DNA from: Bryobacterales bacterium F-183
Lineage (GTDB): Bacteria; Acidobacteriota; Terriglobia; Bryobacterales; Bryobacteraceae
Direction of reading: 5' to 3'
Assembly (NCBI GenBank): GCA_016865505.2
Contig: AP025252.1
Location: 4,858,137-4,922,136, forward strand
Length of the DNA stretch: 64,000 nucleotides
The position numbers were made by a program, and so were the translations under genes. This document shows, piece by piece, positions 1-64,000 of this stretch; within the stretch, counting starts at the first letter, position 1; every line of letters begins with the position of its first letter. The notes below the pieces were generated by a model. The model had not been told where the DNA came from. It did not search any database and was given only the letters and a program-made list of their open reading frames with translations.

Positions 1-2358
<2,358 letters not shown>

Positions 2359-2397
2359 GTTTTTTACTTGATCCTCGTATTTCTACCCTTGCGATGA

Positions 2398-6705
<4,308 letters not shown>

Positions 6706-7245
6706 TCAATTCACTCCACTTCGTCCGGGCAGCAATTCATCACGCGAGGCTGGCGGACTGCCAACGATTGTGTGGGGGCCTGTTGGCGGCGGCGTGCGGC
6801 GTTTCGCACCGGAAGTATCCAAACCCAAAGTCAGGAGGCTGGACGACCGGCGGTCCACAACCGGAAAATTCGTCTAATTACTGCTGGTTGTGTCATCCTT
6901 CGCGCGGAATCGAATAGCAGGATCCGACAGCGGGAGGAGACGGAAGAAAAAGCTGTTATTTGAGGACACACGGGTACCCAGCGCACGGGACGCGCGAGCG
7001 CGCCCAGAGCGAACACCGACAGTTCGCTTGGGGTACAACCGGAGGTATTGGTCACTAGATCAGGCTATTGGGGCATTTCCCCTAGATAACCTAATATTGA
7101 ATTTAACAGATAATTCTCAAGATCGCAACATCAGGGGCAGGTGGCCATTGCATGTGGACGAGCGCGTATGTTAAGTCGCGCCCCCCAAAAAACAGAGAGT
7201 ACTATATTCCTCTGCGGGGGATGGCTATAGTACGATGGTTAACTA
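6706..7245. other. 540-bp intergenic region between rpoB and a PEP-CTERM gene
   Basis: I see no convincing gene here. Short frames exist (for example 6890-7174 +) but lack a ribosome-binding site or any recognisable product. The interval must hold the rpoBC promoter (minus strand) and the promoter of the gene at 7246 (plus strand). A GC-rich hairpin sits at 6987-7005 (GGG, one bulged A, CGCG, loop CGAG, CGCG, CCC). An AT-rich patch lies at about 7080-7130. A 7-bp inverted repeat, TACTATA/TATAGTA, lies at 7200-7206 and 7226-7232, immediately before the plus-strand gene, and its right arm resembles a -10 box. Confidence 0.6.
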
Positions 7246-7857
7246 ATGATCCGAAAATTCCTTCTATCTCTTGCACTCGCATTTGCGGGCGCGAACATCG
7301 CGTTGGCCGATACGGCCGCTATCGTACTTGATCCAGCGTCGGGTGTGTTAAACAACAATGGGACTTGGTCTCTCGGTTTTGAGTTCACGCTCAACAACAG
7401 TGTGACGGTAACGTCGCTTGGCTTCTTCGCCGACGGTGGAGTTTTTTCGGTACCTCATGAGGTGGGCATCTTCAGTGTTGCTGGCAACCTGCTCGTCTCA
7501 ACCACCGTGTCGAACTCGGATCCCCTGGAGGCGGGCTTCCGGTATAGAGCAATCGCGCCCCTCGCATTGGGTCCCGGCAACTACGTGATCAGCGGCACTA
7601 CGGGACCAGACCAATACCTATATGACCCGGCTGTTTTCTCTACCGCACCCGAGGTGACGTATGTGACGGATCGATATGTTGCTTCCTCAAGCCTGGATTT
7701 CCCGGTCGAGGGTACTAGCGTCAATCGCGGATATTTTGGCCCCAACTTCAAGTTTTCCACCGCTAGTGTTGGTGTCCCTGAGCCGAGTTCTGCTTTGGCC
7801 CTCGGTATCGGGGTCCTTCTCTGCGCGCGCCTTCGCCGCGCTGGCCGCAACGGCTAG
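7246..7857 (+). CDS. PEP-CTERM sorting-domain secreted protein
   Basis: A 203-aa exported protein. Residues 1-21 form a signal peptide (MIRKFLLSLALAFAGA, with a likely cleavage after ALA). The middle is rich in beta strands and hydroxylated residues and has no catalytic motif that I recognise. The C-terminus is a typical PEP-CTERM signal: VPEPSS at about residue 177, a hydrophobic stretch, then a basic end, RLRRAGR. In other bacteria such tails are processed by exosortase and the proteins end up at the cell surface or in exopolysaccharide. No exosortase is in the window. The upstream Shine-Dalgarno is weak. The gene ends just before a strong bidirectional terminator hairpin. Confidence 0.8.
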   Translation: MIRKFLLSLALAFAGANIALADTAAIVLDPASGVLNNNGTWSLGFEFTLNNSVTVTSLGFFADGGVFSVPHEVGIFSVAGNLLVSTTVSNSDPLEAGFRYRAIAPLALGPGNYVISGTTGPDQYLYDPAVFSTAPEVTYVTDRYVASSSLDFPVEGTSVNRGYFGPNFKFSTASVGVPEPSSALALGIGVLLCARLRRAGRNG

Positions 7858-7881
7858 TCAAATTCGATTCCTGCAATAACG

Positions 7882-7926
7882 CGCTCCGCCACCTGTGGTC
7901 CTTGCGACGAACCAGGTGGCGGAGCG
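7882..7926. terminator. Perfect 14-bp hairpin between convergent genes
   Basis: The arms CGCTCCGCCACCTG (7882-7895) and CAGGTGGCGGAGCG (7913-7926) pair perfectly around a 17-nt loop. It lies between the PEP-CTERM gene (+) and the alcohol dehydrogenase (-). A weak T-rich tail (TTCCTGTTT) follows on the plus strand. It probably terminates both transcripts. Confidence 0.75.
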
Positions 7927-7940
7927 TTCCTGTTTGGTGG

Positions 7941-9002
7941 CTAGTCCGCGGCGAGGGACGCCATGTCGATGACAAAGCGGTACTTTACGTCGCTCTTGGT
8001 GAGGCGGTCGTAGGCTTCGTTGATCTTCTGGATGGGGATCAACTCGATGTCCGATACGATGCCGTGCTTGCCGCAGAAGTCGAGCATTTCCTGGGTTTCG
8101 GCGGTGCCGCCGATGAGAGAGCCGGCCAACTGCTTGCGTCCGAAGATGAGGCCGATGGACATGATGGGTAGCGGCTTTTCGGGTACGCCGACGAGGCACA
8201 TGGTGCCGTTGCGCTTGAGGAGTTGGATGTAGCCGTTGATGTCGTGTTCGGCGGAGACGGTGTCGAGGATGAAGTCGAAAGACCCGGTGTGGGGCTTCAT
8301 CTGCTCGGGGTCCTTGCTGATGACGACGCTGGTGGCGCCGAGACGCTTGCCGTCCTCCACCTTGTTGGCGGAGGTGGTGAAAAGGACGACTTCCGCACCC
8401 ATGGCAGCGGCGAGTTTGACGGCCATGTGGCCGAGGCCGCCCAAGCCTACGACACCGACCTTTTGCCCGGCCTGGACGTTCCAGTGGCGGAGGGGCGAGT
8501 AGGTGGTGATACCGGCACAGAGGAGAGGCGCGGCGCCGGCGGGGTCGAGGCCTTCGGGGACCTTAAGGGCGAAGGTTTCGTTGACGACGATGGATTCGGA
8601 ATAGCCGCCCCAGGTGTGCTTGCCGGTGTAGGGGTCCGGGCTGTTGTAGGTGAAGGCGGCACCTTTGGCGCAGTACATTTCGTCGGAAGACTTGCAGGCT
8701 TCGCATTCGTGGCAGGAGTCGACGAGGCAGCCGACGGCAGCGATGTCACCGGCTTTGAAGCGGGTTACAGCAGAGCCGACGCGGGTGACACGGCCGACGA
8801 TTTCGTGCCCGGGTACGCAGGGGTACATGGTGGGCATGAAGTCCTTCCACTCATTGCGCGCCTGGTGGAGGTCGGAATGGCAGACGCCGCAGTAGAGAAT
8901 TTTGATTTCGACGTCGGTGGGGGTGGGTTCGCGGCGTTCGATGGTCGCCGCGTGAAGTCCGGAGGTAGAGGATGTTGCAGAGTACGCCTTGGCGATGGGC
9001 AT
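7941..9002 (-). CDS. Zinc-dependent NAD(P) alcohol dehydrogenase (cinnamyl-alcohol/YahK type)
   Basis: A 353-aa medium-chain dehydrogenase/reductase that likely interconverts aldehydes and primary alcohols using NADP(H). The catalytic zinc ligands are visible in GVCHSD (Cys41) and GHE (His66, Glu67), with a later Cys. The structural zinc lobe has Cys97, Cys100, Cys103 and Cys111. The Rossmann nucleotide loop GLGGLGHMAVKLA lies near residue 190. Overall it is most like the YahK/cinnamyl alcohol dehydrogenase branch, which usually prefers NADPH; the substrate cannot be read from the sequence. It is flanked by terminators on both sides, so it is probably monocistronic. Confidence 0.9.
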   Translation of the reverse strand: MPIAKAYSATSSTSGLHAATIERREPTPTDVEIKILYCGVCHSDLHQARNEWKDFMPTMYPCVPGHEIVGRVTRVGSAVTRFKAGDIAAVGCLVDSCHECEACKSSDEMYCAKGAAFTYNSPDPYTGKHTWGGYSESIVVNETFALKVPEGLDPAGAAPLLCAGITTYSPLRHWNVQAGQKVGVVGLGGLGHMAVKLAAAMGAEVVLFTTSANKVEDGKRLGATSVVISKDPEQMKPHTGSFDFILDTVSAEHDINGYIQLLKRNGTMCLVGVPEKPLPIMSIGLIFGRKQLAGSLIGGTAETQEMLDFCGKHGIVSDIELIPIQKINEAYDRLTKSDVKYRFVIDMASLAAD

Positions 9003-9054
9003 AGCTCTATACTAACTGCTTCGATGGTTACGTTTCGATGTCGATCAAAACGAG

Positions 9055-9086
9055 AAAAGCCCCGGCGTTGGATGACCGGGGCTTTT
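9055..9086 (-). terminator. Intrinsic terminator downstream of icd
   Basis: The perfect 11-bp inverted repeat AAAAGCCCCGG (9055-9065) / CCGGGGCTTTT (9076-9086) has a 10-nt loop. It lies 21 nt after the icd stop. Transcribed on the minus strand, the stem ends in a U tract. Confidence 0.85.
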
Positions 9087-9107
9087 GTGCCGTTGAACGG
9101 GCTGAGA

Positions 9108-10325
9108 TTAGGCGGCGAGCGTCTTCTTGAGTTCCTGGTCGACCGCGTCCATGAAGTCCTCGGTGGAGAGGTAGGGATGGTCGGGGCGGATCAGGATCGC
9201 GAGGTCTTTGGTCATGCGGCCAGATTCGACCACATCGACGCAAACCTTTTCGAGAGCGTTGGCGAAGTCGACGACGTCGGGGGTGTTGTCCATCTTGCCG
9301 CGGTACTGCAGGCCACGGGTCCAGGCGTAGATCGACGCGATGGGGTTGGTCGAGGTCGGCTTGCCCTGCTGGTGCATACGGTAGTGGCGGGTGACGGTGC
9401 CGTGGGCGGCTTCGGCTTCGATCGTGTTGCCGTCGGGCGACATGAGAACCGAGGTCATGAGGCCGAGGGAGCCGTAACCTTGGGCGACGGTGTCGGACTG
9501 GACGTCACCATCGTAGTTCTTGCAAGCCCAGAGGTAGCCGCCGTTCCACTTGAGGTTGGAGGCGACCATGTCGTCGATCAGGCGGTGTTCGTAGGTGAGG
9601 CCCTTGGCATCGAACGCGGACTTGAATTCGGCGTCGAAGATTTCCTGGAAGAGGTTCTTGAAGCGGCCGTCGTACGCCTTGAGGATGGTGTTCTTCGACG
9701 AGAGATAGACCGGGTAGTTGCGGTTGAGCGCGTAGTTGAAGCAGGCGCGGGCAAAACCAGCGATCGAGCTATCGAGGTTGAACATGCCGAGGGCGACGCC
9801 GGGGCCGGAGGTCTTGATGATCTCGCGGTCGATGGGGGCGCTGCCGTCTTCGGGGATGAAGGTGAGCTTGAGGGTACCTTTGCCGGGGAAGGTGAAGTCC
9901 TGGGCGCGGTACTGGTCGCCGAAGCCGTGGCGGGCAACAACGACGGGCTGGTTCCAGTGGGGAACGATGCGCGGGACGTTGCTGCAGACGATGGGTTCGC
10001 GGAAGATGGTGCCGTCGAGGATGTTGCGGATGGTGCCGTTGGGGCTGCGCCACATCTGCTTGAGGCCAAATTCCTGGACGCGCGCTTCGTCGGGGGTGAT
10101 CGTCGCGCATTTGACGGCGACGCCGTACTGCTTGGTGGCGTTGGCCGAGTCAATGGTGATCTGGTCGTTGGTCTCGTCGCGCTTCTGGACGCTGAGGTCG
10201 TAATACTTGAGATCGATGTCCAGGTAGGGCAGGATCAGGCGTTCGCGGATCCACTGCCAGATGATACGTGTCATCTCGTCGCCGTCCATTTCGACGACGG
10301 GATTTATAACCTTAATTTTTGCCAT
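9108..10325 (-). CDS. icd: NADP-dependent isocitrate dehydrogenase (eukaryote-like homodimeric type)
   Basis: Oxidative decarboxylation of isocitrate to 2-oxoglutarate in the TCA cycle. From MAKIKV at 10325 the protein is 405 aa, the usual size of the short homodimeric subfamily shared with eukaryotic IDH1/2 and different from the E. coli Icd type. Recognisable blocks are [13 protein letters not shown] at the N-terminus, SPNGTIRN in the substrate-binding region, and NYDGDVQSD with its metal-binding aspartates. The frame stays open 20 codons further upstream but that extension has no conservation. A strong AGGAGG lies 21 nt before the chosen ATG, an unusually long spacing, with no start codon in between. 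Confidence 0.95.
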
Positions 10326-10390
10326 TAGAGGGGTTCGTACGATTATCCTCCTTTTAAAGGCGTTGCCGCAAACCGCCGATACCACTTGGT

Positions 10391-11422
10391 ATGCAAGCGG
10401 TTACGGCAGCGGGGCAGAGGCAGCGAACGAAGGAGCCGGAGGGCCTGGGGCAGGTGTTTTGGAGCCTGGGGAAGACGGCGTTCAAAGTGTCTGCCGGGTA
10501 TGCCGTGGTGATCGCGGTGCTGACGGCGATTCACTATCCATATCAGGTGGATGAAGAGGGGCGGAGTCCAGATCGCAAGTATCACGGGTCGTTTTACGGC
10601 GATATCTATGCTGCCCCGAAGACTGGTGGGAAGGGCGTTCGCAAGCAGTTTGCGGAGCCAGAGCCTCCGGCTGAGGATTCGAAGTACGTACGGTTGGCGA
10701 AGCAGGCGATTGAGAATGAGCGGATCGTGCCGAAGGTGACGAGCTTTGCGCAGACGTACGGGTTGACGGACAAGTCGAAGCGCGTGCTGGATGTCGGCGC
10801 GGGTACGGGGTACTTGCAGGATGTCGTGCCGAACTACGTTGGGCTGGATATCTCGCCTTCTGCGAAGCGGTACTTTCACAAGACCTTTGTGGAAGCATCG
10901 GCGACGGAGATGCCGTTTCCGGATGACTCGTTTGATGGCGCGTGGTCGATTTGGGTGCTTGAGCATGTGCCGAAGCCGGAGCAGGCGCTGGCGGAGATCC
11001 GGCGCGTGGTCAAAGATGGCGGCGTGGTGTTTTTGAAGCCGGCGTGGGACTGTCCCTGGTGGTTGGCGCAAGGCTACGAGGTACGACCGTACTCCGAGTT
11101 GGACTGGAAGGGGAAGCTTCGTAAGGCGAGCCTGAATGTTGTGGGGTCGCCGTATTATCGCGGGGCGTCGTTGATTCCGACGCGGTTTTTGCGGCAGGCC
11201 CAGGCGAAGTGGAGCGGAGGTCCGACACGGTTGCATTACAAGCTACTGCAGCCGAACTACATGCAGTACTGGGTGGCGGATTCGGATGCGCTGAACAACC
11301 TCGATTACTACGAGATGCTGCTATGGTTCACGTCGCGCGGGGATGAGTGTCTGAACTGCGAGGCGGATCCGATCTGGGATGCGAATGAGTTGATCATTCG
11401 GGTTCACAAGAAGCAGAGCTAG
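10391..11422 (+). CDS. Class I SAM-dependent methyltransferase with N-terminal membrane anchor
   Basis: A 343-aa protein. Residues about 31-48 ([19 protein letters not shown]) form one hydrophobic segment, so the enzyme is probably tethered to the inner membrane with its catalytic domain after it. The SAM-binding motif [12 protein letters not shown], lies around residues 133-143, followed by YVGLDIS (motif II) and [16 protein letters not shown], the methyltransferase-11 pattern. The C-terminal half contains many aromatic residues and the cysteine pair [10 protein letters not shown]. The substrate is unknown; small-molecule or lipid methylation are both possible. It is divergent from icd with 65 bp between. 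Confidence 0.75.
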
Positions 11423-11465
11423 GCAGTTCCTTAGGCGGTTTACGGCTGGGGTATATACATCTTTT

Positions 11466-11485
11466 GTGTCAGATCGGTCTGACAC
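11466..11485. repeat. Perfect 8-bp palindrome with TCGG loop
   Basis: GTGTCAGA (11466-11473) and TCTGACAC (11478-11485) are separated by TCGG. It lies between the convergent methyltransferase and PQQ-propeller genes. There is no U tract on either strand, so it could be a factor-independent processing hairpin, a weak terminator or a protein-binding site. Confidence 0.5.
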
Positions 11486-11495
11486 GAAAGGGAGA

Positions 11496-12722
11496 TCACT
11501 GGAGTAGGAAACAGCTTAGGGTTTGTTCGTTGCGGATGCAGAGTTGGTTGCCTGCCAGGGCTGGGTAGGCGCGGATTGTTTTGGGGAGCAGAGGGTGCGT
11601 GGACCCGGACTTGAAGGTCTTGGGGTCTGCGGCGGCCCATTGGAGTTCCCCGCCCTCTTTAATGATCATGAGGTCGTTGCCGACCAGGGTGACGGTACCG
11701 GCACCGAAGTCCGGCACGTCCCACATCACTTTTCCCGTTTTGAGTTCGACACAGCGGAAGGATGGTCCATATTCCTGACGGCCGTGGAAGCCGTACAGGT
11801 AGCCGTCTTTGAGGACTGAGGTCGCGTAGTGGTTCGACATCGACTCGTCGTTGGCCCAGAGCTTCTTGTAGGTGCTGCCGGTGACTTGCAGGGCCATTGC
11901 GCCGGTACGGTAACTGGCGGAGACGAACACGAGGTCGCCCGCGATGAGGGGTACGGCGGCGTTGACGGAGGCGTCGTTCCGGGAGCGGAAGGGGATCGTG
12001 AAGCGGACCTTGCCGTCGGCGGGGTTGAGGTCGTTGAGGCCTGCGCGAGTGAAGGCGAAGACGTGGCGTTCGTTGCCGATGGTTGCTGCCACGGGGGACG
12101 AGTAGCCGGCTTCGTCTTTGGTGGAGGTCCAGAGGACGGCGCCGGTGTCCTTATTGATGCCTGCGATGCCGGCGGAACCTCCGATGTTGAGGATGAGGGT
12201 GTTGCCTTCGATCAGCGGGATGGCGGCCATGCCGAAGAACTGTTTGGCGAAACCGAACTTGCCGCGGGTGTCGAGCTGCCAGATCTTTTTGCCGGTGGCG
12301 AAGTCGACGCAGGTGAGCATGCCCTCGGCACCGTGGGTGTAGACCTTGCCGCCGGAGACGACGGGAGTGGCACGAGGCCCTTCGTCGAAGCCGAAGTCGT
12401 CGCGGTAGGCCGTTGGGTAGGCGAAGGACCAAACCTTCTTCCCCGACTGCGAGTCTAACGCCTCAATGGTTTCGCGGTCTGCAGTACGATGGAAGAGAAT
12501 CAGGCGTCCCTGCGAGACGACAGGCCCCGCAAAGCCAGCTCCGACCGGCGATTTCCACTGCAAAGCGGGCGTGCGACCCTTGAGAATCCCGTCATATGTG
12601 CCGTTCCGCGCTGGTCCTAGAAACTGCGGCCAGTCCGCGGCCGGAAGAGACACAATAAAGAGAAAGCAGAATCCAGTCCAGGTGAGAACATTGACCGTCT
12701 TTTTACGTGCTGTAGTTGCCAT
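11496..12722 (-). CDS. Secreted PQQ-like beta-propeller repeat protein
   Basis: 408 aa from the ATG at 12722. The N-terminus MATTARKKTVNVLTWTG runs into a hydrophobic signal segment ending SLPAADWPQ. The mature part has repeated blades with the pattern W-x-[FL]-D/A-T-G-K (FATGKKIWQLD, LKTGKVMWDV, DSQSGKKVWSF), typical of PQQ-enzyme/outer-membrane WD40-like propellers. DWPQFLGPARNG just after the signal is a common opening in planctomycete and acidobacterial PQQ-propeller proteins. No quinoprotein dehydrogenase catalytic domain is present, so a binding or scaffold role is more likely. Its first 41 nt overlap, on the opposite strand, the predicted start of the TonB receptor at 12682. Confidence 0.8.
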   Translation of the reverse strand: MATTARKKTVNVLTWTGFCFLFIVSLPAADWPQFLGPARNGTYDGILKGRTPALQWKSPVGAGFAGPVVSQGRLILFHRTADRETIEALDSQSGKKVWSFAYPTAYRDDFGFDEGPRATPVVSGGKVYTHGAEGMLTCVDFATGKKIWQLDTRGKFGFAKQFFGMAAIPLIEGNTLILNIGGSAGIAGINKDTGAVLWTSTKDEAGYSSPVAATIGNERHVFAFTRAGLNDLNPADGKVRFTIPFRSRNDASVNAAVPLIAGDLVFVSASYRTGAMALQVTGSTYKKLWANDESMSNHYATSVLKDGYLYGFHGRQEYGPSFRCVELKTGKVMWDVPDFGAGTVTLVGNDLMIIKEGGELQWAAADPKTFKSGSTHPLLPKTIRAYPALAGNQLCIRNEQTLSCFLLQ

Positions 12723-15700
12723 CTTTATCGCCCTCTTTGTGAGTGCCCACCCAAGTTTCGCACAGACCATTCGTGCGACCTTGAGCGGCACCATCAGTGA
12801 TGCTTCGGGGCGGCCGGTGGCGTCAGCAAAGGTGGAGGCTGTGGAGACGGGGACGGGCCGCACGGCGGAGACGGTGAGTTCGGCAAAGGGGTTGTACTCG
12901 CTGCCGGGGCTGGTTCCGGGGAGCTATAGCGTGACGGTTTCCGCCACGGGCTTTGTGTCCGCCAAGACGGCGTTGACGCTGGAGACGAATCAGGAAGCTC
13001 GCGTCGATGTGTCGCTGGTGAGCGGTAGCGCGGCGCGGCCTGCGGATTCGGTGACGGTACGCGAGGGGCTGACACTGCTGAAGACGGAAACGTCGTCGGT
13101 CTCGGGCGTGGTGACACCGGAACAGATCCGCGGGTTGCCGCTCGATGGGCGCAACTTCTATGAACTGGGACTGCTGATGCCGGGCGTGGTTCCGCCGGCG
13201 CAGGGTTCTGCGGGTTCGCTGCGTGGGGATTTTGCGTTCAACGTGAATGGCGCTCGCGAGGACTTCAACCTGTTTCTGCTCGATGGCGTCTACAACTCGG
13301 ATCCGAAGTTGAATGGCATCGGGGTTCAACCTCCGGTAGATGGGGTACGCGAGTTCGAGTTTGCGACGTCGAGCTATGACGCGTCGTTCGGACGCAATGC
13401 GGGCGGGCAGATGAATGTCGTAATGCGGTCCGGCACGAACCAGTTGCATGGCACGGTGTACGAGTTCTTTCGCAATGCGAAGCTCGATGCCTCGAACTAC
13501 TTTGCGCCTGCGGGTACGCGGCCGAAGTACAACCGGAATCAGTATGGCTTTACTCTGGGTGGTCCGATTGCGAGGAATCGAACGTTCTTCTTTGTGGACT
13601 ACGAGGGGCGGCAGGTGCGCGAGGGGATCACGCGGGTAACGAATGTCCCAACTGCGCTCGAGCGGAATGGCGACTTTTCGCAGAGCCAGACGTTTGCGAT
13701 CGATGTGTTTACGCAGTCTTTGTTTCCGGGCAACGTGATTCCGGCGAACCGGATACATCCTGTGGCGCGGGCGTTAGCGGCGCTGTACCCGCTGCCGAAC
13801 CGGAATGTCGCCGGGCAGAACTACGTGTCGTGGCCGACGTTGCGCGATCGAAATCATCAGTTTGATGTTCGTGTGGATCATGCGCTGACGGCGCGTACGG
13901 CATTGAGCGGTCGGTTTTCGATGGGGGATCGCGATTACTACGAGCCGTTTGCAGGGTCGAGCTATCCCGCGATTCCAGGGTACGGCGTGGTGATTCCGCA
14001 GCGGAACATCAACACGATGGTGAACCTGACGCATACGTTTACGCCGTCGCTGTTGAATGAGCTGCGCTTGGGGTACAACCGCGTGGGCCGGAATTCGAAT
14101 ACCGAGAATGCGGGTCGCAATCTGAATGCGCAGGTGGGGTTGCCGACGGCGTGGACCGATGCAAGGGACAACGGGCTGTCGGCGGTGACGATTCGCGGGT
14201 TCTCGCCGCTGGGCGATGACTACACGCAGCCGCAGCAATCGGCGTTGAACAGCTATCAGTTGCTCAATCACATGTCGTGGACGCGGGGGCGGCACCTGGT
14301 GAAGTTTGGGGTGGATATCCGCAAGATCGAGCAGAATGCGTTTCGCGATGTACAGTCGCGCGGGTTCCTGAATTTCTCGGGATTTTCGGGCAATGCGCTG
14401 GCGGAGATGCTGCAGGGTGTACTGTCGGCGAGCGGGTATGCACGGTCGAACAATCCGCAGTATCTGCGCACGGAGAGCTACAACGCGTTTGTGCACGATA
14501 CGTTCCGGATCGCGCCGAAGCTGACCTTGAACTTTGGCGTGCGGTATGAGTTCAACACGCCGGGGGTGGACAAGTTCGATCGTGCGAATGTGTACGATCC
14601 GGTGAGCCGTGGGCTGGTGGCAGTGGGTACCAATGGGGTGCCGCGTGGCGCGTACAACTCGGATCGCAACAACTTTGCGCCGCGGATTGGGCTGGCATAT
14701 TCGGTGACCGATAAGACGGTGGTGCGTACGGGGTACGGGATCTATTACGACCAGGGCGCGCTGGCCCCGGGCGAGGGTTTGTACTTCAGCCCGCCTTATT
14801 ACAACTTCAATCTGTTTGTAGCGTCTTCGGCGTACTTTCTGAATCTCTCGAATCCGTTCCCGACTGATTATCCGTTTCCGATTCCGGGGTCGGCTACGGC
14901 GTTTGACCGGAACTTGCGGACGCCGTACATGCAGCATTGGAATTTTACGATGGAGCGGGCGCTGTCGCGGTCGGCGACGGTGGAGGTCGGGTATGTGGGG
15001 TCCAAGGGGACGAAGCTGTTTTCGTGGCGGGACATCAACCAGCCCCAGCCTACGGCAGCGGCGAGTTACCTGCGTCCGAACTTCTTCTTTGACGACATTA
15101 CGCTGACGGAGAGCCGGGCGAATTCGAATTATCATTCGCTGCAGACGAAGTACACGCAACGGCTGGCCAAGGGCTTTTCGGCACTGGCGTCGTATACGTT
15201 TGGGAAGTCGATTGACGACACTTCGGCGTTCTTTCAGAGCGCGGGGGATCCAAATTTTCCGCAGAACAGCTATAACCTGCGGGCGGAGCGCGGACGGTCG
15301 TCATTCGATGTACGGCATCGCGCAGTGGTGTCGTATAGCTACGAACTGCCGTTTGGCCGGGGCAAGCTGTACGGTGGCTGGCAGACGTTGGGGATCTGGA
15401 CGTTCCAGTCCGGGCGGCCGTTTACGGTGGCGTTGAATCCGGACTTTGACAACTCGAATACGGGTCGCTCAGTGCTTGGGTTTGGTGCCAATGATCGTCC
15501 GAATGTGGTGGGTAATCCGGTGCTCGAGAATCCGACAGCGGAGCGTTGGTTCAATGCGGCGGCGTTTGCGGTTCCGGCGCGCGGGACGTTTGGCAATGCG
15601 GGGCGCAACATTCTGGATGGGCCTGGATTGCAGACGTTCAATCTGTCGCTGATCAAGAATACGTACTTTGGAGAGCGGGTGAATCTGCAGTTCCGCAGTG

Positions 15701-15831
15701 AGTTCTTCAATGCGTTTGATCGCGCGAACTTTGGGCTGCCGGACAACTTTGTGGGTAACCCGACGTTTGGGCAAGTGCTGACGGCGGGCGATCCCCGGCG
15801 CGTGCAGTTGGGTTTAAAGCTACTGTTCTGA
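12682..15831 (+). CDS. Oar-like TonB-dependent receptor with carboxypeptidase-regulatory-like domain
   Basis: A large outer-membrane beta-barrel protein, 1049 aa if started at the GTG at 12682 (TTG at 12691 is an alternative). The signal peptide is residues 1-28 (hydrophobic core VVAIFIALFV, cleavage near SFAQ). Residues about 30-115 form a carboxypeptidase-regulatory-like beta sandwich (GTISDASGRPVASAKVE). A plug-like segment follows (IRGLPLDGRNFYELGLLMPG, then NVNGAREDFNLFLLDGV). The rest is a barrel rich in alternating aromatics ending in phenylalanine (LGLKLLF), as expected for Bam-dependent folding. Such Oar-type receptors are strongly expanded in Acidobacteriota and are thought to import polymers or peptides. 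The frame is open upstream to 12466, but that stretch is antisense to the PQQ protein and lacks a signal peptide. Confidence 0.88.
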   Translation: MRTLTVFLRAVVAIFIALFVSAHPSFAQTIRATLSGTISDASGRPVASAKVEAVETGTGRTAETVSSAKGLYSLPGLVPGSYSVTVSATGFVSAKTALTLETNQEARVDVSLVSGSAARPADSVTVREGLTLLKTETSSVSGVVTPEQIRGLPLDGRNFYELGLLMPGVVPPAQGSAGSLRGDFAFNVNGAREDFNLFLLDGVYNSDPKLNGIGVQPPVDGVREFEFATSSYDASFGRNAGGQMNVVMRSGTNQLHGTVYEFFRNAKLDASNYFAPAGTRPKYNRNQYGFTLGGPIARNRTFFFVDYEGRQVREGITRVTNVPTALERNGDFSQSQTFAIDVFTQSLFPGNVIPANRIHPVARALAALYPLPNRNVAGQNYVSWPTLRDRNHQFDVRVDHALTARTALSGRFSMGDRDYYEPFAGSSYPAIPGYGVVIPQRNINTMVNLTHTFTPSLLNELRLGYNRVGRNSNTENAGRNLNAQVGLPTAWTDARDNGLSAVTIRGFSPLGDDYTQPQQSALNSYQLLNHMSWTRGRHLVKFGVDIRKIEQNAFRDVQSRGFLNFSGFSGNALAEMLQGVLSASGYARSNNPQYLRTESYNAFVHDTFRIAPKLTLNFGVRYEFNTPGVDKFDRANVYDPVSRGLVAVGTNGVPRGAYNSDRNNFAPRIGLAYSVTDKTVVRTGYGIYYDQGALAPGEGLYFSPPYYNFNLFVASSAYFLNLSNPFPTDYPFPIPGSATAFDRNLRTPYMQHWNFTMERALSRSATVEVGYVGSKGTKLFSWRDINQPQPTAAASYLRPNFFFDDITLTESRANSNYHSLQTKYTQRLAKGFSALASYTFGKSIDDTSAFFQSAGDPNFPQNSYNLRAERGRSSFDVRHRAVVSYSYELPFGRGKLYGGWQTLGIWTFQSGRPFTVALNPDFDNSNTGRSVLGFGANDRPNVVGNPVLENPTAERWFNAAAFAVPARGTFGNAGRNILDGPGLQTFNLSLIKNTYFGERVNLQFRSEFFNAFDRANFGLPDNFVGNPTFGQVLTAGDPRRVQLGLKLLF

Positions 15832-15834
15832 TAT

Positions 15835-16308
15835 ATGGCAGCAAATCCGTTCATGGAGCGAGCCGTGTCGCTTGCGACCGAGAATGTGCGGTTGGGACGC
15901 GGAGGTCCGTTTGGCGCGGTGATTGTGTACCAGGGCGAGGTGATCGCCGATGGGTACAACCTGGTGACATCGACGAACGATCCTACGGCGCATGCGGAGG
16001 TGGTGGCGATACGCCGGGCTTGCGCGAAGCTGGGCGTGTTCCATTTGCCCGAGGGTACCGAGATTTACGCGAGTTGCGAGCCGTGTCCGATGTGCCTGGC
16101 GGCGATTTACTGGGCGCATGTGGACAAGGTGTTTTATGGGTGTACGCACAAGGATGCGGCGGAGATCGGGTTTGACGATTCGCTGATCTATCAGGAGATG
16201 CGGAAGCGGATCGAGGAGCGGCAGGTACCGATGCTGCCTTTAGATCGGGAGTATGCGTTGCGGGCGTTTGAGGCGTGGCGGGCGAAGGTGGATAAGGTGG
16301 AGTATTGA
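15835..16308 (+). CDS. guaD: Guanine deaminase (cytidine-deaminase fold)
   Basis: 158 aa; converts guanine to xanthine and ammonia in purine salvage or nitrogen release. Zinc and catalysis motifs are HAE (His53, Glu55) and PCPMC (Cys84, Cys87). GFDDSLIYQEM near the C-terminus and the overall layout match Bacillus-type GuaD better than the tRNA adenosine deaminase TadA, which lacks this C-terminal part. The start codon is 3 nt after the TonB receptor stop, so the two are probably co-transcribed and translationally coupled. That suggests, weakly, that the receptor could import a purine-containing nutrient. Confidence 0.85.
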   Translation: MAANPFMERAVSLATENVRLGRGGPFGAVIVYQGEVIADGYNLVTSTNDPTAHAEVVAIRRACAKLGVFHLPEGTEIYASCEPCPMCLAAIYWAHVDKVFYGCTHKDAAEIGFDDSLIYQEMRKRIEERQVPMLPLDREYALRAFEAWRAKVDKVEY

Positions 16309-16325
16309 TGGAGGTCGCGTGGGTG

Positions 16326-17183
16326 CTAACGGGTGGGTTTGAGTTGGCGCCGTAGGCTTTCGATCGCGGGTAGTTGGCTTGGAGAGCGGCGAAGGTATAG
16401 ATTTACAGTCGCGCGTGCGGCGGGATTGTTGCCTTTTGCGATCGCCTGTAGCTCAGGGAGGATGATCTTTAGGAGCGTGTCCTCGCTGGGGGCGGCGTCG
16501 AAATCCAGAAGCGCTGTGAGTTGGACCTCGGGTTTGACTGTGGAGAGTTCGAATTTCGCTCCGGGGCTCGGCTGACGGTATGTTGCGGTGTACTCGCGTA
16601 TTGCGACCTCTGTGTCATCCAGCTTGAAGTGCATTTCGAAAGTCGCTTCGACCGTGCCGTTGTGGATGCTGGCGTAGGTGTGGAGACGGCGTCCGATGCC
16701 TGCGCTTGCGGGATCGTGATGGGCTGTTGTTGGGATGGTCAAGAGCGGGGCGAAGTCATCGGCGGCGAGGTCGAACCAGGTTTCTACTTCTTCGTCTACG
16801 CCGCTGCCTCTGGCGCCTTGCGAGGCGATGCGGAGGTAGCGCTTGCCGGTAACGCGGTCCTGCGAGACTTCATGTCTTGGCGGATGGTTCCAAGTGTGTG
16901 ACTCGAAGGTGCCCGATAGCTTCCAGGTGCTGTCCTTTGCTTGGACGTAACGAATGTAGACGGTCGAGGGGTGGCCGGCGATCTTGATGATGCGCTGCGG
17001 GCGCGGCTTTGTGTAGGAAATGGTTTCGGCTACACAGGCTTCTGCACAGGGCGGCGATTGCACGCCTTTCCAGTCGATGGGGTGCTTGGATTCAATCGCC
17101 TCCACCAACGCATCCGGCGTGAGTGTTGCGGGTGAGGGTTGCTGGCACAGGATGCTGGTGATGAGTACGAGCGCCGGGGCCAT
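16326..17183 (-). CDS. Secreted protein of unknown function
   Basis: 285 aa. A short N-terminal hydrophobic segment (MAPALVLITSILC) resembles a signal peptide, and the cysteine at position 13 could allow lipidation, although the lipobox is poor. Two further cysteines occur in PPCAEACVAETIS. The remainder is a mix of beta strands (for example EVETWFDLAADDF and YTATYRQPSPGAKFELSTV) and a helical C-terminal tail rich in leucine and arginine. I do not recognise a family. It is the last gene of a minus-strand run that starts at tlpA (19916), 9 nt after the hydrolase gene. Confidence 0.6.
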   Translation of the reverse strand: MAPALVLITSILCQQPSPATLTPDALVEAIESKHPIDWKGVQSPPCAEACVAETISYTKPRPQRIIKIAGHPSTVYIRYVQAKDSTWKLSGTFESHTWNHPPRHEVSQDRVTGKRYLRIASQGARGSGVDEEVETWFDLAADDFAPLLTIPTTAHHDPASAGIGRRLHTYASIHNGTVEATFEMHFKLDDTEVAIREYTATYRQPSPGAKFELSTVKPEVQLTALLDFDAAPSEDTLLKIILPELQAIAKGNNPAARATVNLYLRRSPSQLPAIESLRRQLKPTR

Positions 17184-17192
17184 GGTGTTCTC

Positions 17193-18023
17193 TTAGAGAA
17201 GGTCGCGGATTTGGGCGGCAACCAGGTCCGGGGCTTCCATCGGGATGAAGTGACCTAGGTCTAGCTTGACGTCTATGCCCTTGGGGAGACGCTCTGCGAG
17301 CGTTGGGTCTGTGGCCGAGGCGTTCATGTCTACCACTCCGGGGACGGCCTCATACTGCGAGCGCATGACTATCGCGGGGATCTGGATTGTGGCTAGATCT
17401 TCCGGGGAGATGCGCGAGTCTGGTTCGGTGCTGGCTTCGTAGATCGATGCTTCGAAGTTGGGCTCGCAGGCTAGGGCGGTTCCGTTCAATGCATAGTTGC
17501 AGTAATCGTGGACTGCTGCCTGGTCCCACTTGTCGAATGGCGGGCGATTGGCGTACTTGGCGTACATCTCGTCACCGGAGGTCCAGACGTTGCGGCGGTT
17601 GCGGGCGAAGTGACTCTCGGTCCACTTGCCGGTGTACATTGCGTCGGGGCGGATGACGGGGTCGATCAACAGAATTGAGCGGAAGAGCTGCGGTCGCAGG
17701 ACGGCGGCGTAGGCGATGGAGTGGGCTCCCATGGAGTGGCCGACGCCCACGATGTCGCGGAGGCCGAGGGTGTCGGCAACCAGGGCGATGTCAGCGCTGA
17801 AGTTCTTCCAGCGTGTGGGTTCAGAGGCCGTGGGGTTGCCGCTGCGGCCGTGACCTCGGAGGTCGATGGCGATGGCGTGCGTGTCATCGGGGAGCCGGCG
17901 AATGATCGAGTCCCAGATGCGGGCGTGGAAGCTGGTGGCGTGGGCGAACAGGACGGTGGGTCCTGTGCCTTGCCACTCCCATACGCAGAGATGTTCGATG
18001 AAGCTAGATTTCGGTTCCCGCAC
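17193..18023 (-). CDS. Alpha/beta-fold hydrolase
   Basis: 276 aa with the complete alpha/beta hydrolase set. The oxyanion region is FAHATSFHARIWD, the strand-4 motif is IDLRGHGRSG (residues 53-62), the nucleophile elbow is GHSMG (Ser97), an acidic residue lies near PAIVMRSQYEAV, and the catalytic histidine is in LGHFIPMEAP. It could be an esterase, haloalkane dehalogenase-like enzyme or C-C hydrolase; the sequence does not decide. Its start overlaps the end of the upstream glcD-like gene by 20 nt, indicating coupled translation within a tlpA-glcD-hydrolase operon. Confidence 0.85.
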   Translation of the reverse strand: MREPKSSFIEHLCVWEWQGTGPTVLFAHATSFHARIWDSIIRRLPDDTHAIAIDLRGHGRSGNPTASEPTRWKNFSADIALVADTLGLRDIVGVGHSMGAHSIAYAAVLRPQLFRSILLIDPVIRPDAMYTGKWTESHFARNRRNVWTSGDEMYAKYANRPPFDKWDQAAVHDYCNYALNGTALACEPNFEASIYEASTEPDSRISPEDLATIQIPAIVMRSQYEAVPGVVDMNASATDPTLAERLPKGIDVKLDLGHFIPMEAPDLVAAQIRDLL

Positions 18024-19425
18024 GTTGGCGGATCTCCATGCAGCCGATGCCGGTGGGTAGAAGCTTGCCGGGGTTGAGGCGGCAGGTGGGGTCGAACAGA
18101 TTCTTGAATCTGGCGATGAGATCGAGGGTTTCGCGGGGGAACTGGTCCCGCATCAGTTCCATCTTTTCCATGCCGACGCCGTGTTCGCCGGTGATGCTGC
18201 CACCAACGGAGACGCAGTAGCGGAGGATGTCGTCGCCGGCATGCTGGGCTTTTTCGAGGTCGCCGGGCTTGCGGGCGTCGAACAGGATGATGGGGTGCAT
18301 GTTGCCATCGCCCGCGTGGAAGATGTTCGAGATCTCGAGGCCGTATTTCTTGCTGACCTCGTGAATGTAGGCAAGCGTCGGGGCGATCTTGGTGCGAGGT
18401 ACGACGCCGTCCTGCACGTAGTAGAAAGGACTGACGCGGCCGACGGCACCGAAGGCGTTCTTGCGGCCCTTCCAGAGAAGGTCGCGCTCTTCGGCGTTGC
18501 GGGCGACGCGGAATTCGCGGGCGTTGGAGGCCATGCAGGCGGCCTTGATCTGTTCGGCCTGCTCTTCGACGACTTCCTTGAGTCCCTCCAGTTCGATGAG
18601 GAGGACGGCAGCGGCGTCGAGAGGGTAGCCGGCGTGGGTGGCTTCTTCGACCATGCGGAGCATGACTCCATCGAGCATTTCGACGGCGGCTGGCGTGATG
18701 GCTCGCGCGGTGATTTCTGCGACCGTGTTGCCCGCGTCCGCGGGGCTGTCATAGATGGCGAGCAGGGTTTTTATCGCTTCCGGGGCGCGCATCAGACGGA
18801 CGATGACTTTGGTGACGAGCACCATGGTTCCTTCGGAGCCGGTGAGGAGTCCGCGAAGGTCGTAGCCGATGGGGTCGGCTTCTTTGCCGCCTACCAGGAT
18901 GACCGTACCGTCGATGAGGACAGCCTCAAAGCCTAGGATGTGGTTTGTTGTGACGCCGTAGGCGAGGGTGTGGGGTCCTCCGGCGTTTTCACTGACGTTG
19001 CCGCCGATGGTGCAGGCGCGTTGGGAGGAAGGGTCCGGCGCGAAGAAGTAGCCGTCACGCTGGACGGCGAGGGTGATGTCCAGATTGACCACGCCGGGTT
19101 GGAGAACGGCGTACTCGTTGTCGAGATCGATTTCGAGGATCTTGTTCATCTTCGAAAAGGCGATCATCAAGCCGCCCGCGCGCGGGATGACGCCACCGCT
19201 CAGGCCTGTGCCGGCGCCGCGGCCGACGAGCGGGAGTCCGAATTCGGCGGCGAGTTTGACGAGGGCTACGACATCGTCCGTGGACTTGGGAAACGCGACG
19301 ACATCGGGGCGGTGCTTATCGACGCCGCCGTCGTACTCATAGAGCTTGAGGTCCGTGGATGAGGTGAGGTAGCCTCGCTTGCCTACGATCGCTTCGATGC
19401 GCGAGAGAATCTGCGCGGTGATCAT
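18004..19425 (-). CDS. glcD: FAD-binding oxidase, glycolate/D-lactate dehydrogenase subunit GlcD type
   Basis: 473 aa from the ATG at 19425. The vanillyl-alcohol-oxidase-type FAD domain shows LVGRGAGTGLSGG (pyrophosphate loop, about residue 65) and CTIGGNVSENAGG. The C-terminal cap has the conserved HAGDGNMHP and TGEHGVGMEK motifs with active-site histidines. The family oxidises 2-hydroxy acids such as glycolate or D-lactate and passes electrons to quinones. In E. coli GlcD works with GlcE and the iron-sulfur subunit GlcF; neither is adjacent here, so this may act as a stand-alone D-2-hydroxyacid dehydrogenase. The ATG overlaps the tlpA stop by 4 nt (ATGA). The frame extends 100 codons upstream, but that part is the antisense-like shadow of tlpA. 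Confidence 0.9.
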   Translation of the reverse strand: MITAQILSRIEAIVGKRGYLTSSTDLKLYEYDGGVDKHRPDVVAFPKSTDDVVALVKLAAEFGLPLVGRGAGTGLSGGVIPRAGGLMIAFSKMNKILEIDLDNEYAVLQPGVVNLDITLAVQRDGYFFAPDPSSQRACTIGGNVSENAGGPHTLAYGVTTNHILGFEAVLIDGTVILVGGKEADPIGYDLRGLLTGSEGTMVLVTKVIVRLMRAPEAIKTLLAIYDSPADAGNTVAEITARAITPAAVEMLDGVMLRMVEEATHAGYPLDAAAVLLIELEGLKEVVEEQAEQIKAACMASNAREFRVARNAEERDLLWKGRKNAFGAVGRVSPFYYVQDGVVPRTKIAPTLAYIHEVSKKYGLEISNIFHAGDGNMHPIILFDARKPGDLEKAQHAGDDILRYCVSVGGSITGEHGVGMEKMELMRDQFPRETLDLIARFKNLFDPTCRLNPGKLLPTGIGCMEIRQRAGTEI

Positions 19426-19916
19426 TGAGCGAGCACCAGCTTTTCGAGTTCCGGAAAGCTGTCGATGATCCCGATGTATTTCTTCAAAACCTTGCCGTCT
19501 TTGCTGATAACGTAGGTTTCGGGGTACATGAAGGTGCCGTAGTCGGAGGCGACGTCGGCTTCCTGGTCGCGCATGGTTTGGAACGCGGGGCGAGTGGCTT
19601 CGATGAAGCGTTTGTACTGCTTTTCGCTCTTGTCGGCGGAGACACCGACGACGACGACGCCTTTGTCCTTGACGCGCGCGGAGAACTGGTTCAACGCGGG
19701 GAATTCTTCGAGGCAGGGCTGGCACCAGGTGGCCCAGAAGTTGAGGACGAGAACCTTGCCTCCGAAGTCCTTTTGGGTGATCTTGTTGCCCTGGTCGGTG
19801 GTGATCGAAAACGAGGGGGCGGTGTCGCCCGGCTGGATGACGCGGACCTCTAGGGTGGGGTACACGACGGCGACTAAAGCGGCTGCCAAGGCGCCCATGG
19901 CTAATTTAATCCACAT
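19422..19916 (-). CDS. TlpA/ResA-like periplasmic thioredoxin
   Basis: 164 aa. The N-terminal membrane anchor (MWIKLAMGALAAALVAVVY) exposes a thioredoxin fold outside the inner membrane. The redox motif WCQPC is near residue 65, and FMYPETYVI contains the cis-proline region (YPET). The layout matches AhpC/TSA-family thiol-disulfide reductases such as TlpA and ResA, used in cytochrome c maturation or protein disulfide reduction. It is the first gene of a minus-strand operon with glcD. A divergent gap of 65 bp separates it from the pterin gene, so both promoters must lie in 19917-19981. Confidence 0.85.
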   Translation of the reverse strand: MWIKLAMGALAAALVAVVYPTLEVRVIQPGDTAPSFSITTDQGNKITQKDFGGKVLVLNFWATWCQPCLEEFPALNQFSARVKDKGVVVVGVSADKSEKQYKRFIEATRPAFQTMRDQEADVASDYGTFMYPETYVISKDGKVLKKYIGIIDSFPELEKLVLAQ

Positions 19917-19981
19917 GCTAGGCTACGGTTAGCGATCCTTTCGGCTCAGTTGGAGCATCCAACACTTAGTTCTTACGGCCA

Positions 19982-20389
19982 ATGCAAATCACCCGAAAAG
20001 TCGAGTTTTCCGCGTCGCACCTGTGCTATCACCCGGAGTTCAGCGAAGAGCAGAACCGCGCGATGTATGGCCCTGCGGCGAACCGCAATGGCCATGGCCA
20101 TAACTATATTCTAGAGGTCACACTGGACGGTGTGCCAGATCCGGTGACCGGGATGATCGTGGATTTGAAACAGGTGAAGGACATCCTGAATCGAGAAGTA
20201 GTGGATGTGATGGATCACCGGTTTCTGAACTACGAGGTTCCGCCGTTCGACAAGATCATTCCGACGGTGGAGAACGTGTCGGTGGACATCTGGCGGCGTT
20301 TGGAGCCGCACTTTCAGGGTCCGGCACGGTTGAAGAATGTGCGGTTGTACGAGACGGAAGATCTGTACGTCGATTATTCGGGCGATTGA
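19982..20389 (+). CDS. 6-pyruvoyl/6-carboxy-tetrahydropterin synthase homolog 1, lacking the catalytic Cys
   Basis: 135 aa of the PTPS/QueD fold. Zinc ligands are present: His13 (SASH), His38 and His40 (NGHGHNY). In PTPS enzymes the general-base cysteine lies six residues before the first His of HGH (GKCNN-type); here that position is Ala32 (YGPAAN). The Asp-His pair of the triad is present as MDHRFLN (Asp78, His79), and the Glu is present in YETED. It is the first of two tandem homologs upstream of folE, with a 1-nt gap to the second. The function could be tetrahydrobiopterin, queuosine or folate precursor synthesis, or a modified reaction, because the Cys is missing. Confidence 0.85.
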   Translation: MQITRKVEFSASHLCYHPEFSEEQNRAMYGPAANRNGHGHNYILEVTLDGVPDPVTGMIVDLKQVKDILNREVVDVMDHRFLNYEVPPFDKIIPTVENVSVDIWRRLEPHFQGPARLKNVRLYETEDLYVDYSGD

Positions 20390-20390
20390 A

Positions 20391-20834
20391 ATGAAATTGA
20401 CACGACGGTACCGATTTTCCGCGAGCCATCGGCTGTATTCCGATTCGTTGAGCGAGGCCGAGAATCGCGCGACGTTTGGCAAGTGTGCCAACCCGTATGG
20501 GCATGGGCACGATTACGCGCTGGATGTGAGTGTACGTGGTCCTTTAGAGGAGCGCACCGGGCGCATCGTGGACCTTGAGTTGCTCGATACGTTGGTGCGG
20601 CGGGAGATTGTCGAACCGATGGAGCACAGTAATTTGAACGTGGATATTGCCGAGTTCCAGCAGCCTGGCGGGATGGTGCCGACATCCGAGAACCTGGCTG
20701 TGGTGGTGCGTCAGCGTTTATACGATAGCTGGCCACGGTATTTCGGCGAGTCTGCATTTTCTTCGGTCACGCTCGAAAAAGTCCGCATCGAGGAGACGCG
20801 GCGCAACATCTTTGAGATTACGGACACACAATGA
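20391..20834 (+). CDS. 6-pyruvoyl/6-carboxy-tetrahydropterin synthase homolog 2, with Cys but Glu-His in place of Asp-His
   Basis: 147 aa from the ATG at 20391; the frame's earlier start at 20337 lies inside the previous gene. It aligns with its upstream neighbour without gaps over the first 80 residues. Zinc histidines are His13, His38 and His40. The catalytic Cys32 is present ([12 protein letters not shown]), but the following Asp-His motif reads MEHSNLN (Glu78, His79). VPTSENLA and the terminal IEET are conserved. The stop overlaps the folE start by 4 nt (ATGA). The pair thus has reciprocal departures from the usual Cys/Asp/His triad. Confidence 0.85.
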
Positions 20835-21439
20835 CATCCAGGGCGAAGTTTTCGGTCGTGGCACCTACCCCACTTGAAATGATGACAGACGCATATGCCT
20901 CATTAATCCGCGAAGTGGGCGAAGATCTGGACCGCAACGGTCTGGTGAAGACGCCCGAGCGCGCAGCAAAGGCATTGCAGTTTTTGACGAGCGGCTATGA
21001 AACGTCGATGGATGAGATCGTCAACGGCGCGTTGTTCGACGTTGAGACCGAGGGCATGGTGATTGTCCGCGACATTGAGTTTTACAGCTTGTGCGAGCAC
21101 CACATGCTGCCGTTTTTCGGAAAAATGCATGTCGCGTACCTGCCGCAGAACAAGGTGATTGGCCTGAGCAAAATCCCGCGCATCGTCGACATGTTCGCGC
21201 GCCGGTTGCAGGTGCAGGAACAGTTGACGGAGCAGGTGGCGAAGGCCGTACAGGAAGTGATCGCGCCGCGCGGTGTTGGCGTGATCGCCGAGGCTCGCCA
21301 CTTCTGCATGATGATGCGCGGTGTGGAAAAGCAGCACTCGGGCACGATTACCAGTACGATGCTGGGTGACTTCAAGGCCGAAAAGGCGACGCGGGACGAG
21401 TTCCTGTCGCTGGTGTCGCAGCGTACGAACCCGTTTTAA
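20831..21439 (+). CDS. folE: GTP cyclohydrolase I
   Basis: 202 aa; converts GTP to 7,8-dihydroneopterin triphosphate, the entry step to folate, biopterin and deazaguanine pathways and the substrate-supplying step for PTPS/QueD enzymes. Conserved motifs are [15 protein letters not shown] (zinc ligands Cys and His), [15 protein letters not shown], and [16 protein letters not shown] with the second zinc cysteine just before it (ARHFC). This is the zinc-dependent FolE1 type. The length fits the family. The 4-nt overlap with the second PTPS gene indicates translational coupling. A terminator follows at 21469-21494. Confidence 0.97.
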
Positions 21440-21468
21440 GGATCAACGGTCACCGATAAGGCGAGAGA

Positions 21469-21494
21469 AGAGGCGCGAAACCGCGTCTCTTTTT
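21469..21494 (+). terminator. Intrinsic terminator after folE
   Basis: AGAGGCGC (21469-21476) pairs with GCGTCTCT (21483-21490), with one G-U pair, around the loop GAAACC. It is followed by TTTT (21491-21494), then GCTTTTG. It ends the PTPS-PTPS-folE operon. Confidence 0.75.
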
Positions 21495-21523
21495 GCTTTT
21501 GCGGGGCCGGTTCGGGAACAATA

Positions 21524-21547
21524 CTACAAGTTGTTGTATACTTGTAG
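21524..21547. promoter_or_regulatory. 8-bp inverted repeat in the yceD-rpmF-plsX promoter region
   Basis: CTACAAGT (21524-21531) and ACTTGTAG (21540-21547) flank TGTTGTAT. It sits 73 nt before the yceD start, in an AT-rich island inside GC-rich DNA, where a promoter is expected. The symmetric layout suggests an operator for a dimeric regulator, or a -10-like TGTATACT overlapped by it. Which regulator binds cannot be told from this window. Confidence 0.45.
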
Positions 21548-21619
21548 AAAAGCCGCCCGGCTTGAAGTCCGCGATTGGTGTGTCCGCATGCTGGATCGAG
21601 GTCTTTGAAGGATACCAGT

Positions 21620-22147
21620 ATGTTCTTATCGCTGCGAGAGTTGGAACTGAAAAAGATCCCTTTCGCTCTGGAGATTCCACCGGGCACAATTGAGTTTGCA
21701 GATGAGCTGACGCAGGCGTCGCCGATTGCTGTCAAAGGCGAGGCGGAACTGGTTAGCGATGTCCTCGGTGAGATCCGGGTGTCGGGCAAGCTCCGGGTTA
21801 CGATGGAAGCGCCTTGCGACCGTTGTGTAGAGCCTGCGACGCTACCGATTGAGACGGATTTCGATCTTACCTACCGGCCGGATGAGTCCGGCGAGCCGGT
21901 GGGGGAGGTCCACGTCAGCGAGGGCGAGAGCGAAATCGGATTTTATAGCGGTGATGGACTGGAGCTGGACGATATTCTGCTTGAGCAGATCGTTTTGGCG
22001 CTACCGATGCAGAAGGTTTGTTCGCCAGGCTGCAAAGGAATATGTCCATCCTGCGGGCAGAATCGGAATTTTGCCAACTGCGCGTGCGAAAGCAAGCCGC
22101 TGGTGGTGAAACAGTTTGCTGCCGCGCTGCAGAGCCTGAAGAAGTAG
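21620..22147 (+). CDS. yceD: YceD/DUF177 family protein (23S rRNA accumulation protein type) with zinc-like cysteines
   Basis: 175 aa from the ATG at 21620, preceded by AAGGAT. YceD-family proteins are encoded upstream of rpmF in most bacteria and have been linked to 23S rRNA accumulation. The family signature CDRCVEP is in the middle, and the C-terminal end has CSPGCKGICPSCG followed by NRNFANCAC, a cysteine cluster likely to bind zinc. It opens the run yceD-rpmF-plsX. The earlier in-frame start at 21575 adds 15 unconserved residues and is not chosen. Confidence 0.9.
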   Translation: MFLSLRELELKKIPFALEIPPGTIEFADELTQASPIAVKGEAELVSDVLGEIRVSGKLRVTMEAPCDRCVEPATLPIETDFDLTYRPDESGEPVGEVHVSEGESEIGFYSGDGLELDDILLEQIVLALPMQKVCSPGCKGICPSCGQNRNFANCACESKPLVVKQFAAALQSLKK

Positions 22148-22193
22148 GCCTGCGGCAAGTACGAAATTAGAAGTTGAAGTAGAGAGAGACACC

Positions 22194-22376
22194 ATGCCGA
22201 ATCCCAAACGACGCCACTCCAAGCGCCGCACCTCCCAGCGCCGCGCGCACGATCACCTGAAGGCCAAGGGCCTTGCCGAGTGCCCTTCCTGCCACGAGCG
22301 CGTGCTGCCTCACCGGGTTTGCCCGTTCTGCGGCAAGTACAAGAACCGCGAAATCATCGAGGTCGCGGAAGCCTAA
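22194..22376 (+). CDS. rpmF: 50S ribosomal protein L32 (zinc-binding form)
   Basis: 60 aa. MPNPKRRHSKRRTSQRRAHD is the standard basic L32 N-terminus. CPSC and CPFC form the four-cysteine zinc site of the C+ form. It lies between yceD and plsX, the classic order that links ribosome and phospholipid synthesis. The start is 46 nt after yceD. Confidence 0.97.
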   Translation: MPNPKRRHSKRRTSQRRAHDHLKAKGLAECPSCHERVLPHRVCPFCGKYKNREIIEVAEA

Positions 22377-22400
22377 ACGGCGGTTGTATCCATTTTTCGC

Positions 22401-22446
22401 CAATTGCCCGCCCTGGGGAACGAGTTTCCTTTCGGGCGGGCAATTG
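22401..22446 (+). terminator. 13-bp hairpin between rpmF and plsX
   Basis: CAATTGCCCGCCC (22401-22413) pairs perfectly with GGGCGGGCAATTG (22434-22446) around a 20-nt loop. Only a weak T run follows (CGCGTTTGA). It could be a partial terminator that lowers plsX expression relative to rpmF, or an mRNA-stabilising stem protecting the rpmF 3' end. Confidence 0.6.
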
Positions 22447-22476
22447 CGCGTTTGATACTCGTGATAATCACCCTGC

Positions 22477-23475
22477 ATGATCACCATCGCCGTTGACGCC
22501 ATGGGCGGCGACCACGCCCCCAAGGCCGAAGTTGAGGGCGCCTTTCAGGCGGCAAAACACCATAACGTCCGCGTCATCCTAGTGGGGCGCGAAGACGAGG
22601 TACGCCGGGAACTGGACGCGCATCATCACGGCTGGAAAGACCTTCCCTTAGAGATCCAACATGCCTCCGAGGTTGTAACCATGGAGGATTCCGCGGCCAA
22701 GGCGATGCGGCAGAAACGCGATTCGTCGATTCGCGTGGCGACGCGTCTGGTACGCGACGGTGCGGCGCATGGCGTTGTGTCGGCGGGTAACACAGGGGCC
22801 TGCATGGCAACGTCGAAAACGGTGCAGGGGATGATTCCGGGTGTCGAGCGTCCGGCTCTGGCATCTGCGTTTCCCACCGTAAAGGGCAAGCCGGTGGTTG
22901 TGGTGGACGTGGGCGCGAACGTCGATTCTTCGGCTGAGATGCTGGCGCAGTTTGCGGTGATGGGCGATGCCTATTCACGCGTGATGTTCCACACCAAGAA
23001 CCCTCGCGTGGGCATTCTGTCGATTGGCGAGGAAGATCATAAGGGTAACCAGCTCGTCCACGATGCGCGGCCACTGCTGCAGAAGCTGCCGATCAACTTT
23101 ATTGGCAACGTTGAGGGTCGCGATCTGTACACCGGTGACGTTGATGTGATCGTGTGCGACGGGTTTGTTGGCAATGTCGCGCTGAAGGTGAGCGAAGGTC
23201 TGGTGGACGTCTTCAAGCACATGCTGAAGGAGTCACTGGAAGCGACCATTACGCGCAAGATCGGCTATGTGCTGTCGCGCAATGCGTACGCGGACTTCCG
23301 GAAGCGAGTGGATTATGCTGAGTACGGTGGCGCACCGCTGTTGGGCGTGCGCGGCGTATGCATTATCTGCCACGGACGGTCTCCGGCGAAGGCGATTAAG
23401 AATGCGATCCGGATGGCCAAAGAATCTGCCGAAGGTGGATTAAATCAGCGGATCGAAGAAGAATTACGGAAGTAA
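22477..23475 (+). CDS. plsX: Phosphate acyltransferase PlsX
   Basis: 332 aa; makes acyl-phosphate from acyl-ACP and phosphate, the first step of the PlsX/PlsY route to phosphatidic acid, at the membrane surface. The start [16 protein letters not shown] is the family hallmark. [24 protein letters not shown] and [12 protein letters not shown] are further conserved blocks. The length is typical. In many bacteria plsX is followed by fabH and fabD, but here the next gene is dsbD, 48 nt downstream, so the fab cluster is split. Confidence 0.97.
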
Positions 23476-23523
23476 AGCCGCATCCGGCGGCATAACCTAG
23501 GCATCGGACTAAGAACAAGAATC

Positions 23524-25359
23524 ATGATGCGCCAAACGGTTCTCTTCCTCGCCATCGCGGCCATTGCTGCTGCACAAGGCGACATCCCTCAACTGCAATG
23601 GAAGGTGGAACCGGCGGGTCCGGGACTGCTGAAGTTGTCCAGTTCCCTGCCCGAACCTTGGCATCTCTACTCGGCTTCGTCGCCGGTGGGTTTGAAGTTT
23701 ACGGCAACTGTGGATGGTGGTGCTGCTGCCGCGGTGTATCAGAAGCCGCCCAAGGTGGAGTTCGACCCGAACTTCCAGGCCGAGAGCGAAACCTACGAAA
23801 AAGACATTGTGTTCTATGTCGCGCCTGCTGCGGAGACGGCGGCGGGCGAGGTCACGCTGAAGCTGCGGTATCAGATTTGTACGGATAAGCAGTGTGTCCC
23901 GCAGCGGAAGACGGCCGCGGGTACATTTGCTCCGGGTGCGGTGAAAGTACCTGAGGGGTTCGCGCTGGCTGGCGGTGCGGCTGCAAAAGCGGCTCCTGCC
24001 ACTTCTTCTGCTGCTGGGGCTGCGGCTCCGGCTACGACGACCAGCAATCAGGATTCGCAGAGTTTGGGCGCATATCTGGCTACTGCGTTTGGGTTGGGAT
24101 TGGCGGCGTTGTTTACGCCTTGCGTGTTCCCGATGATTCCGTTCGTGATGTCCGGGTTCCTGAATCGGGAGAGCGGATCGAAGGCGGATGGCATCGCACA
24201 GGCGGGGATCTTTTCGGCGGGCATCATCATTCTGTTCTGCGTACTGGGCTTTGCGGTGACGGCGATTCTGGGGCCGTTTGGCGTGGTGCAGTTGGGGTCA
24301 AGCCCGTGGGTGAACAGCTTTATCGCGATCCTGTTCGGCGTGTTCGGGCTGAGCCTGTTGGGCGCGTTTGAGATCACGCTGCCAGCTTGGCTGACGAGTG
24401 CGGCGGATGAGAAGTCACGACAGGGCGGCACCGTGGGTACGCTGATGATGAGCTTGAGCTTTGCGCTGACGAGCTTTGCTTGCGTGGGTCCGTTTGTGGG
24501 TACCTTGCTGGCGGGATCGATTCAGGCGGCGGGGATCCGGCCGGTGCTGGGTATGGCGACGTTTGCGACGGGCCTGGCGGCGCCGTTCTTCTTTCTGGCG
24601 CTGTTTCCGCAGTACATCAAGCGGATGCCGAAGTCCGGCGGTTGGCTGGCGCGGGTGAAGGTCGTGATGGGCTTTTTGGTGCTGGCGGGGATGCTGAAGT
24701 ATTTGAGCAACATCGATGCCGTACTGCAGTGGAACATCCTGACGCGCGAGCGTTTCTTGGCGGCCTGGGTGGTGCTGTTCTCACTGGCTGGACTGTACTT
24801 GCTGGGGTTCCTGCGGCTGGAAGGGATTGGTCCGAACGATCACATGGGGGTCGGCCGGTTGTTGACGGGCGCGTTCTTCCTGATCTTTGGCATTCATCTG
24901 CTGCCGGGGATGTTTTGCGGCCGCCTGGGTGAACTGGATGCGTACATCCCGCCGCCGGCGCAGGGTTGCGCGGTATCCGGTGGGGCTGAGGGTACGGCAA
25001 GCGCCAATAAGTGGCTGAAGAACGAATACGCGGCGGCGCTGGCGAAGGCCAAGGCGGAGAACAAGAACGTACTCATCAACTTTACGGGATACGCGTGTAC
25101 GAACTGCCACTGGATGAAACAGAATATGTTTCCCAAGCCAGAGGTGCAGGAAGCGATCGCGAATCTGGTGTTGGTGGAGCTGTACACGGACGGGACGGAT
25201 CAGGCGAGCGAGGAGAACCAGAAAATCCAGGACTCCAAGTTCAAGACCGTTGCGATACCCTACTATGCAATCGTCACGCCCGATGAGCGAGTAGTGGCAT
25301 CCTTTGCCGGACTGACCAAAGATACCGCGGAGTTTGTGGCGTTTTTGAAACGAACATGA
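23524..25359 (+). CDS. dsbD: Thiol:disulfide interchange protein DsbD
   Basis: 611 aa; carries reducing equivalents from cytoplasmic thioredoxin across the inner membrane to periplasmic partners. A signal peptide is followed by the N-terminal alpha domain (about 20-150) with its redox pair in CTDKQCVPQ. An Ala/Thr-rich linker precedes a transmembrane beta domain (about 180-465) with TPCVFP and FACVGPF cysteines. The C-terminal thioredoxin domain has ACTNCHW (CxxC). All three redox pairs are present, so it is a full-length DsbD rather than the short CcdA. The stop overlaps the next gene's ATG by 4 nt. A TlpA-like protein at 19422-19916 is a plausible client. Confidence 0.93.
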   Translation: MMRQTVLFLAIAAIAAAQGDIPQLQWKVEPAGPGLLKLSSSLPEPWHLYSASSPVGLKFTATVDGGAAAAVYQKPPKVEFDPNFQAESETYEKDIVFYVAPAAETAAGEVTLKLRYQICTDKQCVPQRKTAAGTFAPGAVKVPEGFALAGGAAAKAAPATSSAAGAAAPATTTSNQDSQSLGAYLATAFGLGLAALFTPCVFPMIPFVMSGFLNRESGSKADGIAQAGIFSAGIIILFCVLGFAVTAILGPFGVVQLGSSPWVNSFIAILFGVFGLSLLGAFEITLPAWLTSAADEKSRQGGTVGTLMMSLSFALTSFACVGPFVGTLLAGSIQAAGIRPVLGMATFATGLAAPFFFLALFPQYIKRMPKSGGWLARVKVVMGFLVLAGMLKYLSNIDAVLQWNILTRERFLAAWVVLFSLAGLYLLGFLRLEGIGPNDHMGVGRLLTGAFFLIFGIHLLPGMFCGRLGELDAYIPPPAQGCAVSGGAEGTASANKWLKNEYAAALAKAKAENKNVLINFTGYACTNCHWMKQNMFPKPEVQEAIANLVLVELYTDGTDQASEENQKIQDSKFKTVAIPYYAIVTPDERVVASFAGLTKDTAEFVAFLKRT

Positions 25360-27473
25360 TACTTCGTCCGCTGCTTTCGTCCGTTGTTTCGCTGTCTTTG
25401 CTTGCACAGTCTCCCGCACCGCAACCTCCTGCTGGTCCCGCGAATTTGTTTGTCCGGGGCTTTCCGGAGTCTGAGCAAGCATCGCAGATGGAACGCGAAC
25501 GGAAGGCGCGCGACATGGCGCAGGCCGAACGCATTCGGACGTACATGGAGCGGATGTCCGGGGAACCGCATCATGCGGGGTCGCCGGGGTCGCGCGCGGT
25601 AGCGGAGTATGCGCAGGCGCTGTTTCGCGAGTGGGGATTGGATGCGCGAATCGAGACCTTTGAGGCTCTGCTGCCTTATCCGACGAGCCGGCAATTGGAC
25701 GTAACGGCGCCGACGGCGTATCGTGCAAAGCTGCAAGAGCCGGTGATTCCGGAAGACAAGGACTCGGCAGACGTCGGGCAACTGCCACCGTACACGGCCT
25801 ATTCGCCATCGGGCGATGTCACGGGCCAAGTGGTGTACGCCAATTACGGCAACCAGGAAGATTACGAGACGCTGAAGAAGGCCGGTGTCGACGTGCGCGG
25901 CAAAGTCGTGCTGGTGCGCTACGGCAATGGCTTTCGCGGTGTGAAGCCGAAGATCGCGGCGCAGAATGGCGCGATTGCCTGCCTGATTTATTCTGATCCC
26001 AAAGACGATGGGTACTATCGCGGGGATGTGTACCCCAAGGGTCCGTTCCGTCCGCCGCAAGGCGTGCAGCGGGGCAGCATCATGGACATGGCGATACATC
26101 CCGGAGATCCGCTGTCGCCGGGTTGGGCATCCGAGAAGGGATCGAAGAAACTGGGTCGCGAACAGGCGAAGACTTTGGTTCGCATTCCGACCTTGCCGAT
26201 TTCGTACGGCGATGCAGCACCTATTCTGCGGGCGATGGGAGGTCCGCTGACGCCGGAGAGTTGGCGCGGCGCGATGGCGCTGACGTACCACATGGGGCCG
26301 GGTCCTGCGGCGGTGCGGTTGAAGGTGGATTTTGACTGGTCCGTGAAGCCGGTGCATAACGTGATTGCCGTGATTCCGGGTACGCAGTTTAAGGATCAGT
26401 GGGTGATTTTGGGCAACCATCACGATGCCTGGGTGCATGGGGCGAATGATCCGTTGTCCGGTGCCTCGTCGTTGCTCGAGACGGGGCGTGTGCTGGCACG
26501 GCTGGTGAAGTCGGGGTGGAAGCCCAAGCGCACGATCGTACTGTGTTTGTGGGATGGCGAGGAATTCGGCATGGTCGGGTCCACCGAGTGGGTGGAGAAG
26601 CACAAGGCCGAGTTGGAACAGAAGGCTGTCGCGTACATCAATACGGATTCGAATAGCCGGGGTACATTGGGCGTCGGCGGGTCGCCTGCGTTTGAGCAGT
26701 TTGTGGGGAACCTGTTGCGGCACGTGAAGGACCCGGGTACGGGCAAAGCGCTGGCCGAGACGCCGCAGCGTCGTGCGAATGCGAATGGACTGCGATTGAG
26801 TCCGCTGGGGTCAGGGTCGGACTTTGTGTCGTTCCTGGATCACGCTGGGATTCCGAGTCTGAATCTGGGATTTGGTGGCGAGGGCGGCGGTCTGTACCAT
26901 TCGGTGTACGACACGTTCACGGCGTATCAGAAGTTTGGGGATCCTGACTTTTCCTATTGCCGCGCGCTGACGCAATTGACGACGACGATGGCGATGCGGC
27001 TGGCCGATGCGCCTGTGTTGCCGCATGAGTTTGGTGACTTGACGAAGGCCGTACGGTCCTATGTCGAGGAGATCCAAAAGGAGTTTCCGAACGCGGATCT
27101 GAAGGAAGTGAACCGGCAGTTGACGCGGCTGTCTACGGCGTCGCGCGCGTTTGACGATGAGATTCGCGGGGTACGGCGACGGTCCCAGGCGATTTCACCA
27201 GAGAAGCTGACAAAGCTGAATCAGGCGCTGATGAAGACGGAGCGGGCGTTGCTGTTGCCGCAGGGGTTGCCGGGTCGCGAATGGTACAAGCATCAGCTGT
27301 ACGCGCCGGGTTTGTACACGGGGTACGGCGTGAAGACGCTGCCGGGGGTACGCGAGGCGTTGGAGGCTGGACGTACGGAAGAGGCGGCACAACAGGCGGC
27401 CAACGTCGCCAAGGCGCTGCGGAATTGCGCGGCGCAGATTGAGGAAGCAGCGAGTCTGCTACGCGGGATTTGA
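25356..27473 (+). CDS. M28-family zinc peptidase, glutamate carboxypeptidase II (PSMA) like
   Basis: 705 aa, secreted (hydrophobic N-terminus with cleavage near LLAQSPAP). It has the three-part plan of PSMA-like enzymes: a peptidase domain interrupted by a PA domain (about 120-300, GKVVLVRYGNGFRG), then the metal motifs LGNHHDAWVHGANDPLSG (His and bridging Asp), WDGEEFGMVGS (catalytic Glu pair) and YINTDSN, and a helical dimerisation domain. The reaction is likely removal of C-terminal residues from extracytoplasmic peptides; the substrate is unknown. ATG overlaps the dsbD stop by 4 nt, and its own stop shares one base with the serB ATG, so three unrelated functions are translationally chained. 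Confidence 0.88.
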   Translation: MILRPLLSSVVSLSLLAQSPAPQPPAGPANLFVRGFPESEQASQMERERKARDMAQAERIRTYMERMSGEPHHAGSPGSRAVAEYAQALFREWGLDARIETFEALLPYPTSRQLDVTAPTAYRAKLQEPVIPEDKDSADVGQLPPYTAYSPSGDVTGQVVYANYGNQEDYETLKKAGVDVRGKVVLVRYGNGFRGVKPKIAAQNGAIACLIYSDPKDDGYYRGDVYPKGPFRPPQGVQRGSIMDMAIHPGDPLSPGWASEKGSKKLGREQAKTLVRIPTLPISYGDAAPILRAMGGPLTPESWRGAMALTYHMGPGPAAVRLKVDFDWSVKPVHNVIAVIPGTQFKDQWVILGNHHDAWVHGANDPLSGASSLLETGRVLARLVKSGWKPKRTIVLCLWDGEEFGMVGSTEWVEKHKAELEQKAVAYINTDSNSRGTLGVGGSPAFEQFVGNLLRHVKDPGTGKALAETPQRRANANGLRLSPLGSGSDFVSFLDHAGIPSLNLGFGGEGGGLYHSVYDTFTAYQKFGDPDFSYCRALTQLTTTMAMRLADAPVLPHEFGDLTKAVRSYVEEIQKEFPNADLKEVNRQLTRLSTASRAFDDEIRGVRRRSQAISPEKLTKLNQALMKTERALLLPQGLPGREWYKHQLYAPGLYTGYGVKTLPGVREALEAGRTEEAAQQAANVAKALRNCAAQIEEAASLLRGI

Positions 27474-28663
27474 TGTCGCGTCGTCTTTTGATTCATTTCA
27501 CCGGACAGGATCAGCCCGGACTCATCCATTCCATCACTCAATTGCTGGCGTCCCATGGGGCGCGGATTTTGGACATCGGGCAGGCGGTGATCCATCAGGC
27601 TGTCGCGCTGGGCGTGCTGATCGAGGTTCCGGCGGATGGCGAGGCGGAGGTTACAACGGCGCTGGCCGCGAAGGCTCGCGAGTGGAATGCGGATCTGCGT
27701 TTTTCGAGCGTGGCCGATGGTGCGTACGCCGATTGGGTGGCGGAACAAGGCAAGCATCGTTTTATCCTGACCGTGCTGGGTACGGCGGTGGGGTTCGCGC
27801 ACCTGGCTGAAGTGACGGGTGTGGTGGCGCAGGCGGGCTTGAACATCGAACGGATTGACCGGTTGAGCGGACGGGATACGGAGAGGTCCTGCATCGAGTT
27901 CGGGTTGAGCAGCGTGGCGGTTGTGGACGAGAAGGCGCTGCGGGCAAGCTTTTTGCGAATCAGCCGCGAGCATGGCATCGATGTCGCGTTTCAACACGAC
28001 AATGCGTACCGCAGGACGCGACGGGTGATCGCCTTTGACATGGATTCGACGTTGATCCAATGCGAGGTGATCGATGAACTGGCCAAGGAAGCGGGTGTCG
28101 GCGAGCAGGTCGCGGCGATCACAGAAGCTGCCATGCGCGGGGAGCTGGATTTTCCGGCGGCGTTCCGCAAGCGCGTGGGATTGCTGAAGGGGCTGGATGA
28201 GGCAGCGCTGGAGCGGGTGGCCGGGCGCATCCGGTTGATGGATGGCGCGGAACGGCTGATGTCTACGTTGAAGCGGCTGGGGTACAAGACGGCGATTCTG
28301 TCGGGCGGGTTTACGTACTTTGGGCGGAAGCTTCAGGAAAAGCTGGGATTTGATTATCTCTATGCCAACGAGTTGGACATACTGGATGGCGTGGTGACGG
28401 GTGAGATCCGGTCGGAGATCGTGGACGGGCAGGTGAAGGCGCGACGACTGCAGGAGATCGCGGCGCGGGAGAATATCAGCCTCGAACAGTGCATTGCCGT
28501 GGGGGATGGGGCTAATGATCTGCCGATGATCGGACTAGCCGGGTTAGGCATTGCCTTTCAGGCCAAACCGGTGGTACGCGAGAGGTCGCGGCATGCGATT
28601 TCTTCGAATGGACTGGACGCAATTTTGTATCTGATCGGCCTGCGCGATCGAGATATCGCCTAA
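27473..28663 (+). CDS. serB: Phosphoserine phosphatase with N-terminal ACT domains
   Basis: 396 aa; hydrolyses L-phosphoserine to serine, the last step of serine synthesis. The first 170 residues form two ACT-like modules (HFTGQDQPGLIHSITQLL, then FILTVLGTAVGFAHLAEVTG), probably amino-acid sensing. The HAD phosphatase core starts with FDMDSTLIQCEVIDELA, continues with SGGFTYF, and ends with VGDGANDLPMI. The long two-ACT form resembles mycobacterial SerB2. The start is the ATG at 27473, which overlaps the previous stop by one base (TGATG). Confidence 0.95.
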   Translation: MSRRLLIHFTGQDQPGLIHSITQLLASHGARILDIGQAVIHQAVALGVLIEVPADGEAEVTTALAAKAREWNADLRFSSVADGAYADWVAEQGKHRFILTVLGTAVGFAHLAEVTGVVAQAGLNIERIDRLSGRDTERSCIEFGLSSVAVVDEKALRASFLRISREHGIDVAFQHDNAYRRTRRVIAFDMDSTLIQCEVIDELAKEAGVGEQVAAITEAAMRGELDFPAAFRKRVGLLKGLDEAALERVAGRIRLMDGAERLMSTLKRLGYKTAILSGGFTYFGRKLQEKLGFDYLYANELDILDGVVTGEIRSEIVDGQVKARRLQEIAARENISLEQCIAVGDGANDLPMIGLAGLGIAFQAKPVVRERSRHAISSNGLDAILYLIGLRDRDIA

Positions 28664-28713
28664 TCAGAAAGACTCATTCAAAACAGGTAGGCGGGCTCCG
28701 ATATGACCTTAGT

Positions 28714-29574
28714 ATGTTCGTCATCGTCGGCATCCTGGTGGTTATTGGTGGCATCATTGGCGGCTACCTCATGGAACATGGGGAGCTTGCAGTGCTATGG
28801 CAGCCTGCTGAAGTTGTGATTATTGGCGGCGCGGCGTTGGGCACGTTGCTCATCGCGAATCCGTTGCCTACTGTGATTGCGCTGTTCAAGTCCGTACTGG
28901 GGGCGTTGAAACCGAGCCCTTACAACCAAAAGTTTTATCTCGACACGCTGAAGATGCTGAACGATTTGTTCATGCATGCGCGTAAGAACGGGATGGTAAA
29001 GCTGGAAGCGGATGTGGAAGATCCGGATAAGAGTCCGATCTTTACGAAGTATCCAGGGTTCCTGAAGAATCATCATGCCGTGCACTTTGTGTGCGACACC
29101 CTACGCATGGCGATTAGCGGTGGCGTGGGGACGTACGAGATCGACCAGATGATGGAAATGGATATGGAGAGCCATCATCATGAGGCGGGCGTACCGGTGG
29201 CGGCATTGAATACGGTGGCCGACGCGTTGCCGGGTCTTGGGATTGTGGCGGCGGTGTTGGGCATCGTGATTACGATGGGTGCGCTAGGCGGGCCTCCGGA
29301 AGAGATCGGCCATAAGGTGGGCGCGGCGCTCGTCGGAACGTTCCTGGGCATCCTGATGTGTTACGGATTCCTGGGTCCGATTGCGCAGTACCTGACAAAG
29401 ATGAACGATGCGGAAGGCGAGTACTACAAGGTACTGCGCATGGCGGTGATCTCGTTCATTAAAGGTGCGGCGCCTATCCTGGCGGTGGAGACAGCGCGAC
29501 GGATGATCCCGTCGCACGAGCGTCCGACGTTCAAGGAAATGGAAAAGGCCTGCAAGGGCGGCAGCGGAGCTTAA
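28714..29574 (+). CDS. motA: Flagellar motor stator protein MotA
   Basis: 286 aa inner-membrane protein that, with MotB, conducts protons and drives the flagellar rotor. Four transmembrane segments are visible: residues 2-20, 33-50, about 168-190 and about 200-220. The cytoplasmic loop after TM2 is long and charged, as in MotA. PGLGIVAAVLGIVITMG carries the conserved proline after TM2-TM3. MotB follows 6 nt later. No other chemotaxis or flagellar gene is nearby. Confidence 0.93.
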   Translation: MFVIVGILVVIGGIIGGYLMEHGELAVLWQPAEVVIIGGAALGTLLIANPLPTVIALFKSVLGALKPSPYNQKFYLDTLKMLNDLFMHARKNGMVKLEADVEDPDKSPIFTKYPGFLKNHHAVHFVCDTLRMAISGGVGTYEIDQMMEMDMESHHHEAGVPVAALNTVADALPGLGIVAAVLGIVITMGALGGPPEEIGHKVGAALVGTFLGILMCYGFLGPIAQYLTKMNDAEGEYYKVLRMAVISFIKGAAPILAVETARRMIPSHERPTFKEMEKACKGGSGA

Positions 29575-29580
29575 TCTTCG

Positions 29581-30516
29581 ATGTCAGATCAAAAGCTTGC
29601 ACCGATTATTGTTGTCAAGAAAAAGGCTGGACATGGCGGCCATCATGGTGGCGCGTGGAAGGTCGCTTATGCTGACTTTGTTACCGCGATGATGGCTCTG
29701 TTCATCGTGCTGTGGCTGATGAATACGTCGCAGCAGGTGAAGGATTCGATTGCCGGGTACTTCAAGGATCCAGCGGGCACGGGTCGCGATGTAGGTAGCT
29801 CGCAGTCGGGTTCCGGGGATACGCTGCATTTGCAGCAGGACAATCTCGAAAAGCTCAAAGAGAAGCTGCAGGAGATCATGAAGGAGACGCCGGAGTTGGC
29901 GGAGCTCAAGGATCAAGTGCAGATGACGGTGACGGGCGAAGGTCTGCGCATCGAGTTGCTGGAGACGGAGAAAGGGTACTTCTTCCAGTCTGGCAGCGCG
30001 CGGCCGAGTTCGCATGGTGAAGCTTTCCTGTCGAAGCTGGCGCAGGAAGTGGGCAAGATGTCGAACAAGATCGTCATCGAAGGGCACACGGATGCGAAGC
30101 CGTTTTCGAACGATAAAACCTACAGCAACTGGGAGCTATCGTCGGATCGCGCCAATGCAGCGCGGCGCATCATGCAGGACAACGGGCTGAAGGAAGAGCA
30201 GATCAAACAGGTTCGCGGTTTTGCGGCACAGTTCCTGCGCGTGGAGAAGGATCCGAATGATGCGAGCAACCGTCGTATTTCGGTGATCATCCTGTTTAAG
30301 AATCCGCCTCCGGAAGCGAAGGCTGACGATAAGAAAGCCGGTGGTCACGGCGCGGCCGGCGGCGGTGGAGGTCATGGCGCAGCGCCTGCTGCTGGGGAGA
30401 AAGCGGGCGAGAAGGCGGCGGATGGCGGACATGGGGCTCCTCCGGCAGCTGCGAAGGAAGCAGCGAAGGAAGCGCCGAAACCGTCTCCCGCCAAAGCCAA
30501 GGGCGGCGGTCACTAA
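29581..30516 (+). CDS. motB: Flagellar motor protein MotB with long His/Gly/Ala/Lys-rich tail
   Basis: 311 aa. A single transmembrane helix begins at YADFVTAMMALFIVLWLMN, whose Asp is the proton-binding residue. A plug/linker and a periplasmic OmpA-like peptidoglycan-binding domain follow (about 120-240: IEGHTDAKPF and ELSSDRANAARRI). After KNPPPE the last about 65 residues are low-complexity, with five GGH/GHG motifs and Lys-Ala-Pro repeats (AAKEAAKEAPKPSP). Such a tail is not part of the standard MotB domain. The stop is 25 nt from the convergent AddA-like gene. Confidence 0.92.
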   Translation: MSDQKLAPIIVVKKKAGHGGHHGGAWKVAYADFVTAMMALFIVLWLMNTSQQVKDSIAGYFKDPAGTGRDVGSSQSGSGDTLHLQQDNLEKLKEKLQEIMKETPELAELKDQVQMTVTGEGLRIELLETEKGYFFQSGSARPSSHGEAFLSKLAQEVGKMSNKIVIEGHTDAKPFSNDKTYSNWELSSDRANAARRIMQDNGLKEEQIKQVRGFAAQFLRVEKDPNDASNRRISVIILFKNPPPEAKADDKKAGGHGAAGGGGGHGAAPAAGEKAGEKAADGGHGAPPAAAKEAAKEAPKPSPAKAKGGGH

Positions 30517-30541
30517 TGCGGTGTGCGCGCGAGGGGTGATG

Positions 30542-33500
30542 CTATTGCAGTTCCCACTCGCGCCACGCTCCTAGAAGCGGGAAGTACAGGCCAAGACGGA
30601 TGGGTCGCTCCGGCTCAGCAAGACGGAAGAGGCGGCCATAGCGCTCCAGTTGTGGACGGTAGCGGAGTTGCTCTCCGTCGAGGAACCACTCGAGTTCCCC
30701 GCCCTCGTGGGTGCTGGTCTTGTAGTCGATGATCCAGCGGACGCCGTCGTTATCGAGGAAGGTTCTGTCGACGACGCCGCGCACGACACGACCTTGCGCG
30801 TCGACACCGGTGACCGCGAGTTCGCTGCCGGCTCCCGCACGGGACGTATCTTGCGGAGCGAGGGTCCAGGCGCCGCGATCGTCCTGCATGGTGCGTAGCA
30901 CGGCCGTCTCAACCTTGGCGGCTGCATCGGCACACTCACCAGCCGGGACGCCGAGACTTTCGAGCATACGGCGAAGGCGGGGGCGATGTGCGCGTACCCA
31001 AGCTTCGGGATCTGCCGTCCAGGCAGAAGGGTCCGAAATAGCGCGGTGGAGCATCGCGTGGGTCATGACCCCGATGTGGCGCAGCGTGTTGCCTGTCCAT
31101 GTGAACAACGTCTCGATGGTGTTGTCATCGGTTGCTTCTATGCGGCTGCTGTCGGGCTCCATCCGAACGGACTGAGGCCGCCAACCCGTCGCGATGCGGG
31201 TGAGGTTAGGCGAGGGTACAGGGGTTGCGCGCGGATCGTGGGAAATCGGTACTCTGTTCTTTCCCGAGGCTTGCGACGCGAACGCTTCGCTGAACTGTTC
31301 TTCGACCATCGGCCACATCCGGTGCAACAGCGAACCTCGGCTGGGGCGACCCATCTCGCCGGTTTTCTTCACATTCGTGTGCCCGATGAGGTGCAGTGTA
31401 CGGCGGGCCCGCGTTACGGCCACATAGAGTAGCCGCACCAGTTCGTTGGCGTCCTTGCGTTGTTCGATGGTCTCCAGGTACTTGTAGACGGGGTCGGATT
31501 CCTGCTCACTGGCCGGTACAGGGGCGAGCACTAAGCGATCGCCTTGCCGTAACCAATGCAGAAGACGGCGGTCGTCCTGGCGGCCGAGTTTGCCGAGACC
31601 CGGCAGGATCACGGTGTCGAACTCCAAACCTTTGGCCTGGTGGATGGTCATGACCTGCAGGGTGTCATCCGCAGAGGGGTCAGGCTTGGTGAAGATGTCG
31701 CGCAGCCGGGCTTCGATGCGATCAAACTCCGGAAGGTCACCTCCGTCGTCAAACTCGTCCAGTAGATCAAGGTACGCGGCCGCGTCTTCCTGCGCCATTG
31801 CACTTTGCCCGCAACAGGCTTCGGGTCCGCCGAGACGGAGCCAGGCCGCTTCGACCCATTGCCGCAGAGGTACGCGGCGGCGCTGGACCATGACGGGATC
31901 TAGAGCGGCGCACAGGGCGCGCACGCGGGCTTCGCCGTCGGGGGAGAGGCGGAGGCCGGAACTGCGAAGGAGAGTCCAGATGGAACTGATGCGATCGTTT
32001 CCGGCGATGGCTTCAAGATCCTGCAGGGTGAGGCCACACCAGGGCGCTCGCAGCACCGCAAGCCATGCCGGACGGTCCGCGAGATGGACGAGTGCGCGGG
32101 TTAGGGCCAGAAGGTCGCGCACCACGGGGGATTCGGCCAGAGTGTCGACCTTGACCGCGCGATAGCGCCAGCCCCGGCGGCGGAACTCGCGAACGATTTC
32201 CGTGAGGTGGGCTCGCGCACGTACGAGTACAGCGACAGACTTGCCAGGACTATCGCGGCGGGCCTCTTCGACAAGGGTCGCGACGAGTTGGGCCTCGGCT
32301 TCATCGTTCCGATCGAAGGCGGGGTGAACACGAACGAGGCCTGGCTCCCAACGGAAGGGCACCGAGTCGGCGAATACGGCAGCGCCCATGGCGGGGTCTT
32401 CGGTTTGCGGGAAGGCCTGGGTGAAGCATTGATTGGCCCATGAGACGAGTTCCGGCGAGGATCGGAAGTTGACCTGGATCGCGAGTGGTTCGGGCAGAAC
32501 GGGTCCAAGGCCGCTTGTGCGCGTCTCGAGAAAGACGCCGACTTCGGCTTCGCGAAACCGGTAGATGGATTGCATCGGATCGCCGACCAGGAAGACGGTG
32601 CGTCCATCGCCTTCGTCCCAGCCAGCGGTGAGCTTGAGGAGGAGGTCGCGCTGCGATTGTGAGGTGTCCTGAAACTCGTCGACCAAGAGATGGCGGATGC
32701 GATGGCCGAGTGTGAGTCCGAGATCGGTGGGGGCTTCGATGGGGCCTAGGGCTTCGAGAGCGGCGGCGGCGATCTCGCTGAAGTCGACCTGGCCTCGCGA
32801 TTGGAAGACGACGCGGAGGTTCGCAGCGGCTAGCTTAAGGGTGTGAAACAGCGCTTCGAGGACGGGCCATTGGCGCGCTTGGTAGTACGGCGGCGGCAGG
32901 TGTCGCGCGGCGTGCAGGAGGTCGCGTAGGGCGTCGTACTCGGGGGCGCGAAGCTGGTCCAAGATGCGTGTTTCGGCTTGCACGAGGCCGGTGACGCGTT
33001 TGCGCCAGTCTCCAGATTGCGTGAGGAAACGCTCGATGACGTCTTTCCATTGGGCGAGGGCGCGAGGTTCGGGTTCTGGGAGGAGTCCCAGGGCGAAATC
33101 TGGCGCGTGGTCATGGATGGCACGAAGTTCGAGGCGGACGAGGTGCGCGATGTTGGCCTCTAGCGTGGGGCGGAGCGCGTTGGGGTCCTCGCCGGCGATC
33201 ACAGGGAGCCACTGTTCGCGACGGGCGAGCATTTGGGCGATCATGCGCTCACAAAGGCTGGCGTTCACGTCGAGGTGACGCAGCAGAGTTCGGATCGCGG
33301 CGGCGTCGGTGGCGTTGCCTCCGCCCAAGAGTCGCAGGGTACGCGAGGCGGCTTGGCGGTAGAGCGCGGTGGCGTCCTCGACGGGTTCGGGCATGGAGCC
33401 GAAGCGGGAGAGCCAGGGCATGGCGCGAACGATGGAGTGGGCGAAGGCATCGATGGTGTCGATGCGCATACGGCCTGGGTTTTGGGCGAGCCTCCAGTGG

Positions 33501-33817
33501 CGGTGCTCGTCCTGCGCGAGAGCGGCGTGGGCGGCGTCGGAGTTGGGTCGCTCGAGGGCGGCGGCGACACGGTCGCGCATTTCGGCGGCAGCCTTCTTCG
33601 TGAAGGTGATGGCCAGAATCTCCTCGGGTTCGTCGACTCTGGCAAGGAGGGTCAGGTAGCGCTGGATGAGGAGTTCGGTCTTGCCGGAGCCTGCGGGGGC
33701 CTGGACGAGGAATGAAGTCTCGGGGTCGAGCGCGCGTTTGCGTTGGGCGGCGTCCTGGGGGACGGTGAAGGGGAAGAGGCTGGAGTTCGCAGCGGTTGGG
33801 GTGGCGCCGGTGGTCAT
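30542..33817 (-). CDS. AddA/RecB-like UvrD-family helicase-nuclease
   Basis: About 1091 aa from MTTGATP at 33817 (AAGG lies 14 nt upstream; the frame is open to 33949). All superfamily 1A helicase motifs are present: APAGSGKT (Walker A), LAITFTKKAAAEMRDRV, LVDEFQDT (motif II), FLVGDPMQSIYRFREAE (III), TIHQAKGLEFDTVILPG (V) and LYVAVTRARRTLHL (VI). The C-terminal 150 residues contain a RecB-type nuclease core, RWIIDYKTSTHEG, with the metal-binding Asp and Lys. With the AddB-like partner upstream it should process double-strand DNA ends for recombination. The domain set suggests the AddAB-like or DNA repair pair found in various bacteria rather than RecBCD. Confidence 0.88.
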   Translation of the reverse strand: MTTGATPTAANSSLFPFTVPQDAAQRKRALDPETSFLVQAPAGSGKTELLIQRYLTLLARVDEPEEILAITFTKKAAAEMRDRVAAALERPNSDAAHAALAQDEHRHWRLAQNPGRMRIDTIDAFAHSIVRAMPWLSRFGSMPEPVEDATALYRQAASRTLRLLGGGNATDAAAIRTLLRHLDVNASLCERMIAQMLARREQWLPVIAGEDPNALRPTLEANIAHLVRLELRAIHDHAPDFALGLLPEPEPRALAQWKDVIERFLTQSGDWRKRVTGLVQAETRILDQLRAPEYDALRDLLHAARHLPPPYYQARQWPVLEALFHTLKLAAANLRVVFQSRGQVDFSEIAAAALEALGPIEAPTDLGLTLGHRIRHLLVDEFQDTSQSQRDLLLKLTAGWDEGDGRTVFLVGDPMQSIYRFREAEVGVFLETRTSGLGPVLPEPLAIQVNFRSSPELVSWANQCFTQAFPQTEDPAMGAAVFADSVPFRWEPGLVRVHPAFDRNDEAEAQLVATLVEEARRDSPGKSVAVLVRARAHLTEIVREFRRRGWRYRAVKVDTLAESPVVRDLLALTRALVHLADRPAWLAVLRAPWCGLTLQDLEAIAGNDRISSIWTLLRSSGLRLSPDGEARVRALCAALDPVMVQRRRVPLRQWVEAAWLRLGGPEACCGQSAMAQEDAAAYLDLLDEFDDGGDLPEFDRIEARLRDIFTKPDPSADDTLQVMTIHQAKGLEFDTVILPGLGKLGRQDDRRLLHWLRQGDRLVLAPVPASEQESDPVYKYLETIEQRKDANELVRLLYVAVTRARRTLHLIGHTNVKKTGEMGRPSRGSLLHRMWPMVEEQFSEAFASQASGKNRVPISHDPRATPVPSPNLTRIATGWRPQSVRMEPDSSRIEATDDNTIETLFTWTGNTLRHIGVMTHAMLHRAISDPSAWTADPEAWVRAHRPRLRRMLESLGVPAGECADAAAKVETAVLRTMQDDRGAWTLAPQDTSRAGAGSELAVTGVDAQGRVVRGVVDRTFLDNDGVRWIIDYKTSTHEGGELEWFLDGEQLRYRPQLERYGRLFRLAEPERPIRLGLYFPLLGAWREWELQ

Positions 33818-34551
33818 GCTGGGGTCGCCTTGTGTGGAGGGAGGATGGTGGCTGCGTTTGTGTCGGGCACGGGCAAGAGTCTGGGCTTGGCTACCGGGAG
33901 TTATTGCTTCTGGTAGCACGCCTTCGTTTAGTTTATCGCCGGTTTCCACAAAAGATCCCGCTTAACCGTTGAGTTCTTGCGGGTCGTGAGTGGTTGGCGA
34001 ATCGCTTCCCGGGCACGGTAGGGGAGAGTTGGAGTTCGTGCGATCCCGTGCATCTAGAGTGGCAACGCACCGACAGCGAGCCGGCTGTTACAGGCGAGTG
34101 AACGGCACACGCACATCCACCGCCTGGGGACTAGCGTGTTTCGAGACCAGCGCGTGGCACATCTGCCATGCGTGCTTGGATCGGGCCCATCGAGATAGGA
34201 ATGCCGAACATGAGAAGGCTCGACTGAGTTGAGCCGCTTGGCCTGAGGCGTGGTCTTAGTCGCAGACAAAGCTTTGAGAACGCCCGCGCCGTTGTCGGTA
34301 GGGATACTCGGGGTCGTCCACTTGACCGCACAGCGACCCCGCCAGGGTCGGGGGTTTTAACAGACAATTGCCGTAACGCCCTTTTAGCCTTGAGTTGAAC
34401 ACGACATGCTTTTGGCGGTGCCTGAGTGGAGCGGGCCATCGCTTACGGAAGTCGATAGCGAGGACCGATTCTAGCGCGACTGTCGACTCAACTGACATGA
34501 CGCTACGCTCGGATCCTGTGAGTGGTTGTGTTGACCACCGCGAGAGCATCG
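33818..34551. other. 734-bp gap between addA-like and addB-like genes, with 11-bp direct repeats
   Basis: No convincing gene is visible; overlapping short minus-strand frames (34131-34439 and 34256-34549) are in different phases and show no known protein. Base and codon patterns look unlike the strongly GC3-biased flanks. The 11-mer GTGAGTGGTTG occurs at 33986-33996 and again at 34518-34528. A small stem, GACCC/GGGTC, followed by GGGGG and TTTT lies near 34340-34365 (plus orientation). It may be a decayed insertion or a regulatory leader. AddA/AddB pairs are usually adjacent or overlapping. Confidence 0.5.
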
Positions 34552-37134
34552 TTATATCTGCGAGTCGCTCTCTGGGAAGGCGGGTTCGGCGTCGGTGATC
34601 CGGCAGAGGGGTCCTGCGGCGCAGTATTCGCAGGTTTTGGGGTACTGCTTAGGATCGAGGGTCGCGACTCCGGCTGCGAATTGGTCCGCTAACTTGGTCA
34701 CGGCTTTGCGCCACTCCTCGATCGGAAGGGGCTTGCCTGCGCCGGGGTAGTAGCCTTTGAATTCCATCGCTCCGTTCGATACCAAGCCGATGAGGAGGCC
34801 ACCTACTTTGCTGGGGTGGGAGATGGCGTAGACCGGCATTTGGGGCTCGGCCATGCGGTCTCCGGTCCAGGGGTCGGCGGGCATGTCCCCGGTCTTGTAA
34901 TCGATAATCACGTCGCCTGCTCCGGGGATGCGATCGACACGGTCTACGCGCGCGTCGATGCGGAGGGAGCCGAGTTCAATCGTCCGCGCCTGTTCGTGAC
35001 CGATCACTACGAATGGCGCACGCTTCTTTTCGCTTTCGAGCCACTCGAGAAGGACCGCTGTGAGACGTTCGCATTCGAGTTCCAAGAGTTCGCGCTCGAA
35101 GGCGTCCTGCGGGGGGTAGAGCGCTTGGCATTGGCGGATCGAGCCTTCGACGAGTTCGCGGAGTTCGGCGGGCGAGGTGGCGAGGAGACGTTCGGAGCCT
35201 TGCAGGTGGCTCCAGATCATTTGGAGCGAGTCGTGAAGTAGACGGCCACGGTCGCGCGGGTTGAGACCGGGTTCTCCGCTTTCGAGGGGCCGTAAGTGCA
35301 GGCGCATTTCGGCGAAGGCTCGGAAGGGGCAGGCGGCTTGCAGAAGCAGGATGCGTGTACCGCCGCGTTGTTTGGTGCCGGGTAGGATGGGTGGTCCTGC
35401 ATGGTCGGTGAGGTGTTCGAGTGGGGCGCTCTCAAGTTGTTGTTGAGGTGCGGGGTCGGTTGCCGTGTATGGTTCGAGGTCCGGCAGGCTGCTGACGATG
35501 GTGCTCAAGCGGAGGTCGCGTTCGCCGTCGCGTAGGGCGTGACTGAAGACGATCTCGGGGGCGGCGTGGCGGAGCGATTGCAGGACGCGGCGGGCACGGT
35601 CCAGTTCGAGTTCTGCGGAGGAGCCGGGCACGCTGCGGGCGCGGAGGAGGTGGCCGGGGAGAAATGGGTTGGGACGCGCGGGGGCGGGAAGATGGTCCGC
35701 GGTGCAGCCGAGTACCCAGAGATGGTCGAAAGTGAGGCCTTCCGCTTCCGCGAAGGGGAGGACTTCGATGGGAGCGGCGAGGTCGCGCTGGGGGGCGCGA
35801 CGTGAGCGGGCGAGTGAACTGACCGTGTGGAGAGCGGCGCTAAGAGGCTCGGGTCCTGGGACGACGGAGTCGAGGGAGGCGTAGTCACCGAGGACTTCGT
35901 TCCAGGTTTCGATGACGCCGCGTTCGTAGGCGGAGAGGGCCTCGCTGCCGGGCCAATCCAGGGTGCGAAGAAGACGGGCGAATTGTAGCGCCCAGGCGCT
36001 CGGGAGGGCGGCTTTGGGAAGGCTGCGGCGAGCCTTTTCGAACTTGGCCAGCAGGGTGGCGAGGACCGGGGCCTTGGTCTTGGCGCCGTTGGAGATTGCA
36101 GCGAGGGTGAGGTGTTCGGGATGGCTGCGGCGCAGTTCGGCATCGAGTACCGCGCGGGCGGCGCGTTCCTGGAGGGCACGGCCGAGGAACGGGGATCGCA
36201 GAAGGCTGCCGGCTTCGGCGAGAGGCAGGCTGCCTTTGGACAACTGCAAAGCAAGCAGAGCGGTGCGTACCAGAGGTTCGGCGGCGAGAGTACGGGTCTG
36301 CGCGAGGGTGTAGCGGCGTTGGGCGTCGGGATTGGGCCAGAGCTTTTGCGCCGGATGCAGGGCGTCGAGCAGCGCGCGGTCGAGGTCGCGCAGGATGTCG
36401 TTGGAGGTATAGACGATGCCGATGCGGGCTTGCGGATGGCTTGCGAGCGTTTGGGCACACCATGCTGCGGCGGCCTGTACTTCGGCCGAGGGCGACTGGA
36501 ATGAGGCGAGGTACGCGAGGGCGTTGGTGGGTCGCGCGACGGGTTCTGCGGGCTGCCAGCCGTTCGGCAGACGGTCGAGCAGGGCGCGCTGCTGCGGGGT
36601 GAGCAGGTGAGGGTCCTGCAGGCGGACAGGGGCGTCAATTTGCGGGGCGGTGAGGGCGTCCGGAAGGCGGGCGGCGTCGAGCCAGTTGTTCTGTTCGCAG
36701 AGTTGGGCGTAGCGGCGGGACCAGCGGTAGAAGGCGGCGCTGTCTTCCTGGGGGTCGAAGACGGCTGGGGTCCAGGGAAGGCGCCAGGCATGGAGGGTAC
36801 GCCAGGCGTCGGCAGCGAGTTGTGCGGCGGCGTCGATTTGCAGGAGACGGTCGGCCTCTTCGGATTCGAGGATTACGCGGCGCCAGAGTTGGAGTTCCTG
36901 GGCGGTGTTGAGGAGGACTTGTTGAGCGGTGCCGGTCCAGGCGGCGTCCATCCAGAGTTCGCGGGTCCAGGCCTGGATGGTGAGGATACGGGCGGTGAGC
37001 CAGATAGAGCCGGGTCCTGCAGCGGCGGCTTGGGCATCGGCGGCTTCGCGGAGGGCGCGGGCTTGCCGGATGTTGGGAGCAAGTACAGTTTGCGAGGCGC
37101 CGGAGAGCCAGGATGGTGCGGCGACCGCGCTCAA
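34552..37134 (-). CDS. AddB-like inactivated helicase / PD-(D/E)XK nuclease with Fe-S-type cysteines
   Basis: 860 aa. The N-terminal two-thirds resemble an AddB helicase shell without clear ATP-binding motifs, with ALAYLASFQSPSAEVQAAAAWCA and LWVLGCTADHLPAP typical of the family. The C-terminal nuclease has GDVIIDYKTGDMPAD (catalytic Asp and Lys). Cysteines in AACPFRAFAEMRL, CEYC and the following LCR match the one-plus-three spacing of the AddB 4Fe-4S cluster. It resembles the so-called probable DNA repair proteins that pair with an AddA-like helicase, and that helicase is encoded downstream after the 734-bp gap. Its ATG overlaps the ybaK stop by 4 nt. Confidence 0.82.
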   Translation of the reverse strand: MSAVAAPSWLSGASQTVLAPNIRQARALREAADAQAAAAGPGSIWLTARILTIQAWTRELWMDAAWTGTAQQVLLNTAQELQLWRRVILESEEADRLLQIDAAAQLAADAWRTLHAWRLPWTPAVFDPQEDSAAFYRWSRRYAQLCEQNNWLDAARLPDALTAPQIDAPVRLQDPHLLTPQQRALLDRLPNGWQPAEPVARPTNALAYLASFQSPSAEVQAAAAWCAQTLASHPQARIGIVYTSNDILRDLDRALLDALHPAQKLWPNPDAQRRYTLAQTRTLAAEPLVRTALLALQLSKGSLPLAEAGSLLRSPFLGRALQERAARAVLDAELRRSHPEHLTLAAISNGAKTKAPVLATLLAKFEKARRSLPKAALPSAWALQFARLLRTLDWPGSEALSAYERGVIETWNEVLGDYASLDSVVPGPEPLSAALHTVSSLARSRRAPQRDLAAPIEVLPFAEAEGLTFDHLWVLGCTADHLPAPARPNPFLPGHLLRARSVPGSSAELELDRARRVLQSLRHAAPEIVFSHALRDGERDLRLSTIVSSLPDLEPYTATDPAPQQQLESAPLEHLTDHAGPPILPGTKQRGGTRILLLQAACPFRAFAEMRLHLRPLESGEPGLNPRDRGRLLHDSLQMIWSHLQGSERLLATSPAELRELVEGSIRQCQALYPPQDAFERELLELECERLTAVLLEWLESEKKRAPFVVIGHEQARTIELGSLRIDARVDRVDRIPGAGDVIIDYKTGDMPADPWTGDRMAEPQMPVYAISHPSKVGGLLIGLVSNGAMEFKGYYPGAGKPLPIEEWRKAVTKLADQFAAGVATLDPKQYPKTCEYCAAGPLCRITDAEPAFPESDSQI

Positions 37135-37610
37135 GATTCTTTGTCCTTTGCGATGGGTCCGAGGGAGGCTTGTACGGCTTTGAGGTAATCGCCTGGGGCG
37201 AGGAGCAGTTGGATGCCTCGTGTGCCGGCCGAGATGGAGATGACGTCGAAGAGTTCGATGGTCTCGTCGGCGAAGACAGGGTAGTCCTTCTTGCAGCCGA
37301 GGGCCGTCACCCCGCCGCGGATGTAGCCGGTCAGAGGCTGTACTTCTTTGAGGGGGACGATCTCGGAGCGGCGGTCGCCGGAGAGCTTGGCGAGGGCTTT
37401 GGTGTCGAGGTCCTGATTGCCGGGTACGACGGCGAGGCAGACACCGTTGCGGTCGCCGCGGGCGACCAGGGTTTTGAAGACTTGTTCCGGGGGGAGTCCG
37501 ACTTTGGCGGCGACGGTTTCGGCGGAGAGGTCGTCTGGGTCTACTTCATATTCGCGGGCTTCGAAAGGAACGCGCATTCCTTCGAGGATCCGCATCGCGT
37601 TGGTCTTCAT
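37131..37610 (-). CDS. ybaK: Cys-tRNA(Pro)/aminoacyl-tRNA deacylase YbaK/EbsC
   Basis: 159 aa. It hydrolyses Cys-tRNA(Pro) that ProRS makes by mistake. Features are VFKTLVARGDRNGVCLAVVPG with the conserved Lys, and the YIRGGVTALGCKKDYPVF segment that shapes the specificity pocket (GXXP-like SAGTRG near the C-terminus). The length fits the family (about 155-160). The gene precedes the AddB-like nuclease with a 4-nt overlap, so the two are probably co-transcribed although they are functionally unrelated. Confidence 0.92.
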   Translation of the reverse strand: MKTNAMRILEGMRVPFEAREYEVDPDDLSAETVAAKVGLPPEQVFKTLVARGDRNGVCLAVVPGNQDLDTKALAKLSGDRRSEIVPLKEVQPLTGYIRGGVTALGCKKDYPVFADETIELFDVISISAGTRGIQLLLAPGDYLKAVQASLGPIAKDKES

Positions 37611-37666
37611 GGGTCGCGGAGGTACCGAAGACTATGGTAGCTGGTAGTACCCCGCGAACTGAAGAT

Positions 37667-37876
37667 CTAGCTGCCGACGTTTTGGCTGGCGGTGAAGGAA
37701 CTGACGATGCGAGAGAAGATCTGGCTTACAGCAGGGGCAATGGTTTGGGGAAAGGTCGCGGCCACAGCAACTGCAATGGAAGCCGCCAACAGCGCGTATT
37801 CGATGAGGTCCTGTCCCTTTTTGTCTACGGCCAAATAGCCGAGCGCTTTATAAAGTTGGATCTGTAATTTCTTCAT
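37667..37876 (-). CDS. Flp/Fap-type type IVb pilin (orphan)
   Basis: 69 aa from MKKLQIQLYKAL at 37876. A class III prepilin leader ends at KKG, followed by QDLIEYALL: Glu at +5 and Tyr at +6, the Flp signature recognised by TadV/PilD-type peptidases. The hydrophobic helix ASIAVAVAATFP follows, then a short polar tail. It differs clearly from the three pilins at 51432-52340 (NVGS end, extra APAVSQIF). No tad ATPase, secretin or prepilin peptidase gene is adjacent. A 9-bp inverted repeat lies directly before its start codon. Confidence 0.85.
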   Translation of the reverse strand: MKKLQIQLYKALGYLAVDKKGQDLIEYALLAASIAVAVAATFPQTIAPAVSQIFSRIVSSFTASQNVGS

Positions 37877-37918
37877 GGCGGTTACCAGACTCCTGCTATC
37901 TATACTCCAGTAACCGCC
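37877..37918 (-). promoter_or_regulatory. Perfect 9-bp inverted repeat flanking the pilin ribosome-binding site
   Basis: In the pilin sense direction GGCGGTTAC (37918-37910) pairs with GTAACCGCC (37885-37877), and the right arm ends at the ATG. The 24-nt loop contains TATAGAT and AGGAG. If transcription starts upstream, the Shine-Dalgarno would sit in the loop of a hairpin; if it starts inside, this is an operator overlapping the promoter. Confidence 0.5.
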
Positions 37919-37979
37919 TGTTTCGTACAACGATGGTTTACGTGTAGGTGTTTGTGAAAAACCCCTTAGGTACGTACTG

Positions 37980-39290
37980 CTATTGGAGGAGCGCGGGATA
38001 TCGAGTTACCGTGAAGTACCTGAGTGCAACGGTTTCGGTACCAGCGACGCTCATACTGCCCCGGAGAGTGATAGGTACTGCAGATGCAAGGGATTGCGAG
38101 GAAGTGCCGGCGATGAACTGGCTGGCGCTGGTAGTACCACGGGTCTCTGCAAAGTACTCGGCAGTACCACTGTTGATCACGAAACTGATAGTACCGTTGG
38201 CGGCTGTGTCTGTGGCTTCCATGACGCGTGTGAAGGCGTCGTTCGTGCCGAGGCGGACCCCGATGCGGGGCGCGACGGTGGTGCCACCGGTGTGGACGTA
38301 GCCGAAGCGGACCTCGATGCGGTCGCCACTCTGGAACGAAGTCGCAGGGATGGTACAGGTGGCAAGTGCGGTGCTACCGGTTAACGCTGTGCTGCCACCG
38401 ATACCCGAGCAGACGACCTGAGGCGAGAGAAACGTCAGTTCACCGGCACCGCTGGTGGCTGTGCGGTAGTTGGCTTCGAGAAGATCGCCGGATTGGGGGA
38501 CGGAGGCCGTGAAGAAGGTGATGGTGTTTCCGGAGAGGGTGAAGTCCACTGAGGCCTTGAGCAACAGGCCATTGCGCAGGAGCGAAAGGCTCGAAGCAGG
38601 AGACGGCGTGGAGGCCAAGGTGAATGTGGCATTGGAACCATTGACAAGGCCGCCCGGCGTTTCGTGATCGACGAAGTTGGCGCCGCCGCCTGAGCCACCG
38701 GAACCGCCGGTGCCGCAAGGAGCGGAGCTACCATCCACGCGGACACAATCGGAGAGATTGCCCTGAACCGCATCAATCTGACCGGTGGAGTTGATCATCG
38801 CGGTGCGGCCGAGTCCGAAGAGGAAGCCACGCATGGGGCGAAGGAGCAGTTCGTTTTCGAGCCCTGCCACATCGCTGATTTGCGACAACTGTCCAAACAC
38901 TGGCGGGTTGCCGACCGTGATGCCGGAGGTCACGCGAACGTCACGAACCTTGAGGATTTCAAGGCTTGGCGGAACAGCCCAGGTTTCCGTGAACAGATAT
39001 TGGCCCTGGCTGGCAAACTTGACTTCATAGTTGGCGCCGGCGGAGGCGTTGGTGGTGGGCACCAACTTGGTACGGAAGACGCCGTTGACCACGTCGATGC
39101 GCAGGGCCTGCTGCGGAATGTACGAGGAGTCGCCAGACAAGAATGGCTTCCATTGAATGGACACGGTTCCGCTAAAGCGTGTGCCGTCGGCGCGGTACAA
39201 AATGTCCTGAATGCTGGTGAGCGCGGGCTGCGCTTCCAGAGCGAAGGGTAGCGCCATCAGCGCAAAGCTCAAAGATAGGAATCGGTTCAT
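37980..39290 (-). CDS. Secreted beta-rich protein of unknown function with tail-fibre-like module
   Basis: 436 aa. Signal peptide MNRFLSLSFALMALPFALEA. Residues 25-150 form a beta-rich domain (RFSGTVSIQWKPF, YEVKFASQGQYLFTETW), reminiscent of modules in acidobacterial surface proteins. A Gly/Ser linker at about 195-205 leads to GGLVNGSNATFTLASTPSP and LLRNGLLLKASVDFTLSGN, the pattern of repeated adhesin or phage-tail-fibre domains. The last 130 residues are Thr/Ala-rich beta structure resembling virion-protein domains. The enzymatic function is unknown; a surface or appendage role is inferred. It lies upstream (in transcription) of the pilin gene, with 103 bp between them. Confidence 0.65.
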   Translation of the reverse strand: MNRFLSLSFALMALPFALEAQPALTSIQDILYRADGTRFSGTVSIQWKPFLSGDSSYIPQQALRIDVVNGVFRTKLVPTTNASAGANYEVKFASQGQYLFTETWAVPPSLEILKVRDVRVTSGITVGNPPVFGQLSQISDVAGLENELLLRPMRGFLFGLGRTAMINSTGQIDAVQGNLSDCVRVDGSSAPCGTGGSGGSGGGANFVDHETPGGLVNGSNATFTLASTPSPASSLSLLRNGLLLKASVDFTLSGNTITFFTASVPQSGDLLEANYRTATSGAGELTFLSPQVVCSGIGGSTALTGSTALATCTIPATSFQSGDRIEVRFGYVHTGGTTVAPRIGVRLGTNDAFTRVMEATDTAANGTISFVINSGTAEYFAETRGTTSASQFIAGTSSQSLASAVPITLRGSMSVAGTETVALRYFTVTRYPALLQ

Positions 39291-39393
39291 GTGATCTCCT
39301 TACGTCCACGAGTCATGGCGTATGGGAGGAGTTGTGCGGGGTGAGGGGAGAAACCCGCGAATCACACGAAGAGCTTGTATTTGAAGGGTTTTG

Positions 39394-39417
39394 GGGCACG
39401 CCATCTTTGACGTGCCC
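39394..39417 (-). terminator. Weak hairpin after serS
   Basis: GGGCACG (39394-39400) and CGTGCCC (39411-39417) form a 7-bp stem with a 10-nt loop, 24 nt after the serS stop. No U tract follows on the minus strand, so termination is only tentative. Confidence 0.4.
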
Positions 39418-39441
39418 GCTGTGAACGAAGGTTTTGCGAGC

Positions 39442-40725
39442 CTAGCGCAGACGGCCGTTGGGCGTGATGCGTTCGGCGTTGAGATAAGGACGCAAGGCTT
39501 CGGGTACGAGGACCGAGCCATCGGCCTGCTGGTAGTTTTCGATGATCGCAACCCAGGTACGGCCGACGGCGAGTCCACTGCCGTTGAGAGTGTGTGCGAA
39601 CTCGCTTTTGCCCTTGCCTGCTTTGCAACGGATGTTGGCGCGGCGAGCCTGGAACGACTCGAAGTTCGAGCAGGAAGAGATTTCCTTGAAGTCATTCTGG
39701 CCGGGGAGCCAGACTTCGATGTCGTATGTCTTAGCGGAGGAGAACCCCATGTCGCCCGTGCAGAGGCATACGGTACGGAACGCGAGGCCGAGCTTCTTCA
39801 AGATGTTTTCAGCGTGGCTGGTGAGCAGTTCCAACTGGTCAAAGCTTTGTTCCGCGGTGGTGAACTTGACGAGTTCCACCTTTTGGAACTGATGCTGCCG
39901 GATGATGCCGCGAACGTCGCGCCCGTAGGAGCCGGCCTCGGAACGGAAGCAGGGCGTATAGGCGCAAAGGCTGATGGGTAGCTCTTCGGCCTCGAGCGTT
40001 TCATCCCGGAAGAGATTGGTGACCGGTACTTCCGCGGTGGGCGCAAGCCAGTAGTCCGTCTCGTTGATCTTGAAGAGATCTTCGGCGAACTTGGGCAACT
40101 GGCCGGTGCCAAACAAGCTGGCAGAGTTGACCATGAAGGGCGGCAGAACTTCGGTGTAGCCATGCTCGCGCGTGTGGGTGTCGAGCATGAAGTTGATGAG
40201 GGCGCGTTCGAGCTTGGCGCCGAGGTCCCAATAGACGGCAAAGCGCGCGCCAGTGACTTTTGCGGCGCGTTCCATGTCGAGAACGCCGAGTTCGACACCG
40301 AGGTCCCAATGGGGCTTGGCGGTGAAGTCAAACTTGGGAGGCTCGCCGCTGCGGCGGACTTCCACGTTGTCCTCTGCGGACTTGCCCACGGGTACAGATT
40401 CGTGCGGCAGGTTGGGGATGCCGGTAAGGATGGCGCGGAACTGTTCGTCGACTTCAGCGACCTTTTCGTCGAGTTCCTTGATGCGGTCACCCATGGCACG
40501 CACTTTGGCCTGAGCTTCTGTGGTGTCGGCACCAGACTTCTTGAGCTTGCCGATTTCCATACTGGCCGAGTTGCGTTCCGCCTTGAGCGTTTCGGCCTCT
40601 GTCACCGCGGCGCGGCGCAGAGTATCGAGCGACTGAAACTGCTCTTTGTCGATGAAGTAGGGCCGCTGCGCTAGGCGATCGGCAGCGGCATCGAGATTGT
40701 TACGGAACCAGTTGAGGTCGTGCAT
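39442..40725 (-). CDS. serS: Seryl-tRNA synthetase
   Basis: 427 aa from [10 protein letters not shown] at 40725; an upstream in-frame Met at 40797 adds 24 unconserved residues that overlap the terminator of the gene ahead. The N-terminal coiled-coil arm (about 30-105, ending [13 protein letters not shown]) binds the long variable arm of tRNA-Ser. The class II core shows [15 protein letters not shown] (motif 2 region), [21 protein letters not shown], and motif 3 ([18 protein letters not shown]). This is the standard bacterial type. Confidence 0.96.
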
Positions 40726-40759
40726 GGAGGAATGTACTTTCAGTCTGTAAGAGGCAATG

Positions 40760-40786
40760 AAAAAGGCGGGCTCTGAGGCCCGCCTT
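40760..40786 (-). terminator. Strong intrinsic terminator after citrate synthase
   Basis: Minus-strand RNA: AAGGCGGGC/GCCCGCCTT, a 9-bp stem (40763-40771 / 40778-40786), loop of 6 nt, followed by a run of five U (complement of 40760-40764). It lies 27 nt after the citrate synthase stop and before the serS start. Confidence 0.9.
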
Positions 40787-40812
40787 ATCGAGAACAAGCC
40801 AGTGCAGGTTTC

Positions 40813-41943
40813 TTACTTGCGATCCGAGATCGCCACCCAGGGCTGGCCCACTTCCGCACCGGTGTATTCGGCGCGCGGACGGATCAGGCGGTTGTTGCGG
40901 AACTGTTCGAGCACGTGCGCGGTCCAGCCGGACATACGGCTGACGGCGAAGATCGGGGTGAAGAGGTCGACCGGGATGCCCAGCGAATAGTAGGTGGAAG
41001 CGGAGTAGAAGTCGACGTTGGCGTTCAGCTTCTTTTCGCTCTTGATGTACTCTTCGATCTTCTTGGACGTGTAGTAGAGATCTTCGTGACCGGTGCGCTT
41101 GCCGAGTTCGAGCGACATCTTGCTCAAGTGGGTGGCGCGGGGATCAAGGGTCTTGTAGACACGGTGTCCCATACCCGGCACCTTCTGCTTGTTGGCGAGC
41201 ATGTTCTGCACGTGGGCCAGGGCCTTGGCTTCGGTGCCCGCTTCGAGCAACATCTTGATGACGTCTTCATTGGCGCCGCCGTGGAGCGGACCTTTGAGAG
41301 CGCCGATGCCAGAGGTAACGGCCGAGTAGATGTCGGACAAGGTGGCGGCCGTGACGCGCGCGGCGAAGGTGGACGCGTTCAGCTCATGATCGGCATGCAG
41401 GGTGAGCGCGATGTCGAAGGTCTTTTCGGAAACTTCGTCGGGCTTCTTGCCGGTGAGGGTGTACAGGAAGTTGCCGGCAAAGCTGAGGGACGGATCGCCG
41501 GGGACAACGTCCTTACCGTTGCGAAGACGGTCGAAGGTGGTGACGATGGTGGCAGTCTTCGCCATGAGGCGATGGGCCTTTTGGACGCTGGACTCGATGG
41601 ACGTTTCGGCAGCGTCGGGATCGTACAGACCCAGCATGGACACGGCGGTGCGCAGCACGTCCATGGGCTTGCCCTTGCTTACGGATTTGAGGAAGGCGGT
41701 GACTTCTGCAGGGATCTCGCGGTGTTCGACGAGAGAAGCCTTCAACTGATCGAGTTCCGATTGGGTCGGTAGCTTGCCATGCCACAGCAGATAGATGACT
41801 TCTTCGAAGGTGGCATTTTCAGCGAGGGTATGGATGTTGAAGCCCTGATAGCTCAGGATTCCAGCTTCACCGTCAATGAAACAAATATTGGAAGACGTTG
41901 CGACAACGCCTTCGAGTCCAGCACCAGTAGCGGCAGCAGCCAT
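40813..41943 (-). CDS. gltA: Citrate synthase (short type II form)
   Basis: 376 aa if started at MAAAATGAGLEG (41943). Condenses oxaloacetate and acetyl-CoA. Motifs are ALKGPLHGGANEDV (catalytic His), GMGHRVYKTLDPR (His and Arg of the active site) and DFYSASTYYSLGIP with the catalytic Asp. The GLEGVVATSS opening matches the Bacillus CitZ type. The frame is open to an ATG at 42015, but 24 more residues are not conserved and neither start has a clear Shine-Dalgarno. The related 2-methylcitrate synthase cannot be excluded, but no prpB or prpD gene is present. Confidence 0.93.
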   Translation of the reverse strand: MAAAATGAGLEGVVATSSNICFIDGEAGILSYQGFNIHTLAENATFEEVIYLLWHGKLPTQSELDQLKASLVEHREIPAEVTAFLKSVSKGKPMDVLRTAVSMLGLYDPDAAETSIESSVQKAHRLMAKTATIVTTFDRLRNGKDVVPGDPSLSFAGNFLYTLTGKKPDEVSEKTFDIALTLHADHELNASTFAARVTAATLSDIYSAVTSGIGALKGPLHGGANEDVIKMLLEAGTEAKALAHVQNMLANKQKVPGMGHRVYKTLDPRATHLSKMSLELGKRTGHEDLYYTSKKIEEYIKSEKKLNANVDFYSASTYYSLGIPVDLFTPIFAVSRMSGWTAHVLEQFRNNRLIRPRAEYTGAEVGQPWVAISDRK

Positions 41944-42051
41944 AGTCAGTTGATGTCCAGTCAGCAGAGGTGATTTTTCGCGGAGTCCGGTCCGAAGGCC
42001 GTACTCGTCAAGCATCGTGCGAAATCACATTTTATCAGAGGTTGAGGGGTA

Positions 42052-42471
42052 CTAATGTACGGGCGGGCCGATCCATTGCACTTCCAGGATGGCAGACATC
42101 GCGCGAAGTTCTGGATCGCCGGTTACCACCGGAGCGCGATTTGCCATGCCTAGAGCGGCGACAAACGCGTCAGCGTAGGAGATGCGCCACTGCGCTTTGA
42201 GTTTTGCCGCTGCCACGAAATCATCTGGAGTCGGCGCAATGAGGCGAATCGGAAGGTCAGGGAGTAGCTTGAGCAACTCTTCTGCGGCCTCACGAGAAAT
42301 TTTGCGACTTGCCATGTAGTACGCTTCGCCGACGTTCACCCAACTCATCAGGATGGTGGGCTCAGGGCTTGCCATGGATTCGTCAAGCATGGCATCTACG
42401 ATAGATGCGGACGGCTCGTTTCGAAGCCAGGCGAGAAGCGGATACGAGTCAAAGATTCGCAATCCGCTCAT
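42052..42471 (-). CDS. vapC: VapC-like PIN-domain toxin
   Basis: 139 aa. The acidic quartet of PIN ribonucleases is present: Asp8 (FDSYPLL), Glu49 (NVGEAYY), Asp101 (SYADAFVAAL) and Asp119 (TGDPEL). Such toxins cut tRNA or rRNA when freed from their antitoxin. The start overlaps the end of the antitoxin gene by 23 nt. All four catalytic positions are intact, so it is likely functional. A homologous pair is not seen elsewhere in the window. Confidence 0.88.
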   Translation of the reverse strand: MSGLRIFDSYPLLAWLRNEPSASIVDAMLDESMASPEPTILMSWVNVGEAYYMASRKISREAAEELLKLLPDLPIRLIAPTPDDFVAAAKLKAQWRISYADAFVAALGMANRAPVVTGDPELRAMSAILEVQWIGPPVH

Positions 42472-42703
42472 CGTCTTTGGCTAGTTCCTTGGCGTGTTCT
42501 CGCGCCAACTCGTTCAGAAGGTCCGGAGTGCCGCTGAAGATCCCGCGATAACGCTTCCATTTGGGCAGGTCGGATTGGCGCTTAATCACCAACTGATCGC
42601 CGACAACGGTCGCGGACAGACTTGTACCCGGCTGCCAATCCAACTCCTTTTGGAGAGTTTCTGGGATTGTTACGGTCCCAGAAGTGCCGAGCTTCAGTTC
42701 CAT
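42449..42703 (-). CDS. vapB: VapB-like antitoxin with AbrB/SpoVT N-terminus
   Basis: 84 aa. MELKLGTSGTVTIPETL, then PGTSLSATVVGDQLVIK is a swapped-hairpin AbrB DNA-binding domain, used in antitoxins that repress their own operon. The C-terminal half (WKRYRGIFSG, LAREHAKELAKDDERI) is helical and should wrap the toxin. It starts 9 nt after the hisS stop, so transcription may run through from hisG/hisS; a promoter of its own may lie inside hisS. Confidence 0.85.
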   Translation of the reverse strand: MELKLGTSGTVTIPETLQKELDWQPGTSLSATVVGDQLVIKRQSDLPKWKRYRGIFSGTPDLLNELAREHAKELAKDDERIANL

Positions 42704-42712
42704 ACTTCAACC

Positions 42713-44176
42713 TTATCCGAGAATGCCCTTTACCGTGGCCACCAACTCGTCGAGGCCTACGGTGACCTGACCAGTCTTGCCCTGCTTGCGGAACTCTTCG
42801 CGATCGCCTACTGCGGCGCGGGCTTGTAGGCCAGCTTGCAGGTCCTTTACCGATGCCTGCTGCTTTTCCATTTCGTCCGGACCGATGATGACGGCTACCG
42901 GTACTTCACGGATGTTGGCGAGCGAGAGTTGGTCCTTCATCTTAGCGTTGGGTTCGCCGAAGTAGACTTCCGTGCGGATATCCGCTTGGCGAAGCATCGA
43001 GGCGACCTTCAACAGGTACGGCGCGGGAACTCCGGGGAAGGAGATCACCATTGCTTGCACCAGGGTCGGCGAGGTTTCCATTAGCTTCAGGCGGCGGAGG
43101 GCTGCGGAGAAGCGGTCGAGGCCGAAGGAGGCACCTACGGCTGGGATAGATTTCTCGAGGAACCGATCGACCAGGTTGTCGTAGCGGCCACCGCCGATGA
43201 CGGCCCCAATGTCGGGCGCGTCGGCGAGGTAGGCTTCGAAGATCGGGCCCGTGTAGTAGGCGAGACCGCGGGCGAGGGAGACGTCGAAGATCGCGTCCTG
43301 TTCGCTGACGCCGAGGCTGGTGAGAGCTGCATCGAGTTCGCGCATCTCCTGCAGGGCGGCGTTGCAGACATCGTCCTTCGGGAGCTTGGCAGTGGCGTTT
43401 TCCACCACGTGGCCGCGCGAGGTACCGGTGATGGCGATGAGGTCGAGGAGCTTGTCGATGGCTTCCTTTTCGAGACCAACACCAGGGATCTTGCTGCCAG
43501 AGGAATCGATGCGGCCTCCAGCGAGTTCGCGACGCACGTCCTCATCACCGATCTTCTGCAACTTGTCGACGACGCGGAGAACATGACGCTGCTTCTCAAC
43601 TGTAGTGACGCCGGCGGAGGAGAGCATCGCCTCGAGCAGCTTGCGGTTGTTGACGTGGATGGTGAAGTTCCGCTTGTCGGCGGAGTTCGCAAGGCCGACG
43701 GCGCGGAAGATGTCCGACATGACGGCGACGATTTCGGCGTCGACGGCCACGAGGTTGGAGCCTGCGGCGTCAAAGTCGAACTGGCGGAACTGGCGGAAGC
43801 GGCCTTCTTCCGGCTTGTCGTTGCGGAATACGGGCGCAAGCTGGTAGCGGCGGAAGGGCAGGCGGAGTTGTTCCGGATACTGGGCCAGAAGGCGCGCGAA
43901 GGGTACCGTCAGGTCGTAGCGCAGGCCGACGTTCTCGCCTTCCTTGCTCTTGAACCGGATGATCTCTTTTTCTGCTTCTTCACCGCTGGTGCCGAGCAGG
44001 GTGGTGAGGAATTCCACTGCCGGGGTGTCGAGCGGGACAAAACCGTAGCTTTCGAGGACCTTGCGGATCTTTTCGATGAGGGGTCCCTGAAAGATCATCT
44101 CCTCCGGCAGAATGTCGCGGTAGCCCCGCAGAGTCTGTGGTTCGACCAAAGCACGGCCGTTCGTGTCAGTTGACAT
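42713..44176 (-). CDS. hisS: Histidyl-tRNA synthetase, eukaryote-like type
   Basis: 487 aa from MSTDTNG at 44176, longer than the E. coli enzyme (424) and closer to eukaryotic length. Instead of the common bacterial LRPEGTA motif it has LRYDLTVPFARLLA (about residues 85-98), as in eukaryotes. Motif 2 reads YQLAPVFRNDKPEEGRFRQF and continues RQFDFDAAG; the DFD-x-AG ending is eukaryote-like, where E. coli has LGCEVFG. HisA motif LARGLAYYTGPIFEA is present, with the C-terminal anticodon domain. An upstream in-frame GTG at 44266 lies within the tRNA gene and is rejected. The gene is 47 nt downstream of tRNA-His and 152 nt from hisG on the same strand. The C-terminal extension beyond the usual end has TVGLDELVATVKGIL. 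Confidence 0.95.
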   Translation of the reverse strand: MSTDTNGRALVEPQTLRGYRDILPEEMIFQGPLIEKIRKVLESYGFVPLDTPAVEFLTTLLGTSGEEAEKEIIRFKSKEGENVGLRYDLTVPFARLLAQYPEQLRLPFRRYQLAPVFRNDKPEEGRFRQFRQFDFDAAGSNLVAVDAEIVAVMSDIFRAVGLANSADKRNFTIHVNNRKLLEAMLSSAGVTTVEKQRHVLRVVDKLQKIGDEDVRRELAGGRIDSSGSKIPGVGLEKEAIDKLLDLIAITGTSRGHVVENATAKLPKDDVCNAALQEMRELDAALTSLGVSEQDAIFDVSLARGLAYYTGPIFEAYLADAPDIGAVIGGGRYDNLVDRFLEKSIPAVGASFGLDRFSAALRRLKLMETSPTLVQAMVISFPGVPAPYLLKVASMLRQADIRTEVYFGEPNAKMKDQLSLANIREVPVAVIIGPDEMEKQQASVKDLQAGLQARAAVGDREEFRKQGKTGQVTVGLDELVATVKGILG

Positions 44177-44223
44177 CGTAAAGGTCCTTATTGATGTTTT
44201 GGGAGAGGGAGAAGAAGGAGAAA

Positions 44224-44300
44224 TGGTTCCGGGAGAGGGGGTCGAACCCACGGCCTCCTGATCCACAATCAGGCGCTCTAACCAACTGAGCTATCCCGGA
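44224..44300 (-). tRNA. tRNA-His (anticodon GTG), A73, no encoded G-1
   Basis: 77 nt with encoded CCA. Acceptor TCCGGGA/TCCCGGA, then T8 A9, D arm GCTC/GAGC, anticodon stem CCTGA/TCAGG around TTGTGGA (anticodon GTG at loop positions 3-5), variable loop AGGCC, T arm GTGGG-TTCGACC-CCCTC, discriminator A73, CCA. The base before position 1 is T, not G. Nearly all bacterial tRNA-His have G-1 paired with C73, the main HisRS identity element; here the discriminator is A. The T stem has a U50-U64 mismatch. It lies between hisG (28 nt upstream) and hisS (47 nt downstream), all on the same strand. Confidence 0.95.
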
Positions 44301-44328
44301 ACACAGGGCAAACAGCGATGACTGCTGG

Positions 44329-45243
44329 TTACTCATACAGTATACCAACAGGATTGGTTGTAATTCTATCCGCACCCGCTTTTGCGAGCTTGGGAATGAG
44401 GTCGCGCGCTTCGAGCTTGGTGAGCACCATGTCGATGATGCCGCCGCCGTCTTTGGCCGGGGATACGGTGCACTTGACCTCGGCGGGGATGAGCTTCATC
44501 AGGACCTCGAGTTCATTGGGTCCAGCGATGACGCGCATGCTTTCCTTGGTGTCGGCACGGAGGCAGGCTTCGAGCAACAGGGCGATGCTGTCGAGTTTGG
44601 CACGGCGCCAGTCGTTGGCGGCGTACACGGACTTGCGGGCGAAGAAGCGGGTGGAAGACGTATAAACGGTGTCGAGGATCTTGAGGCCGTTGGCCTGTAG
44701 AGAGGCACCGGTTTCGGTAGCTTCGACGATCGCGTCGGCGAATTCGCCTACTTTGGCTTCGGTGGCGCCCCAGGAGAAGGCAACTTTGGCGTTGATTCCC
44801 TTCTCTCCCAGCCAGCGCTCCGTAATGGAGACGAGTTCGGTTGAGATGCGGACGTTCTCTGCGGTCTGGAGGTCGCGGAGAGTGGAGAACGGGCCGTCCT
44901 TCTTCACCGCGAGCACCCAACGGATATTGCGGAAGGTGCGTTTGGAGTAGCAGAGGTCGGCGAGCATGACGAAGTCATCTTCGGTGACGCCGGTCTGATG
45001 GTTCTCGATACTTTCGCTGATCCAGTCCCAGCCCGAGAGTCCGCAATCGAGCGAACCGTCGGCGACGTACTGAGGGATCTCTTGCGGCCGGAGGAGCACA
45101 GGCTTCAACTCCGGGTCGTTCGAGCTGAGCCAGAGCGAACGCTCCGACCCGTGAAAGTTGTATCCCGCCCGTGTAAACAGCGAGAGTGTGGATTCCTGCA
45201 GGCTCCCTTTCGGGATCCCGATGCGTATCTGCTCCTGGCTCAT
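44329..45243 (-). CDS. hisG: ATP phosphoribosyltransferase (long form, HisGL)
   Basis: 304 aa; first step of histidine synthesis (ATP + PRPP to phosphoribosyl-ATP). Conserved blocks are RIGIPKGSLQESTL, GLSGWDWISESIEN, RISTELVSITERWL, WGATEAKVGEFADAIVEATETGASLQANGLKIL (split here only for reading), where ATETGASL is the PRPP loop. The last about 80 residues form the ACT-like regulatory domain of the long form, giving histidine feedback. No other his operon gene is here; instead tRNA-His and hisS follow at once, giving a compact histidine supply-and-charging cluster. Confidence 0.95.
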   Translation of the reverse strand: MSQEQIRIGIPKGSLQESTLSLFTRAGYNFHGSERSLWLSSNDPELKPVLLRPQEIPQYVADGSLDCGLSGWDWISESIENHQTGVTEDDFVMLADLCYSKRTFRNIRWVLAVKKDGPFSTLRDLQTAENVRISTELVSITERWLGEKGINAKVAFSWGATEAKVGEFADAIVEATETGASLQANGLKILDTVYTSSTRFFARKSVYAANDWRRAKLDSIALLLEACLRADTKESMRVIAGPNELEVLMKLIPAEVKCTVSPAKDGGGIIDMVLTKLEARDLIPKLAKAGADRITTNPVGILYE

Positions 45244-45276
45244 TGCAATAAGGTGTGTTCGAAGGTGGAGAAACTT

Positions 45277-46119
45277 CTAGTATAAGCGGTGGGCCAAATC
45301 CGCCGCGATTGCTGCGGCCGTTCGGTCGCGATCGCTTGGCGTTGCGAGGGCGGCGGAACGCTGGTCCTGGACGTGGAGTTTGCGGTCCAGCGCGGCGTCG
45401 ATGAGGTATGTGGTGGCGCGAAAACCATCGCTTTCGACGCGCACGGCGGTTACCAGCAGAAGGCTAACGTCGAGTTGCTGGGCAAGGTCCCGGAGCTTGG
45501 TTTTGGAGTCCCGAAAGCGTTGGAGGGACGGCCAGGCGACGACGCGTAGCTTGGGGTCGCGCGCGAGGTGCTGCCCGAGGCGTTCGGCCAAGTCCTCGTC
45601 ATGGCGGATGTCGGGGAAGCCCTCGTCCGGCCAGATCCAACGGGCGGGAATGGCCGCGACACTGACCGTGGGAGCTGATTGGGCCGTCTTGCGCCGGTAG
45701 GCGTACACCAGGCAGCCGACTTCCGCAGCGCTGGCGAGCCACACCAGAGGAATCAGCCAGCGGCGGCGGGTGGCGAGTGGCGCGGCGGGTGCTGCGACGA
45801 GGTCCTCAAACTCTGGAACGTAGGCTCCCTTGGGCAGTGTGATGCGGAGCGTGGTGGGCTGTTCGCGGGCGTAGAAGTCGTCGAGCTTTTTGCGGAGACG
45901 GCGGGCCTCGACCCGGACGATGGGGTCAATGCGGGGGTCGTAATCGGCATCCCGGTCGAAGACCTCGCGGCCGATCAGGATTTCTTTCAACTGGTCATGC
46001 TGGCCGTTGAGCTTGGCGTCGACGACGTAGCGGAGAAAGCGGCAGAGACGGTCTGAACCGGCCAGTTCCGGACTGGCAAGCACCCGATCCAACTCCGCTT
46101 TGACCGCCACAGTCTGCAT
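45277..46119 (-). CDS. Membrane protein with Acidobacteria-type N-terminal regulatory domain
   Basis: 280 aa. Residues 1-110 (ELAGSDRLCRFLRYVV, then DRDADYDPRIDPIVRVEARR and LRITLPKGAYVPEF) form a helical domain ending in a beta hairpin. I know this module as recurrent in Acidobacteria proteins, ahead of a membrane helix and a TolB-like or TPR output. Residues about 119-141 are a transmembrane segment (WLIPLVWLASAAEVGCLVYAY). The outer part (about 150-280) resembles the TolB N-terminal/FlgO-like fold. A DNA-binding or signalling role for the N-terminus is inferred from such proteins, not proven. The gene starts 33 nt upstream of hisG in the same direction. Confidence 0.6.
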   Translation of the reverse strand: MQTVAVKAELDRVLASPELAGSDRLCRFLRYVVDAKLNGQHDQLKEILIGREVFDRDADYDPRIDPIVRVEARRLRKKLDDFYAREQPTTLRITLPKGAYVPEFEDLVAAPAAPLATRRRWLIPLVWLASAAEVGCLVYAYRRKTAQSAPTVSVAAIPARWIWPDEGFPDIRHDEDLAERLGQHLARDPKLRVVAWPSLQRFRDSKTKLRDLAQQLDVSLLLVTAVRVESDGFRATTYLIDAALDRKLHVQDQRSAALATPSDRDRTAAAIAADLAHRLY

Positions 46120-46230
46120 GTTTCACGGTGGCACAATTCGCATTTGCATTCAACACGTTACGTTGCGTTTTACCGTAAGCTAGCGGGGGATTACTGAAGT
46201 TTTGGGCGGCGCCGGCAGCACAGTTGGGAC

Positions 46231-46812
46231 ATGAAAACCCCAATCCTGTTTGTGCTTACGGCGGCGGCGGCTCTGGCCGGCCCTCCGCTGATCTGCCAAC
46301 CCATCGAAATCGGCAATGCACGGTCTCTGCCCTGGACGAAAGTCCAGAGTTGGAACGGCGCAGACCCCGCGTACAACGCTGCAACCTCGCTGACACAAGA
46401 CACGCTGAACATTCTGCAGGCCCCGTCGAGTTCCCTGCCCGTGCGCATGGAGACGATGCGCCGGGCTGCCATTTATGCTGCGAAGAGTGAACAACTGGCC
46501 GAACAGTTGACCGCGAGACTCATCGCCCGGGTAGCGGATGCCGAAGCCGCCGGACGGAAAGACCCGAACGTCTGGTTCGACGCGGGGTACTTTGTGGAGA
46601 CGCTGCGCCAGGTGACCTTTATCTACCGCTACGACATGCTGTCGCCGGCGGAGCGCGCCGACTGGAAGGTTCGGGGCGGCAAGCTGGGATTGGATGGCAA
46701 GGTGTGGATCGAAAAGGCCATGCAGATGGGCGGGAAAGGTATGGAAGTGGCGATGGTGAAAGTGCTCGAGTATCGCGAGGCGGACCTGAAGAGGCAGGCG
46801 TCCGTTCGATAG
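46231..46812 (+). CDS. Secreted protein of unknown function
   Basis: 193 aa. Signal peptide MKTPILFVLTAAAALAG, then PPLICQPIEIGNARSLPW, an opening I associate with acidobacterial hypothetical proteins. The rest is helical and Ala/Glu-rich (QLAEQLTARLIARVADAEAAG) and includes WFDAGYFVETLRQVTFIY. There is no catalytic motif. It is divergent from the regulator gene at 46119, with 111 bp between. Confidence 0.6.
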   Translation: MKTPILFVLTAAAALAGPPLICQPIEIGNARSLPWTKVQSWNGADPAYNAATSLTQDTLNILQAPSSSLPVRMETMRRAAIYAAKSEQLAEQLTARLIARVADAEAAGRKDPNVWFDAGYFVETLRQVTFIYRYDMLSPAERADWKVRGGKLGLDGKVWIEKAMQMGGKGMEVAMVKVLEYREADLKRQASVR

Positions 46813-46878
46813 CGAAGGGAGGAGCGGCGGGGTACAAGGATTCTGTATCCCGCCGTACGCCTAAGGTGTATTCCTAGC

Positions 46879-46907
46879 TTGAAGCACTGAACTAGTACTT
46901 CTATACT
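46879..46907 (+). promoter_or_regulatory. Sigma-70-like promoter giving a probable leaderless mRNA
   Basis: TTGAAG (46879-46884), a 17-nt spacer, then TATACT (46902-46907). The predicted start site, about 7 nt after the -10 box, is 46914-46915, immediately before the ATG at 46916. An AGGAGG at 46910-46915 directly abuts that ATG, too close to work as a Shine-Dalgarno for it. Confidence 0.55.
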
Positions 46908-46915
46908 CCAGGAGG

Positions 46916-47452
46916 ATGACGAACTTCCAAAAAGTGTTGGCTTTCACACTGCTCGGCGCTACGCCGACGTTTGCGGATGTGATCGCGGTGAATGGTGACT
47001 GGTACGGCTTCTGTTTTTCGGGGGCAGGCAACGGAATTACCCGGGGATGCCGCAATGCGGGCGTAGGTTCGACGGGCAACCCAGTGGAGTTCACATTGAA
47101 TTCTACCGGTACTTTCCGGATTACGGATGCTGGATGGGCTGGTGATTCCTTCGACGTTTACGTGAACAACGTGCTCACCTTGCAGACACCGACGGTGGTT
47201 CCGAATGACCAGATCTCGGAGGTCGATCCAGACATCTCTTTTGCCAATCCGGCTTTCAGCAGTGGAATCATTTCGCTGGGCCCCGGCAGCTATTCCCTGC
47301 GGATCCTTCTACGGGATGCGCCTTTTGAGGGAGGTGGGGCTTACCTATCTGTGGTCAGCCATGCGGTGCCGGAGCCAACGGAGGCTGCTGCGATGGGTCT
47401 GCTGGCCGCTACAGGCTTGAGCGTCATGGTCCGGCGACGGCGACGCGAATAA
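46916..47452 (+). CDS. PEP-CTERM sorting-domain secreted protein
   Basis: 178 aa. Signal peptide MTNFQKVLAFTLLGATPTFA. The beta-rich body includes DAGWAGDSFDVYVNN and SYSLRILL; two cysteines (FCFSGAG, RGCRNAG) may pair. The C-terminal signal is VPEPTEAAAMGLLAATG, then MVRRRRRE, the PEP-CTERM architecture. It is the second such protein here (the other is at 7246-7857), and the two bodies are unrelated in sequence as far as I can see. The exosortase must be elsewhere. Confidence 0.8.
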   Translation: MTNFQKVLAFTLLGATPTFADVIAVNGDWYGFCFSGAGNGITRGCRNAGVGSTGNPVEFTLNSTGTFRITDAGWAGDSFDVYVNNVLTLQTPTVVPNDQISEVDPDISFANPAFSSGIISLGPGSYSLRILLRDAPFEGGGAYLSVVSHAVPEPTEAAAMGLLAATGLSVMVRRRRRE

Positions 47453-47460
47453 CGAAACGC

Positions 47461-47493
47461 AAAAAGGCCCCGCTGTCGAAACGGGGCCTTTTT
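47461..47493. terminator. Bidirectional intrinsic terminator
   Basis: Perfect 12-bp inverted repeat AAAAAGGCCCCG (47461-47472) / CGGGGCCTTTTT (47482-47493) with a 9-nt loop. It lies between the PEP-CTERM gene (+) and the NTF2-like gene (-) and can serve both. Confidence 0.92.
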
Positions 47494-47509
47494 CATTGTT
47501 CGTTCGCAG

Positions 47510-47932
47510 TTATTTGGCCGGAGGCGGCGTACGGCGCGTGGCCTGGCGTGCGACTAACTGCCACTGGCTGCCATTCTTTACCCAAATCTGCAGGACATTG
47601 AGTTGCGTCGGAGTGGGGGAAGAGGCCGCATTCAGGATGTCGATGTCGCCCTTCACCACGGCGGTGTTGCCGTAGATGCGGATGAGTTGCGGCTTGTAGT
47701 CGAACTTCTCGTACTTGGCCACTTCGAACGCTGCGATGGCCTGCGCCTTGGTCTCGTGCAGACCGTTGGAGTGGCTGTAGACGACGTCGTCCGCGAGCAT
47801 CTTGCTTAGGGCCGCTTTGTCCTTCTTGATGACGGCGGTGGCAAAGTCGTCCAGTTGCTTCTTGATCATGTCTTCCTGGGCGCCAGCCATCAGCATGCCT
47901 CCACACAACAACAGGGTGATGAGAAACTTCAT
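47510..47932 (-). CDS. Secreted SnoaL/NTF2-like (DUF4440-type) protein
   Basis: 140 aa. Signal peptide MKFLITLLLCGGMLMAGAQ. The fold pattern is a helix (IKKQLDDFATAVIKKD), then MLADDVVYSHSNG and four strands ending WVKNGSQWQLVARQATR, typical of the DUF4440/SnoaL-like family. These domains bind small ligands or catalyse simple reactions; nothing here specifies the ligand. It starts 16 nt after the sulfatase stop, in the same direction, so it may be the last gene of the sigma-factor operon. Confidence 0.8.
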   Translation of the reverse strand: MKFLITLLLCGGMLMAGAQEDMIKKQLDDFATAVIKKDKAALSKMLADDVVYSHSNGLHETKAQAIAAFEVAKYEKFDYKPQLIRIYGNTAVVKGDIDILNAASSPTPTQLNVLQIWVKNGSQWQLVARQATRRTPPPAK

Positions 47933-47948
47933 AGCTCCTCAGTCTATC

Positions 47949-49319
47949 TCATAGCGGCGGCAGGTCTTGGGACCACTGCTTGAGCTTGTCTTCGAGTACC
48001 TGCGCGACTTGCGAATTGCTTTCGAGCCAGTTGCGTTTCTCCGATGGATCCTCATTGAGATTGGAAAGCCAGCGAGGGGCGGTAACGGGGTCGCCGAGTC
48101 CTTCCTTCGGCCCGAGCATCAGCTTCCAATCGCCACGGCGGATCGCCGTTTGGCCTTGATATTCCCAATAGAACTCGCGCGAATCGGGACTGGTGCGCCA
48201 CGCTTTGCCATCGAGCGCCGGCGGCATCTCTTTGGCACCGGCCCATTCGAGGAACGTCGGCAGGATGTCCATCGTTTGTCCGATGTTCGTGTCTACGGTG
48301 TTGGCGGCAATTTTGGCGGGATAGCTGAGCAGCGCGGGCATCCGAATGCCACCTTCAAACAGACCCCCCTTGAACCCTCGGTACGGCGCGTTGGAACCAC
48401 CACGGTACGGACGGCCCTGGGAATCGGATCGGGCTTCGCTGGTGGCACCGTTATCACTTTGAAAGAAGATGACGGTGTCGCGATCAATGCCCTTCTGCTT
48501 GAGCAGATCGAGGATTTCGCCGATGCCGTCGTCTACGGCAGCGATCATGGCGAGGTGCATGCGACGCTCGCGATCCATCGTTGTCGGGAAACGGTCGAGG
48601 TACTTTTTGGGCGCGATCATCGGGTAGTGCGGTGCGCCGTGTGCGAGGTAGAGGAAAAACGGCTGGCTGGCATTGGCTTGGCGTTCGATGAATGCCTTGG
48701 CCTCGCGCGTGTACATCTCGGTGGAGTACTGCGGGTCTTCAAAAACCTCTTCGCCGTTGCGCCAGAGGTCGTGGAAGATGTGTTCGGGCGAGGTCCGGCT
48801 CATGTTGTAGTAGCGGTGCGAGTAGTAGTCGCTCCAGCCGGAGTAGAAACCGAAGTGTTCGTCAAAGCCTTGGGCGAGCGGACGGCTTTCGCGCGCCGAA
48901 CCGAGGTGCCACTTGCCAACGATGGAGGTACGGTAGCCAAGTTTTCGCAGTTCACCGGGGAGCGTACGTGCGCCTGGTTGCAGACCTTTGATGGTGTTGG
49001 TGGCGTTGGCAGTGAGGAAATTGCGGATGCCATGACGCCAGGGATACTGGCCGGTGAGCAATGCGCATCGCGACGGCGAGCATACGGGCGAGTTGGTGTA
49101 CCACTGGGTGAAGCGTGCGCCACGAGCGGCCAGGCGATCGAGATTCGGTGTCTTGGCGTCCTTGGCGCCGTAACAGCCGAGGTCGCCGATGCCTTGGTCG
49201 TCGGTGTAGATGACGATGAAGTTGGGCGGATTGCTGGTGGATTGTCCGAGCGCCGTAATGCCTGCTGCCGCCGCGGCGGCGGATAGCATCATCGAGCGCC
49301 GGCTGATCGAATTGTTCAT
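47949..49319 (-). CDS. Secreted sulfatase (formylglycine type)
   Basis: 456 aa from MNNSISRRSMML at 49319 (ATG at 49325 also possible). The twin-arginine-like SRRSMML signal and Ala-rich core direct export. The sulfatase signature CSPSRCALLTG (about residue 80) has the Cys converted to formylglycine by an anaerobic or FGE-type maturase. Metal ligands are in IYTDDQGIGDLG and QSDNGATSEA. The substrate could be a sulfated polysaccharide or arylsulfate. The ATG overlaps the stop of the anti-sigma gene by 4 nt (ATGA), tying its translation to a sigma/anti-sigma pair. Confidence 0.9.
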   Translation of the reverse strand: MNNSISRRSMMLSAAAAAAGITALGQSTSNPPNFIVIYTDDQGIGDLGCYGAKDAKTPNLDRLAARGARFTQWYTNSPVCSPSRCALLTGQYPWRHGIRNFLTANATNTIKGLQPGARTLPGELRKLGYRTSIVGKWHLGSARESRPLAQGFDEHFGFYSGWSDYYSHRYYNMSRTSPEHIFHDLWRNGEEVFEDPQYSTEMYTREAKAFIERQANASQPFFLYLAHGAPHYPMIAPKKYLDRFPTTMDRERRMHLAMIAAVDDGIGEILDLLKQKGIDRDTVIFFQSDNGATSEARSDSQGRPYRGGSNAPYRGFKGGLFEGGIRMPALLSYPAKIAANTVDTNIGQTMDILPTFLEWAGAKEMPPALDGKAWRTSPDSREFYWEYQGQTAIRRGDWKLMLGPKEGLGDPVTAPRWLSNLNEDPSEKRNWLESNSQVAQVLEDKLKQWSQDLPPL

Positions 49320-50020
49320 TCCCATGGCCGATCCTTCAAAAACATGGCGTGTTCCTGCAGTGGGTCCTGTGTGCGGAAGTACTTCTGATAGGCGGTGATC
49401 CAGCCGGTTTTGAGGTCCTGCTGTGCAGTTGCGAGATCGAGTTGGCCGCTGCAGACGAGGTTGTGCAGATGATCCTCAAGCGCATCTTTGACGTGGGAGT
49501 TCCAGACACCGGCGTGATAGGGCTGGGGCCAGAGGTTGTCCGGATGGGGCGAGCCTCCGAGATCGGGCGGGATCAGATAGTCGATCTCAAACTGCCCGGG
49601 CTTGGGCTTGGCGATGGCATAGCGGCGGAAGACCTCCATCGCGCGAGCGTCCGAGAGCGGCACATGTTGTTCTTCGCTGGCGAGGCAGACTCGCGTGAGG
49701 TTCAACTGTTGCGTTTGGATGCGCCCTGGAGTGAGCCTGGGGTCGGGCTGGTCGAATAGCTTGGGTGGGCGCGCCTGCCAGAATATGGCGGCGACGAACA
49801 AGGCCACGGTTGCAGTGAGTCCGGCAACGAAGATTGAGATACGGCGACCGAGCGGGCGCTGTTTGACGATCTCGCCGCGCCATGCCTGTTCGGCGGCACG
49901 TACGCCGTCGGTGAGTTGCGCCTGGCGCTGCTGGCAGAGTTCGCAATGGCGGACGTGGTTGGAGGGCTGTTCGCCGGTGGCGTCCAGCAGCAGTGCCGCG
50001 TCGCTGAGATGGCCGGTCAT
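49316..50020 (-). CDS. Zinc-finger anti-sigma factor fused to a degenerate HNH-like domain
   Basis: 234 aa. Residues 1-35 hold an H-x3-C-x2-C anti-sigma zinc motif (His22, Cys26, Cys29: HVRHCELC). A transmembrane helix lies at about 61-81 (ISIFVAGLTATVALFVAAIFW). The outer part ends in FEIDYLIPPDLGGSPHPDNL and WPQPYHAGVWNSHVKD, then LHNLVCSGQLDLATAQ, which matches an HNH-like family that normally reads EVDHL; here the catalytic His is Tyr148. So the periplasmic domain is probably binding-only. The start overlaps the sigma gene by 4 nt. Confidence 0.8.
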   Translation of the reverse strand: MTGHLSDAALLLDATGEQPSNHVRHCELCQQRQAQLTDGVRAAEQAWRGEIVKQRPLGRRISIFVAGLTATVALFVAAIFWQARPPKLFDQPDPRLTPGRIQTQQLNLTRVCLASEEQHVPLSDARAMEVFRRYAIAKPKPGQFEIDYLIPPDLGGSPHPDNLWPQPYHAGVWNSHVKDALEDHLHNLVCSGQLDLATAQQDLKTGWITAYQKYFRTQDPLQEHAMFLKDRPWE

Positions 50021-50511
50021 ACATTGCCTACCTTTCGTGCGACGTTGGCCATACTCGCGGCGACGGTGCCGAGCGAGACGCCGAGGATCTCTGCGATTTC
50101 GCGGTAGCGGAAGCCTTCCGCACGGAGAGCAAGGCAGGCCCGGTCCCGTTGGGGGAGCGCTCGTACGATGGCGGTGATACGGCGCTGGCGCTGTCCACTG
50201 GCGGCAAGTTCTTCGGGGTTCGGTTCGGGGTCGTAGAAACAGTCGAAGAGGACTTGCCAGAGGGCGCGCTTCTTGCGGACCTTCAGAGCGTGGTTGTGCG
50301 CGACGCGGAAGAGCCAGCCTCGCAGATTGGTGTCAGGTCCGCCGGCGCAGAGATGGCGGTGGAGCGCGAGGAAGGTCTCCTGCACGATCTCGTCGCAATC
50401 CTGGTGGCGCAAGCCAAGCGAGAGAAGGTAGCGTTCGAGGGCGCGGCGATGGGTGTGGAAGAGAGAGTCCGCAGTCTTGCTGGTAGCGGATTCGGCGAGG
50501 CCCGTGGTCAC
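50017..50511 (-). CDS. ECF sigma-70 family RNA polymerase sigma factor
   Basis: 164 aa with sigma region 2 (LGLRHQDCDEIVQETFLALHRHL and NLRGWLFRVAHNHALKV) and region 4 (LPQRDRACLALRAEGFRYRE, then IAEILGVSLGTVAASMANVARK, a helix-turn-helix). No region 1 or 3, so it is an extracytoplasmic-function type. It is controlled by the overlapping anti-sigma gene (4-nt overlap) and should direct transcription of this operon and perhaps remote targets. Its own promoter may be in or upstream of the SGNH hydrolase gene, because the two overlap by 4 nt. Confidence 0.93.
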   Translation of the reverse strand: MTTGLAESATSKTADSLFHTHRRALERYLLSLGLRHQDCDEIVQETFLALHRHLCAGGPDTNLRGWLFRVAHNHALKVRKKRALWQVLFDCFYDPEPNPEELAASGQRQRRITAIVRALPQRDRACLALRAEGFRYREIAEILGVSLGTVAASMANVARKVGNV

Positions 50512-51272
50512 TTGAGGAGAGCCTTCTGGATGGCGGCGTCCACGACGGGGATCATGAGGCGGTAGCCGTCGGGATTGGGATGCAGACCGTCGTTGGAAGT
50601 GCCGTTTTTGAGGAAGCCTTTGTCGTCGACCGTGGCGGCGTAGTAGTCGGCATAGATATGGCCCTTGGATTCAGCGTACTGCTTGAGCCAGGCGTTGAGC
50701 TTGAGGATGTCGGCGGGCGGACGGCCTACGGTTTGGGTACGCGAGGTGTAGTCGCTGATGGGGAGGACAGAGCAGAGTACGACGCGGATGCCGTGGAGCT
50801 GCGCGAGTTCCGACATGGCCTGAAAGTTGTCGGTGATCTGCTTGAGGGTCTGCATGCCGTTGTTGCGGGCGATGTCGTTGGTGCCGGCGAGGACAACCAT
50901 GACAGACGGCTTGAGGTCGATGACGTCGGGGTACATGCGGACGAGCATCTGGGCGGTGGTCTGGCCGCTGATGCCGCGGTTGACGTAGGGCTTGCCAGGG
51001 AAGGCTTCGGCGAGCTTCCAACCGTCGGTGATGGAGTCGCCCATGAAGACGACGCGGTTGGGTACGGGTCCGGCGGCGACGAGGCGGCGATTGTCGTCGT
51101 AGTAGCGTCCGAGTTGGTTCCAGTCCTGGAGTTGGTCGGCGAGAGACTGCGCGGTACGGGCGAGGCAGCAGCCGGCTTTGGGGGGATTGAAGTTATCGGT
51201 GAGTTGGGCGCTAAGGGAGAGCGGGAAGACGAGGGCTGCAAGCGCGGCGGCCGAAAGGATGTGCTGCTTCAT
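50508..51272 (-). CDS. Secreted SGNH/GDSL-family hydrolase
   Basis: 254 aa from MKQHILSAAAL at 51272; the frame's earlier start at 51314 lies in the intergenic terminator and is rejected. Signal peptide up to SLSAQ. The four SGNH blocks are visible: FMGDSITDGW (nucleophile Ser), NRGISGQTTAQML (Gly), VVLAGTNDIARN (Asn) and GLHPNPDGY (Asp and His). Such enzymes deacylate or de-esterify carbohydrates. Its stop overlaps the sigma gene start by 4 nt. It opens the operon SGNH hydrolase, sigma, anti-sigma, sulfatase. Confidence 0.92.
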   Translation of the reverse strand: MKQHILSAAALAALVFPLSLSAQLTDNFNPPKAGCCLARTAQSLADQLQDWNQLGRYYDDNRRLVAAGPVPNRVVFMGDSITDGWKLAEAFPGKPYVNRGISGQTTAQMLVRMYPDVIDLKPSVMVVLAGTNDIARNNGMQTLKQITDNFQAMSELAQLHGIRVVLCSVLPISDYTSRTQTVGRPPADILKLNAWLKQYAESKGHIYADYYAATVDDKGFLKNGTSNDGLHPNPDGYRLMIPVVDAAIQKALLK

Positions 51273-51313
51273 GGCGGAGATGATGATGATTTGTATTGGA
51301 TCACAAAACGGCA

Positions 51314-51350
51314 AATGCCGGACCCGTCGTTTCCGACAGAGTCCGGCATT
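51314..51350 (-). terminator. Terminator after the pilin gene 51432-51632
   Basis: AATGCCGGAC (51314-51323) pairs with GTCCGGCATT (51341-51350), a 10-bp stem, 17-nt loop. Minus-strand RNA then continues UUUGCCGUUUU, a moderate U tract. It ends the pilin cluster just before the SGNH operon. Confidence 0.75.
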
Positions 51351-51431
51351 GAGGCCGTTGGATGTTCGAGCAGCGGGTACCCGCCGCGGTGGAACAGAGT
51401 CGTGAACCGGAGCGCGAGGCTCCGGAAGGAA

Positions 51432-51632
51432 TTAGGAGCCCTGGGCGGCGGAAGCGGACATCACGCTGGCGACCTTCGAGAAGATCTGCGAGATGGAGGT
51501 GGCAACGCCGGGCATGATGGCGCCGGCGGCAACGGCTACGAAGCCGGCCATGAGGGCATATTCGATGAGGTCCTGGCCTTTGGTGTCCTTCCAAACGCGC
51601 AGCTTCAGGATCATGTTGGTAAAGCGGTTCAT
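51432..51632 (-). CDS. Flp-type type IVb pilin, copy 3 of tandem array
   Basis: 66 aa. Class III prepilin site: leader up to TKG, then QDLIEYALMAGF with Glu5 and Tyr6. The last about 46 residues are nearly identical to its two upstream neighbours. N-terminal leader MNRFTNMILKLRVW shares its start with copy 1 (MNRFTNLIFKLRIW). Expression order on the minus strand is copy 1 (52340), copy 2 (51989), then this one. Probably a surface-adhesion pilus subunit exported by a Tad machine encoded elsewhere. Confidence 0.9.
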   Translation of the reverse strand: MNRFTNMILKLRVWKDTKGQDLIEYALMAGFVAVAAGAIMPGVATSISQIFSKVASVMSASAAQGS

Positions 51633-51788
51633 TGTGTTCTCTCTCTCCTAACCCGGATTGTTTGGTGATACATCAGCCTGCCGGCGGTTGCTTCTCCGGG
51701 TGTTGGAAGCGCTGCGCCTTGGGTAGCGAACTGACAAAAACGAAGTTTGCGTACCGTCTTGTTGAGGGACGGCGGGGGAAAACGTTGT

Positions 51789-51989
51789 TTAGCTTCCCTG
51801 AGCCGCAGAAGCGCTCATCACGCTAGCGACTTTGGAGAAGATGCGGGAGATGGATGTTGCTACTCCCGGCATGATGGAGCCGGCGGCGACTGCCACAAAG
51901 CCTGCCATCAATGCGTATTCGATCAGGTCTTGGCCTTTGGTATCTTTCCAGATCCGGAGCCGATACAGTACGTCGATCGTTCGTTTCAT
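51789..51989 (-). CDS. Flp-type type IVb pilin, copy 2 of tandem array
   Basis: 66 aa. Leader MKRTIDVLYRLRIWKDTKG, then QDLIEYALMAGFVAVAAGSI. The mature part differs from copies 1 and 3 at only two positions (Ser for Ala in AAGSI and Arg for Gln in SISRIF). Its leader is the most divergent of the three, so the leaders vary more than the mature pilins. It is separated by 156 nt from copy 3 and 150 nt from copy 1, long enough for separate promoters or processing sites. Confidence 0.9.
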   Translation of the reverse strand: MKRTIDVLYRLRIWKDTKGQDLIEYALMAGFVAVAAGSIMPGVATSISRIFSKVASVMSASAAQGS

Positions 51990-52139
51990 TCGACTTTTAG
52001 CCCTATCTCTTCGCCTGGTGTAGTCTCGGCTTGCTCAACCGGCTAAACCATGGTGGTTATAAAAACTGGTTCCTGGATTGAGGGTGGGAGAGCATCCCAC
52101 CCTCTTTACGCGCTTGCGCCGGATTGCGGCGCGAACTTG

Positions 52140-52340
52140 TTAGCTGCCCTGGGCGGCGGAAGCGGACATCACGCTCGCGACCTTCGAGAAGATCTGCGAG
52201 ATCGAGGTTGCGACGCCCGGCATGATGGCGCCAGCAGCGACGGCAACGAAGCCCGCCATGAGCGCGTATTCGATGAGGTCCTGGCCTTTGGTGTCCTTCC
52301 AAATGCGCAGCTTGAAGATCAGGTTAGTAAAACGATTCAT
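52140..52340 (-). CDS. Flp-type type IVb pilin, copy 1 of tandem array
   Basis: 66 aa. Leader MNRFTNLIFKLRIWKDTKG, then the Flp motif QDLIEYALMAGF. The mature part is identical in sequence to copy 3. The ribosome-binding site is strong (GGGAGAGGAG, about 7 nt before the ATG). Upstream, 52341-52537 separates it from the divergent GT-C-like gene and should hold the promoter of the pilin array. Confidence 0.9.
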   Translation of the reverse strand: MNRFTNLIFKLRIWKDTKGQDLIEYALMAGFVAVAAGAIMPGVATSISQIFSKVASVMSASAAQGS

Positions 52341-52537
52341 TGCTATTCTCCTCTCCCGTATCCACTTTGAACTGTGTGTGTTGGGGTGCTAAGAGAAAGT
52401 TATCATCGGGCAGGAAAGCAACAAATCAGAAAAAACCCTAGGTATGCGCCTCAAAACAATACCAAGAATCGGGCGCCGGACCCCACGCTGGATTGCGCTG
52501 CTAGGGCCGGAAAGGGTACAACCGGAAGGAATATTCC

Positions 52538-54229
52538 GTGACCGATACCCTCATCGTGTACGCTTCGGCCCTGGCCGGCATCCTGCTACAGAACTGTAAC
52601 CTGTTGGAATGGATCGGGTTAGCGGTTCTGTTGGCGACGGGAAAGTACTTAGCTGGCCGATACCCCCATGTGGTGGCAGAGTTCCTAAGGATAAAACCTT
52701 CGTACTGGCGATATCTCAGTGCGATCTCAGTAGTTCCTGTGGCCTCGGTGACGCTGTTTTTTATTGCCGGTGGCGTCCCAAATGCTGCTGTGCCGGACGA
52801 ATGGTCGCATTTGTTCCTTTCTGAGACGTTGCTGGAGGGGCGGTTCGCGAATCCGCCGGCGCCGCGTCCGGTGGCGTTTGAGGCCATCCACATCCTGCCC
52901 GAACCGACGCGGTCGTCGATGTACCTGTTTGGGCCCGCGCTGTGGCTGGCAGCAGGTAAGTTGTTGTTTGGAAATGCTTTCTGGGGTTTGGCGCTGGCTG
53001 GCGCGCTACTCGGGGCAGCGTTACTCTGGGGACTAGAATCCGTTGTCGAGCCGGAATGGGCATGGTTGGGGACTATGCTGTTCCTGCTCAAGGCCGTCTG
53101 CGGCGGAATCTGGGGGATGTACTGGATTCAGAGCTATTGGGGAGGAATCCCCGGTGCTTTGGCTGGTGTGATGGTGACGGCGGCGGTCTGGCGGTTGGCG
53201 GGATCGGCAAGCCCTTGGCTGTGCGGGGCCGTGTTGGGATTGGGCGCCGGTCTGCTGATGAATACACGACCGTTTGAGGGCGTCGCGCTGTGTGTCGGGC
53301 TTTTCCCCGCAGTGCTGCTGCGGGTTCCGGTGCGCCGGCTGATGGTTGCGTCCGTACCGGTGATGCTGATTCTGACCGCCACTATCCTGCTGATGCGGAT
53401 GCACTTTGCGGCTGTAACCGGGGATCCTGGCAAGATGCCCTACACGCAGAATCAGCAGTTGTACGGCTGGCCGATGACATTGCCTTGGATGCCGGTGGGC
53501 GATCCTCCGCCTCGCCACGAGGACATGAAGGCGTACTGGGATTGGGAACGGCGCGAGCATGAGACTCCGTTTCTGCAGAATACGGCGCGGAAGCTGGGAG
53601 TGAACTGGCAGCATTACATCGGGGCGTTTCTGGCGATTCCACTGTTGTTGGCGCTGCGGCGTTGGCGAGAGGTACCAGCGTTGCAGGTGCTTACGCCGCT
53701 GGCTGCAGTGGTTGGAGCCGTCGCACTGGAGCAGACGGGATTCCCGCATTATCTATCGCCCGCGTCTGCAGCGATTGCGGCGCTGGTGGCATTGGGATGC
53801 CGGATGTGGCCGGCCCGGTCGCCTTGGCTACTGGCAGGGCTTCTGCTGATGTTCGTGATGCGGGCGGCGGCGCCTACCGCTACGACGCCATCGCAGGCTA
53901 TAGCAAGCTTGTGCTGCCGGTACGACATGGGGTCGGAACGGCGGAAGGTCGCGCAGGAACTGGAGGGGAAAGCGGGCAAGCAGCTCGTGTTTGTGCCCAA
54001 TACGATCCAGGTGGGTAGCAACGACTTCTATCCGTGGGTGTACAACGAGCCGGATCTGGATAGGGCAAAGGTGGTGTTCGCGCGCGACTTGGGCGTGGAA
54101 CAGAATCAACTGCTATGGCGGGAGTACTTCCGGGACCGCGAGACTTGGCTGGCGGCCCCGGGAATAGCGCTTAGGCGACTACAGGAAGGGTCCGGAAGCG
54201 GCTCCCTACCAGCGAATCGTCAGCCTTGA
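52538..54229 (+). CDS. Polytopic GT-C-like membrane protein (putative glycosyltransferase)
   Basis: 563 aa from the GTG at 52538, which has GGAAGGA 8 nt upstream. About ten hydrophobic segments span the inner membrane. The first large periplasmic loop starts with VPDEWSHLFLSETLLEGRF, an acidic DE motif like those of lipid-linked-sugar GT-C glycosyltransferases (ArnT/PMT-like fold). No family assignment is certain. The last 19 codons overlap the end of the convergent histidine kinase gene by 59 nt. Neighbouring pilins and PEP-CTERM genes make surface-glycan or pilin glycosylation a plausible guess. Confidence 0.65.
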   Translation: MTDTLIVYASALAGILLQNCNLLEWIGLAVLLATGKYLAGRYPHVVAEFLRIKPSYWRYLSAISVVPVASVTLFFIAGGVPNAAVPDEWSHLFLSETLLEGRFANPPAPRPVAFEAIHILPEPTRSSMYLFGPALWLAAGKLLFGNAFWGLALAGALLGAALLWGLESVVEPEWAWLGTMLFLLKAVCGGIWGMYWIQSYWGGIPGALAGVMVTAAVWRLAGSASPWLCGAVLGLGAGLLMNTRPFEGVALCVGLFPAVLLRVPVRRLMVASVPVMLILTATILLMRMHFAAVTGDPGKMPYTQNQQLYGWPMTLPWMPVGDPPPRHEDMKAYWDWERREHETPFLQNTARKLGVNWQHYIGAFLAIPLLLALRRWREVPALQVLTPLAAVVGAVALEQTGFPHYLSPASAAIAALVALGCRMWPARSPWLLAGLLLMFVMRAAAPTATTPSQAIASLCCRYDMGSERRKVAQELEGKAGKQLVFVPNTIQVGSNDFYPWVYNEPDLDRAKVVFARDLGVEQNQLLWREYFRDRETWLAAPGIALRRLQEGSGSGSLPANRQP

Positions 54230-55577
54230 GTCGAGTGGTGGCGTAGATCTTAGTGCCTGCGCCGGCCTCGCTTTCGATCCAGATCTTGCCGCCGGTGAGG
54301 CTGGCAATGCGCGCGGCAATAGGCAGACCCAAGCCAGCACCGGCAAGGTCCGGTTGACCAGGCTCAAAGCGTGAGAATGCCTTGAAGATGGTCTCCTGCT
54401 GTGCAGGTGATATACCGGGGCCAGTGTCGGTGACGACAAAGAGAATGACGGCGTCGGCGCCTTCGCGAGAATCCAGCCGGATGTCGACTGTCACCTCGCC
54501 GGTTTCCGTGAACTTGATGGCGTTGCTCACAAGATTCGTGAGGAGTTGCTGGAGACGCCAGGGATCGCCGGTGACCTTGCGGGGAACCTCCTCGTCGATC
54601 TGTGCGTGAAATTCGAGGCCCTTCGCATCGGCTGCGGGCTTGAGAGAACGCAGCGCCATGCCAACGGCCTCTTGCAACTGGAACGAGGCGTGTTCAAACT
54701 GAGCCTGTCCAGATTCGAGACAGGCATAATCGTGGAGATCGCTAACCCGGTGGAGCAACGAATCGGCGGAGTACTTGACGTTTCGGAGCTGATCTACCGG
54801 CTCTGGCGGCAGTTCGGCATCCAGAAGACCAGCGGAGAGCCCAATGATGTCGTAGAGCGGTTGGCGAATCTCCTCGGTCACCCTCGCCAACAGATCGCTC
54901 TTGGCCCGATTGGCATGGTCTGCACTGGATCGAGCGGTTTCGAGCTCTTTGGCGCGGGCCTTCAGCAGTTCACTGTCCTTTAGATTGTTCCAGTAGGAAC
55001 GATGTGCTGCGTTGCTGAGTTCCACCATGTACAGCAGGAAGATCAGAAGCAAAAAGGCGACCGGCGGCTGGTTGTCGCGGATCAGAAACAGTTCGCCAAG
55101 CACGCCCGGTAGGATTGCGGCGGAAAGGTATAGGCGAGATGCCGTCAGGTTGGGCGCGAGGATCGAGATCGCCGACGGGCAGGTTCCGGCGACCCAGATG
55201 ATGGCCATCAGGCCCTCGATCCCCGTGTGTCCATACAGAAAGAAAGTCACTGGAACGAAAATGCCCCAAGTAAGTCCGGTGAGAGTGAAGACCAGAGTGA
55301 CCCAGGTACGCCACTCTTCCGGCTTGAGTTTTCCGTGTTTTCGCGTGAGATTGCGACGCGAGATAGTAAGCGTCAGGACCAGGGCAGTGAAAACCATCAG
55401 CACTGCCGTATGGTCCGACGAATAGCGGGTGGCAAAAAGAAGGATGGGGATGAGGCCCAGACCAGACCATAGCCCCGGTGTAGCGCGCGCGGCGATGTCT
55501 CGGTCGGCCTGCGCGAGCAGCGCCGGATTGTCACGGTCTGCGAGCGATTTTCCCAGAAAATCCGTTACGAAGGACAT
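54171..55577 (-). CDS. Membrane sensor histidine kinase homolog lacking the phospho-acceptor His
   Basis: 468 aa. Six hydrophobic segments fill residues about 35-190. A coiled linker leads to the dimerisation domain, where SDLLARVTEEIRQPLYDIIG stands in place of the usual SHEIRTPL H-box; the histidine position is Glu235. The ATPase part is complete: QQLLTNLVSNAIKFTETGEV (N box), VTDTGPGI (G1) and GAGLGLPIA (G2). So nucleotide binding is likely but autophosphorylation on the normal His is not. Glu could mimic the phosphorylated state. No response regulator is adjacent. Its 3' end overlaps the convergent GT-C-like gene by 59 nt. Confidence 0.85.
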   Translation of the reverse strand: MSFVTDFLGKSLADRDNPALLAQADRDIAARATPGLWSGLGLIPILLFATRYSSDHTAVLMVFTALVLTLTISRRNLTRKHGKLKPEEWRTWVTLVFTLTGLTWGIFVPVTFFLYGHTGIEGLMAIIWVAGTCPSAISILAPNLTASRLYLSAAILPGVLGELFLIRDNQPPVAFLLLIFLLYMVELSNAAHRSYWNNLKDSELLKARAKELETARSSADHANRAKSDLLARVTEEIRQPLYDIIGLSAGLLDAELPPEPVDQLRNVKYSADSLLHRVSDLHDYACLESGQAQFEHASFQLQEAVGMALRSLKPAADAKGLEFHAQIDEEVPRKVTGDPWRLQQLLTNLVSNAIKFTETGEVTVDIRLDSREGADAVILFVVTDTGPGISPAQQETIFKAFSRFEPGQPDLAGAGLGLPIAARIASLTGGKIWIESEAGAGTKIYATTRLKADDSLVGSRFRTLPVVA

Positions 55578-55625
55578 GAGGCCAATGGAGTAATCGGCAT
55601 TGGCCTATGGAAACCTTAGACCGGA

Positions 55626-57077
55626 TTATTCGTCGTCTTCATCCTCTTCCGGCTCTTCGTGGAAGACGGGCTTCATGCCGCGCATCGCCAAGCGCCGGTC
55701 GAGGGCCACTTTGACGATCTCTTTCTCTTCCGTATTCAACCCTTTAGCGACCTTTTCGATCTTGGAGAGGATCTGCTTTACGCCCATCCGTTCCTTAGGA
55801 CCTGGGATGAGCATGGCGTAATTGAAGAGTGCGGGCGAACGCAGCCGGTCGTGCTCGAAGAACTGTTCGAGGCGATTGACCTCGCTCTTCACGCCGAGAT
55901 AGCCGATGCCGAAAATCGCCTGTTCGGCCACTTCCGGATCCTCGTTGTCGAGATTGAACTGCATGTAGCTGCCGAAGGACTGATCCATCGACCGCCACAT
56001 GGCCTTGAGCACGTGTTTGCGCTCGCTTTCGATCTCGTACATTTCTTTGATGTGGCCGGTGAGTTCCTCGCTGCCCTCGGTGGCGGTGGCCAGTGCGACC
56101 AGCGCACCCGAACGTTCGACGGGATGCCGGGACTTGTCGTTGAGGACGGACTTGAGATCGTCGAGCAGGGTCGTGTCTTCTTCCACCAGAGTGGCAAGCG
56201 CTTCCCAGGCACGGCCGCGGACGTTGGGATCGGGGTCGCTTTTGGCGAGTTCGCGCACGTGGGGCGCGATTTCTTCGTCGACGACGTCGTCCGGAGAGAT
56301 GGCTTCAAGGGCCTCCGCACGGTAGTCCGCAAACGGGCTTTTGAGCAACTGCGCGACGTCGGACAGAGCGAGGACATCGAAGTCCGGCCCGGCAGTTTCG
56401 TCAAACAAGGGATAGATGTCAGGCGGTTCGGCGACGGTACGTGGTTCGTTCGCCTTCATCTCCGCGATTGCGCCTTCCAGGTGATGGCGCATTTCGTCGT
56501 CGATGCCCGCTTCCTGCAGCCGTTGTTCGACAGCGGGGATCGCGGCGGGGTCAGCGTACATGCTGAGGTGGAACGCGCCTTCCCAGGTGTCGTAGTCGAA
56601 CTCCTCAAGCAAAAGCTTTAGGATCCGTTCGTCGCGAACCTGCAAGCCCGCAAGCAGGAACGCCACCGGTGCGCCGTTTTCCTCGCCGACTTCCTCATAG
56701 AGAGCAAGCAGCGGTTCGACGGCGGGTTGGCCGATCTCGACCACGGCCTCTATCAACTCGTCCGGATAGTCGTCCCCGAACTCGCGGATGATGTCGAGGT
56801 AGAAGGGCAGAGCTTCGACGGCTTTGAAGCGCCGCAGGATTTCGATCAAGTCCGCACGCAGGTCGAGCGGCTGATCGCTGGACACACCGGCAAAACGGAT
56901 CAGATCGGCAACGGTAGCGGCTTTGTCTTCGCGTTCCAGGATCGAGCGAACGAGGCGCTGGTCGACCCCGATGCGGCCGTGTGCGGCGGCCAGCATCAGG
57001 TCGTAGACAGAGTAGGTTCCGAAGGTGTCAGGGGTGGGAAACAGACTAGTAGGTAGCGCGTCCGCCGCTTGCGTCAT
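55626..57077 (-). CDS. HEAT-repeat protein with acidic C-terminus
   Basis: 483 aa made almost wholly of helical repeats of HEAT/PBS-lyase type (ADLIEILRRFKAVEALPFYL, ELIEAVVEIGQPAVEPLLAL, DPNVRGRAWEALATLVEED). The last residues, EEPEEDEDDE, are strongly acidic. These arrays act as protein-interaction scaffolds. No catalytic motif is seen. The start overlaps the end of the upstream SDR gene by 32 nt, which implies coupled translation; no nearby start codon removes this overlap. Confidence 0.8.
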   Translation of the reverse strand: MTQAADALPTSLFPTPDTFGTYSVYDLMLAAAHGRIGVDQRLVRSILEREDKAATVADLIRFAGVSSDQPLDLRADLIEILRRFKAVEALPFYLDIIREFGDDYPDELIEAVVEIGQPAVEPLLALYEEVGEENGAPVAFLLAGLQVRDERILKLLLEEFDYDTWEGAFHLSMYADPAAIPAVEQRLQEAGIDDEMRHHLEGAIAEMKANEPRTVAEPPDIYPLFDETAGPDFDVLALSDVAQLLKSPFADYRAEALEAISPDDVVDEEIAPHVRELAKSDPDPNVRGRAWEALATLVEEDTTLLDDLKSVLNDKSRHPVERSGALVALATATEGSEELTGHIKEMYEIESERKHVLKAMWRSMDQSFGSYMQFNLDNEDPEVAEQAIFGIGYLGVKSEVNRLEQFFEHDRLRSPALFNYAMLIPGPKERMGVKQILSKIEKVAKGLNTEEKEIVKVALDRRLAMRGMKPVFHEEPEEDEDDE

Positions 57078-57789
57078 AGCATTGTCCAGTCACGAAAGAG
57101 CTATCAGGGCTTGCCAAGAAGTGCACGACGGCGGCGATCTCGTCGGGCTTGCCCGTACGGCCCATGGGGATCTTGGCGGTCATATAGCCGACCTGTTCCG
57201 GGGTGAGTTGGTCCAGGATCTTGGTCTGCACCACGGCGGGGGCGACGGCATTGACGGTAATGCCCTGGGTGGCGACTTCTTTTCCGATCGACTTGGTGAA
57301 GCCGATGACAGCAGCCTTTGTCGCGGAATAGGCCACCATGTTCGGGTTGCCTTCCTTGCCGGCGATAGAGGCGATGCTGACGATGCGGCCGTACTGCTTT
57401 TCCTTCATGTGGGGCAGCACCGACTTGACGAAGTTGAAGACGCCATCCATGTTGACGGCAATGCACTTGTGCCAGTCGTCGAGGGTCTGTTCGGTGATCG
57501 GCGCGGCCTTGCCAGCGATGCCAGCGTTGTTGACCAACACGTCGATGCGGCCAGTGCGCTTGATGATTTCAGCAGTGGCAGCGTCGGTGGATGCGGGGTC
57601 GGTGATGTCCACTTTGAGGGCGATCGCGCCAGGAATGGTCTTGGCGGTGGCTTCCGCGGCTTCGATGTTGATGTCGGCGATGACGACGGTGGCGCCGGCT
57701 TTGGCGAGCCTTTGCGCGATCGCTTCACCGATGCCAGTAGCGCCGCCGGTGACGATAGCGGTCTGGTTTTCGAGGGAGAAAAACGGCAT
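57046..57789 (-). CDS. Short-chain dehydrogenase/reductase (FabG-like)
   Basis: 247 aa from MPFFSLENQTAIV at 57789, preceded by AAAGAG. Classical SDR with cofactor motif TGGATGIGEA, NNAG, and catalytic Ser (SIASIAG), Tyr and Lys (YSATKAA). ADINIEA after the second strand suggests NAD preference (Asp in the position that binds ribose hydroxyls). Substrate is unknown; FabG-type 3-oxoacyl reduction or a sugar/alcohol dehydrogenase are both possible. It follows the M20 peptidases with 37 bp between, in the same direction. Confidence 0.88.
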   Translation of the reverse strand: MPFFSLENQTAIVTGGATGIGEAIAQRLAKAGATVVIADINIEAAEATAKTIPGAIALKVDITDPASTDAATAEIIKRTGRIDVLVNNAGIAGKAAPITEQTLDDWHKCIAVNMDGVFNFVKSVLPHMKEKQYGRIVSIASIAGKEGNPNMVAYSATKAAVIGFTKSIGKEVATQGITVNAVAPAVVQTKILDQLTPEQVGYMTAKIPMGRTGKPDEIAAVVHFLASPDSSFVTGQCYDASGGRATY

Positions 57790-57826
57790 GTTTGCTCTTT
57801 CAGTATATGAGATGGCCACTCGAGAG

Positions 57827-59071
57827 CTACTTTTGCGTGAGTGATGCCGCAAGCAGGATGATCTGCTTAGTGCCGATGCGGGCCGAGTCCGCGAGTGACC
57901 ATTCCGATGAGGTGTGCTGTCCACCACCGTAGGCACGTCCTACGGCGACCGACGGGATGCCGTTCACGACGCCTACGTTCGCGTCCGTCGAGCCGTTGGG
58001 GATCGCCTCTTCACCCGGCAGGAGCTTGACGCCGAGGTGCTTCAGGATGTCGATGGCGGTCTGGACGATGTGATGGCGGCGGCGATCGACGAGGTCTTCC
58101 GGAGTGCCGCCGGGTTCGGACTTTTGGATCCATTCGCGGGCGAAGGTGACGCCATGTGCCCGGGCAGCCTGGTCGCACTTCGAAAGCAGCGCGTCGTCGA
58201 GGGCGCCCATCACACTTTTGTCGACGGTACGAAGGTCGACGGTGAAGGTGACCTCCTGCGGGACGGCATTCACGATGTTGCCGGAGCTCATCATGCCGCC
58301 GATGTTGTAGACCGTTCCCAGGCGTTCATGGTCGCCGGGGAGCGGGACAGTGTAAATGTCGGTGATGCATTGCGCCGCCGCTCGTACGGGGTTGGGAGCG
58401 CCTTTGGAGCGATTGGTGTGCGCGCCGGGTCCGGTGAACTTCATCTTGGACCAGTAGATGCCGAGCGCGCCGTACCGCACTGCACCGAGATCGCCATCGA
58501 GGGCGACGAGCAGGTCCATGTCTTTGCGATTGTTTTCGAGCCAGGCGTACATGCCTTTGAGGCCGACTTCTTCCTGCACGGTGAAGAGGAAGATCAGGTC
58601 TGCTTTTGTCTGCAACTTGGCGTGTTCGATGGCGCGAATGGCGTTGAGGAGGTTGACGACAGACGCTGTGTCGTCCGCGATGCCGGCGCCGAGGAGCTTG
58701 CCGTCCGGGGTGCGGGTGACCTTTACGTTTGTATTTTCCGGGAAGACGGTGTCCATGTGCGCCGCGAACACAAGCGTGGGTCCGCCGCCGGTGCCGTTTC
58801 GCCGTACCCAGACGTTGCCGCTGCTGTCGCTGGTGGGCTTGTAGTTGAGCTTTTCGAGTTCGGCCTTGATGTACGCCGCACGGCGCTGCTCTTTGCCCGA
58901 GGGTGCGGGTACTTCGGCGAGGCGAACCCATTCGTCCACCTGTGCCTTGAAGTTTGCGTCGATCCAGGTTGTCGCTCGCTGGACATCCGGCCGCTGCGCG
59001 ATGTCCGGCGTGAAGCTAGTGGGGTACTGTGCCGTGAGGCTGGCAGCAAGGAATAGGGCCGCGGCCGACAT
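57827..59071 (-). CDS. M20-family metallopeptidase, paralog B
   Basis: 414 aa from MSAAALFLAASLTAQ at 59071 (signal peptide with AQ cleavage). Zinc peptidase motifs are FAAHMDTVFPENTN, GAGIADDTASVVNLL (bridging Asp), FTVQEEVGLKGM (catalytic Glu pair), NGSTDANVG and GGGQHTSSEW (His ligand). It looks like a tripeptidase (PepT-like) or aminoacylase type. It is highly similar along its length to the gene immediately upstream (59077-60327), 5 nt away, so the two are a tandem duplication. Differences cluster in the signal peptide and the linker around GIADD/GVGDN. Confidence 0.88.
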   Translation of the reverse strand: MSAAALFLAASLTAQYPTSFTPDIAQRPDVQRATTWIDANFKAQVDEWVRLAEVPAPSGKEQRRAAYIKAELEKLNYKPTSDSSGNVWVRRNGTGGGPTLVFAAHMDTVFPENTNVKVTRTPDGKLLGAGIADDTASVVNLLNAIRAIEHAKLQTKADLIFLFTVQEEVGLKGMYAWLENNRKDMDLLVALDGDLGAVRYGALGIYWSKMKFTGPGAHTNRSKGAPNPVRAAAQCITDIYTVPLPGDHERLGTVYNIGGMMSSGNIVNAVPQEVTFTVDLRTVDKSVMGALDDALLSKCDQAARAHGVTFAREWIQKSEPGGTPEDLVDRRRHHIVQTAIDILKHLGVKLLPGEEAIPNGSTDANVGVVNGIPSVAVGRAYGGGQHTSSEWSLADSARIGTKQIILLAASLTQK

Positions 59072-59076
59072 TGAGG

Positions 59077-60327
59077 TTAATTCTCCGTAAGCGATGCGGC
59101 AAGCAGCAGGATCAGCTTTGTGCCGGTTCGCGCAGACTCTATATTCGCCCATTCGGTGAGCGTGTGCCCGCCTGCTCCGTTGCCACGCCCTACGGTGATG
59201 GACGGGATGCCGGCAACCACTCCGACATTGGCGTCCGTCGATCCGGAGGCGATTGCCTCTTTCCCTGGCAGCAGCTTTACGCCGACGTACTTGGTGACGT
59301 CAATCGCGGTTTGCACCAGCGGGTGCTTGCGGCGGTCTTCGAGCTGAACCGGGGTACCGCCGGGTTCGGACTTCTGAATCCATTCGCGCTGGAAGGTCAC
59401 GCCGAACGCGCGAGCTGCGGAATCGCACTTGGAAACGATGGCGTCGTCAAGTTGGCCCATAACACTTTTGTCGATGGTGCGAAGGTCGACGGTGAAGGCG
59501 ACCTCTTGCGGTACGGCGTTGACGATGTTGCCGGAGGACATCATGCCGCCAACGTTGTACACAGTGCCGAGCATTGGGTCGCCGTCGGGGATCGGAACGG
59601 TGTAGATGTCCGTAATGCATTGCGCGGCAGCACGAACCGGGTTCGGGGCGCCTTTCGAGCGATTGGTGTGAGCGCCGGGTCCGGTGAACTTCATGCGGGA
59701 CCAGTAGATACCGAGTGCGCCGTAGCCGACGGGTCCGAGGTTGCTGTCCAGAGCGACCAGCAGGTCTGTATCCTTGCGGTTGTTCTCAAACCAGGCGTAC
59801 ATGCCCTTCAAGCCGACCTCTTCCTGGACGCTGAAGAGGAAGATGATGTCGCCGGTGGTCTGCATCTTGGCGGCGTCCATGGCACGGATGGCTTGCAGGA
59901 GTCCTGCCACGGCGATCGTGTTGTCGCCGACGCCCGGAGCATGGAGGGTACCGTCGGGCTTGCGTGTCACCTTGACATTGGTGTTTTCGGGAAACACGGT
60001 GTCGAGGTGTGAGGCGAAGACAAGCGTGGGCCCCTTGCCGGTGCCTTTGCGGCGGGCGTGGAGGTTGCCGATAGAGTCCGTTACCGTCTGATAGCCGAGC
60101 TTTTCGAGTTCCGCCTTGACGTAGGCACCACGCTTTTCTTCCTTCCCCGACGGAGCAGGGATCTCGGTGAGGCGGATCCATTCGGGGACCTGCTGAGATT
60201 CGAAGTTGGCGTCAACAAAGGCGGTAGCCTTTTGGACATCCGGGCGCTGCGCGATGGCGGGGGAGAACTTGGTGGGATAGTTGTTCGTTTGCGCCAGAAG
60301 CGAGAGTGCGAAAACGGCGATGTACAT
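59077..60327 (-). CDS. M20-family metallopeptidase, paralog A
   Basis: 416 aa with N-terminal signal peptide MYIAVFALSLLAQ. Motifs are FASHLDTVFPENTN, PGVGDNTIAVAGLLQ, FSVQEEVGLKGM, SGSTDANVG and GAGGHTLTEW, all in the same order as in the neighbour. The conserved metal ligands and the catalytic Glu are intact, so both copies should be active. They lie downstream of trpD in the same direction (26-nt gap), possibly co-transcribed. Secretion suggests peptide scavenging in the periplasm. Confidence 0.88.
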   Translation of the reverse strand: MYIAVFALSLLAQTNNYPTKFSPAIAQRPDVQKATAFVDANFESQQVPEWIRLTEIPAPSGKEEKRGAYVKAELEKLGYQTVTDSIGNLHARRKGTGKGPTLVFASHLDTVFPENTNVKVTRKPDGTLHAPGVGDNTIAVAGLLQAIRAMDAAKMQTTGDIIFLFSVQEEVGLKGMYAWFENNRKDTDLLVALDSNLGPVGYGALGIYWSRMKFTGPGAHTNRSKGAPNPVRAAAQCITDIYTVPIPDGDPMLGTVYNVGGMMSSGNIVNAVPQEVAFTVDLRTIDKSVMGQLDDAIVSKCDSAARAFGVTFQREWIQKSEPGGTPVQLEDRRKHPLVQTAIDVTKYVGVKLLPGKEAIASGSTDANVGVVAGIPSITVGRGNGAGGHTLTEWANIESARTGTKLILLLAASLTEN

Positions 60328-60353
60328 GTTTGCAAGTAGTGTAGCGGGGTCCG

Positions 60354-61358
60354 TTAGGAGCGCAGCGCGACCAGGCGTCCGAGGGCGGCGCCGGATGCGA
60401 TGGATTCCCCCGCTAGGACCATGCCGCCTTTGAAATCTTTGGTGCGACCTGCAAGCACCAAAGCCGCTGCGGCGTTGACGAGGACGATGTCGCGCTTGGG
60501 TCCGCTTTCGCCATTCAGGACGCTTTCCGCAAAGGTGATGTTTTCGGCGCGACCCATCGGTACCAGTTCCGAGATGCGCGCGCGCTTGACTCCGAAGTCG
60601 GAGGGTTCCCAGATGTGTTTGGTCACTTCGCCGCCTTTGACTTCAAAGACGATCGTCGAGCCGGTGGTGGAGATCTCGTCGAGGCCGTCGACGGAGTGCA
60701 CGACGAATGCTCGCTCGGTGCCGAGGTGGGTAAGTGCTTCTGCCATCAGACGGGCGGACATTTCGGACGGCGCTCCGATCAATTGCCGTTGGGCTCCGGC
60801 GGGGTTGGTCAAAGGTCCCAACAGGTTGAACACTGTACGCATCTTGAGTTCGGTGCGCGCCGCGCGGGCGTGCATCATTGCCGGGTGGTGGGTCAATGCG
60901 AAGAGGAAGCCGATCCCTTTGTCGCGGATGTCGGCCGCAACCTCGGCGGGCGATTTGTCGATCTTTGCGCCGAGCGCTTCCAGAAGGTCCGCTGAGCCGA
61001 AGACGCCTGACGCGGAACGGTTGCCATGCTTGGCGACCTTTACGCCCGCGCCTGCAACGACCAGGGCGGTTACGGTGGAGATGTTGAAGGTGCCCACACC
61101 GTCGCCACCGGTGCCGCAAGTGTCCAGCAGTTGCAGATCTTCGAGTCCGGTGATGCGTACGGAGGCGCGCCGCATGGCCTGCGCAAACCCGACAATTTCG
61201 TCCGCCACCTCACCGCGCATCTTGATGGCCACGAGCAGACCCGCAATTTGCGCCGGAGTGACATCGCCCGAAAGAATCGCCGACATCGCTTCGTACGCTT
61301 GCTCGCGCGTAAGGATGCCGCCCTCCGCTACGCGGTGCAGGTAAGGTAGAAAGGCCAT
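60354..61358 (-). CDS. trpD: Anthranilate phosphoribosyltransferase
   Basis: 334 aa; joins anthranilate and PRPP in tryptophan synthesis. The signature is [20 protein letters not shown] with its PRPP-binding glycines, followed by [21 protein letters not shown], and [20 protein letters not shown] with the substrate-channel residues. Length fits the family. No other trp gene is adjacent; it is divergent from sucC with a 50-bp gap that must hold both promoters. Confidence 0.96.
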
Positions 61359-61408
61359 GTTATGATTGGGATTCTCCTAGTTTTGCACGAGACCTCTCTG
61401 GAATCCAT

Positions 61409-62590
61409 ATGAAAATCCATGAGTATCAGGCCAAGGCCCTCTTGGCGAAATACGGCGTGCCTGTGCCCCAAGGCCAGGTCGCGCTGACCAAGGAAGAGGC
61501 CGCTACGGCCATTCGCGAAGTCACCGCCAAAGCCGCTAGCGGCAACGTCGTGGTGAAGGCCCAGATTCATGCGGGCGGACGCGGCAAAGGAGGCGGTGTC
61601 AAGGTCGGCAAGTCGATCGAAGACGCCACCGAAAAAGCCAATCAGATTCTGGGCATGACGCTGGTGACCCACCAGACGGGGCCGGAAGGCCGTCTCGTCC
61701 AGCGCTTGCTGATTGAAGAGACGCTGCCCATTGGCAAGGAACTGTACCTGGGCATCGTGCTCGACCGCGCGGCGGGAAAGAACGTCTTTATGGCGTCCTC
61801 CGAAGGCGGCATGGACATCGAAGAGGTGGCCGCGCATACGCCGGAGAAGATCCTGAAGGAACACATCGAGCCGGGTGTGGGACTCACGGAAGAACAGGCC
61901 AAGAAGCTCGCTTCCGGCATTGGCGTACCTGATGAGTTGATCGGCGATGCGGTGAAGACACTGCAGGCGCTGGCGAAGGCGTACGAAGATCTGGATTGCT
62001 CTCTGGCAGAGATCAACCCGTTTATTACGACTACGGACGGTCGCGTGGTGGCGCTGGACGCCAAGATCACGATCGACGACAACGCATTGTTCCGCCACCC
62101 GGACCTTGCTGAGTTGCGCGACACGAATGAAGAAGATCCGCTCGAAGTGGAAGCGTCGAAGTACTCGCTCAACTACATCAAGCTCGACGGCAATGTCGCT
62201 TGCATGGTGAACGGCGCGGGTCTGGCGATGGCGACGATGGACATCATCAAGTACGCGGGTGGAAGCCCGGCGAACTTCCTGGATGTGGGCGGCGGTGCGA
62301 GCCCTGAACAGATCAAGAACGCGTTCCGTATTCTGACTTCTGACCCGGCTGTAAAGGCGATTTTGATCAATGTTTTCGGCGGTATTCTGCGTTGCGACCG
62401 TCTGGCGACGGGTGTCGTCGGCGCGTGCAACGAGCTGAATGTGAAGTTGCCGATTGTGGTTCGTATGGAAGGCACCAACTACGAGTTGGGCAAGCAGATT
62501 TTGGAAGAGTCCGGCCTGAAGTTTACCGTCGCCAACGGCATGAAGGACGCGGCCGATAAGGTTGTGGCCGCCGCAAAGGAGGCTGCGTAA
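61409..62590 (+). CDS. sucC: Succinyl-CoA synthetase subunit beta
   Basis: 393 aa ATP-grasp subunit. [21 protein letters not shown] is the standard start; [13 protein letters not shown] is the nucleotide loop, and the C-terminal flavodoxin-like part has [18 protein letters not shown] and [13 protein letters not shown]. With SucD it converts succinyl-CoA and ADP or GDP to succinate, CoA and ATP or GTP. sucD follows 6 nt later. Confidence 0.97.
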
Positions 62591-62596
62591 GATCCC

Positions 62597-63472
62597 ATGA
62601 GCATTCTCGTCAACAAGAATACGCGCCTGATTGTGCAGGGCTTCACCGGTAAGGAAGGCACCTTCCACGCCGAACAGGCGATCGCGTACGGCACCAACGT
62701 CGTGGGTGGTGTGACACCTGGCAAGGGTGGACAGAAGCACCTGGATCGCCCGGTGTTCAACTCCGTGGCTGACGCCGTGAAGGAAACAGGCGCAAACGCC
62801 ACTGTGATCTTTGTGCCGCCCAAGTTTGCCGCCGCTGCCATTATTGAAGCGACGCAGGCTGGCCTGGCGCTTGTGGTTTGCATCACCGAGGGTATCCCGG
62901 TCAACGACATGATCAAGGCCCGGCAGGTGCTGCTGGCGAATCCGGGTACGCGACTAATTGGTCCGAACTGCCCTGGCATCATCACGCCGGGCGAATGCAA
63001 GATCGGCATTATGCCCGGACATATCCACCTGCCCGGCAACGTCGGCGTCGTGTCCCGCTCGGGAACCCTGACGTATGAAGCGGTGGGCCAATTGACCAAG
63101 CTTGGCATCGGCCAGTCCACTTGCATCGGCATTGGCGGTGACCCGATCATCGGCACCAACCACACCGACGCGGTGCGGATGTTCAATGAGGATCCGGACA
63201 CGCATGCCATCGTCATGATCGGCGAGATCGGCGGCGATGCGGAAGAGAAGGCTGCGGCTTACATCAAGGCGAACGTAAAGAAGCCGGTGGTTGGCTTTAT
63301 TGCCGGCCAGACCGCGCCTCCCGGACGCCGAATGGGTCACGCAGGCGCCATTATCTCTGGCGGTTCGGGCAAGGCAGAAGACAAGATCGCGGCGATGAAG
63401 GACGCGGGCATCACGGTTTGCGATACGCCTGCCGACATCGGCGAGAAGGTCAAAGGTTTACTCGGTAAGTAA
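62597..63472 (+). CDS. sucD: Succinyl-CoA synthetase subunit alpha
   Basis: 291 aa; CoA-binding Rossmann domain ([27 protein letters not shown]) and the phosphohistidine loop [18 protein letters not shown] with the catalytic His. [20 protein letters not shown] is another conserved block. It lies between sucC and ndk with gaps of 6 and 9 nt, so the three are one operon. Confidence 0.97.
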
Positions 63473-63481
63473 GGTTTATCC

Positions 63482-63895
63482 ATGGAACGTACATTTGCAA
63501 TCATCAAGCCGGACGCTGTCGCGAACGGCCACACCGGCAAGATCATCGACATGATCCTGGGCGCTGGTTTCAAGATCGTCGGCATGAAGCTGAAGCACCT
63601 GTCGCTGAAGGAAGCACAGGGCTTTTACGCCGTGCACAGCGCACGTCCTTTCTTCGGCGAACTCACGGAGTTCATGAGCGAAGGTCCTGTGGTGGTGCTG
63701 GCTCTCGAGAAGGAAGGCGCAATCAAGGCATGGCGCGACCTGATGGGCGCCACCAACCCTGCTAACGCAGCGGAAGGCACGATCCGTAAGATGTTCGCGG
63801 AAAGCGTGGGTCGTAACAGCGTGCACGGTTCTGACGCTCCGGAGACGGCTGCGGTCGAGATCCCGTACTTCTTCGCGGCTACCGAACTCGTCTAG
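63482..63895 (+). CDS. ndk: Nucleoside diphosphate kinase
   Basis: 137 aa; balances nucleoside triphosphate pools via a phosphohistidine. [15 protein letters not shown] and the active-site NSVHGSD (His) followed by EIPYFF are diagnostic. SucCD also makes nucleoside triphosphate, so their linkage fits. A terminator hairpin follows at 63920-63954. Confidence 0.97.
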
Positions 63896-63919
63896 TTCGT
63901 AGATACCTCATATACAATT

Positions 63920-63954
63920 GGGCAGTGATGCAATCGCGTATCGCTGCCCTTTTT
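63920..63954 (+). terminator. Terminator after ndk whose stem contains the next start codon
   Basis: GGGCAGTGATGC (63920-63931) pairs with GTATCGCTGCCC (63938-63949), with two G-U pairs, around AATCGC. TTTTT follows at 63950-63954. The ATG at 63928 that opens the next frame lies in the 5' arm. Confidence 0.75.
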
Positions 63955-64000
63955 CTTTTCTCTACAGCCATCATTGTTGCCCAGGACAAGCAGCTGCGGG
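63928..64000 (+). CDS. Start of a secreted protein (partial, runs off the window)
   Basis: 24 codons are visible: MQSRIAALFLFSTAIIVAQ then DKQLR. They form a clean signal peptide ending in AQ, like several other secreted proteins here. Upstream TATACAAT at 63911-63918 could be a -10 element. Product unknown because nothing of the mature part is in the window. Confidence 0.5.
   Translation, partial: MQSRIAALFLFSTAIIVAQDKQLR

Follow-up and report, generated by a model that had tools for sequence, protein, structure and literature searches.

How does a bacterium come to use a histidine identity rule that the rest of its family does not share? The question is raised by three adjacent genes in the window (the whole 64 kb stretch of DNA analysed here), where a tRNA-His with A73 and without G-1 lies between hisG and hisS on one strand. 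The features are as follows.

42713–44176, minus strand: hisS, histidine–tRNA ligase of the A73 clade, motif 2 loop KPEEGR (TIGR00442, 355.5 bits over the cut-off; PF13393; tree)
44224–44300, minus strand: tRNA-His(GTG), U1:A72, A73, encoded CCA, T at -1 (ARAGORN)
44329–45243, minus strand: hisG, ATP phosphoribosyltransferase (TIGR00070, PF01634; 43% identity to family hisG)

The locus and its place in the genome

A single tRNA gene, tRNA-His(GTG), was found in the window by ARAGORN; this result and the sequence itself confirmed the position, the A73, the missing G-1 and the placement between hisG and hisS that had been given by the sequence-only reading. The register of the gene (U1, A72, A73, T-1) is fixed because CCA is encoded. 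The tRNA gene follows the end of hisG after 28 nt and is separated by 47 nt from the start of hisS, the ATG of which (44176) is preceded by AAGGA. The HisRS fold family PF13393 and an anticodon-binding domain were found in the hisS product; LRYDLTVPFARLLA and KPEEGRFRQFRQFDFDAAG are both present in it, as had been reported earlier, and the two-residue motif 2 insert of eukaryotic HisRS is absent. The GC and GC3 of hisS are similar to those of the adjoining genes and thus give no composition sign of recent import. Downstream of hisS lie a MazE-type antitoxin gene, a PIN-domain gene and the gene for citrate synthase, as well as a putative seryl-tRNA synthetase-like gene named from its sequence alone.

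The genome (6.28 Mb in four contigs, 98.6% complete) contains 46 tRNA genes (RF00005), and the anticodon was read in all 46. One of them is tRNA-His; the second tRNA-His with G-1/C73 that the sequence-only reading had named as evidence against itself was not found. One HisRS match was obtained at E ≤ 0.01 in the whole genome, and a whole-genome search for Thg1 (PF04446) gave no match at E ≤ 0.1. The T at -1 of the window tRNA-His could pair with A73. It does not stand out as a special trait of this tRNA, as T-1 together with A73 is present in 17 of the 46 tRNAs of the source genome.

Two or three adjacent genes with foreign affinity might result from an assembly artefact or from contamination. 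These genes lie, however, inside a 6.18 Mb contig, are similar in GC to their neighbours and are those without which the genome would have neither HisRS nor tRNA-His. The one congener examined (G356, 91% complete), a second species of the genus, moreover has the same HisRS (97% identity over residues 389–487) with the same genes behind it. An artefact is hardly conceivable in the light of these observations. No tRNA-His was found in the congener, the contig of which stops within hisS and is hence uninformative on the tRNA.

The A73-type HisRS clade and its tRNA-His

In a search of 60 other genera of the family (one genome per genus), all 60 gave only weak matches to the window HisRS, at 26–34% identity. 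All 29 family sequences that were read whole have a loop of the RPQKGR or RPQKGRF type, together with LRPE in 28 and MRPE in one. On these sequence comparisons, the window HisRS is foreign to its family. The same HisRS class was present in ten other genomes of a 297-genome sample of the phylum, drawn from the 29 best other matches. The highest identity of the window HisRS to any relative seen was 53–54%, and it sits on a long branch.

In a tree of 91 rows (51 of 142 HisRS sequences having been omitted as near-duplicates or surplus) the A73-type HisRS formed one clade of 48 rows with a support of 100/99 (99 in a quick tree). Its members come from Alphaproteobacteria, Acidobacteriota, Hydrogenedentota, Planctomycetota, Zixibacteria, Bacteroidota and others, the phylum labels of the other rows being as deposited, mostly for MAGs, so that some may be wrong. 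A 100/100 branch separates the window HisRS from the LRPE/RPQKGR enzymes of the family, and the window HisRS groups with five Hydrogenedentota sequences and one Nitrospiraceae MAG (100/100; highest identity 53%). Inside the A73 clade, the branching order of the subclades has poor support (97/42). Placement with the ordinary family enzymes, which the sequence-only reading had accepted in advance as contrary evidence, was not seen in the tree. An AU test, for which 43 of the 91 tree rows were omitted to leave 48, did not reject a join of the window HisRS with two family HisRS (p = 0.081); this is a weak result, because with an outgroup of two rows the join mainly shifts the root and tests little.

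Since ten further genomes in the phylum sample carry the A73 class, the pair might date far back in Acidobacteriota, with retention here and loss in the rest of the family. The other Acidobacteriota of this class sit in a different subclade, however, while the window HisRS is nearest to Hydrogenedentota. A join of the window with the subclade of the other Acidobacteriota was rejected (p-AU = 9.6e-5; 48 rows, simpler model), and vertical retention would need a loss in 60 of 60 sampled sister genera. Retention since the early history of the phylum is thus very improbable.

The enzyme had also been described as eukaryote-like and set in an alphaproteobacterial frame, and neither description could be kept. 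Human HARS, the sole eukaryotic row and a long branch, was placed among the C73-type bacterial HisRS, and its join with the A73 clade was rejected (p-AU = 0.015; 48 rows, simpler model). LRYDLT also occurs in non-clade genomes with a G-1/C73 tRNA-His, e.g. G004, G090 and G230, and was rejected as a marker of A73; the term `eukaryote-like' misleads for both of these reasons. The alphaproteobacterial frame is too narrow for a system which spans several phyla and in which the nearest enzymes to that of the window are from Hydrogenedentota. According to PMC5370408, a HisRS transfer from eukaryotes to Alphaproteobacteria likewise found no support in a later study.

It is the motif 2 loop, and not LRYDLT, that tracks the tRNA type. 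The clade pattern for this loop is K-P-(mostly G or D)-x-G-R, compared with R-P-Q-K-G-R in ordinary bacterial HisRS. Each of the 66 clade sequences has Lys and, directly after it, Pro or Leu, and none has the Gln118-type Gln; the next residue is Gly in 46, Asp in 15, Ala in two, Glu in one (the window), Met in one and Leu in one. The residue at the corresponding Gln site was scored in 75 of 76 non-clade sequences as Gln (66), Ala (eight) or Lys (one), and it is Gln in the remaining sequence, L136.

The tRNA-His gene was sought in 54 clade genomes (the source genome, ten of the 297, and those of 36 of 41 and 7 of 27 further loci); no gene was obtained for L100, L101 and L152. The 51 genes found have A73 in 50 cases, G73 in one (L133, Phenylobacterium) and C73 in none; a cautious count for A73 is 48 of 49, as L094 and L097 probably duplicate G039 and G259 (HisRS 100% identical). 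Position 72 is U in 48 of the 51 genomes, A in the window and G in L129 and L151. Among the clade pairs, U1:A72 and the motif 2 Glu were seen in that of the window alone. The base at -1, read in 43 clade tRNA-His genes, is T in 35, A in three, C in two and G in three (L172, L249 and L252), the last being an encoded G-1 opposite A73. Outside the clade, C73 was present in all 19 genomes in which the gene was found (25 queried), and all 30 non-clade phylum loci read whole (L174–L203) have G-1, G1:C72 and C73, as do the two native family tRNA-His genes that were read (G171 and G261). A search with a C/G/T73 pattern found nothing in the source genome; among the ten other clade genomes in the phylum sample it gave a single match, in G066, to a gene that does not end in C. 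The patterns were strict (that for A73 missed the genes of G028, G039 and G259, which were recovered through linkage), and the tRNA counts for the phylum are lower bounds because many of the 297 genomes gave no match with either pattern. G102 carries, in addition to a C73 gene, an A73 tRNA-His with G-1 and G1:C72 that forms part of a tRNA array.

Origin of the pair and of hisG

The synthetase gene alone could have been transferred, the native tRNA-His then mutating to match it. A synthetase-only transfer model was published for Alphaproteobacteria (Ardell and Andersson 2006, via the part of PMC3937112 available), and U1:A72 shows that the window tRNA has changed in place. The remainder of the tRNA points in another direction. 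With positions 1, 72 and 73 and the anticodon excluded, it has a mean identity of 77.1% (maximum 86.8%) to 42 A73 tRNAs, compared with 62.1% (maximum 76.5%) to 43 C73 tRNAs and 66.2% to the two native family tRNAs. The split into A73 and C73 persists in a tree of 85 tRNAs calculated without positions 1, 72 and 73, where it corresponds to one branch (97/92; bootstrap not settled), and in its acceptor arm the window tRNA departs from the Hydrogenedentota tRNA L251 at positions 1 and 72 only. The two tRNA trees were built from 74 and 71 columns, with 15 tRNA entries that were duplicates from repeated retrieval or had been misread (as was the start of L257) left out of both and L166 (an odd tRNA-array gene) left out of the second; most of the C73 rows represent a section of a single phylum, and they include zero alphaproteobacterial C73 tRNAs, which makes the test of co-transfer incomplete for Alphaproteobacteria. 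Co-adapted positions beyond 1, 72 and 73 could contribute to the A73/C73 split. Since the tRNA bodies split in the same way as the enzymes, the window tRNA-His very probably came together with its HisRS; transfer of the synthetase gene alone is improbable. Joint arrival of the altered synthetase and its matching A73 tRNA, as proposed by the sequence-only reading, is thus the most likely course on the basis of the identities, the tRNA and HisRS trees and the survey of the family.

Apart from the window, 65 clade loci were compared, five of them with less than 400 nt of upstream sequence; in 20 of the 65, a tRNA-His gene precedes hisS at a distance of no more than 300 nt. Linkage was seen in 14 of 23 loci in the subclade of most Acidobacteriota (in L093 on the opposite strand) and in 6 of 13 in the non-alphaproteobacterial part of the second subclade, and in none of the 23 alphaproteobacterial and none of the six Hydrogenedentota-subclade loci. 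G235, with tRNA-His about 1.6 kb upstream of hisS, was left out of this count. No tRNA-His was found within up to 1.5 kb on each side of hisS in 29 family loci and 19 non-clade loci of the phylum. As none of the six nearest relatives is linked, either the sample lacks the direct donor or the linkage was re-established.

It had further been proposed that hisG, tRNA-His and hisS moved as one cassette. hisG adjoins the pair on the same strand, and its product has a mean identity of 43.0% (maximum 44.8%) to 29 family HisG, among which the identities are 66.5–87.2%; with an identity so far below that of the family, hisG is also foreign-looking or else strongly diverged. Its C-terminal domain is weak (PF08029 below the cut-off). 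A joint move of all three genes is nevertheless unlikely. No hisG was found in front of the tRNA–hisS pair in any of the 65 other clade loci (available flanks, E ≤ 1e-8), so that the order hisG–tRNA–hisS was seen in the window only; hisG lies downstream of hisS, a different order, in 18 of the 23 alphaproteobacterial loci. The single Hydrogenedentota HisG found (G362) is 22% identical to that of the window, from a search that covered roughly 1.2 of the 3.5 Mb of G362 and 0.2 of the 4.2 Mb of G357, and Hydrogenedentota were rejected as hisG donor on these partly read genomes. The three-gene cassette is therefore not supported as a conserved unit, and hisG is treated as a neighbour of the pair, not as a demonstrated member of a mobile unit.

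The preferred reading, with a probability of roughly 0.85 assigned from the sequence comparisons, is that the ordinary HisRS and the G-1/C73 tRNA-His were lost from this genome, and probably from its genus too, and that the present genes are a matched pair of foreign origin, to which Candidatus Hydrogenedentota is the closest lineage sampled. Later in the lineage, the usual G1.U72 would have changed to U1:A72 and the usual loop Gly/Asp to Glu. Processing of a hisG–tRNA–hisS transcript would release the hisS message, RNase P would trim the tRNA leader to position 1 and HisRS would charge its tRNA via the anticodon, A73 and the 1:72 end. Several observations count against this reading. U72, a Caulobacter determinant (according to the accessible part of PMC9976931), is replaced by A72; the nearest relatives are unlinked (none of six), share no more than 53–54% identity and are separated from the window by a long branch, while GC and GC3 are unmarked; the AU test with two outgroup rows gave p = 0.081; G-1 occurs in 3 of 43 clade tRNAs; and there is no tRNA-His from the congener.

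Comparison with known systems and significance

The A73 pair of Caulobacter crescentus and its alphaproteobacterial relatives shares with the window pair the HisRS clade (100/99), A73, the lack of G-1 and the loop Lys-Pro. It has U72 and a loop Gly (Gly123; PMC3937112, in part), whereas the window pair has A72 and Glu; tRNA-His and hisS are adjacent in the window and in none of 23 alphaproteobacterial loci, and the enzymes nearest to that of the window are those of Hydrogenedentota. In the sections available of the respective papers, the Caulobacter pair is reported to be orthogonal to that of E. coli (PMC3875453), its identity elements in vitro are given as A73, U72 and the anticodon (PMC9976931), and A73 is termed a minor element (PMC5370408). 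By analogy, the window HisRS is inferred to work like the Caulobacter enzyme and yet to accept U1:A72; our guess would be that the loop Glu lets it do so.

The linked pairs of other Acidobacteriota, Zixibacteria, Planctomycetota and Bacteroidota resemble that of the window in clade, in A73 and in having tRNA-His directly upstream of hisS, but belong to another subclade, have G1.U72 or C1:G72 and a loop Gly, Asp, Met or Leu, and were not seen to be preceded by hisG. Canonical bacterial HisRS and tRNA-His share PF13393, the anticodon-binding domain and the GTG anticodon with the window pair, which differs in having no G-1, no C73 and no RPQKGR and in lying on the opposite side of a 100/100 branch. 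A73 and LRYDLTVPFAR are shared with the eukaryotic system, in which G-1 is added by Thg1; no Thg1 was found in the window genome, and human HARS falls outside the clade. A foreign identity rule in bacteria is likewise represented by the archaeal-type TyrRS and TrpRS with their tRNA identities in CPR bacteria (from the portion of PMC5370408 available), although there the amino acids are others and the source is archaeal.

Co-transfer of tRNA-His and HisRS into SAR11 has already been discussed by Wang et al. (PMC3937112, available in part), and the idea of co-transfer is therefore not new. The literature searches gave no report of the A73 rule outside Alphaproteobacteria and SAR11; Ardell and Andersson 2006, Wang 2007 and Yuan 2011 were covered through citing papers. 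What appears to be new, in that it was not found in print, is a multi-phylum and often physically linked system with sequence evidence of one shared history.

The HisRS/tRNA pairs form a natural series (A73/U72, A73/A72, A73/G72 and G73/U72) of which the mutual orthogonality is testable and which might serve genetic code engineering. Variants within it are U1:A72 with Glu in the window, C1:G72 with a KLxPGR loop in Bacteroidota and G73 in one Phenylobacterium. It is rather likely that the A73 (mostly U72) histidine identity is a transferable module of tRNA-His and hisS, often adjacent, that has replaced G-1:C73 in one step in several phyla and has evolved after transfer; Alphaproteobacteria would then be one recipient and not an oddity of eukaryotic origin. 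Transfer as a linked pair would explain the passage of a recipient from one rule to another that is incompatible with it, because neither partner must work with the native one. The apparent replacement of the native pair in this bacterium suggests that a rule of translation can be exchanged between distantly related bacteria in the form of two linked genes.

Structure and surroundings of the window hisS locus

Inspection of the window tRNA-His (44224-44300) by eye showed that its T stem contains a U50·U64 mismatch. Immediately behind hisS lie two genes that are likely to form a toxin-antitoxin pair:

42052-42703, PIN-domain gene and MazE-type antitoxin gene

The congener (G356, locus L289) likewise carries a PIN-gene homologue behind its hisS. 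The HisG of the Hydrogenedentota genome G362 is strongly divergent; it scored 37.4 bits, below the NCBIfam cut-off of 75.75, and exceeded the Pfam cut-off:

L393, 12444-13463, HisG

Positions -1 and 73 in Buchananbacteria and G102

Two Buchananbacteria loci carry a tRNA-His gene just downstream of hisS in which C73 is combined with the absence of G-1:

L140, 5416-5492, tRNA-His with C73 and C at -1
L155, 5411-5487, tRNA-His with C73 and C at -1

A second tRNA-His in the genome of L155 has both G-1 and C73. Genome G102 contains an array of 12 tRNA genes within 3 kb (L166), perhaps carried by a mobile element, that includes an extra tRNA-His with G-1, G1:C72 and A73; a C73 tRNA-His gene lies outside this array.

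Variants of the A73 rule within the clade

The tRNA-His of a Phenylobacterium MAG (L282, from the same genome as L133) has U72 and G73, and this G73 is an additional discriminator change within the clade. In two Bacteroidota MAGs the tRNA-His linked to hisS has C1:G72 and A73:

L129, 3834-3908, tRNA-His
L151, 3842-3916, tRNA-His

The HisRS loop in these MAGs reads KLLPGR or KLMPGR, and together the tRNA and synthetase constitute a further variant of the histidine identity rule.
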